Under the pieces are notes generated by a model. The model worked only from the letters and a program-made list of their open reading frames with translations, was not told where the DNA came from and ran no database searches. From Bacteroidales bacterium (GTDB lineage: Bacteria; Bacteroidota; Bacteroidia; Bacteroidales; UBA10428), in contig JAFGPB010000068.1 in the NCBI GenBank assembly GCA_016926205.1, positions 1-36,174 of the forward strand: a stretch of DNA of 36,174 nucleotides, written 5' to 3'. Positions 1-36,174 of this stretch are shown one piece after another. The translations under genes and the position numbers were made by a program. The number at the start of each line of letters is the position of its first letter. Positions within the stretch are counted from its first letter, which is position 1.

Positions 1-65
1 CTGACCGGAGTATTGAGGTCCGAAAGCATTTTTCTGACGTTTGTCGTAATGTTAAAATCCCGCAT
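1..65 (-). CDS. trpE: Anthranilate synthase component I, N-terminal fragment (runs off window)
   Basis: Only the first 21 codons are in the window, read leftwards from an ATG at 63-65. The peptide contains TNVRKMLSDLNTPV. This resembles the start of Bacteroidota TrpE, where a K-x-L-L-A/S-D-x-x-TPV segment precedes the tryptophan-binding part of the chorismate-utilising enzyme. TrpE makes anthranilate from chorismate and glutamine-derived ammonia, the first step of tryptophan synthesis. The identification would be weak from 21 residues alone. It is strongly supported by the leader immediately upstream, which encodes a peptide with three consecutive Trp codons followed by a terminator-like hairpin. 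No in-frame ATG lies further upstream. A plus-strand frame over the same bases (stop at 78-80) is the main alternative reading. Confidence 0.62.
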   Translation of the reverse strand, partial: MRDFNITTNVRKMLSDLNTPV

Positions 66-96
66 CTTATGATTAATTGACGATGTTTATAAAACC

Positions 97-171
97 ACAG
101 CGGCCTATCGTGAGAACGACAGGCCGCTGTTTTATATCTTTTTTATATACAAAAAGGTGCGGGTCTCACGA
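97..171 (-). promoter_or_regulatory. Trp attenuator: terminator hairpin and competing antiterminator
   Basis: On the minus strand a perfect 10-bp stem ACAGCGGCCT / AGGCCGCTGT (130-121 with 106-97) encloses a 14-base loop. It is followed by GG and a short T-rich tract (TTTTAT), 32 bases before the trpE ATG. Upstream, TCGTGAGA (171-164, overlapping the leader stop codon) is perfectly complementary to TCTCACGA in the loop (115-108). CCGC (162-159) can pair with GCGG in the 5' arm of the stem (127-124). This alternative fold cannot coexist with the terminator stem. The logic fits attenuation: with enough Trp the ribosome covers the upstream arm and the terminator forms; with little Trp it stalls at TGGTGGTGG and the antiterminator forms. 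The U tract is short, so terminator strength is uncertain. Confidence 0.65.
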
Positions 172-222
172 ATTGATGAGAAATTTCAAGCACCACCACC
201 AGATTGTATATATTCTGTTCAT
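166..222 (-). CDS. trpL: Trp leader peptide with three consecutive Trp codons
   Basis: An 18-codon reading frame, ATG at 220-222 and TGA at 166-168, encodes MNRIYTIWWWCLKFLINS. Three tandem TGG codons (193-201) in so short a peptide are very unlikely by chance and are the hallmark of a leader peptide that senses charged tRNA-Trp. The frame starts about 23 bases after a TAnnTTTG promoter element and is followed by the hairpin at 97-130 and then the trpE start at 65. The stop codon lies inside the left arm of the proposed antiterminator, so a ribosome reaching the stop would block antiterminator pairing. One stalled at the Trp codons would leave that arm free. The peptide itself is probably not functional as a protein. 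Confidence 0.72.
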   Translation of the reverse strand: MNRIYTIWWWCLKFLINS

Positions 223-244
223 TTTGTTCTTTTTTACATGGACA

Positions 245-252
245 CAAAAATA
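245..252 (-). promoter_or_regulatory. Candidate -7 element for the trp leader
   Basis: TATTTTTG on the minus strand matches the Bacteroidota -7 consensus TAnnTTTG exactly. It lies between the clpX stop and the leader-peptide ATG (222), giving a short 5' leader of about 15 bases. A TTG occurs upstream (268-266), but its spacing of 13 bases is shorter than the usual 17-23, so the -33 part is weak. Confidence 0.5.
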
Positions 253-278
253 CAACTCATTTTGACAAAAAAAAATAA

Positions 279-1502
279 TCAGGCAGCTTTTAGTTGCTGA
301 AGCTTAATTTTTTCGATCTTCGATTTTGCGTATTCAAGTGTTATCCTGATTTCATTCTGTCCGGTGGACGGAAGTTCAAACATAACATCAATCATGACTG
401 CTTCACAAATGGAACGGAGTCCCCTTGCACCCAGCTTGAATTCCACAGCCTTGGTCACAATATAATCAAGCGCCTTTTCATCAAAAGTGAGTTCGATTCC
501 ATCAATCTCAAACAATTTGATATACTGTTTGATGATTGAATTTTTCGGTTCCGTTAAGATCATGCGCAAAGCTTTGGGATCCAAAGGGTGCAGATATGTC
601 AGCACAGGCAGCCTGCCGATGATTTCGGGGATCATCCCGTATGACCGCAGATCCTGTGGAGCGATGTACTGCATCAGGTTGTCGCGTTCTATCCGGTCGG
701 ACTGCCTCGAGGCATTGTATCCCACAACCTTGGTATTCAACCGCTGCGCTATCTTCTTTTCGATTCCATCAAAAGCTCCTCCGCAGATAAAAAGTATATT
801 GCGTGTGTCCACGGCAATCATTTTCTGATCCGGATGCTTTCGTCCGCCCTGAGGAGGAACATTCACCACGGATCCTTCAAGGAGTTTCAGCAATCCCTGC
901 TGAACACCCTCACCCGACACGTCACGTGTAATCGATGGGTTATCTCCTTTTCGTGCAATTTTATCGATCTCGTCAATAAAGACAATGCCCTTTTCTGCAG
1001 CTTCGACATTATAATCGGCCACCTGCAGCAAACGCGTCAGGATGCTTTCAATATCTTCACCGACATATCCTGCCTCGGTAAGCACCGTTGCATCCACAAT
1101 GGTGAAAGGAACATGCAACAATTTGGCTATTGTCCTGGCCAGTAATGTTTTTCCGGTACCTGTCTCTCCGACCAGTATAATGTTGGACTTTTCAATCTCC
1201 ACGTCATCGGCTGACTCATATTTTGTCGCCTGAACAAGCCGTTTATAATGATTGTAAACAGCCACAGAGATGTGTTTCTTGGCGTCATCCTGACCAATTA
1301 CGTAGAGATCCAGAAATTTCTTTATCTCCTTGGGCTTAAGAAGCTTGATCGTATTAACATCGAACTGCTGACTTTTTTTGACCTCTTCCTGGACGATTGC
1401 ATATGCCTGTTCCACGCATGAATCGCAGATATGTCCCGATATCCCCGCGATGAGAAGGTTTGTATCTCGTTTGTCACGTCCGCAAAAGGAACACTTGTCC
1501 AT
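279..1502 (-). CDS. clpX: ATP-dependent Clp protease ATP-binding subunit ClpX
   Basis: ClpX is the AAA+ unfoldase that recognises tagged substrates, unfolds them and feeds them to ClpP in the cytoplasm. The 407-residue protein has the N-terminal zinc-binding domain with four cysteines (CSFC at 4-7 and CDSC at 26-29), the Walker A motif GETGTGKT and the Walker B motif [10 protein letters not shown]-terminal small AAA+ lid domain follows. Length is normal for the family. It lies downstream of clpP on the same strand with an 80-base gap that carries its own candidate promoter (1555-1562), so it may be transcribed both with tig-clpP and alone. Downstream of its stop a weak 4-bp stem (CAGC/GCTG) near 284-301 precedes a run of T on the minus strand; it is too weak to call as a terminator. 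Confidence 0.97.
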
Positions 1503-1554
1503 AATGTTTTGTTTCGTTTTACGGCATATGCCGCATAAGGTTCTCTGATGCCTG

Positions 1555-1562
1555 CAAAATTA
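1555..1562 (-). promoter_or_regulatory. Candidate -7 element for clpX, with a palindrome in the leader
   Basis: TAATTTTG on the minus strand fits TAnnTTTG, 52 bases before the clpX ATG; no good -33 element is seen. Between it and clpX lies a perfect 12-bp palindrome CGGCATATGCCG (1522-1533), which would fall in the clpX 5' leader and could be an operator or a hairpin. Confidence 0.4.
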
Positions 1563-1582
1563 ATTCAAAACTGCATACAGAA

Positions 1583-2263
1583 CTAAGTTTTTTTTGTCCT
1601 TTCCAGCACTTCATCGATCATGCCGTATTCCATCGCCTCCCTGGCAGTCATCCAGTAGTCCCTGTCACTGTCCTTTTCCACCTTTTCCAAAGAATTTCCG
1701 GAATGGTCCGCTATGATCTGATACAACTCGGACCGGATTTTCAGAATTTCGCGGGCCGTAATTTCGATGTCAGCTGCGGGTCCCTGTGCCCCGCCCATCG
1801 GCTGATGGATCATAATACGTGAATGCTTCAGCGCGGAACGTTTCCCCTTAGTGCCCGCACACAGCAACACGGCTCCCATTGAAGCCGCCATTCCCGTACA
1901 GATGGTGGCCACATCGCAGCTCACATATTGCATTGTGTCATATATGCCCAGTCCAGCATGTACCGCACCTCCCGGACTGTTGAAATAGATCTGGATGTCT
2001 TTGCCCGGATCAGCTGAATCAAGATACAAAAGCTGGGCCTGGATCACATTTGCAACAAAATCATCAATCGGCAGACCTAAAAAAATGATCCTGTCCATCA
2101 TCAGTCTGGAAAACACATCCATCTGGGCTACGTTCAGCTGTCTCTCCTCAATGATCGTAGGCGAAATATAACTATTTGCAAGGGAAGTATACTGTTCCAG
2201 GTGAAGACTGCTGATACCCTTATGCCCTGTGGCATACCTGTAAAAATCCCTGATCTGGTCCAT
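1583..2263 (-). CDS. clpP: ATP-dependent Clp protease proteolytic subunit ClpP
   Basis: ClpP is the serine protease that forms the tetradecameric degradation chamber used with ClpX. All three catalytic residues are visible in the 226-residue protein: Ser128 in GMAASMGAV, His153 in MIHQP and Asp202 in the DSDRDYWM segment. The N-terminus is about 25 residues longer than in E. coli ClpP, which is usual in Bacteroidota. The gene follows tig after 29 bases and precedes clpX, the same tig-clpP-clpX order seen in many bacteria, so the three act in one protein-quality-control unit. Confidence 0.97.
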
Positions 2264-2292
2264 ATGTTAAAGATATTAATATGATTTGGAAA

Positions 2293-3651
2293 TTACTTTT
2301 CACGCAATTTGTTGAACTTATCCAAAGTTACTTCTTTACGGTCATGTTTCACAGTATCCCTGATCAGTTCAAAGACTTTATTTTCAAGGACCATCTCAAC
2401 AAATTTGCTTCGCTCATTGTCTTTGTTCAGGGCCTCCCTTGCATATTTTTCCAAAGTCTCCGCAGGGATGTTTGCCATTCCGTAATATTGCATAAACTGG
2501 GCACGATAAAGCCTCATCACGTGTTGTAACAGTTCCTCTTCAGAAGCTTTCAGTTCATGATCCCGTACGATCCGGGATTTAATAAGCTGCCATTTCAGAT
2601 CCTGAGCATACTTTTCATATTCCTTTTCAAGCTGTTCTTCTGTCAGTTTGCCCTCATTCACATGCAACAGCCACCTCTTATAAAATCCGTCAGGAATGTT
2701 CTGCCTGAATTTCTTAAGAAAATAATCCCGGGAATCGATCCTGAACTGATATTCACTCTCACGTTCAAAGGAAGATTTCAGCTCATCGCCGACTCTTTTT
2801 TGGAACTCCTCTTCCGAAGTAACCTTTTCTTTACCGTACAAAGCATCAAACAGTTCCTGGTTGATCTCAGCTTTCTTATATTTCGATATTTCCCTAATGG
2901 TTATCCGGAACTTGTTCCTGACCTCACCCATCTTTCTCCTGTCAGTTTTTAACAGTGCTGCAAGGTCAGCTTCATTAGGAAAAGCTTTTTTTAGGTCAGC
3001 CACAACCTTGTCACCAACCTTGCATCCGGAAAACTGATCCCTGATTTTTTTCTCCTGGATGTATTCAGTTGAAAAAGAACATTCCTCAACCTTTATACCT
3101 CCTTCAACAAGATTTTCTCCTGCATCGACTTCCTCAATATCTGCTTTGACCATTTCACTGCCCGATATGACATCTGCCTTTTCAAAAGATCCGAAACGGG
3201 ACCTGATCTGATCAATATGCTTATTGCGAAGCTCATTATCGATTTTGATAATATAATATGGTATTTTATCTTTATCGGTAACGGTAATGTCAGTCTCCGG
3301 GGCCAGACCAATATCGAAGGAAAACGTGAATTCGCTGTCACCGTCCCAGTTGAGTTCCTCATCATCCTCCTCATGAGGAAGCGGTTCTCCTATGATGTAA
3401 AGCTTTTCTTCCGTGAAATACCTGGCAACCGATTCACCCAGTATTTTATTGATCTCTTCCATCAGTACCGGTTTTCTGTACATTTTGCGGATGAGGCCGA
3501 TAGGGACGTTTCCGGGCCTGAAACCATCCAGCCGGGCCTTTTTTCTGTAATCCTTCAGTACATCATCCACCCGGGCTCTGTAATCTTCAGGCTCAATGGT
3601 TATGGTGATCACCGCATTTAGCTCATCCGTATTTTCTTTTTTGATATTCAT
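2293..3651 (-). CDS. tig: Trigger factor, ribosome-associated chaperone
   Basis: Trigger factor binds the ribosome exit tunnel and shields nascent chains. The ribosome-docking signature is present near residue 46 as GFRPGNVP (family GFRxGxxP). The long helical C-terminal substrate-binding arms follow. The middle region where the FKBP-like prolyl isomerase domain lies in other bacteria is divergent, as is common in Bacteroidota, and no clear active-site pattern was recognised. The ATG at 3649-3651 is chosen; the frame extends two codons further to a TTG at 3657, which is a poorer start. It lies 23 bases after tRNA-Leu and upstream of clpP, and is probably transcribed from the tRNA promoter. 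Confidence 0.93.
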   Translation of the reverse strand: MNIKKENTDELNAVITITIEPEDYRARVDDVLKDYRKKARLDGFRPGNVPIGLIRKMYRKPVLMEEINKILGESVARYFTEEKLYIIGEPLPHEEDDEELNWDGDSEFTFSFDIGLAPETDITVTDKDKIPYYIIKIDNELRNKHIDQIRSRFGSFEKADVISGSEMVKADIEEVDAGENLVEGGIKVEECSFSTEYIQEKKIRDQFSGCKVGDKVVADLKKAFPNEADLAALLKTDRRKMGEVRNKFRITIREISKYKKAEINQELFDALYGKEKVTSEEEFQKRVGDELKSSFERESEYQFRIDSRDYFLKKFRQNIPDGFYKRWLLHVNEGKLTEEQLEKEYEKYAQDLKWQLIKSRIVRDHELKASEEELLQHVMRLYRAQFMQYYGMANIPAETLEKYAREALNKDNERSKFVEMVLENKVFELIRDTVKHDRKEVTLDKFNKLREK

Positions 3652-3674
3652 CAGCAAAACTATTTATTTATCAG

Positions 3675-3756
3675 TGCGGATGAAGGGACTCGAACCCCCA
3701 CGCCTTTCGGCACAAGATCCTAAATCTTGCGCGGCTACCAGTTACGCCACATCCGC
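3675..3756 (-). tRNA. tRNA-Leu (anticodon UAG)
   Basis: The minus strand folds into a complete class II tRNA. The acceptor stem is GCGGATG/CATCCGC with discriminator A. The anticodon stem is CAAGA/TCTTG with loop TTTAGGA (anticodon TAG, reading CUA/CUN Leu), and a long variable arm TGCCGAAAGGCGT follows. The T loop is TTCGAGT. The long variable arm fits leucine. The CCA end is not encoded: the bases after the discriminator are CTG. Confidence 0.96.
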
Positions 3757-3771
3757 ATAGATTAACCCGCG

Positions 3772-3779
3772 CAAAGATA
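3772..3779 (-). promoter_or_regulatory. Candidate -7 element for tRNA-Leu (and possibly tig-clpP)
   Basis: TATCTTTG on the minus strand is an exact TAnnTTTG match 15 bases before the mature tRNA 5' end, so transcription would begin just upstream of the tRNA. The same octamer TATCTTTG precedes lipA, the dCMP deaminase gene and the first DUF5916 gene. Confidence 0.6.
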
Positions 3780-3843
3780 CCACTTTTTGATCATTGCTGA
3801 AATAAAATCCTGACGCAGAACTTAAAAATGGCCTCCAATCAAT

Positions 3844-4965
3844 CTATTTTATCGTGATGAGTTTGTATTCTCTATTACCGATCCCGATCTTCTCAGCATG
3901 TTCCAGTGCTGCTTCCCAGAAAACTCCGGGATGTGCCAGTTTAAATTTGTCCTCGCCCTTGTGATCAGCAAAAGGCTGGCTGTTATGAATTCTGCAGGAC
4001 ATCAGCGAGGGAGCATCCCGGACCATATCGGCACAAGCCTGGTCCAGGGCAACTGGATCAAACGAAGCTGCCATACCGATATCAGGTACAAGCGGATAGT
4101 CATTGAAATTCCAGCAATCACAATCAGGTGAAACATTCATAATGAAGGAAATATGAAAGTGTTTCTTGTTTCTTAATACAGCCAGGGTATATTCTGCAAT
4201 TTTACGGTTCACCAGTTCTGAAGCATTTTCCCATACAACCCTTGCAGCATCGTATTGACAGACTGCAACACATTGACCGCATCCGACACATTTTTTCATG
4301 TCAATGTTCGCAATGTTGTCCATCCCGACCGCAATGGCTTCCTGTGCGCAGTTCTCTTCACAAATCCCGCATCCGGTACAGTTTTCATCGATAATCTCAG
4401 GTACCGAGCTGGAATGTAGTTCCAGTTTTCCTCCTACTGAAGCACAGCCCATGCCTAGATTCTTCAAAGCTCCCCCAAAGCCTGTCAACTCGTGCCCCTT
4501 AAAGTGATTCATGGATATGATGATGTCAGAATCCGTAAAAGCCCTGCCGATTTTAGCTGTTCTGCAATACTCCTGATTGATTGCGACCTCAGTATGATCA
4601 ATACCCCGGATCCCGTCACCAATAATTACAGGACAATCCACGGCAAGCGGATTGAATCCGTTTTCAAAAGCTGCCCCGATATGATCAATGGCATTGGACC
4701 GTCGGCCATAATAAAGGGTATTGTTGTCCGTCAGAAACGGTTTTGCTCCCAGGCTTTTCAGGTATTTCACCAATGCAGCTGCAAAGTTGGGCCTTATGTA
4801 TGAAAGGTTTCCCGGTTCACCGAAATGAATTTTGACAGCAGTAATCTTTTTCTTAAAATCTATTTCTTCAATGCCTGCCTTTTTTATCAGTTTGACCAGC
4901 TTACCAAGCAAATTCATTGAAGAGTTTGCATGCAGATCAGCGAAGTAAACAAAGGAAAAAATCAC
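3844..4965 (-). CDS. DUF362 domain protein with two 4Fe-4S clusters
   Basis: A 373-residue cytoplasmic-looking protein of the DUF362 family with a ferredoxin domain inserted. Two classical 4Fe-4S motifs are present: CTGCGICEENC (Cys196, 199, 202, 206) and CVGCGQCVAVC (Cys226, 229, 232, 236). The flanking DUF362 region includes KIHFGEPGN and HFKGHELTGFGGALKNLGMG. The family is widespread in anaerobes; its biochemical role is not established, so only electron-transfer capacity can be inferred. The start is GTG (4963-4965), since the next ATG is at codon 17 and would remove conserved sequence. It lies 97 bases after lptB on the same strand. No clear promoter motif was seen in that gap, so it may be the last gene of the tatC-lptB unit. 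Confidence 0.88.
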   Translation of the reverse strand: MIFSFVYFADLHANSSMNLLGKLVKLIKKAGIEEIDFKKKITAVKIHFGEPGNLSYIRPNFAAALVKYLKSLGAKPFLTDNNTLYYGRRSNAIDHIGAAFENGFNPLAVDCPVIIGDGIRGIDHTEVAINQEYCRTAKIGRAFTDSDIIISMNHFKGHELTGFGGALKNLGMGCASVGGKLELHSSSVPEIIDENCTGCGICEENCAQEAIAVGMDNIANIDMKKCVGCGQCVAVCQYDAARVVWENASELVNRKIAEYTLAVLRNKKHFHISFIMNVSPDCDCWNFNDYPLVPDIGMAASFDPVALDQACADMVRDAPSLMSCRIHNSQPFADHKGEDKFKLAHPGVFWEAALEHAEKIGIGNREYKLITIK

Positions 4966-5062
4966 TTCAAGTTTAATTTGTTAATAGAATGGGGTTTTAC
5001 TGTTAAGTTTTTAAACGTCAGATCTTCCTCTGAAATATCCTTTAAGAAAAATCATTATAACA

Positions 5063-5785
5063 TTACCTCAATTCGAAGTTCTTGCCCAGATAGACACGTC
5101 TTACCTGCTCATCGTCAGCAAGTTCTTCAGCGGTTCCCGCCTTCAGTATTTCTCCCTCAAAAAGCAGGTATGCCCTGTCCGTTATTGAAAGGGTCTCATG
5201 GACATTGTGATCCGTGATCAGTATACCAATATTTTTATCTTTTAATTTTGATACGATCTCCTGAATATCTTCCACAGCTATCGGATCGACACCTGCGAAA
5301 GGCTCATCGAGAAGAATGAATTTGGGTTTCAGTGCCAAAGCTCTTGCGATTTCCGTTCTTCTTCGTTCTCCTCCTGAAAGCTGGATTCCCAAACTTTTGC
5401 GGATTTTTTGCAATCCGAATTCGCTCAGCAGGCTTTCAACCCGGAAATGTTGTTCTTCTTTTGCCATATCGGTCATTTCAAGCACCGCCATTAAGTTATC
5501 TTCTACACTCAGTCTGCGGAAAACTGAAGCCTCCTGGGCCAGATAACCAATACCCAGCTGGGCGCGCTTGTATACCGGTTCATCCGTAATATCGCTTTCA
5601 TCCAGAAAAATCTTCCCTTCATTGGGCTGAATCAGTCCCACGATCATGTAAAAAGAGGTGGTCTTGCCCGCACCGTTTGGTCCCAGCAATCCTGCGATCT
5701 CACCCTGTTCAACCTCAAAGGAAACATCTTTTACAACTGTCCGGTTGCGGTATCGTTTGACAAGATTTTCTGTTCTTAACTTCAT
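5063..5785 (-). CDS. lptB: LPS export ABC transporter ATP-binding protein LptB
   Basis: LptB is the cytoplasmic ATPase of the LptB2FGC complex that extracts lipopolysaccharide from the inner membrane and drives it to the outer membrane. The 240-residue protein has Walker A GPNGAGKT (35-42), the signature LSGGE (136-140), and Walker B FILLDEP with catalytic Glu161. The switch histidine sits in ITDHNVHE. The [13 protein letters not shown] and GEILKAGT segments are typical of LptB rather than of other ABC ATPases. It begins 19 bases after tatC ends, so the two are probably co-transcribed. Length is standard. Confidence 0.95.
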
Positions 5786-5804
5786 TCAAATGAACCTGGT
5801 TTGA

Positions 5805-6638
5805 TCATTGTCCGTTGTTCTCAGAATGCAACATTGCAGCTTCCCTGCGGCGGTTCACACGCCTGGATATACCTATGCTGATCTCATACAGGACCAGTAA
5901 CGGAATACATACCATGACCTGGCTGAAAATATCCGGAGGTGTGATGATGGCTGAAACCAGCAATATGACAACAATTGCATGCCTTCGGTAGGTTTTCAGG
6001 AATTCGGGAGTCAGCATACCGATCCTGCTCAGAAAATAAACCAGTACCGGAAGTTCGAATAATACACCGCTTGCCAGAACGATCGCGGCCACAAGGCCCA
6101 CGTACGAACTCAGCGTGGGAATGTTTCTCACTGCATCACTTACCTGGTAATTGTACAGGAAATTTATGGAAAGAGGCGATATCAGGTAATATCCAAACAA
6201 CACACCCAGGGCAAACAGCAGTGCGATATAAAAAACTGATCCTTTTGCCGACTGCCTTTCCTTTGCGTAAAGTGCAGGTTTGATGAATAGCCAGAACTCG
6301 TATGCAATAAAAGGGAATGCCGCCACCAGTCCTCCGATGATGCTCACCTTGATATGCGCTATAAACTGACCTGTTACCTGTACGTTCTGCAGGTCGACGG
6401 GTTCTGCGTTGATGCAAAGTTTTTGTATGTTAACCAACTGGCCCAGACTGCAGAGCATCCGGTTGGTCCAGAATTCCGGTGTGCTCGGTGCCAGAAGAAT
6501 CACATCAAATACAATCCTTTTAAATACAAATGCCAGTATTCCGAAAGCGGTAATGGCGAGAACAGAGCGTATAAGATGCCATCTCAGTTCCTCAAGGTGC
6601 TCAAGAAAAGTCATTTCTCCCTCCTGCTTATCTTCCAT
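5805..6638 (-). CDS. tatC: Sec-independent (Tat) protein translocase subunit TatC
   Basis: TatC is the inner-membrane receptor for twin-arginine signal peptides. The 277-residue protein starts with the conserved cytoplasmic motif FLEHLEELRWHLIRS. Six hydrophobic segments follow, with the family region around FEFWLF-type residues (here AYEFWLFIKPALY) after the first periplasmic loop. That loop is longer than in E. coli and holds two cysteines (in MLCSLGQ and KLCINA), a feature often seen in Bacteroidota TatC that may form a disulfide. No tatA/tatB is visible in the window. The gene heads a leftward unit with lptB and perhaps the DUF362 gene, divergent from recQ. Confidence 0.95.
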   Translation of the reverse strand: MEDKQEGEMTFLEHLEELRWHLIRSVLAITAFGILAFVFKRIVFDVILLAPSTPEFWTNRMLCSLGQLVNIQKLCINAEPVDLQNVQVTGQFIAHIKVSIIGGLVAAFPFIAYEFWLFIKPALYAKERQSAKGSVFYIALLFALGVLFGYYLISPLSINFLYNYQVSDAVRNIPTLSSYVGLVAAIVLASGVLFELPVLVYFLSRIGMLTPEFLKTYRRHAIVVILLVSAIITPPDIFSQVMVCIPLLVLYEISIGISRRVNRRREAAMLHSENNGQ

Positions 6639-6738
6639 AATAAGTGTGAATTATCCTGAATATTAATAAATGTTAAGAAATTTTAAATTGATTTTTTGAG
6701 AATAGCGAATTAAGAAAAAAAATATTAATTTTAGTTAG

Positions 6739-6746
6739 CAAAAGTA
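6739..6746 (-). promoter_or_regulatory. Candidate -7 element for tatC-lptB
   Basis: TACTTTTG on the minus strand fits TAnnTTTG, about 100 bases before the tatC ATG. It lies in the very AT-rich 264-base region between divergent tatC and recQ. No convincing -33 element was seen, and no exact motif was found for recQ, although TAGCGTTTG near 6869 is one base off in spacing. Confidence 0.35.
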
Positions 6747-6902
6747 TTTAATATTTTATAACTGCCATTTGTTAATGAAACAAATCAGAAAGAAAGTCTG
6801 ATCATCCGGGTAACAAAATATTTTTTACTGCGTTTTATTGTCGCGTTTTTATTGTTAAAAGAATTGTTAGCGTTTGAGCTATTTTGAAAAATACAGGGGA
6901 AA

Positions 6903-9095
6903 ATGAAGGTTGGTATTGATGTTTCGTTGATTGAAGTCTTAAAAAAATATTTTGGATTTACAAGTTTTAAAGGAAATCAGGAGGATATAATCAAAAATGT
7001 ACTGGACGGAAAGGACACTTTCGTCCTTATGCCGACAGGAGGTGGAAAATCATTGTGTTATCAGTTGCCATCATTACTGCTTGAGGGAACTTCAATCATC
7101 ATATCTCCACTCATTGCATTGATGAAGAATCAGGTTGATGCCATGCGGAGTTTCAGCGAAGATGACGGGGTGGCACATTTCATGAATTCTTCACTGAATA
7201 AAGCCGCAATTAACAGAGTCAAACATGATATCATGGACGGTAAGACCAAGTTGCTGTATGTGGCTCCTGAATCCCTCACAAAAGAAGAAAACATACAGTT
7301 TCTGAAAAAGGTCAGAATCTCCTTTTATGCCATCGATGAGGCACATTGCATTTCCGAATGGGGGCATGATTTTCGTCCTGAATACCGTCGCATCCGGCCC
7401 ATCATCAATGAAATCGGTCCTGCCCCGATCATTGCACTCACTGCCACGGCAACGCCAAAAGTGCAGCACGACATACAGAAGAACCTGGGGATGCTGGATG
7501 CATCCGTGTTCAAATCGTCTTTCCGCCGTCACAATTTATATTATGAAGTCCGGCCGAAGAAAAATGTAACCAAGGAGATCATAAAATACATCCGCAACAA
7601 CTCCGGAAAATCAGGCATTATATACTGCCTGAGCAGAAAAAAGGTCGAAGAGCTTACAGAAACACTCAGGGTGAACAACATCAAAGCACTGCCATATCAT
7701 GCAGGACTGGATTCGTCGACACGGACACAGAATCAGGACAATTTCCTGATGGAAGAAGTTGATGTTATTGTTGCCACCATCGCCTTCGGTATGGGAATTG
7801 ACAAACCTGATGTCAGATTTGTGATCCATTACGACATACCCAAAAGTCTTGAAGGCTATTACCAGGAAACCGGAAGGGCGGGCCGCGATGGAGGTGAAGG
7901 AAACTGCATTGCATTTTACAGCTATAAGGACATCCTGAAGCTGGAAAAATTCATGCAGGGCAAACCAATATCCGAACAGGAGATTGGCAAGCAGCTGCTG
8001 CTCGAAACCGTATCTTATGCCGAATCATCAGTTTGCAGACCAAAGCAGCTGCTGAACTATTTCGGAGAGGTCATGTCCGAAAATTGTGACAATTGCGACA
8101 ATTGCCTGCATCCGAAAATCCTTTTTGAAGGGAAAGATGATATTGTTCTGGTACTTAAAACCATTCAGCTGGTTAAGGAAAAATTCAAGGCCGATCACAT
8201 TGCCAACATTCTGGCAGGCAATAAGACCAGCGGCATCAAGTCTTATTCACATCACCTGCTGGACATTTTTGGAAAAGGTGGAAACAAAGACGTGAATTAC
8301 TGGAACATGGTGATCAGACAGGCACTGATCGCACAGCTGATCCAAAAGGATATCGAAAATTACGGTTTGCTGAAACTTGATAAAAAAGGTCTGGATTTTA
8401 TCGAGAAACCCGGGTCCGTCATGCTGTCTGAGAATCATGACTACTCTGACACAGATGCGGAAGAAGATGCCTTATCCGGACCCGACCGTTCGGGTGCAGC
8501 GGATGAAGAACTGTTCAATATTTTAAAGAACCTTCGCAAAAAAATTTCGAAGCAGATCAATCTTCCCCCCTTCATAATTTTTCAGGATCCATCCTTGGAG
8601 GACATGGCTATACAATATCCTGTTACCATTGAGGAACTTCAGAATATCACCGGTGTGGGAGCCGGAAAAGCCAGGAAGTATGGTGCTGAATTTGTAGACC
8701 TTATAAAAACTTACGTGGAGGAAAAAGAAATCATCCGTCCCCAGGACATGGTGGTAAAATCCGTCGTCAACAAATCGAACCTGAAAGTCTTTATCATACA
8801 GAGTATCGACCGCAAAATGGATCTGGAAGATATTGCAGCAGCAAAGAATCTGGAGCTCAGTGAACTGCTTGATGAAATTGAGGCAATCGTAAATGCAGGG
8901 ACCAAACTGAATATTGATTACTACCTCAACAACATTATGGAAAAAGAACACCAGGAAGATATATTCAACTATTTCAGGGAGGATGCAAAGACTGAATCAC
9001 TTGAAGAGGCCATGAATGAGCTCGGTGAAGACAACTATTCTGAAGAGGAGATCCGGCTCATGCGCATCAAGTTCATCTCAGAACTGGGGAACTGA
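6903..9095 (+). CDS. recQ: ATP-dependent DNA helicase RecQ
   Basis: RecQ is a 3'-5' superfamily 2 helicase in recombination and replication-fork repair. In the 730-residue protein the Walker A is MPTGGGKS (43-50), the DEAH box is at 145-148, and the helicase C domain has HAGLD and QETGRAGRDG. The zinc-binding subdomain has four cysteines (Cys378, 395, 398, 401), and the winged-helix RQC region spans about 405-505. An HRDC domain is at about 534-605, with the helix-hairpin-like ITGVGAGKA. A further C-terminal helical domain (about 615-730, DLEDIAAAKNLELSELLDEIE) resembles the extra helix-turn-helix module found in Bacteroidota RecQ. The 730 length is typical of that long form. It converges on the glycosyltransferase gene, with only 6 bases between the two stop codons. 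Confidence 0.97.
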   Translation: MKVGIDVSLIEVLKKYFGFTSFKGNQEDIIKNVLDGKDTFVLMPTGGGKSLCYQLPSLLLEGTSIIISPLIALMKNQVDAMRSFSEDDGVAHFMNSSLNKAAINRVKHDIMDGKTKLLYVAPESLTKEENIQFLKKVRISFYAIDEAHCISEWGHDFRPEYRRIRPIINEIGPAPIIALTATATPKVQHDIQKNLGMLDASVFKSSFRRHNLYYEVRPKKNVTKEIIKYIRNNSGKSGIIYCLSRKKVEELTETLRVNNIKALPYHAGLDSSTRTQNQDNFLMEEVDVIVATIAFGMGIDKPDVRFVIHYDIPKSLEGYYQETGRAGRDGGEGNCIAFYSYKDILKLEKFMQGKPISEQEIGKQLLLETVSYAESSVCRPKQLLNYFGEVMSENCDNCDNCLHPKILFEGKDDIVLVLKTIQLVKEKFKADHIANILAGNKTSGIKSYSHHLLDIFGKGGNKDVNYWNMVIRQALIAQLIQKDIENYGLLKLDKKGLDFIEKPGSVMLSENHDYSDTDAEEDALSGPDRSGAADEELFNILKNLRKKISKQINLPPFIIFQDPSLEDMAIQYPVTIEELQNITGVGAGKARKYGAEFVDLIKTYVEEKEIIRPQDMVVKSVVNKSNLKVFIIQSIDRKMDLEDIAAAKNLELSELLDEIEAIVNAGTKLNIDYYLNNIMEKEHQEDIFNYFREDAKTESLEEAMNELGEDNYSEEEIRLMRIKFISELGN

Positions 9096-9101
9096 CATTG
9101 T

Positions 9102-10223
9102 CTAGCCCCTGAACCACCTGCCTTTCCAGCTGAACTTGAACAGAATTCCTGCTACAGGTATGATCATTACATAAATCATATAAATGATTTCATAAGGAAA
9201 AAACCTGCATAAAGGGATGTCTTTTCTGAAAAACCGCGTTACGGACCTCATAAAGAAATAGTCTGCGAAAGTCTTGGTGATCAGTATAACCGGAAACAAT
9301 ATTAAATTCAAACCCAGGATAAACAGGATCAGGGAAGCAGCCATTGCGGCATTTGACATGAAAACGGTGATCCCTGTCAGCAGTACATCTCTGTCCCGGT
9401 AGTGTCTGATTTTCGAAACCCAACGCAAACGCTGGTTAACATATTCATCAACTGAAGCAGCTCCCCGGGTAACGACAACAGCCAAAGGTGATTTTAGAAG
9501 CATAATCCCTTTTCTGTGTCTTTGCTTCACCTGCAACATAAACAGGGTATCATCTCCGGAGGTCACATCCTTTTTCAACGGATCATGAAAGTTTTTATAC
9601 TGTTCTTTGCGGAATATCAGGTTTGCGCTGCTGCAAAACAAAGGCCTTTGTATCGCAGCCGCGCCGGCACAGGTTCCTGTAAGACTCAGAAATTCGAGCT
9701 CCTGGAATGTGCCGAAGAATCCCCTTTCCAGATTCACATCCACCAGTCCGATAATGATTTCGGGTTTGTATCTGCTGTAAAAACCGGCAATTGTCTCAAG
9801 CCACTTTTCACCCATAACACAATCGGCATCCGTCAGAACGATGACGTTGTGTGCCGACATTCTGACAGCCCGGATCAGTGCAGCCTTTTTGCCTTTTTCA
9901 TCAGGCACCGCACTGCAATATCTGAAACTTTTGCTGTACCTGCAATAGTTCTCTGCGAACGCAGCTGAACCGTCATCAGAATGATCGTCCGCAAGGATTA
10001 CCTCGAAATGCTCCCGTGGATAGGTCTGTTTTTCAAGTGATCGGATACATCCCGCAATATTCTCCATCTCATTACGGAAAGCCACGATAACACTTAGATT
10101 GACGGAATTACTGCAACCGGAAGGAATGAACACCGTGGTTGAATTCCAATAATGCCTGTATATAAAAATCATCAGCAAATAAAGGAACAACAACACAATG
10201 AACCCTGCATACAGAATTAACAT
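9102..10223 (-). CDS. Membrane glycosyltransferase, GT2 family
   Basis: A 373-residue processive-type family 2 glycosyltransferase. It has an N-terminal membrane segment (about 3-23), a GT-A catalytic domain with the nucleotide-sugar site DDHSDDGS (79-86) and the metal site TDADC (131-135), and the acceptor-site motif QRLRW. Several C-terminal membrane helices follow. This layout matches the enzymes that transfer sugars to lipids or extend polysaccharides at the inner membrane; the actual substrate cannot be told. It starts 9 bases after the stop of the hybrid histidine kinase, so the two are very likely one operon, perhaps linking surface-glycan synthesis to a sensor. No start other than the ATG at 10221-10223 is needed. 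Confidence 0.88.
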   Translation of the reverse strand: MLILYAGFIVLLFLYLLMIFIYRHYWNSTTVFIPSGCSNSVNLSVIVAFRNEMENIAGCIRSLEKQTYPREHFEVILADDHSDDGSAAFAENYCRYSKSFRYCSAVPDEKGKKAALIRAVRMSAHNVIVLTDADCVMGEKWLETIAGFYSRYKPEIIIGLVDVNLERGFFGTFQELEFLSLTGTCAGAAAIQRPLFCSSANLIFRKEQYKNFHDPLKKDVTSGDDTLFMLQVKQRHRKGIMLLKSPLAVVVTRGAASVDEYVNQRLRWVSKIRHYRDRDVLLTGITVFMSNAAMAASLILFILGLNLILFPVILITKTFADYFFMRSVTRFFRKDIPLCRFFPYEIIYMIYVMIIPVAGILFKFSWKGRWFRG

Positions 10224-10232
10224 ATTGCTTGA

Positions 10233-13175
10233 TTAACGCTTGGCATCCGAGGGTTTGCGCGTAAGCCACCGGTCGATTTTTGCATACAGTTCCGAAATGT
10301 TAACGGGCTTTGTGATAAAATCATCACATCCGGCTTCAATGCAACGGTGTCTTTCTTCACTGATCGCATTTGCGGTCTGAGCAATAACAGGCACACCGGG
10401 ATTAAACTTTTTTATCTCAGTTGTGGCTACCAGTCCGTTCATCTCGGGCATCTGGATATCCATGAGGATCAGATCGATGTTTTTATGACTGCGGCAGAGT
10501 TCAATGGCTTCTTTCCCGTCAGCAGCCCGGATTACATCGGCTTTTGTCTGTTTCAGAAATCCTTCCAGGAATTTATAGCTGAATTTGTCATCTTCGGCAA
10601 TGAGGAACAGTTTGCCTTCCCAGCAGTAACGTGCCCGGGGTTCTTTTCTGTCGACTTTTTCCTCGACTTTCTTTTCAACCCGGACATGAGGAATTGTGAA
10701 ATAAAAAGTGGAACCGGATTTAACCGTTGATTCCGCCCACATCTTACCTCCAAGCAGTTCAGCCAGTCCTTTGGAAATGGCCAGACCAAGGCCTGAACCA
10801 CCGTATTTCCTGGATGGTGAATTGTCAGCCTGAATGAACCTTTCAAAGATCAGGTCAAGTTTTTCCGGGGAGATCCCGATGCCTGTATCCTTAACGTAGA
10901 ACTGTAAAAAGTTCTGCGGTGTCAGGTCGTATCCGAATTCAATAAAGCCTTCATGGGTGAACTTGATCGCATTGCCCACAAGATTGGTTAAAATTTGTCT
11001 CAGTCGCACGGGATCTGTCCGGATATACGATTTGACATCAGGAAAAGCTTTCTTGATTCTGATTGCAACTTTTGATTTGGTCTCTTTCAGACTTCCGGTA
11101 AGAAAAGTAGACCTCACCTGCTTCAGCAGGTTATTGAGCGAGAAATCATCCTGTACGATGTTAACCTGTCCGGATTCAATTTTTGCAAAGTCAATGATAT
11201 CATCAATCAGGTTGATCAGCATCTTGCCGTTGCTGTTGATGATTTCCAGGTATTTCTTCCGGTTTGCTGCACTGAGTTTACTGTCATTTAACATTTCTGC
11301 AAATCCAAGTATGCCGTTCATGGGAGTCCGGATTTCATGGCTCATATTTGCAAGAAAAGCAGTCTTTAGTTTGTCTGATTCCTCAGCCCTGTTTTTTGCC
11401 ATAATCAGTTCCTGTTCCAGCTGACTTCGCTGTAATGCCACCGTGACCTGGTGTATGAATGTCTCAATAATGTGTTTGAACCTGATGATATTTTTGTGCA
11501 GGGTCAGAATGGTAATGTTTCCGAAAATTTTATTGTCTCTTGCAAGGGCAATATTGTAGATCTTGTGTATTTGCAGCATCTCCTTTATTTCCTGAAACTT
11601 CTCGTAATCCGGCCCTGAAAAGCTTTCCTTTATCAATTCATCTGTAAATGTCACGATCTGACCAGCATTTTCAAGTAATGCCTTTCTGTCAACCGGAAAA
11701 GACAGTCCGGTAATCCCGGATCCCAAAGTTTTTTCAAGGTGTTCCTCATACGGATGCAATCCGGCATGACTTTCTATCATAATTTTATGTTCCTGCTGAT
11801 GATACAAAGCCAAGACAACGATTGCATCTTCAAGGAATGTTGTCAATTTTCGCGGGATATACCTGTATATCTGGTCTTTTGAGGAGAGTGTAAGCAGCTC
11901 CAGCGCGGAATTGCTTAAAAAGACCAGGTTGTCGTGGTAAACCCTTTCCTTCAGCTCTGCCATTTTGCGATCAGAAATGTCACGTGAGTTCAGGATAATA
12001 CCGTTGATGGTAGGATTATCAAGCTGATTGGAGAATATGCTCTCTACATAAACCCACCGGCGGTTTTTGTGCAGACTCCGGTATTCTTTTTTTATCTGAC
12101 GGTTCGGACTTTGAAGGACTTCTTCGAAAGTAAGCCTGAAACTTTCAACATCATCCGGATGCACAGTATCGAAGATGGGCTTTTCAAGCAACTCATCACG
12201 ATCGAAGTCGGAAATTTTGCTCTTTGGTGAGCTTTCAAACAGGATAATACCTTTTTTATCAATAATTGAAATGGCATCCGATGAACTTTGAAGCAATGCC
12301 CTGAAGCTTTTTTCCTGTTCAAGTATTGTTCTTTCCATTAAGGCATGACCCGTTATGTCCCTTGAGATGCCTGCAATTCCGACGACCTGACCATCGTTGT
12401 CAAATACGGGCGTTTTGAAGGTATCATACCATGAGGTCCCACCCGGAAGATTCTCGATCTGCTTAAAAAAATGCCTCTTCTTTGAAAGGATTACCTTTTG
12501 ATCGGATTTGAAAAATTCATTTGCTTTTTCCTCACTGCAAAAGTCAAAATCTGTCTTTCCGATAATATCTGAGGGCTTGAGATGATAGGATTCAGCAAAG
12601 GTATGATTGACGGTGATATAACGACCTGTTTTGTCTTTCAGCCATGCGAGGTAGGGAATGTTGTCCAGAATGGCACGGTTTTGATTCTGGAGTGTTGAAA
12701 GGGTGGATTCAAGGTCCTTGACAGCAGTGATATCACTTGTGATGGAAATATACCGGTTAACTTTGCCCTTTCTCCGGTAAAGCGGGAAATGACGGATCCA
12801 TATGTGACTGATATCGCCGTTCATATTTTGTAACCGGTAATGAAAATCGCCGTTTTTCTTTCCGGAAAGAAGTTCTTTGCTCCGGTTTTGAATGAATTTT
12901 TTGCGATCCTGCGAATGTATGCTTTCTTCAATGATTAGCGGATCCTCATAAAGTCGTTGGAGCTTTTTTTTATAGATTTTCTCAAATACAGGATTCGCAT
13001 ATATAACACGGTCCTGGTCAAAAATTATCCAGGCTTCTTTTGTATGTTCTGTCAGTTTCCTGTATACTTCCTGTTCCGCTTTTAGCAGCAGATTCTCCTT
13101 TTCAAGTTCACGTATGCGCCGTTTAAGACTGGTATTGGAAGTTTCTTTTTCCATATCATAACCTGCACAGAACAT
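10233..13175 (-). CDS. Soluble hybrid sensor histidine kinase (3 PAS, GAF, HisKA, HATPase, REC)
   Basis: A 980-residue two-component sensor without any membrane segment. Order: a short coiled coil (about 10-40), three PAS domains (about 40-150, 165-275 and 285-405), a GAF-like domain (about 410-585), then HisKA with the phospho-accepting His613 in NMSHEIRTPMNG. The HATPase domain has an N box near Asn735, DTGIGIS (763-769) and GGSGLGLA (792-799). The receiver domain has the acceptor Asp906 in LILMDIQMP. Autophosphorylation and transfer to its own receiver can be expected; the signal and the final output are unknown, as no separate response regulator is nearby. The ATG at 13173-13175 is used; a second ATG at 13152-13154 is equally plausible. 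It lies between the DUF151 nuclease and the GT2 gene on the same strand. Confidence 0.93.
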   Translation of the reverse strand: MFCAGYDMEKETSNTSLKRRIRELEKENLLLKAEQEVYRKLTEHTKEAWIIFDQDRVIYANPVFEKIYKKKLQRLYEDPLIIEESIHSQDRKKFIQNRSKELLSGKKNGDFHYRLQNMNGDISHIWIRHFPLYRRKGKVNRYISITSDITAVKDLESTLSTLQNQNRAILDNIPYLAWLKDKTGRYITVNHTFAESYHLKPSDIIGKTDFDFCSEEKANEFFKSDQKVILSKKRHFFKQIENLPGGTSWYDTFKTPVFDNDGQVVGIAGISRDITGHALMERTILEQEKSFRALLQSSSDAISIIDKKGIILFESSPKSKISDFDRDELLEKPIFDTVHPDDVESFRLTFEEVLQSPNRQIKKEYRSLHKNRRWVYVESIFSNQLDNPTINGIILNSRDISDRKMAELKERVYHDNLVFLSNSALELLTLSSKDQIYRYIPRKLTTFLEDAIVVLALYHQQEHKIMIESHAGLHPYEEHLEKTLGSGITGLSFPVDRKALLENAGQIVTFTDELIKESFSGPDYEKFQEIKEMLQIHKIYNIALARDNKIFGNITILTLHKNIIRFKHIIETFIHQVTVALQRSQLEQELIMAKNRAEESDKLKTAFLANMSHEIRTPMNGILGFAEMLNDSKLSAANRKKYLEIINSNGKMLINLIDDIIDFAKIESGQVNIVQDDFSLNNLLKQVRSTFLTGSLKETKSKVAIRIKKAFPDVKSYIRTDPVRLRQILTNLVGNAIKFTHEGFIEFGYDLTPQNFLQFYVKDTGIGISPEKLDLIFERFIQADNSPSRKYGGSGLGLAISKGLAELLGGKMWAESTVKSGSTFYFTIPHVRVEKKVEEKVDRKEPRARYCWEGKLFLIAEDDKFSYKFLEGFLKQTKADVIRAADGKEAIELCRSHKNIDLILMDIQMPEMNGLVATTEIKKFNPGVPVIAQTANAISEERHRCIEAGCDDFITKPVNISELYAKIDRWLTRKPSDAKR

Positions 13176-13210
13176 TTAATTCCTCAGCAAAATGAACTAC
13201 AGCATCACTA

Positions 13211-13822
13211 TTACTTCCTGCGTTTTTTGATTTCATCGCGGATCAAGGAAGCCTTTTCGTAATCCTCATTCTTCACAGCTTCATCCAGAAGCACCTTTAA
13301 TTCTTCCAGGTTGTTGTTTTTCAGCTCATCCCTGAAAGAGGCACCCGGTATGTCAATATTCCCCGAAGAAGGTTCATTCTTTGAGCCTGAAGACATGGCT
13401 GCTTCCTTCTCAAAATCAAGGATGATGCCGGCTTTTTTTAAAATCTCCTCTGTAGTGTAAATAGGACATTTAAATCTTAATGCAAGGGCAATTGCATCAG
13501 ATGTTCTTGCATCGATCTCAATAATCCTTTGGCCGTCATCACAGGTCAGTTTGGAGTGGAATACACCTTCTTCAAGCTTATATACAGTAACTTCCAGCAA
13601 ATCAATGTGAAAAGTGCGGGCAAAACTCAGGAACAAATCATGTGTAAGTGGTCTTGGCGGCTTAAGTCCCTCCAACTGTATGGCTATGGCCTGGGCCTCA
13701 AAGCCGCCGACGATGATCGGGATCCTCCTCTTTCCGTCCTCCTCGGCAAGTACCAGAGCATAGGCACCTGTTTGCGTCTGACTGTATGATATTCCCAAAA
13801 CGTTTAATCTGACTTTATTCAT
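13211..13822 (-). CDS. DUF151 bifunctional nuclease family protein with C-terminal UVR motif
   Basis: A 203-residue protein with the DUF151 (bifunctional nuclease) domain at about 1-130. It is recognisable from VRLNVLGISYSQTQTGAYAL, the region around IPIIVGGFEAQAIAIQLE, and ARTSDAIALALRFKCPIY. A UVR (UvrB/UvrC-like) helical motif follows at the C-terminus, LKVLLDEAVKNEDYEKASLIRDEIKKR. The combination is common in Bacteroidota and its cellular role is not settled. The frame stays open upstream to 13972, but a TAnnTTTG promoter motif lies inside that extension and the conserved domain begins at the ATG at 13820-13822, which is therefore chosen. It is divergent from rplU and likely heads the kinase and glycosyltransferase operon. 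Confidence 0.92.
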   Translation of the reverse strand: MNKVRLNVLGISYSQTQTGAYALVLAEEDGKRRIPIIVGGFEAQAIAIQLEGLKPPRPLTHDLFLSFARTFHIDLLEVTVYKLEEGVFHSKLTCDDGQRIIEIDARTSDAIALALRFKCPIYTTEEILKKAGIILDFEKEAAMSSGSKNEPSSGNIDIPGASFRDELKNNNLEELKVLLDEAVKNEDYEKASLIRDEIKKRRK

Positions 13823-13855
13823 TCGAAACCCGACTAATGAAACTTTAAAAGTACA

Positions 13856-13863
13856 CAAATATA
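13856..13863 (-). promoter_or_regulatory. Candidate -7 element for the DUF151-kinase-GT2 operon
   Basis: TATATTTG on the minus strand is an exact TAnnTTTG match, 33 bases before the chosen ATG at 13822. It argues against the longer open frame that begins at 13972. Confidence 0.55.
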
Positions 13864-14014
13864 ATGATTTCATTCTTATTGAAATCCCATTCACCGGATC
13901 AAAACAAAAAACATGGACAATCACGTTTTTCAGATTAACATATATCAAATTGCACGGTTTCATTACATGCAAAAACCAGACCTGTCGATTTATATTTTTT
14001 ATTTAAGCTTTTTG

Positions 14015-14045
14015 TTTGCAGTTATTTTAAACTTTTATATTTTTG
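14015..14045 (+). promoter_or_regulatory. Bacteroidota-type promoter of rplU-rpmA
   Basis: A -33 element TTTG (14015-14018) and a -7 element TATTTTTG (14038-14045) are separated by 19 bases, matching the Bacteroidota consensus TTTG-N17-23-TAnnTTTG. It is the best-formed promoter in the window and sits 32 bases before the rplU start, as expected for a strongly expressed ribosomal-protein operon. A second TTTG lies 4 bases upstream of the first. Confidence 0.7.
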
Positions 14046-14077
14046 CAAGCCTTAATTGAAATGCCAATATTGATTTC

Positions 14078-14809
14078 ATGTATGCAATTGTAAAAATAGC
14101 CGGACAACAGTTTAAGGTTGAGAAGGGGAAAAAGATATTTGTCCATCAACTTCCTGGCGAAGTGGGAGCAGAGGTAAGCTTTGACAATGTGTTGCTTGTC
14201 AGCAATAACGACAAGGTAAGTATCGGCAGGCCTTATGTGAACAATGCTGTTGTATCGGCACAGATACTTTCACATTTGCGCGGTGACAAGATTCATGTCT
14301 TCAAGAAAAAACGCAGAAAGGGTTACCAGGTTCTGAATGGTCACCGTCAATATTTTACAGAATTGCTTATAGAAGAAATATCAGAAACCGGACTGATAAA
14401 AAAGCCCGCAAAGAAAAAAGAAGCAGAAACAGCACAAGATAAATCACAAAATGAAGCTGTTGAAATCACCCATAAGGAAAAGAAATCTGGTGAGCCCCTG
14501 AAGTCAAAGGAAAAGAAAAACGGGAAAGCCGGCAAAGCTAAAGAAAAAGAAGTAAAAAAAGCTCCATTAAAAGCCGGACCTGAAGCTGAAAAAACCAAAA
14601 CGGTAAAGAAAACTTCTGACAGGGATGCAGACATGTCAGCGGCTTCTGCCTCTGCAAGAAGGACAAAAGAAACCGCTAAAACATCAGCAGGATCGAAAAC
14701 TGCCAGAAGGAAATCTGTTGAAACAAAAGCCGCACAGGCAGTCAGGAAAGCTCCTGTCAAAAAACAGGGTTCAACTATTGCCAGGAGACCTGACATAAAA
14801 AAGAAATAA
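14078..14809 (+). CDS. rplU: 50S ribosomal protein L21 with a long basic C-terminal tail
   Basis: Residues 1 to about 103 are a normal L21, with MYAIVKIAGQQFKVEKGKK at the start and KIHVFKKKRRKGYQVLNGHRQ near the 23S rRNA-binding end. The protein then continues for about 140 residues of low-complexity sequence rich in Lys, Ala, Glu, Ser and Thr (for example KKPAKKKEAE, SARRTKETAKTSAGS, KKQGSTIARRPDIKKK). Usual L21 length is about 103, so the protein is more than doubled. Extensions of this kind occur in some Bacteroidota, but this one is long and resembles a histone H1-like disordered tail. The reading frame is intact to the TAA 21 bases before rpmA, and the promoter at 14015-14045 drives it. 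The tail's role is unknown. Confidence 0.95.
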   Translation: MYAIVKIAGQQFKVEKGKKIFVHQLPGEVGAEVSFDNVLLVSNNDKVSIGRPYVNNAVVSAQILSHLRGDKIHVFKKKRRKGYQVLNGHRQYFTELLIEEISETGLIKKPAKKKEAETAQDKSQNEAVEITHKEKKSGEPLKSKEKKNGKAGKAKEKEVKKAPLKAGPEAEKTKTVKKTSDRDADMSAASASARRTKETAKTSAGSKTARRKSVETKAAQAVRKAPVKKQGSTIARRPDIKKK

Positions 14810-14830
14810 CATCATTCTATACATTGAACT

Positions 14831-15091
14831 ATGGCACACAAGAAAGGAGCAGGCAGTTCAAGAAACGGTCGTGATTCACAGAGCAAGCGTCTGGGAATAA
14901 AGATATACGGCGGAGAGACGGTGAAAGCCGGAAACATCCTGGTTCGTCAGCGCGGCACAGTCCACCATCCGGGCAATCATGTAGGGATGGGAAAAGATCA
15001 TACATTATATGCGCTTGCTGATGGTCAGGTGAAATATTCCAGAAAAAGGAACAATCGTTCGTTTGTATCTGTTATTCCCGTATCGGAATAA
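14831..15091 (+). CDS. rpmA: 50S ribosomal protein L27
   Basis: The 86-residue protein starts [20 protein letters not shown] and contains [23 protein letters not shown], both diagnostic for L27, whose N-terminal tail reaches the peptidyl-transferase centre. Length is standard. There is no N-terminal propeptide of the kind cleaved in Firmicutes. It follows rplU after 21 bases in the conserved L21-L27 operon. Confidence 0.98.
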
Positions 15092-15162
15092 CATCAATTG
15101 CTCACAAGCATACATCTCCTTGACGGAAACCTGCAGATGGTTCAATGTTAAGGGGATTTTTT

Positions 15163-15170
15163 TATTTTTG
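15163..15170 (+). promoter_or_regulatory. Candidate -7 element for serS
   Basis: TATTTTTG is an exact TAnnTTTG match 18 bases before the serS ATG, in the 97-base gap after rpmA. No clear -33 element was found at the right spacing. Confidence 0.5.
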
Positions 15171-15188
15171 TAAAAATCATTTCAGATT

Positions 15189-16472
15189 ATGCTCACACTT
15201 GGTCAGATCCGGGAAAATCCCGATGAGATCATACAGAGGCTCGGCATTAAGAATTTTGATGCCAGAGATCTTGTTGCGGATATTCTTGATCTTGACAAAA
15301 GCAGACGGTTGACACAAAGCGAACTGGATAACAAACAGGCCACGATAAATGCCACTTCAAGAAAAATCGGCGAATTCATAAAGGCAAAACTGCAGCAGGA
15401 AGCTGAGTCAGCTCAAAAACGGACTGCAGCTTTAAAGGAAGAAATAAAAACACTCAGCAGCCGGCTGTCTGAAATTGAAGAAAGACTTGAACAGCTGGTG
15501 ATACGGATTCCCAATATTCCTGCTCTGCAGGTACCACCCGGTAAGACATCAGCAGACAACGTAGAAGTCAGGTCCGGAGGCATGATGCCTTGTTTGCCGG
15601 ACAACGCCTTGCCGCATTGGGACCTGGCACACATTTGTGATATCATTGATTTTGAGCTGGGCAACAAAATCACAGGAGCAGGATTCCCGGTATACAAGGG
15701 TATGGGTGCCAAATTGCAGCGTGCACTGATCAACTTCTTTCTTGATGAAAACATTAAAGCTGGTTATGCTGAAGTCATGCCCCCCCTGATGGTCAACCAA
15801 GATTCGGGATTCGGGACAGGTCAGATCCCTGACAAGGACGGCCAGATGTACCGTATTGACAGCGATAATCTTTATCTGATCCCGACGGCAGAAGTCCCTG
15901 TTACCAACATGTACCGGGATGTGATTCTCAATGCTGTCGATCTGCCAGTTAAAAGTACGGCATATACACCCTGTTTCAGACGCGAGGCCGGATCATATGG
16001 CAAGGATGTACGGGGACTGAACCGCCTGCATCAGTTTGACAAAGTTGAGATCGTTCAGATACAACATCCCGACCGGTCATATGAAACCCTTGAAGAAATG
16101 GTTAACCATGTGGAAATGCTGATCCGGAAGCTTCAGTTGCCATACCGTATCATGAAGCTCTGCGGGGGTGACATGAGCTTCACATCTGCACTGACGTATG
16201 ATTTTGAAGTGTTTGCAGGTGCCCAGAAACGCTGGCTTGAGGTAAGCTCCGTTTCAAATTTTGAATCGTTTCAGTCCAATCGCCTCAAATTAAGGTTCAG
16301 GGAAGAAAGCAGGAAGAAACCTATGCTTGCCCACACCCTGAACGGCAGTTCCATTGCCCTTCCCCGTGTTGTTGCAGCGTTGATTGAAAACAACCAGACA
16401 AGGGAAGGTATCCGGTTGCCCGCAGTGCTGCAACCCTATACTGGTTTTGACATCATTCCGGTTTCGGGGTAG
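15189..16472 (+). CDS. serS: Serine--tRNA ligase
   Basis: A 427-residue class II aminoacyl-tRNA synthetase that charges tRNA-Ser. The N-terminal antiparallel coiled-coil arm that grips the tRNA variable arm spans about 30-110. The catalytic core has motif 2 as CFRREAGSYGKDVRGLNRLHQF and motif 3 near the C-terminus as LNGSSIALPRVVAALIENNQ. The TAEVPVTN serine-binding segment is also present. Length and order are standard. It appears to head a rightward unit with the EamA gene, which starts 6 bases after its stop. Confidence 0.97.
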   Translation: MLTLGQIRENPDEIIQRLGIKNFDARDLVADILDLDKSRRLTQSELDNKQATINATSRKIGEFIKAKLQQEAESAQKRTAALKEEIKTLSSRLSEIEERLEQLVIRIPNIPALQVPPGKTSADNVEVRSGGMMPCLPDNALPHWDLAHICDIIDFELGNKITGAGFPVYKGMGAKLQRALINFFLDENIKAGYAEVMPPLMVNQDSGFGTGQIPDKDGQMYRIDSDNLYLIPTAEVPVTNMYRDVILNAVDLPVKSTAYTPCFRREAGSYGKDVRGLNRLHQFDKVEIVQIQHPDRSYETLEEMVNHVEMLIRKLQLPYRIMKLCGGDMSFTSALTYDFEVFAGAQKRWLEVSSVSNFESFQSNRLKLRFREESRKKPMLAHTLNGSSIALPRVVAALIENNQTREGIRLPAVLQPYTGFDIIPVSG

Positions 16473-16478
16473 GCAGTC

Positions 16479-17381
16479 ATGATCTCAAATCAGAAAAAAG
16501 CATATTCATATGCCGCCTTAACTGTTTTGTGCTGGTCGACCATGGCCACAGCTTTTAAAATCGCCCTGCGGGAATACAATTACATTCAACTGCTGGTGAT
16601 TGCCAATTTTGTTTCCCTTCTGATCTTCGCTGCCATACTTTTAATCCGGAAAAAGCCATTCTCCCGGGAATCATTTACAATTAAGAACCTCTTAATTTCT
16701 GCTTTGCAGGGATTGCTGAATCCTCTTTTGTACTATCTTTTGCTTTTTAAGGCATACAGTCTTTTACCCGCACAGATCGCCCAGCCTGCCAACTTCATAT
16801 GGCCTGTAGTGCTCATGCTGTTGTCAGTTCCACTGCTGAAACAAGAGATCCGTATTACCGGAATGCTGTCATTGCTGGTCAGCTTTACAGGTGTACTGAT
16901 CCTGGCCAGTCAGGGCAAAATCCGCGATTATTCGATACCCGAACCTTTTGGGGTTGGACTGGCTTTGTTTTCATCTGTGATCTGGGCTCTTTTCTGGATC
17001 ATCAATATGAAAGACAAGCGCGATAATGTGGAAAAACTCTTCCTGAGCTTTCTGTTCTCCATAATATTTATCTTTTTTATCGCATGGGGAACGGGCAATT
17101 TGAAATTTCCCGTGAACCCTTCTCTGTTTGCATCAATCTATACCGGTATTTTTGAGATGGGAATAACGTTTATTTTCTGGTTAAAGGCGCTGCAACTGGC
17201 AACCTCGACAGACCGGGTTTCGAACCTGGTTTATCTGACGCCTTTTTTATCACTTCTTCTGATTCGTCTGGTTCTGGGTGAACACCTTCACGCTACATCC
17301 ATAACAGGCTTGCTGCTTATTGTATCTGGCATCATCATACAACGCACAAAAAAACCAACCCGTAAAAACATTTTATCATAA
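16479..17381 (+). CDS. EamA/DMT-family transporter
   Basis: A 300-residue inner-membrane protein with about ten hydrophobic helices arranged as two EamA repeats, of the drug/metabolite transporter superfamily. The first repeat begins YAALTVLCWSTMATAFKIAL and ends GVLILASQGK; the second ends with LLIVSGIIIQRTKK. Substrates in this family range from amino acids to metabolites and cannot be told from sequence. It follows serS by 6 bases and precedes the S41 protease by 27. Confidence 0.9.
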   Translation: MISNQKKAYSYAALTVLCWSTMATAFKIALREYNYIQLLVIANFVSLLIFAAILLIRKKPFSRESFTIKNLLISALQGLLNPLLYYLLLFKAYSLLPAQIAQPANFIWPVVLMLLSVPLLKQEIRITGMLSLLVSFTGVLILASQGKIRDYSIPEPFGVGLALFSSVIWALFWIINMKDKRDNVEKLFLSFLFSIIFIFFIAWGTGNLKFPVNPSLFASIYTGIFEMGITFIFWLKALQLATSTDRVSNLVYLTPFLSLLLIRLVLGEHLHATSITGLLLIVSGIIIQRTKKPTRKNILS

Positions 17382-17447
17382 TTAATCGTTTATTTAGCAG
17401 TTGGTTTTATGAGTAAGGTTTCTTTGTTTGATTCTATCACAACAATT

Positions 17448-18716
17448 ATGAAAAGGATTCAATGGTTATTCATACCGTTGCTTTTGGCATTTGGCATGAT
17501 ACTCTCCTGCAGCAAGGAAAGTACAGATGATACCATTCAGATCATCAATCATGAGGTTTATAAGTTAATGAAGGAAATTTACCTGTGGTACGATCATTTA
17601 CCGGAAGTTGATCCGGGCAGTTACGATACCCCTGAAGACCTGATGGACGCTTTGCGTTTCCAGCCATACGACCGTTGGAGCTTCGTAATCACAAAAGCTG
17701 AATACGAACAATATTTTGAGGAAGGTAAAATGATCGGTCATGGTTTTTTGCTGAGCATGGACAATGACGGGAATGTCAGGATTGCCTTTGTTTACAGATC
17801 AACCCAGGCCTATGAAAGCGGTGTAAGGAGGAGCTGGATCGTTAAAAAGGTTAACGGTACGGTCGTAACAATAGATAACGTTTTTGATCTGCTGGGACCC
17901 TCGACTGAAGGGATTGCAAACAGCATTGAGTTCATTGACAAGGAAGGAACTGCTGTAACGCTGAACCTCACAAAAGAAGAGGTTGACATTACTCCCGTGC
18001 TGGATTATCAGGTAATCACTCAGGGTACTGACAAAATTGGATACCTGGTGTTTCAGGACTTCATAGAAACCGCAAATGAAGAGCTTGATGAAGCTTTCAA
18101 TTATTTTGTTTCAGCCGGTGTTGATGAAATGATTGTGGATATGAGATACAACGGCGGCGGAAGTGTGGATGTGGCCGAATATCTTGGTTCATGGCTTATC
18201 GGAAAAGATTTTGCCGGACTGCCTTTTATCAGGTTCCGGCACAATGATAAATATGCTGCATGGGATACGACAATTAATGTGCTGGCAAATACAAATGGCC
18301 TGAGTCTTGACCGTATATTCTTTATCGGTACCAGCTCAACAGCCTCGGCAAGCGAACTTGTCATTAACAATGTGAAACCTTATACCGGCGCGATACTTAC
18401 AGGTGAATCCACACATGGCAAGCCGGTGGGAATGTACGCATTTCCATTGGAAAACTTTAATATTGTTGTTCTCCCGATCAGTTTTCAAACCACGAACGCA
18501 GATGATGAAGGGGATTATTACGATGGCATTGCACCTGACCTGCTCGCAGGTGATGACCTGACCAGGGATTTTGGTGATCCGGACGAAGAGAGCCTGGCAG
18601 CCATTCTCTCTTACATCGAGACAGGAGGACTGGCGCTGAAAAGTGCCAGATCAGTTTCAGAAAGCAGACTGATTGAACAGAACAGACCCATAAACGAATT
18701 CCTAAAGGCCTATTGA
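17448..18716 (+). CDS. S41 family peptidase, predicted lipoprotein
   Basis: A C-terminal-processing-type serine protease predicted to sit in the periplasm or at the outer membrane as a lipoprotein. Starting at the ATG at 17448, the sequence has a signal with lipobox LAFGMILSC, the Cys being followed by SKES. The frame is open to an ATG at 17409, but the later start gives a better signal peptide. A PDZ-like region (about 85-185) precedes the S41 fold. The catalytic Ser lies in SSTASASEL and the Lys in STHGKPVG, the family Ser-Lys dyad. Substrate unknown. The stop codon abuts the TTG start of ruvC with no spacer, suggesting translational coupling. Confidence 0.9.
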   Translation: MKRIQWLFIPLLLAFGMILSCSKESTDDTIQIINHEVYKLMKEIYLWYDHLPEVDPGSYDTPEDLMDALRFQPYDRWSFVITKAEYEQYFEEGKMIGHGFLLSMDNDGNVRIAFVYRSTQAYESGVRRSWIVKKVNGTVVTIDNVFDLLGPSTEGIANSIEFIDKEGTAVTLNLTKEEVDITPVLDYQVITQGTDKIGYLVFQDFIETANEELDEAFNYFVSAGVDEMIVDMRYNGGGSVDVAEYLGSWLIGKDFAGLPFIRFRHNDKYAAWDTTINVLANTNGLSLDRIFFIGTSSTASASELVINNVKPYTGAILTGESTHGKPVGMYAFPLENFNIVVLPISFQTTNADDEGDYYDGIAPDLLAGDDLTRDFGDPDEESLAAILSYIETGGLALKSARSVSESRLIEQNRPINEFLKAY

Positions 18717-19268
18717 TTGGAAGATGAACAGATCATAATGGGCATAGATCCCGGAACAACCATAATGGGTTACGGGATAATCAAAGCCGCAAAAGGCAAA
18801 CCCGAAATACTGGTAATCGGAATACTTGACCAGCGAAAGACGACCGACCATTATTATAAAATCTCCAGAATATTCGAACGCACCCTGAAACTTATTGACG
18901 AATATAAACCGCATGTGCTGGCCATCGAAGCTCCCTTTTACGGCAACAATGTACAGTCGCTTCTGAGACTGGGCAGGGCACAGGGAGCAGCGATATCAGC
19001 AGCGTTATTCCGCTCGGTGCCTATCGTGGAGTATGCTCCGCGCAAAATCAAACAGTCCATTACAGGTCATGGAAATGCTTCCAAGGAACAGGTAGCCATA
19101 ATGCTTCAAAAAACATTGGAGATTAAAATACTTCCCGAAAACCTGGATGCCACGGATGGACTGGCAGCGGCCATGTGTCATTACTACCGGAAATCGGAAA
19201 ATGCTCACCTGACCCGGAAAAGAAGCTGGAAAGATTTTATCAGGGATAATCCTGAACGGATTCAATGA
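18717..19268 (+). CDS. ruvC: Holliday junction resolvase RuvC
   Basis: RuvC is the endonuclease that cuts Holliday junctions with RuvAB. The 183-residue protein shows the first catalytic Asp in GIDPGTTIMGYG, the Glu in LAIEAPFYG, and the C-terminal acidic pair in NLDATDGLAAAMCH. The start is TTG, directly after the TGA of the upstream S41 gene; an ATG seven codons later would begin right at the first catalytic strand, and Bacteroidota RuvC usually carry this short N-terminal extension. The gene therefore depends on translation of its neighbour or on readthrough from it. It converges on the HIT gene, with 78 bases between. Confidence 0.95.
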   Translation: MEDEQIIMGIDPGTTIMGYGIIKAAKGKPEILVIGILDQRKTTDHYYKISRIFERTLKLIDEYKPHVLAIEAPFYGNNVQSLLRLGRAQGAAISAALFRSVPIVEYAPRKIKQSITGHGNASKEQVAIMLQKTLEIKILPENLDATDGLAAAMCHYYRKSENAHLTRKRSWKDFIRDNPERIQ

Positions 19269-19346
19269 AAGAGATCCCTGATCAAGGAATCAATACCTCA
19301 TTTAAAATGTTAATTGTTAAGGTGACACAAAAACCCGGATGATATT

Positions 19347-19739
19347 TCAGATGTTGGACCTTATCTTTGCTGCGATTGCCTCAAATTCCTCAGGTTTCAG
19401 TTTCAGTTTTGGCCGGGCAAAATTTATATCGCTCAGATCATTGATCGGAATCAGGTGAATGTGGGCATGGGGTACTTCCAGCCCAAGCACTGCCACTCCG
19501 ACCCTTTTGCATTTGACGCTTTTATCAATTGCCAATGCGATACGCTTCGCAAATACCATCATTCCGGCCAGCAAATCCTCATCCAGGTCAAAAAGATAAT
19601 CAGTTTCTTGTTTAGGGACCACCAGTGTATGGCCCTTTGCAAGCGGATGAATATCCAGAAATGCAAAGTAATTCTCATCTTCCGCTATTTTGTAAGAGGA
19701 AATCTCTCCTTTTATGATGCTTGTGAATATTGTTGCCAT
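19347..19739 (-). CDS. HIT family nucleotide hydrolase
   Basis: A 130-residue histidine-triad protein with the catalytic motif HAHIHLIPI (His91, 93, 95) and the N-terminal family pattern IFTSIIKGEISSYKIAEDENYFAFLDIHPLAKGHTLV. Members hydrolyse phosphoramidates or AMP-linked nucleotides in the cytoplasm; the physiological substrate is unknown. It starts 17 bases after greA ends, and the two are probably one transcript. Confidence 0.93.
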   Translation of the reverse strand: MATIFTSIIKGEISSYKIAEDENYFAFLDIHPLAKGHTLVVPKQETDYLFDLDEDLLAGMMVFAKRIALAIDKSVKCKRVGVAVLGLEVPHAHIHLIPINDLSDINFARPKLKLKPEEFEAIAAKIRSNI

Positions 19740-19756
19740 GACGATTCATTTAAAAT

Positions 19757-20230
19757 TTACATTGAAATTCCAATAATCTCAAAGGGCATGATACCGGAAG
19801 GTACCTGAATTTCAACCAGATCACCCACCTTCTTACCAATGAGTCCTTTTGCAATGGGCGTACTGACTGCAATTTTACCTTGTTTCAGGTCAGCTTCATT
19901 ATCCGGCACAATTGTATATTCCAGGGTTGCGTTGTTCTTTATATTTTTTATTTTTACTTTGTTCAGTACCTGGATCCGTTCCGTATCAATCTTTGATCCA
20001 TCAATGATCCGCGCACAGGCAATGGCATCCTGAAGCTTTGCGATTTTCATCTCAAGCATTCCCTGGGCGTCTTTGGCGGCCTCATATTCAGCATTCTCCG
20101 TTAGATCTCCTTTGTCACGTGCCTCGGCTATCAGTTTTGATATTGCCGGTCGTTCGATGTTGATCAGCTGATCAAGATTTTCCTTGAGTTTCTCAAGTCC
20201 TTCCTTTGTTATGTAAGATACTTTTGTCAT
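19757..20230 (-). CDS. greA: Transcription elongation factor GreA
   Basis: GreA enters the RNA polymerase secondary channel and stimulates cleavage of backtracked transcripts. The 157-residue protein has the N-terminal coiled coil with the acidic tip (ARDKGDLTENAEYEAAKDAQG) and the C-terminal FKBP-like domain ending in SPIAKGLIGKKVGD-type sequence (here STPIAKGLIGKKVGD). The frame extends to 20296, but the family start is the ATG at 20228-20230, which has a strong Shine-Dalgarno GGAGG 8 bases upstream. That is rare in this genome and decides the start. A terminator-like hairpin lies just upstream (20260-20292). Confidence 0.95.
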   Translation of the reverse strand: MTKVSYITKEGLEKLKENLDQLINIERPAISKLIAEARDKGDLTENAEYEAAKDAQGMLEMKIAKLQDAIACARIIDGSKIDTERIQVLNKVKIKNIKNNATLEYTIVPDNEADLKQGKIAVSTPIAKGLIGKKVGDLVEIQVPSGIMPFEIIGISM

Positions 20231-20259
20231 GGGTATACCTCCGCGATTGATATAAACAA

Positions 20260-20292
20260 TAAAAAAAGAATTCCGAATGCATTCCGGAACTC
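20260..20292 (-). terminator. Rho-independent terminator-like hairpin upstream of greA
   Basis: On the minus strand an 8-bp stem TTCCGGAAT/ATTCGGAA (one bulged G) is followed by TTCTTTTTTT. It lies 88 bases after the end of the upstream membrane-protein gene and 30 bases before the greA start, so it most likely ends that gene's transcript. If transcripts cross it, it could instead act as an attenuator of greA. Confidence 0.55.
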
Positions 20293-20379
20293 TCATTAAC
20301 TTTCAATAAAACAAGCTCGTTTAAATGTTCTTAGCTATTGTTATTAAATGTATGTTGAAAATGGAGTAATCTAAGATAG

Positions 20380-20955
20380 CTAAAATTCCTTTCTTTTCAA
20401 AATTTCCGAATAAATAATTGCTTTCCTCATGTCCAGGAACGGTTCCTGCTCTGAGACCGCTGAGGCCTTTTCAGCCGCTGCTTCTTCAGATACAATTTCA
20501 CCTTTTGAAATTTCATCCATCGCATAATCCCCCTCAATATCTTTCTGCAGAGCATTATATTTTTCTATCCACTTCTGCACATCCGTCTTTTCCGTGATTC
20601 GGCTTTCCGGAACCCGGTCAATTTTCATTTCAGGGATTTTAGAAATGCTTTCCATGCTTTTTGTCATTCCTTCATAGGAATCAGACTTTTCAATGCTGTA
20701 TCCCCCTTCTTCAACAGTCGGGCCATATTCAATGCTTTCATGCAACGGAGATTCCTTTTCTTTAGCCTGCTGGTCAAAGAATTCCGCGAACGGACCTGCA
20801 TCTGGCAGCTCATCATATTCCTTGCTCTGATCACTTTCCTTGAAAATATCAGCCGTTGATTTCTGCTGTCTTTTCTTTTTGGCCTGCAATGCACTTGCAA
20901 CCATTCCCCCTACTATGATCAGCACATAAATCAGGAATATAATCAGATCATCCAT
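20380..20955 (-). CDS. Single-pass membrane protein of unknown function
   Basis: A 191-residue protein with an N-terminal transmembrane helix (about 3-22, IIFLIYVLIIVGGMVASAL), a basic stop-transfer stretch (KKKRQQK), then a long acidic, probably disordered cytoplasmic region. A short conserved-looking C-terminus DMRKAIIYSEILKRKEF follows; similar endings are seen in small Bacteroidota membrane proteins. No catalytic motif is recognised. The ATG at 20953-20955 is chosen over a TTG two codons upstream; a promoter motif sits 27 bases before it. It appears to be transcribed alone, between a candidate promoter and the terminator near greA. Confidence 0.75.
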   Translation of the reverse strand: MDDLIIFLIYVLIIVGGMVASALQAKKKRQQKSTADIFKESDQSKEYDELPDAGPFAEFFDQQAKEKESPLHESIEYGPTVEEGGYSIEKSDSYEGMTKSMESISKIPEMKIDRVPESRITEKTDVQKWIEKYNALQKDIEGDYAMDEISKGEIVSEEAAAEKASAVSEQEPFLDMRKAIIYSEILKRKEF

Positions 20956-20981
20956 ATGCAACTGAAGGTTTACTGTATGAG

Positions 20982-20989
20982 CAAAGTTA
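20982..20989 (-). promoter_or_regulatory. Candidate -7 element for the membrane-protein gene
   Basis: TAACTTTG on the minus strand fits TAnnTTTG and lies 26 bases before the ATG at 20955. No convincing -33 element was seen. Confidence 0.45.
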
Positions 20990-21086
20990 ATAAAATTATA
21001 TACTTAACGCCTGTTCCGGAAAGGTTATATTTTAAGTGCCTGCTGCGGCAGCAAAGAAATCCTGTCTGGCCGGCAGAAAAGCCGGT

Positions 21087-22691
21087 CTATCTTTTGAACT
21101 CCTCGATTGCCTTCAGCAAGGTATTGTCAATCTCTTGAATAATTGGATAAAAACCTTGGTTATCAATAAAATTCCTTGCTATATATGCACACAGCTGAAC
21201 GGTCAGGATCTTTCCGGATGTGTTTATCTCATGCCGTGAACCTGTAACTCCTTCCATGCTTGCAAAGGATTCGAATTTTCCCAAAACATTCTCTCTTTCG
21301 AGATGAGAAACAAAATCTTCAGGTCCCGCAAGTCCGGAAAGTACCTGTCTGTTCTCATCGGAATACTGAAGTGCAAAACGGTACAGGAGTCCTTTGTTTC
21401 TAATTTCAATGTAATAATCGGATATTCCTGTCGTGTCAATTGGGATAAAAAGATCGGGCATGATACCCCCTCCCCCGTATACTACATTCCCTCCGGGCGT
21501 GATGTATTTCAATGTATCTGAAAACTTGTTGCTGTCAGCCACTTCAAGATCGCCGTTTATTCTTCTGTTGAACAATACATCGCTGTAATACTCATTCAGG
21601 TTGTTTGTATAGGGTTTTTGAATGCTTCTTCCTGTAGGTGTATAGTACCTGGCAACAGTCAACCTGATCGCTGAACCGTCTGGGAGGGGCTTTTGTTCCT
21701 GTACCAGCCCTTTCCCGAACGAACGCCTTCCTATGATTCTGCCCCGGTCATTGTCCTGTATCGCTCCTGCCAGGATCTCGCTTGCCGAAGCTGAATTCTC
21801 ATCAATGAGGATTTCCAGTTCAAGGTCGGTGCAAATACCACCCGGTATGCTTCTGTATTCTTCTTTTGCCCTTGCTTTCCCTTCGGTATACACGATAAGT
21901 TCATTCCCTGCCAGCAACTGATCCGCAATGAATACAGCTCCGTTCATATACCCTCCGCCATTTTCGCGCAGGTCCAGTATGAGCTTCCTGATACCCTGAC
22001 TGCGGAGCCTCTGAACTGCGTTAACAAACTCCTCTTCTGTAGTTGCTGAGAATTTGTTCAGTTTGATATACCCGATATCGTCATCAATCATGTAATCCAC
22101 ATCCACACTGTAAAGCGGGATGTCATCACGGACAATTTCAAAATCGAGCAATCCTCTGACATCTCTGCGCACAATGGTCACCTCCACTGTCGTTCCCTTT
22201 GAACCCCGCAAAAGCTTAACGATGGAATCGCTTGGCATACCAATTCCTGCAACAGGTTCCTTATTTACATATACGATGCGGTCACCTGCCAGTATGCCGG
22301 CTTTTTGTGATGGACCATTCGCTATTGTCTGGATTACAACAAGGGTATCATCAAGCATATTAAACTGAATGCCGACACCACTAAAGTTTCCTTCCAGGGG
22401 TTCAATCACCTGCTGAAGTTCTTTTGCAGGTATGTATTGTGAATGCGGATCAAGCTCGACCAGTATTTTTGGTATGGTATTCTCAACAAGATCATTCCTG
22501 TCAACCTCATCCACATATGAATCCTCAATATAATTCAATACATGATCAAGTTTATTCGCCCGGGGAACGATCACGAATCTGTTTTCTGCATCCTTCCCGC
22601 TGTAAAACCTGCCCACCAATATACCCGCAACAATCGCCACGGCAACAATAACAGGAATGTATACAGAAATACCTTTATTCCCAGGCTCCAT
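21087..22691 (-). CDS. S41 family C-terminal processing peptidase (CtpA type)
   Basis: A 534-residue periplasmic protease anchored by an N-terminal membrane helix (about 8-28, SVYIPVIVAVAIVAGILVG). A PDZ domain (about 95-180, with GVGIQF and AGILAGDRIVYVN) precedes the catalytic domain. The nucleophile Ser302 is in NSASASEILAGA and the general-base Lys327 in SFGKGLVQ. A roughly 150-residue C-terminal extension follows the protease domain, as in other Bacteroidota Ctp proteins. It starts 11 bases after the dCMP deaminase stop and is probably co-transcribed with it. This is the second S41 protease in the window; unlike the one at 17448 it is not a lipoprotein. Confidence 0.94.
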   Translation of the reverse strand: MEPGNKGISVYIPVIVAVAIVAGILVGRFYSGKDAENRFVIVPRANKLDHVLNYIEDSYVDEVDRNDLVENTIPKILVELDPHSQYIPAKELQQVIEPLEGNFSGVGIQFNMLDDTLVVIQTIANGPSQKAGILAGDRIVYVNKEPVAGIGMPSDSIVKLLRGSKGTTVEVTIVRRDVRGLLDFEIVRDDIPLYSVDVDYMIDDDIGYIKLNKFSATTEEEFVNAVQRLRSQGIRKLILDLRENGGGYMNGAVFIADQLLAGNELIVYTEGKARAKEEYRSIPGGICTDLELEILIDENSASASEILAGAIQDNDRGRIIGRRSFGKGLVQEQKPLPDGSAIRLTVARYYTPTGRSIQKPYTNNLNEYYSDVLFNRRINGDLEVADSNKFSDTLKYITPGGNVVYGGGGIMPDLFIPIDTTGISDYYIEIRNKGLLYRFALQYSDENRQVLSGLAGPEDFVSHLERENVLGKFESFASMEGVTGSRHEINTSGKILTVQLCAYIARNFIDNQGFYPIIQEIDNTLLKAIEEFKR

Positions 22692-22702
22692 ATTATTTTC
22701 AG

Positions 22703-23149
22703 TTAAATTTCAACATACTGTACTTCAATCCCGGCTTTCTTCAGCAGTTCTATTCCCGCTTCGGTACGGTAGTTATCACAATACACGACACGGCGGATCC
22801 CCGACTGAATAATGAGTTTTGCACATTCCAGGCAGGGTGATGATGTGATATACAGAGTAGCACCTTCGCTGCTGTTGTTTGATTTGGCCACCTTCGTAAT
22901 GGCATTTGCTTCGGCGTGCAAAACATATGGCTTCGTGTTGTAATTCTCATCTTCGCATATGTTTTCAAAACCGGAAGGTGTGCCGTTGTAACCGTCCGAA
23001 ATAATCATTTTGCCTTTTACGATCAATGCACCGACCTGTCTGCGCCTGCAATATGAATTTCCGGCCCATATCCTGGCCATCTCAAGATATCTTTTATCGA
23101 ACTGGACTTGTTTATCCCCATATGGATGCAGGAGATCTGTTTTTTTCAT
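22703..23149 (-). CDS. Deoxycytidylate (dCMP) deaminase
   Basis: A 148-residue zinc-dependent deaminase that converts dCMP to dUMP, feeding thymidylate synthesis. The zinc ligands are His in LHAEANAI, with the proton-shuttling Glu, and two Cys in SSPCLECAKLI. The substrate-specific GYNGTPSGFENICED segment identifies the dCMP deaminase/ComEB group. The frame stays open to 23254, but a promoter motif (23200-23207) lies inside that extension, so the ATG at 23147-23149 is used. It is the first gene of an apparent two-gene operon with ctpA. Confidence 0.93.
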   Translation of the reverse strand: MKKTDLLHPYGDKQVQFDKRYLEMARIWAGNSYCRRRQVGALIVKGKMIISDGYNGTPSGFENICEDENYNTKPYVLHAEANAITKVAKSNNSSEGATLYITSSPCLECAKLIIQSGIRRVVYCDNYRTEAGIELLKKAGIEVQYVEI

Positions 23150-23199
23150 TTTCTGGACCTGTTGCCGGGATTGGGATTTATCTTGACTGACATAACACG

Positions 23200-23207
23200 C
23201 AAAGATA
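23200..23207 (-). promoter_or_regulatory. Candidate -7 element for dCMP deaminase-ctpA
   Basis: TATCTTTG on the minus strand, an exact TAnnTTTG match 50 bases before the ATG, followed by GCGTG. The same octamer precedes tRNA-Leu, lipA and the first DUF5916 gene. Confidence 0.55.
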
Positions 23208-23345
23208 GCATTAATTTTTCTATGCAGTTTAAAGCAAAGTCGTTCAAGATGCAACCCATATCATCGCAACCAACGTGAAAGGAGATGATCTTGCTTCAAA
23301 ACAAAATATTCTTACCCTGAATACGGATTAAGAACAGTTCATCAG

Positions 23346-25568
23346 TTAAAAAATAAATGTATGCGTATACTTGAGAAGAATGGTACGGTTAAAATAATCA
23401 GGCAACTCAGGAATGACCGGTTCCTTTTCCAGTGATCTGTTGCTGTTGAAAACCAGATAGAAATCATTGCCTTCACGCGGATTGAACCGGAACCTGAAAT
23501 TGCTGACCAGGTTACTGCTGGTGCTGTTATACTGGACCAGCAGGCTGGCAGTGAGTTTTGTGCTTATCATATAAATCACTTTGCCGCTGCCGATATGCAG
23601 ATCCACTTTCTCATCGCGCTGGGAGAACTCGATGTGGTTGAACTGATATGATCCTGATACCTGCAAACCGGGGATCATGTTAAAAGTGGGCGAAAATGAG
23701 AAATTGTATCTTGTTCCGTCGTAAAACTCACCCATTGTTGTACTAAGCGATGCATGGATTTTCTTTGAGGTTGGGGATGAAATCCTCAGGCTGGCATCTG
23801 TGAATGAATAATTCCCTGCAGCTATGATCATGCCACTCGAAATGGGGAAGTCAAACAATACGCCCTCTTCCTGGTAAGTGGCTGAGAGGGATGCAATGTA
23901 TCCTGATTTTGCTTCCACCGACAACGATGGAGAAACTGACAAAGACTCGAGGTTGCCGTCTAAGAGTCTGGTAGTCCTTGAAGCATCGACACCTGCAGTA
24001 ATGAGGTAGATTTTCGATTCACGCCCCGGCATCCATCCATAGGAAAGATTACCTGTAAATCCCTGCAGACTCCCCTTGTTTACAAAACCGATTCCGGGAT
24101 TGAATTCCTCACCTGAATAGGAGTATCCCAGTTGATAGATCAATCCCTTTTGAGTTCTTCTTTCCCAGTTCGCCGAGAAAAACATGGGGTCAATTGAATT
24201 GAACCTGTTACCGATCTTGTCGTCATAGGTCTGGGCAATCTTCACACCAAAGTAATCATTTCCGAATACCCTGAAAATCCCGTCCAGTCCGTAGGCAAAA
24301 TTATGTGAACCGTCCATCCCCAGCCTTGAGGTGAATATGCCTCCGACGAATGAGTATGGATTGATGACCTGCCTGCGCGTCCTGATCACTCCAAAGTTCT
24401 CGCCCGGAGTTTCACCGTGCTCTTCAGTCTGCATGTCAAGCAATCCGAGGTCCCATTTTCCCATTCGGCCCGTCAGTCGCGCACCGCCGTATATCCTGAC
24501 GGTTTCTCCTTGGGACAAACCGATGTTCCTGCTGTAAAACAGGTTTGACCGGCCCCCGAGGCTGAAATCAAACAAGCTTGAACGTTCCTGAAAGAACATG
24601 CGTTTTTCAGGAAAATAGAGGGAATAGCGGGTCAGGTTCACCTGCTGGTCATCGGCTTCCACCTGGGCAAAATCAGTATTTGCGGTCAGGTCAAGTGTCA
24701 GGCTGCTGTTGATGTTGTACTTGACATCGAGTCCGGCATTAACCTCAGGTTCATCATCCCTGACATATTCGGTCCTTTCGGTGTTCAATGCCCATGTCCT
24801 TGAATTACCGCCAATGACATAGGGGGATACATAGACGGGTTTGGAAGGTTGAACGCCTTCGAACGATATGGTTCCCATCAAGGAAGGCATTGTATTGGCT
24901 GTTGTCCCGTATTTGGGATCAATGGCCGGCCAGGTATCCATCTCATTGCTTGCGCTGATCACACGTCTTATGCTTAAACCCATTGTGGTTATATTGTTCT
25001 CGGGCTTGAATTTCAGGCTTGAGAAAGGTATTCGTATTTCAGCGTACCACCCTTTATCATCCCTTGATGTCTTTACGTCCCAGAAAGTGTTCCAGTTATA
25101 GTTGAACGGTATGCTTCCGCCACCCATGCTGGCATCATTGGAAATTGCGTAATCAATCCTGGCAGCGTTTGGATTTGTGATAAATATCAGCGCATTCTCA
25201 TTGTCATTGTATGTATCTAATTGAACGGCAATATGATCCATATTTACTATTGCCGGCTCATCCCTTTTTTTGCTGTTGGCATGAATCTGCGCCGGATTCT
25301 TCATATACATCCTGGCAGCGATCCATACATACTCGTTGTCATATCCTATGATCAAGTCTCCTTCTTCTGTCGGCTCAACGTTATAATTTGGGGAGTGCTG
25401 TGTAAGGGAGAAATGATTCAATTCATTCCATGATGACTCTACCGGTTTGCCGTCAAACTCAATGGGAGAAGAGAGCTTCTTTATTTGAGATACATCCTGG
25501 CATTCAGCTGATAATGAAAGAAAAATTGCATATAAAAAGACAGATAGAAAAAAAGCAGATCGTTTCAT
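23346..25568 (-). CDS. DUF5916 protein with N-terminal CBM9-like domain (copy 1)
   Basis: A 740-residue exported protein. A signal peptide (about 1-23, ending SLSAECQ) is followed by a domain resembling family 9 carbohydrate-binding modules (about 35-240, with IEFDGKPVESSW, YDNEYVWIAARMYM and QLDTYNDNENALIF). The DUF5916 region then runs to the end as alternating beta strands that look like an outer-membrane barrel, with TDFAQVEADDQQVNLTRYSLYFPEKRMFFQE as a family block and a terminal aromatic (TFIF). Function of the family is not known; an outer-membrane role is inferred. It is related to the genes at 30446-32617 and 35696-end. The start is an ATG with a 6-bp hairpin and a promoter motif upstream. 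Confidence 0.88.
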   Translation of the reverse strand: MKRSAFFLSVFLYAIFLSLSAECQDVSQIKKLSSPIEFDGKPVESSWNELNHFSLTQHSPNYNVEPTEEGDLIIGYDNEYVWIAARMYMKNPAQIHANSKKRDEPAIVNMDHIAVQLDTYNDNENALIFITNPNAARIDYAISNDASMGGGSIPFNYNWNTFWDVKTSRDDKGWYAEIRIPFSSLKFKPENNITTMGLSIRRVISASNEMDTWPAIDPKYGTTANTMPSLMGTISFEGVQPSKPVYVSPYVIGGNSRTWALNTERTEYVRDDEPEVNAGLDVKYNINSSLTLDLTANTDFAQVEADDQQVNLTRYSLYFPEKRMFFQERSSLFDFSLGGRSNLFYSRNIGLSQGETVRIYGGARLTGRMGKWDLGLLDMQTEEHGETPGENFGVIRTRRQVINPYSFVGGIFTSRLGMDGSHNFAYGLDGIFRVFGNDYFGVKIAQTYDDKIGNRFNSIDPMFFSANWERRTQKGLIYQLGYSYSGEEFNPGIGFVNKGSLQGFTGNLSYGWMPGRESKIYLITAGVDASRTTRLLDGNLESLSVSPSLSVEAKSGYIASLSATYQEEGVLFDFPISSGMIIAAGNYSFTDASLRISSPTSKKIHASLSTTMGEFYDGTRYNFSFSPTFNMIPGLQVSGSYQFNHIEFSQRDEKVDLHIGSGKVIYMISTKLTASLLVQYNSTSSNLVSNFRFRFNPREGNDFYLVFNSNRSLEKEPVIPELPDYFNRTILLKYTHTFIF

Positions 25569-25877
25569 AAATTAAAAATTGATTTTAAACTCATAATTTC
25601 TTTTTACATGACTCATCCCTGAAGTAATTCAGGAGGTGCAAAGATATTATTATTTTTACCTGATCACTGCATCAATTTTTGTTAACAAATGTTAATTTTA
25701 ATGCCCGGGTATTTGTCCTGCGGACTACCTGTATAACTTGCCTGCGGTATTACCTTTTGAACTTCAGTTTATCCGGTACCGGCTTTTTAATATGTACCTA
25801 AAAACGGGGTATATAATTGGTTCCGGATATGTTATTTATGTACCTAAAAACGAGGTATATAATTGGTTCCGGATATG
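25569..25877. other. 309-base intergenic region upstream of DUF5916 copy 1
   Basis: Contains the candidate promoter of DUF5916 copy 1 (25639-25646), a perfect 6-bp hairpin CCTGAAGTAATTCAGG (25618-25633) in its presumed 5' leader, and most of a 46-bp tandem duplication (25791-25882). No supportable gene. Confidence 0.6.
25639..25646 (-). promoter_or_regulatory. Candidate -7 element for DUF5916 copy 1
   Basis: TATCTTTG on the minus strand, an exact TAnnTTTG match about 70 bases before the start codon; no properly spaced -33 element is seen. Confidence 0.5.
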
Positions 25878-25882
25878 TTATT
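25791..25882. repeat. Tandem duplication, two 46-bp units
   Basis: 25791-25836 and 25837-25882 are identical except for one base (G at 25807, A at 25853). Each unit begins TATGTACCTAAAAACG and ends GGATATGTTATT. Each contains TACC...GGTA, which could form a small stem. The last five bases of the second unit overlap the stop codon region of the TPR-like gene. Confidence 0.9.
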
Positions 25883-26537
25883 CTTGTGCCCCGGATTCCT
25901 GCCTGCATACATCTATCATATCGTATGTTTCTTCTGCCCCCCACCGGGGGTGGATATCCGATTCCGGTATGTAGGAGGTGAATTTATCTCTGGCTTTGAT
26001 AAACAGGGGAAAGGCATTGGCAGGTCCGCCACCAATTATTCCGGGAGCATAATACGTTTGATATGCCATCAGCAAATAAGCCCGCGGATTTTCCGGATCT
26101 TCCTGCATAACCTTTTGCAGAATGGAACTGGCTTTCATGCTGTAGGTCATCCCTCTGACCAAGGGATCCACCTGAATTCTTGCCTGAAAAACAAATGCCT
26201 GAAGGATCATCAGCTCCGGCTCCCCGGGATTCATAGATAGTCCCCTATCAACTTCCTCCTGAGCCCTATCAATCAGCGAATCCCTCATAAAAGGGAGCAG
26301 ATTATGATAACTGGCCAGCACATAGGACAATCCGGCATAATAGTTTGCAAGCCAATGTGCATCATGTTCCATGGAAATTTTTGTGAAAAAATCTGCCGCT
26401 TTCAGGAATTGTTGTTTGGTATGCGCTAAGTCAATCAACTGAATACCGGCAGAGTACAATGATGAGTCACGAATGGTTTGAGCCGGGGAAGAATACGAGC
26501 AGCAGATTGCCAGCATGAACACAGGTAAAATTTTCAT
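25878..26537 (-). CDS. Exported TPR-like protein of unknown function
   Basis: A 219-residue protein with a signal peptide (MKILPVFMLAICCSYSSPAQ). A helical region follows whose spacing suggests tetratricopeptide-type repeats (for example ADFFTKISMEHDAHWLANYYAGLSY and SSILQKVMQEDPENPRAYLLMAY). No enzyme motif is seen. The frame is open to 26696, but that part overlaps lipA; the ATG at 26535-26537, which gives a clean signal peptide, is chosen. It begins 7 bases after the lipA stop and so is probably in the same operon, though no functional link to lipoylation is apparent. Confidence 0.75.
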   Translation of the reverse strand: MKILPVFMLAICCSYSSPAQTIRDSSLYSAGIQLIDLAHTKQQFLKAADFFTKISMEHDAHWLANYYAGLSYVLASYHNLLPFMRDSLIDRAQEEVDRGLSMNPGEPELMILQAFVFQARIQVDPLVRGMTYSMKASSILQKVMQEDPENPRAYLLMAYQTYYAPGIIGGGPANAFPLFIKARDKFTSYIPESDIHPRWGAEETYDMIDVCRQESGAQE

Positions 26538-26544
26538 CTGTTTT

Positions 26545-27432
26545 TCAGGTTTTGTTTTTTGAAAAATCAGTCGCCCTGATATGCTTTTCAGAACCATATG
26601 AGGAACGTACAAGAGGGCTGCTTTCCACCATCGCAAATCCTTTTTGGAGACCGACATTCTTGTATTGCTCAAACATCTCCGGAGAGATGTACTCATAAAC
26701 AGGCATATGCATTCTTGTGGGCTGAAGATACTGCCCCAGGGTCATTATTTGGACACCGGCACTGTACAGGTCGTCCATGGTTTGCAGGACTTCTTCTTCG
26801 TTTTCGCCAAGTCCGAGCATGATCCCTGACTTTGTTGTACTGCGGGAGGAGGCAATATATCTGAGTACTTCCAGACTGGTTTCATACTTCGCCCGGCTTC
26901 GTATCCGCCGTGTGAGGCGTTCCACGGTTTCCAGGTTGTGTGAAATGATTTCAGGCGACTCGTCAACAACTCTCTGAACGAGATCCTTCCTTCCCTGAAA
27001 ATCGGGGATCAGCACTTCCATGGTAACGCCAGGATTTACTTCCTTAATGAAACGGATTGTTGCTGCCCATGCTGAAGCACCCAGATCTTTCAGGTCATCA
27101 CGGTCAACCGATGTAATTACGCAATGTCTGATCTTCATTACTTTTATAGTTTCAGCCAGCCGTTGCGGTTCCCCGGGATCAACCGGGAGTGGTATGCCTG
27201 CGGGTACCGCACAAAACTTGCAGTGACGTGTACATATATTGCCCAGGATCATGAATGTTGCAGTTCCTCTGTTCCAGCATTCACCAATGTTCGGACAGTT
27301 ACCGCTTTTACAGATGGTGTGAAGATTTTGACTGTTTACCAGGTTTTTGATCCGGGAATAATCCTGTCCTTCTGCCCGCTTCATCTTCAACCAGTGAGGC
27401 AATCGTTCTGTAATCTTTATCGTGTGTTCCAT
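26545..27432 (-). CDS. lipA: Lipoyl synthase
   Basis: LipA is a radical-SAM enzyme that inserts two sulfurs into protein-bound octanoyl groups to make lipoyl cofactor for 2-oxoacid dehydrogenases and the glycine cleavage system. The 295-residue protein has the auxiliary-cluster cysteines CKSGNCPNIGEC and the radical-SAM cluster CTRHCKFC. The conserved Ser near the C-terminus that ligates the auxiliary cluster lies in SSPLVRSSY. The frame is open to 27525, but the promoter at 27448-27474 lies within that extension, so the ATG at 27430-27432 is used. Residue pattern and length fit the family. Confidence 0.96.
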   Translation of the reverse strand: MEHTIKITERLPHWLKMKRAEGQDYSRIKNLVNSQNLHTICKSGNCPNIGECWNRGTATFMILGNICTRHCKFCAVPAGIPLPVDPGEPQRLAETIKVMKIRHCVITSVDRDDLKDLGASAWAATIRFIKEVNPGVTMEVLIPDFQGRKDLVQRVVDESPEIISHNLETVERLTRRIRSRAKYETSLEVLRYIASSRSTTKSGIMLGLGENEEEVLQTMDDLYSAGVQIMTLGQYLQPTRMHMPVYEYISPEMFEQYKNVGLQKGFAMVESSPLVRSSYGSEKHIRATDFSKNKT

Positions 27433-27447
27433 TGAGCGCCATTTGGA

Positions 27448-27474
27448 CAAAGATAGCGAAATTGAAGTTTTCAA
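27448..27474 (-). promoter_or_regulatory. Promoter of lipA
   Basis: On the minus strand a TTG (27474-27472) lies 16 bases before TATCTTTG (27455-27448), close to the Bacteroidota TTG-N17-23-TAnnTTTG arrangement. The start of transcription would be only about 10 bases before the lipA ATG, which decides that start. Confidence 0.6.
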
Positions 27475-27548
27475 TCGCTTTACAGATTGATCAGGCTTCC
27501 CTGGTGTCAAAACCTGTAATGTCAATTTCCAGAGTCACCGGTTGAGGA

Positions 27549-29120
27549 TCAATCATTGTATTCTTGTTCAGCCAGCACCACAGCCCGGTAAAGGTTCACA
27601 ATCCCCCCCGAAACACAAAGTTCAGACAGCTTTGCAGTGTCACCATTTGCAGTACCGGGAATCTGAACAATATCCGTTACGGGATTATACGCCGATCTGA
27701 TTATAATTTCCTTTATTTCCGGCGCTTTCAGATTCGGGAAGTAGGACTTTAATACTGCTGCTACTCCGGATACTATGGGTGCCGCAATACTTGTTCCGCT
27801 GAATTTTTCATACCCGTTGTCCAGTGTACATGTCGTTACCCTGTATCCTGGAGCGAATACATCTACAGTCTTCTTTCCGTAATTTGAAAATTGTGCCACC
27901 AATCCCCCATTGTCATATGGCATTGAAGCTCCGACAGTGATCCAGTTGCAGGCATACCTTCCGTCCTGCAGCAATCCCGAAGGATAATATACGGTTTGGT
28001 CGATATCTTCACCATCATTTCCGGCTGCATGTACAATAAGTACGTCTTTCCTTTCGGCTTCAGCAATGGCCTCACTGACAAATCCGGGCTGTGCCGAATA
28101 TTTCTTCCCGAAGCTGCAATTGATGATATCCGCACCGTTTCTGACAGCATACCTGATTGCCAGTGCCACATCCTTATCTCTTTCATCTCCATCAGGGACC
28201 ACTCTTAAGATCATTAACCTGACTGTTTTTGCAATGCCGTCAATGCCCTTTCCGTTAACCGAGGCGCCCAGTGCTCCGGACACTCCTGTACCATGCCCGG
28301 GTCCCATGACATCGAGCATATTGTTTCCATATATCGTATCTGTCAGATTCTCAGGATTGTCCATAACGATTTCTTCCCGGTTTCTCAGCTCGGGGTTTAG
28401 TCTCAGATTCAGATCATTTATTAAATTTTTAATCCGGCCTTCAAGAACTTCCCTGGTGACGCCCAGTTCCATGAATGTCAATACAATTTCTTTGGCTTCA
28501 GCAATTTCAGCCTTTATGGATCTTATTTTATTGAGATCTTCCTCAGTATATAAGTCTTTCCTGAGACGTTTCCTGACAATTGAATCAGCATCGTGATAAC
28601 CCGAAAGTATGTTTCTGTATAAAGACAACTCCTCTTTTTTCTGGTGAACTTCATCTTCATAGTCTTTTCTGATCTCAAGATATTTATGGTATTCAACCTG
28701 AAGCAATGTATCCATTGAAGCGCTGTCTGAAACATGATACACGTGGTTGTATTGTGCATACAGCCGGGTCAGCTCAAGGGTTTCATTCTTCAGGTTTCCT
28801 CCTCCCGGATTTCCAAGAAAATTCCAGCCGTTGATATCATCCACATAACCATTTCTATCATCGTCAAGCTGATTGTCAGGTATTTCATTCCCGTTCACCC
28901 AGAATCTTCCTGTAAGGTCCTCGTGTGAAAGTTCCGCGCCGTTGTCAATGACGGCCACAACAACCGTATCCCCTTTCCTTCCATCCAGGTAATCATATGC
29001 TTTATATGTGCTGACACCCAGTATAGTATCAGTTTCAGGATCAAGATGCTGCCAGTTGCTCAGATCCTGAGCAAAACCGATCAGCGGCAGGAAAGCGAAT
29101 ATAGAGAATAGTTTCTGCAT
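27549..29120 (-). CDS. S8 family serine peptidase (subtilase) with a large insertion
   Basis: A 523-residue exported subtilisin-like protease. Signal peptide MQKLFSIFAFLPLIGFAQ. The catalytic triad is visible as Asp59 in VAVIDNGAE, His276 in GPGHGTGVSG and Ser444 in FSGTSIAAP, with the oxyanion Asn367 in HAAGNDG. Between Asp and His lies about 150 residues (about 107-262) that ordinary subtilases lack, rich in charged helices likely to form a coiled coil. The start is the ATG at 29118-29120; a GTG four codons upstream is less likely. There is no recognisable C-terminal sorting domain. It stands alone on the minus strand between lipA's unit and the nitroreductase gene. Confidence 0.9.
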   Translation of the reverse strand: MQKLFSIFAFLPLIGFAQDLSNWQHLDPETDTILGVSTYKAYDYLDGRKGDTVVVAVIDNGAELSHEDLTGRFWVNGNEIPDNQLDDDRNGYVDDINGWNFLGNPGGGNLKNETLELTRLYAQYNHVYHVSDSASMDTLLQVEYHKYLEIRKDYEDEVHQKKEELSLYRNILSGYHDADSIVRKRLRKDLYTEEDLNKIRSIKAEIAEAKEIVLTFMELGVTREVLEGRIKNLINDLNLRLNPELRNREEIVMDNPENLTDTIYGNNMLDVMGPGHGTGVSGALGASVNGKGIDGIAKTVRLMILRVVPDGDERDKDVALAIRYAVRNGADIINCSFGKKYSAQPGFVSEAIAEAERKDVLIVHAAGNDGEDIDQTVYYPSGLLQDGRYACNWITVGASMPYDNGGLVAQFSNYGKKTVDVFAPGYRVTTCTLDNGYEKFSGTSIAAPIVSGVAAVLKSYFPNLKAPEIKEIIIRSAYNPVTDIVQIPGTANGDTAKLSELCVSGGIVNLYRAVVLAEQEYND

Positions 29121-29653
29121 AGTATCGTACACAAATTGTCAGTAATCCCATACAAAGAAAACAGCAGCACCATATGATAGAGTTTTACGAAAGGATCATG
29201 ATCATTTTATTAACAAACCTGATCGCGAAATTATCAAATAATTCAGTTTATGCAAATACAGGTGTTTGGCCGGATCCTGTTATCCTGTTTCATTGTATCT
29301 TTCCGCACAGATCATAAATGGACCGGGATTTTCTTGTGTTTCAGGCAGTTTCCAATGACTTCGATCATTACGGTTTCAATTGAGTTCATAACAATTCATA
29401 AAAAGGTGAGATTTCTTATATTTTTGATCTGTAAATAAATATATTTTTATCATCATCAACTGAACAAAACATCCGTAAAAGAATCCCTTTACCAATAAAA
29501 CCAAAAAGAATCGCTATGAATCCCCGGGATAATAAGTTACCCGCAACCAAAAAGCATTCTCACAGCTTGTTCCGTATCAAAGGTCTGAAAACGAAGTGAG
29601 TAATTTAAAATGATTAAATCATGCGGATTCCGTAATACCATAAATAAATCAAA
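29121..29653. other. 533-base intergenic region between divergent S8 and nitroreductase genes
   Basis: AT-rich. It holds one exact -7 match TATTTTTG on the plus strand (29419-29426), 228 bases before the nitroreductase start, and a 27-codon plus-strand frame (29516-29599, MNPRDNKLPATKKHSHSLFR...), which has no recognisable relatives and is not called as a gene. No RNA gene was recognised. Confidence 0.5.
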
Positions 29654-30226
29654 ATGAAACATATGAATAAAACATCATTGTTAATTGTGGCTTCAGTACT
29701 GTTTTTCTGTACAACAACGATGAAAAGCCAGACCAGTTGCGTAACCGATGCAATACTCTCCACATACTCGGCGAGGAACTTTACAACAAAACCCGTTACG
29801 GACAGTCAAATCGAAACGATCCTGAAATGCGGGATTAAAGCTCCCAGTGCCAGGAACAGCCAGATGTGGAAATTTACCGTTGTGAAAAGCAGTACACTGC
29901 TTTCGGAGCTCATGCCCAATATCACGACCGGTAACATACTAATCATTGTTTCCGGTCAGGATGCAAACCAGCCAGGTATGAACGTTGCATTTGACTGTGC
30001 CCTTGCAACGGAAAACATGTATTTGGCAGCTCAGAACCTCGGCCTTGGAGCGCATATCTATATGGCACCTGTAAGCGGTATCAACTCAAGGAAACAGGAC
30101 CTTGGTATTCCTGACGGTTACAGTGTCATAACGGTCCTCAGGATCGGAAATGTGGATCAGGGTGTTGATGCAGTTTCATCCGCTTCACCCAGAAACAGCT
30201 TAGAGGAGGTGGTCAACTACAGGTAG
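29654..30226 (+). CDS. Nitroreductase-family protein with an export signal
   Basis: A 190-residue protein whose body matches the FMN-dependent nitroreductase fold: TYSARNFTTKPVTDSQIETILKCG at the start, the flavin-binding APSARNSQMWKF segment, and GLGAHIYMAP with the C-terminal ITVLRIGN. Unusually, it begins with a hydrophobic signal sequence (about 1-25, LLIVASVLFFCTTTMKSQ), so it should be exported. The family is normally cytoplasmic and uses FMN with NAD(P)H. The domain is intact but short. An in-frame ATG at codon 4 would not alter the signal. It converges on DUF5916 copy 2. Confidence 0.85.
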   Translation: MKHMNKTSLLIVASVLFFCTTTMKSQTSCVTDAILSTYSARNFTTKPVTDSQIETILKCGIKAPSARNSQMWKFTVVKSSTLLSELMPNITTGNILIIVSGQDANQPGMNVAFDCALATENMYLAAQNLGLGAHIYMAPVSGINSRKQDLGIPDGYSVITVLRIGNVDQGVDAVSSASPRNSLEEVVNYR

Positions 30227-30445
30227 AATTCCTTTCCCATACTTATCCTTAATAACTATCCCAAAGTTTTATCAGACTTTGCATTTCAACACGAACAGCC
30301 ATTGCAAACCATTTACAGAAATGTAAATAGTATCCTGTATCCGGATCAATGGTTCAATCTGACCTTTCTCATGGATTTCCTGCCAGTACGTTGATTCTGT
30401 ATGCTCATATTTCTTTACCGCAGGAAAGAGGCTACAGTCTTGCCC

Positions 30446-32617
30446 TCAGTTAAACCAGTATGAGAGTTTCACAACCAGGCCCCTGTTTTTATTGGTAAAA
30501 CCTTCAGTATACGCATTGCCCGTATATACAATATACAAATCGGAAACCGGAGCAAAGCGCCATTGAAAACGGATGTTCGTATTCAGGTTCTCAATCTGAT
30601 TGTTGTATTGCACAAAGGTTGTAAGAAATATTTTATCAGTAAATGTAATATCCAGCTGTGGCCCGATCAGAACAAGCTCAGCGCTGTTATAAGGATCGGG
30701 CAGTGAGATGCTGTTATAATTGGCTGATACGGATATGCTCCCGTAAGGTTGAAAACGATATCCTACAGATCCATTCAGGTTTAATCTCGACCCGTTGTAA
30801 TAACTGCCGTATGTCCCGCCCATGGAATATGTAAACAATTTGCGCAAATCAGAACTATAACTGATCCCTGCATTTTGCCAGTTGAATGATTCGCCTGCCG
30901 CAAGTTTAACACCATTTGTGTTGGTCGGGTCATAGGGCCGGTTAAGCAGTACAAATTCCTCTGACGCGCTAAAAGAAAGGCTGCTTCTGTTCTGGAATCC
31001 TATGCTATATCCCAGTTGCGTCTGCCGGTCAGTCATTTCAAATTCAGGGTTGCACAATATATGAAAACTAAGGCTGGGACCATGACTGAGTACAATGCCG
31101 GAAGCGGGATAAAATGTGTACCCGGTCGACGGACTCATTTCAAAATAACCTGTCCTTCTGATATATCCCACTTCCGAAACGTAATCAGCTCCAACCCATG
31201 CTGCAGCAAGACCGGCATCGAAGTAACGCGTGGAAAACAACAGATCCCCTGCAACAGTGGCTGCATCTGCAGACGATCCCGGATAAAAGGACTGGTGGTA
31301 AAATGCCTTGCCCGTCCATCTGTTATCCGCACTTGCCAGGTTGTATTCCAGTCCGGCTACCCGGTTGTAATCAAACCCCATATACAGCGTATCATTATAA
31401 TCGCCGGTAACCTGCTTGTTGATGAAAAACCCTCCTATGTTCGACCTGCTGAATACCTGCCGCTGCAACACCGCGACAGCATAATTGGCAGAAGGTATTG
31501 CATCCTCCTTTCCGGTCTGCATGTCCATCACCCCGATCCTCCATTTGTCACCGATCTTGCCACTTAACCTGAATCCCGCGTTCACAGGTACCTCCAAACC
31601 TATACGCCTGGAAAAGAAAGGACGTATGCTGCTGCTTCCAAGATCAGCAAACAAATCACTGTTTTCAAGGAAAAACTGCCTGCGCTCGGGGAAAAACAGC
31701 TCAAACCTGTCGAGGTTCGTCTGCTGCCTGTCTTCTTCAACCTGAGAATAGTCAGGATTTACGGTAAGATCGAGGTTCATCGATGAGGACAGCATGATCT
31801 TCGTATCAAATCCTGCACCTCCGCTCCACTTTGTGTCTTCATCAGCCTCATTGTCCCGGGTAACTTTCCCCTTGACATACGGAATCAGTGAAAATCGCAA
31901 ACCCGCTTTTCCCAGAGGTTCATCCCATACAAGGGTACCTGTATACGCAAGATCTGCATGTACAAACTGACGGGGCATCGGGGCCCATGCTGATTTTTCA
32001 TTGCTTTTTAAATCCATCCGCCCGAAATTTATGCCCCATTCAGTGCTGCCCTCAAAATAACGAATGCTTCGAAAAGGGATGCTGTATTCCACCACCCAGC
32101 GATCGTCATAACTCTTGATTCCAGACCTCCACTTGATATCCCAGCTCCAGTTAATTCGGTCACCGTCAGAGATCAGACCTTCAGCCTGAACACCTGCCGG
32201 AGAAATGTAGAAGGCAAATCCGTTTGTATAATCGTTATAGGTATCGATGTGGACAGCGAAATTATCATTGCCCCAGAAAGTGAAATCGCGTCGTAAAGAC
32301 TGAACCGGCCTCTTACCGGGAAAAAGATCATAACATACTGCACCAATATAAATATTTGACTCATCGTATGTCATCATCACAGAGGTTTGTGAAATGGCAT
32401 AACCGGTGTCTGTGGGTGTAACACGCTGAAATTGTATTGTTTTTTCAGCTACCTGCCAGATTTCTTCGTCAAGCAGCCCGTCAACCTCAATCTCTTCGTC
32501 CGTCTTAAAAATGTGCATGCGATAATTTTCACGGTTTATCGCTTTTGTCTGTCCTAAAATCTGAGCACTTCCTGATATAAACATGAAAGTTATCATGAAC
32601 AGCCTGAATTGTCTCAT
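30446..32617 (-). CDS. DUF5916 protein with N-terminal CBM9-like domain (copy 2)
   Basis: A 723-residue exported protein with a signal peptide (about 1-22, MITFMFISGSAQILGQ). A CBM9-like domain follows (about 35-240, with IEVDGLLDEEIWQVAEK, IYIGAVCYD and HIDTYNDYTNGFAFYI), then a long beta-strand-rich DUF5916 region. NPDYSQVEEDRQQTNLDRFELFFPERRQFFLEN is its family block. The C-terminus LVVKLSYWFN, ending in aromatic residues, looks like the last strand of an outer-membrane barrel. It is clearly homologous to copy 1 but more distant from it than copy 3 is. The IS21 element lies about 150 bases upstream of its start. Confidence 0.88.
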   Translation of the reverse strand: MRQFRLFMITFMFISGSAQILGQTKAINRENYRMHIFKTDEEIEVDGLLDEEIWQVAEKTIQFQRVTPTDTGYAISQTSVMMTYDESNIYIGAVCYDLFPGKRPVQSLRRDFTFWGNDNFAVHIDTYNDYTNGFAFYISPAGVQAEGLISDGDRINWSWDIKWRSGIKSYDDRWVVEYSIPFRSIRYFEGSTEWGINFGRMDLKSNEKSAWAPMPRQFVHADLAYTGTLVWDEPLGKAGLRFSLIPYVKGKVTRDNEADEDTKWSGGAGFDTKIMLSSSMNLDLTVNPDYSQVEEDRQQTNLDRFELFFPERRQFFLENSDLFADLGSSSIRPFFSRRIGLEVPVNAGFRLSGKIGDKWRIGVMDMQTGKEDAIPSANYAVAVLQRQVFSRSNIGGFFINKQVTGDYNDTLYMGFDYNRVAGLEYNLASADNRWTGKAFYHQSFYPGSSADAATVAGDLLFSTRYFDAGLAAAWVGADYVSEVGYIRRTGYFEMSPSTGYTFYPASGIVLSHGPSLSFHILCNPEFEMTDRQTQLGYSIGFQNRSSLSFSASEEFVLLNRPYDPTNTNGVKLAAGESFNWQNAGISYSSDLRKLFTYSMGGTYGSYYNGSRLNLNGSVGYRFQPYGSISVSANYNSISLPDPYNSAELVLIGPQLDITFTDKIFLTTFVQYNNQIENLNTNIRFQWRFAPVSDLYIVYTGNAYTEGFTNKNRGLVVKLSYWFN

Positions 32618-32771
32618 AAAATTTAATTTAAAATGCCAACAAGGTAATGAAAAGAATATTACGTTATCCAGCAGGTATTAAATTTTGTTCAAATCTTCTA
32701 TGGATTTCAAGCGGAAAGATATAAAACAGAACAAACCACACTATGATTTTTTCAGATACAGCTCCTTATTA

Positions 32772-32819
32772 CAAAAGCCGGTTGAAATTGACCACCCCAC
32801 GCCGGAGCAAACTGACCAC
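32772..32819 (-). repeat. Left end of IS21 element, two 24-bp repeat units
   Basis: Two adjacent 24-base units (32796-32819 and 32772-32795), read on the minus strand, each begin GTGGTCA(A/G)TTT and carry CCGGC. They are inverted copies of the units at the right end (35285-35380) and probably form transposase binding sites. Confidence 0.8.
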
Positions 32820-32884
32820 ATCGAAGTTGGTCCTGTAAAAGAGCATTCTCACGGTAAAAAGTGGTTAAACAAATTTATCCTTTT

Positions 32885-33637
32885 TTAATTCATTATCTCC
32901 ATATTTTTCTTTTTGTCCCGGATCTTCCTCAGAGACTCTCCTCTAAGTTCAATACGATGTGCGTCATGGGCGATCCGATCAAGGATGGCATCGGCAATGG
33001 TTTTTTCGCCAATGACCTCATGCCAGCAGTTAACAGGAAGCTGGGAGGTTATTATCATCGAAGCCCTGTTATGTCTGTCTTCAACTATTTCCATCAATAC
33101 AGATCTGTTGGCACTATCGATTGGAATGAGACCAAAATCATCGATTATGAGGAGATCCTGGCGTTCTATTTTCGATATTTCCTTCAGATAGGAACCATCG
33201 GCTTTGCCCATCTTTAGTCTTGAAAACAGTTTACCCAGGTTGGCATAATAGACCTTAAAACCAAACGTACAAGCCTGATGTCCAAGAGCTGTGGCAATAA
33301 AACTCTTTCCGATCCCGGTACTCCCTGTGATGATGATATTCTCATGCTTGCCAATGTAGTTGCATTCGGCAAATCGTATCAGCTGACCCCGGTCAAGGTT
33401 GCGATCCGCCTGATAATCGATGCTTTCCATGCATGACTGATAGCGGAACCTTGCATTGCGCAGTCTTCTTTCGAGGTTACGGTTTTGACGATCGTCCCAT
33501 TCTGCTTCAACCAGCCCACCTACCAGTTCATCTGCTGATAAAGCATTTTGTCTGGCATTTTCCAGGCTTGTTTCATACACTCTGGCCATGCCCCACAGCC
33601 TGAGCTTCTTTATCGTTTCAAGTGTTTTCTGTGTCAT
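32885..33637 (-). CDS. istB: IS21 helper ATPase IstB
   Basis: IstB is the AAA+ helper protein of IS21 elements, which loads on target DNA and activates the IstA transposase. The 250-residue protein has Walker A GSTGIGKS and Walker B LLIIDDFG, and the N-terminal helical IstB domain with MARVYETSLENARQNALSADELVGGLVEAEWDDR. Length is standard and the frame is intact. It starts 29 bases after the end of istA on the same strand. Confidence 0.95.
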   Translation of the reverse strand: MTQKTLETIKKLRLWGMARVYETSLENARQNALSADELVGGLVEAEWDDRQNRNLERRLRNARFRYQSCMESIDYQADRNLDRGQLIRFAECNYIGKHENIIITGSTGIGKSFIATALGHQACTFGFKVYYANLGKLFSRLKMGKADGSYLKEISKIERQDLLIIDDFGLIPIDSANRSVLMEIVEDRHNRASMIITSQLPVNCWHEVIGEKTIADAILDRIAHDAHRIELRGESLRKIRDKKKNMEIMN

Positions 33638-33666
33638 TGTTTTTGTGTAAGTTGATATTAATGGTT

Positions 33667-34812
33667 TTATTGATAATAGGACTCTCCGCGGATGTTCTCA
33701 TGGTCAGGGATCTCTGCTGTGATCTCCGCATAGGAAAGCATATCATACTTGTTTTCAAGGATCGATTTTATGGCATTGTATGAGTAATTTTCATATTCTA
33801 TTGCCCTTCGACAGGCTTTGATAAGCCTTTCTCTTCCAACCTTGCGCTCGAAGCCTAAAACCCCTTGACAGGCCTTATATGCCTGCTCGGGATGTGCCTT
33901 GCTGTCCATGAGCCGGGTAATAAATGTTTTTACATCGTTATCAATCGACTCAGCCCATTTTATAAAACGATCAGGGTTCCATTCAGTGATATACCTGTGC
34001 GTGCTGGCCAGATGGTCAGGGTTTGTTGTATAGCCGTATGGTTTTCGATCTCTTTTATGGCTGGCAATCAATACATAGTTGTAGAAAACATCTACCTGGG
34101 TAGTTGAGTACATCGCCTTTATTTTTTTTCCGATGTAACCGTAATGAACGCTGTAATAATGCTTATCTTCTTTCAGGCAGATATGTCCGTTTACTGATAC
34201 CGTTGAGTATTGCTGGCGCTTAAACTCATACGCAAGCGTCGGAAGGGGATGAAGTGCACTGCGTTCTATCTCTTCAAAGAGGTCCCTGCGACTGTATGGG
34301 CGGCCGGAGAACCTGGTGTTATTATGTTGTTCTGTAATCTTATATATTGCGGCATTCAGCTCCTCCAACGTATAAAAGACCCTTCTGTCAAGCACAGAGT
34401 ATATACGCTGGTAAGCTATCCTTACGGCTCCTTCAACCAGGGACTTGTCCTTGGGCTTATAGGATCTTGCCGGAAGTATTGTGGTGCTGTAATGCAGGGC
34501 AAAGTTCTCGAAAGCCTGATTGAGCGTGGGTTCATACAAAGAACTTTTTGTGACGGCACTTTTCAGATTATCCGGAACAATGGCCTTTGGAACTCCGCCA
34601 TAATAGACCAGGGCATGCTCACAACATGAGATAAAGTCTTCCTTGCATTGACTCAGTACCACTTCAACGTATGTCAGCTGGCTGGCGCCAAGTACCGATA
34701 TAAATACTTCTGCATTTGTTATCTCGCCAGTTGACTTGTTTACTAGGTGAAGCTTTTCTCCTGCAAAATCAATGTACATCTTATCGCCGGCAATGTGATC
34801 GATATGCATCAC
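33667..34812 (-). CDS. istA: IS21 transposase IstA, catalytic C-terminal part (separated by a frameshift)
   Basis: 381 residues in one frame, containing the integrase core with all three catalytic acidic residues: Asp in KMYIDFAGEK, Asp in AIVPDNLKSAV and Glu in SLVEGAVRIAYQR. The ATG at 34812 is probably not a real start. In the same frame just upstream the sequence reads YHYQQWLKRSKPVMHI, which is normal IstA sequence continuing from the N-terminal half. The two halves are therefore one gene, broken by a single-base shift at about 34848-34853. Whether this is decay, a programmed -1 shift or a sequencing error cannot be settled here. Confidence 0.9.
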   Translation of the reverse strand: MMHIDHIAGDKMYIDFAGEKLHLVNKSTGEITNAEVFISVLGASQLTYVEVVLSQCKEDFISCCEHALVYYGGVPKAIVPDNLKSAVTKSSLYEPTLNQAFENFALHYSTTILPARSYKPKDKSLVEGAVRIAYQRIYSVLDRRVFYTLEELNAAIYKITEQHNNTRFSGRPYSRRDLFEEIERSALHPLPTLAYEFKRQQYSTVSVNGHICLKEDKHYYSVHYGYIGKKIKAMYSTTQVDVFYNYVLIASHKRDRKPYGYTTNPDHLASTHRYITEWNPDRFIKWAESIDNDVKTFITRLMDSKAHPEQAYKACQGVLGFERKVGRERLIKACRRAIEYENYSYNAIKSILENKYDMLSYAEITAEIPDHENIRGESYYQ

Positions 34813-34826
34813 CGGTTTGCTTCTTT

Positions 34827-35210
34827 TTAGCCACTGCTGGTAATGGTATTTAACTGTGTTAGCCTGTAGCCATCAGGATGTTTGGCAAAGTATCTCTCCC
34901 AGAGTATCTGCCGGGTCATGCCTCTTCGTTTAAGCTCCTTTTCTATAGCAGGAAAGAGGGCCTCGAGCGTTTTGTATTTGTCAATGGGTTCCTGGACCAG
35001 GTTCTTACCAAATAGTTGGTCCAGCTCCTTGTCGCTTCTCGCTTCAACTTCATTAATTGTCAAACCAAGATGATGGAATATCTTAAGATATTTCTTTAAC
35101 GTATTACGCGATATACCCGTTAACTCGCTAATCTTTAGCTTCTTCTCACCCTGGCAATAGAGCCTTATAATCTGTCTTAGTTTACTCATGTTTATCGTTT
35201 TATTGGCCAT
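34827..35210 (-). CDS. istA: IS21 transposase IstA, N-terminal DNA-binding part (frameshifted)
   Basis: 127 residues with the helix-turn-helix DNA-binding region of IstA (KLRQIIRLYCQGEKKLKISELTGISRNTLKKYLKI). The family segment WERYFAKHPDGYRLTQLN follows, after which the frame ends in TITSSG and a stop. Moving to the -1 frame at GTTAAAT restores the IstA sequence and joins it to the catalytic part at 33667-34812; together they have the usual IstA length of about 510. The start is the ATG at 35208-35210; a second ATG at 35187-35189 is possible. Confidence 0.88.
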   Translation of the reverse strand: MANKTINMSKLRQIIRLYCQGEKKLKISELTGISRNTLKKYLKIFHHLGLTINEVEARSDKELDQLFGKNLVQEPIDKYKTLEALFPAIEKELKRRGMTRQILWERYFAKHPDGYRLTQLNTITSSG

Positions 35211-35284
35211 AATCCTGCTGTTAATAGTTATAGAAACAGCAAAGATTACAGCTTACTTTTTAAACATGAGAGGTGCTCTTTCAA

Positions 35285-35380
35285 GTGGTCAGTTTGCTCC
35301 GGCAAGGGGTGGTCAATTTCAACCGGCGCGAGGTGGTCAATTTAGTCCGGCGTCAGGTGGTCAATTTGACCGTTTTTTGC
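35285..35380 (+). repeat. Right end of IS21 element, four 24-bp direct repeats
   Basis: Four head-to-tail units of exactly 24 bases start at 35285, 35309, 35333 and 35357, each opening GTGGTCA(A/G)TTT; the first three share CCGGC at the same position and the fourth diverges there. The left end has only two such units, so the ends are asymmetric. Multiple end repeats are known in IS21-type elements as transposase binding sites. Confidence 0.88.
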
Positions 35381-35511
35381 ACCAGTAATTGGTTATATCT
35401 TTTGTTTATGGTGGGCAGTATTTCTTTTTCATCAATATTAAGCTTATAAACAACCGTATTGTTGTGGAATCGATCAAAAGAACCTCTTTAAATGTTAACC
35501 CAAAGATGCGG

Positions 35512-35681
35512 CTGTCCGACAAATTATATCTCACCGTATTTTTCTTTTCCGTTGGTTTCTGTAATTTTACTCATGTTGTGATTAGTTTGGCAAAAAACAA
35601 ATTTCAACACTTGGGGGAACTACTTTCAGCAAAGCTAAACTTTCGGGGAGCACCCTATCTTATATTATCTTAGTCGGACAG
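35512..35681. repeat. MITE-like element, 170 bp, with 9-bp terminal inverted repeats
   Basis: CTGTCCGAC at 35512-35520 is matched by its exact reverse complement GTCGGACAG at 35673-35681. The similarity continues inward imperfectly (the next bases are AAATTATA on one side and TAAGATAATA, read inward, on the other). The interior has no recognisable gene. It could be a miniature inverted-repeat element or the deleted remnant of a larger IS. It sits 14 bases before the start of the third DUF5916 gene. No target duplication is clear. Confidence 0.5.
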
Positions 35682-35695
35682 TAGTGTATTTTTTT

Positions 35696-36174
35696 ATGCA
35701 ATTACAAATAGTTCTATTATATCGCAAAGTCTTGATTTATTTGAAGATATGCATATTATTAGTTGTTTCAACATTTTGTTTATATGTTGATGTTAAAAGC
35801 CAGGATACCGTCATAATAAAAAGGTATACATCATCGATTGAGTTTGACGGTCATCCTTTTGAAGAGGCATGGGATGAATTGGGATATTTTCAATTGACTC
35901 AACACCAACCAAATTATGGCATGAAACCTATAGAAAAAAGTGAAATAATGATCACTTATGACAATGAATATGTTTGGATTGGAGCGAGACTTTATATGCA
36001 GGATGCAACAAAGATCGAAATTACTAGCAAGAAGAGGGATGACACGTCTGAATTCTATGATTCATTTGATGTTGCTTTGGATACCTATAATGACAATGAA
36101 AATTCATTGCTCTTTCATACAAAACCATCGGGCCTCAGAGCTGACTATTCTATTTCCAATGATGGTGTATTTGC
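35696..36174 (+). CDS. DUF5916 protein (copy 3), N-terminal part, runs off window
   Basis: An open frame from ATG 35696 to the window end (159 codons) encodes a signal/anchor region (about 15-36, LIYLKICILLVVSTFCLYVDVKSQ) and then the CBM9-like N-terminus of a DUF5916 protein. IEFDGHPFEEAWDELG, YDNEYVWIGARLYMQ, DTYNDNENSLLF and ADYSISND align closely with copy 1 (23346-25568), about half of residues being the same by eye. Codon third positions are much richer in A/T than in copy 1, and the gene lies next to an IS and a MITE-like element, so recent acquisition or relaxed composition is possible. The exact start is uncertain, since the first 14 residues are unusual for a signal peptide. Confidence 0.85.
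   Translation, partial: MQLQIVLLYRKVLIYLKICILLVVSTFCLYVDVKSQDTVIIKRYTSSIEFDGHPFEEAWDELGYFQLTQHQPNYGMKPIEKSEIMITYDNEYVWIGARLYMQDATKIEITSKKRDDTSEFYDSFDVALDTYNDNENSLLFHTKPSGLRADYSISNDGVF

Follow-up and report, generated by a model that had tools for sequence, protein, structure and literature searches.

In the trp leader of E. coli (trpL), the antiterminator takes the 5' arm of the terminator. Among Bacteroidota, a tryptophan peptide leader RNA of Bacteroidetes has been catalogued as Rfam family RF01692 (Bacteroid-trp; Weinberg et al. 2010, PMC2864571). An element of this family lies upstream of the trp operon in Flavobacterium psychrophilum (2019 study, PMC6414381), and a 2021 transcriptome of the same species gave hints of attenuation by leader peptides ahead of amino-acid operons (PMC9723704). 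The literature searched contained no experimental work on trp attenuation in Bacteroidota. Here we analysed a 36,174-nucleotide contig of a Bacteroidales bacterium (hereafter the window, meaning this whole stretch), in which an initial annotation had described a complete trp attenuator. With RF01692 already catalogued, the lineage is not one in which such attenuators were unknown. The regulator type is known, and what is modestly new is the portion of the terminator with which the antiterminator is predicted to pair.

The leader and its promoter lie on the minus strand. An open reading frame of 18 codons plus TGA (MNRIYTIWWWCLKFLINS, 222-166) contains three tandem TGG codons at 201-193, which would serve as the Trp control codons, and closes with its stop codon at 168-166. 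A short reading frame with tandem codons for the amino acid made by its operon is characteristic of ribosome-mediated transcription attenuators, and the WWW of the window is conserved as a run of 2-4 W in relatives. A TAnnTTTG -7 promoter motif (TATTTTTG, 252-245) stands 22 nt upstream of the leader ATG. Both frame and motif had been described in the initial annotation and are present exactly as described, and the motif is also enriched among Bacteroidia trp leaders, being found in 56 of 75 as against 8.3 expected from shuffles.

Downstream of the leader, a gene starting with ATG at 65 (MRDFNITTNVRKMLSDLNTPV..., 65-1, minus strand) runs off the contig and resumes on another contig of the same genome, C79. 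A profile search of the genome's contigs gave a sole TrpE match, beginning at base 7 of C79 and at model position 18, and its first residues (YPNSLLLESSDYHAA) carry on the frame of the window after a gap of ~9 residues, as estimated against a same-genus protein (MRIINITTNIRKMLSDLNTPVSIYLRIRDVYPNSLLLESSDYHAA). Beyond the remainder of trpE, C79 continues with trpG, trpD, trpC, trpF, trpB, and trpA. The identity of this trpE-like gene had been made the test of the attenuator reading from the start, and the gene is trpE, at the head of a full trp operon.

Between the leader and trpE lies a terminator-type hairpin (130-97, minus strand), whose position is conserved in all leaders and whose 15-bp stem, with 14 Watson-Crick pairs and one G-U, carries the 4-nt loop UCUC. 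A hairpin had been placed here with a perfect 10-bp stem; its location holds, while the stem is longer and not perfect. Folding of the minus-strand leader, proposed at the same time as a check, gave -52.3 kcal/mol for 240-62 compared with an average of -31.1 for shuffled sequences (z = -5.4), so that the leader is more stable than its shuffled counterparts. Attenuators are further marked by an intrinsic terminator that separates the leader from the first gene, although the tail in the window (GGUUUUAU, 96-89) is only a short and weak U-tract, GGTTTTAT, as compared to the longer tracts of most relatives. The same tail is common to the window and its nearest relative (locus L023) and is weaker than in other genera, and termination may be less efficient in this subclade. 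In one same-genus locus (L008), ~200 nt are inserted between terminator and trpE.

The weak U-tract in these two genomes, together with a hairpin that stops 31 nt short of the trpE start, could be taken to mean that the leader controls trpE translation or the stability of the mRNA, with the hairpin merely a stable stem in the 5' UTR. We consider this improbable, given that a classical U-run directly follows the same hairpin in most relatives and that in folding the trpE start region lies outside the hairpin. A transcription terminator, weak in its tail in the window and canonical in most relatives, is the reading that we prefer.

For the same layout we surveyed trpE loci of relatives and, more widely, of the order, the class, and the phylum; a locus was counted when its leader had two or more Trp codons in a stretch of four and a terminator-like hairpin came after it. 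The layout was found upstream of trpE, or of trpB in trpB-first operons, in 75/78 Bacteroidia loci, including 20 of 21 in the family (the window among them), 34 of 36 in the order, and all 21 of the class sample; the conserved TGG runs anticipated for related leaders are borne out by the same loci, each with its run of W. Elsewhere in the phylum it was seen in 16 of 33 sampled loci, and in none of 30 control loci from a further phylum genome set (mostly one family). In six Bacteroidales operons that start with trpB (L092-L097), the leader was upstream of trpB in every case, and so stays at the front of the operon under a changed trp gene order. Ribosome-type trp attenuation would accordingly be close to universal in tryptophan-making Bacteroidia.

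The upstream neighbour of the leader is clpX (NCBIfam clpX; 279-1502, minus strand), and the C-terminus of clpX is also found upstream of the leader in several family members. With clpX ending just upstream at 279, the hairpin might by coincidence be the clpX terminator and the WWW frame untranslated. This explanation has to contend with a promoter motif and leader lying between clpX and the hairpin, with a layout kept where the upstream gene differs or where trpB comes first, and with a match to RF01692, and we regard it as exceedingly unlikely. As the sole explanation of the hairpin, a clpX terminator is contradicted by the conservation of the layout.

At the gathering threshold, the Rfam search returned only a tRNA in the window, with no match to the Rfam Trp_leader model. 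On a relaxed search, RF01692 was matched over the whole model (1-131) with 45.7 bits (E 2.1e-4), below the gathering cut-off of 49. A same-genus leader (L007) also remained below it at 47.3 bits, while 12 other Bacteroidota leaders passed, among them leaders from related genomes of the same class, with relatives reaching up to 76 bits. The features that define RF01692 are present in the window, namely a place upstream of trp biosynthesis genes in Bacteroidota and a Trp-rich leader peptide with a conserved hairpin around it. We read the window as a true RF01692 member that falls just under a cut-off which misses most of its family. Taken together, the leader is very probably a ribosome-mediated transcription attenuator of a trpEGDCFBA operon and a member of the Bacteroid-trp leader family.

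Attenuators of this type also have a conserved alternative fold in competition with the terminator, and we identified a candidate pairing of this kind between two segments of the minus strand. The predicted left arm of the antiterminator, S1 (UCGUGAGA, 171-164), holds the leader stop codon, and the predicted right arm, R1 (UCUCACGA, 115-108), consists of the terminator loop and the 4 nt that open the 3' arm. In the window they form 8 bp, TCGTGAGA with TCTCACGA (p = 0.004). P-values were obtained by dinucleotide shuffling with contiguous helices scored; whole-terminator duplex energies were dropped as noisy, as long GC-rich arms pair by chance. The pairing was significant (p<=0.05) in 51 of 75 Bacteroidia leaders (family 17/20, order 19/34, class 15/21), with about one third of leaders lacking a significant S1:R1, and the leader stop codon was overlapped by S1 in 43 of the 75. 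The initial annotation had already described the 8-bp pairing over the stop codon in the window. These shuffle p-values count related genomes as independent, such that combined values overstate the case, and retention of the pairing through sequence change is the better evidence.

Across the Bacteroidia leaders, S1:R1 occurs as 30 different arm pairs, several of them unrelated in sequence (e.g. UGCUGUGUUAAGC/GCUUAACACAGCA, GAUGAACA/UGUUCAUC, and GAGAGGU/ACCUCUC). Where the loop is unusual, a leader's own loop is often, though not always, the best or near-best partner among the 75 loops. This complementarity across divergent sequences is a direct observation, and it indicates that S1:R1 is conserved by compensatory change across the trp leaders of class Bacteroidia. 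Covariation of both folds in relatives had been proposed as a check, the antiterminator having been annotated with 4 additional pairs reaching into the 5' arm of the terminator. For the S1:R1 pairing the check is borne out by the 30 arm pairs; the extension (CCGC at 162-159 with GCGG at 127-124) exists in the window, but reached p<0.05 in none of the 75 Bacteroidia leaders. In no group did these 4 pairs rise above chance, and we discarded them.

A second pairing flanks the Trp codons. Segment A (UAUAUACAA, 212-204), just 5' of the codons, pairs (p = 0.018 in the window) with segment B (UUGUAUAUA, 152-144), downstream of the leader stop and part of the RF01692 consensus structure, and the resulting hairpin encloses the stop-codon arm S1. 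A:B was supported at p<0.05 in 13 of 20 family members and was significant in all three Bacteroidia groups (family, order, and class).

From this anatomy we infer a mechanism on the classical model, which is also our guide for termination, read-through, ribosome stalling and positions, and the direction of each switch. When Trp is plentiful, the ribosome would pass WWW and reach the stop codon inside S1, whereby S1 is covered, the hairpin at 130-97 forms, and transcription ends. When charged tRNA-Trp is scarce, the ribosome would stall on WWW, cover segment A, and break the A:B hairpin; S1, now exposed, could bind R1 (the loop and the beginning of the 3' arm) at the moment of its synthesis, and the terminator would come too late to keep RNA polymerase from continuing into trpE. 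If the leader is not translated, S1 would stay enclosed by A:B and the terminator would form by default. In folding computed for a ribosome stalled at the Trp codons, the lowest energy belongs to S1:R1 at the point where R1 has just been transcribed; this fold gives way to the terminator as synthesis of the 3' arm finishes. Antitermination in this scheme must be kinetic, a matter of timing, because the terminator is far more stable at equilibrium (-36.6 kcal/mol in the window vs. -19.8 for the nested antiterminator).

The classical 1:2/2:3/3:4 layout, which places the right arm of the antiterminator within the 5' arm of the terminator, was not what we found, R1 being composed of loop and 3' arm. 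Among Bacteroidia trp leaders, the centre of R1 lies ~2 nt 3' of the hairpin axis (median offset +2), and the initial suggestion is borne out that the antiterminator relies for the most part on the loop of the terminator and not on its 5' arm, an R1 made up of the loop and the upper 3' arm being conserved in the family. In trp leaders from outside Bacteroidia, the arm is mostly in the 5' arm (5/7 significant cases). The comparison of these layouts is suggestive only (significant cases alone; p = 0.08, n = 7 outside cases), and hints that outside Bacteroidia most trp leaders follow E. coli in using the 5' arm.

Leaders of other amino-acid operons provide a further comparison. Of the ilvD upstream regions examined (L182-L211), 23/30 have a short reading frame with an Ile/Leu/Val run of at least 4 and then a terminator. 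In these ilvD leaders of related Bacteroidales genomes, pairing with the terminator 5' arm was significant in 22/23, with the arm centre 6.5 nt 5' of the hairpin axis (median offset -6.5 nt) and the stop codon inside the antiterminator arm in 20. Most relatives also have His-run leader peptides and a terminator upstream of hisG (L152-L181), including the window's own genome (L178, MKERFPHNHNHRP); only 5 of 25 his leaders showed a significant antiterminator pairing, and their geometry was mixed. The ilv leaders rule out an unusual layout general to the lineage. A lineage-specific design, as had been surmised, thus holds for Bacteroidia trp leaders and fails as a rule of the lineage, since the ilv leaders use the 5'-arm layout. 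The loop and 3'-arm layout appears to belong to the trp leader of Bacteroidia.

The position of R1 bears on how the antiterminator could work. Because R1 leaves 7-18 terminator pairs free (median 10), the lower stem could still form alongside S1:R1, giving a pseudoknot too bulky or slow to release the transcript. In the window, the lower stem keeps 11 bp in folding from which S1 and R1 are withheld, and the pairing of the ilv leaders with the 5' arm makes the two geometries distinct, both of which lend something to this idea; simple kinetic competition nevertheless accounts for the same data, and we regard pseudoknot formation as possible but somewhat doubtful. More broadly, we tentatively propose, with confidence a little short of even, that Bacteroidia trp leaders have a loop-capture antiterminator that spares the lower stem, perhaps in a pseudoknotted form, is distinct from the ilv 5'-arm type, and is kept class-wide by compensatory change.

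With E. coli trpL, the window shares Trp codons in a short leader, an anti-antiterminator hairpin, an antiterminator, a terminator, and trpE downstream. The trpL-type attenuation logic put forward at the outset is well supported by this comparative evidence and stands upstream of a true trp operon, its function being proposed by analogy. The window differs from trpL in the predicted target of its antiterminator, here the loop with the upper 3' arm, and in a left arm that holds the leader stop codon. The predicted trp attenuators of Actinobacteria (PMC1262725) resemble the window in their double or triple UGG codons, terminator, and antiterminator, but belong to another phylum and have other conserved pairing triples. 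RF01692 shares with the window its place before trp genes, the Trp codon run, the A:B hairpin, and the terminator start; the model stops within the terminator 5' arm, before the loop, and so describes neither the terminator nor S1:R1, both of which the present analysis adds. RF01692 is below its cut-off on most of the window's own family, and a model including the terminator would widen its reach. Finally, the ilvD leaders of related Bacteroidales have in common with the window their regulatory codons, a stop codon inside the antiterminator arm, and a terminator, and differ from the Bacteroidia trp leaders in setting the antiterminator on the 5' arm rather than on the loop and 3' arm. Two antiterminator geometries in related genomes, trp and ilv, therefore offer a natural comparison for asking whether capture of the loop and descending arm can defeat a terminator.
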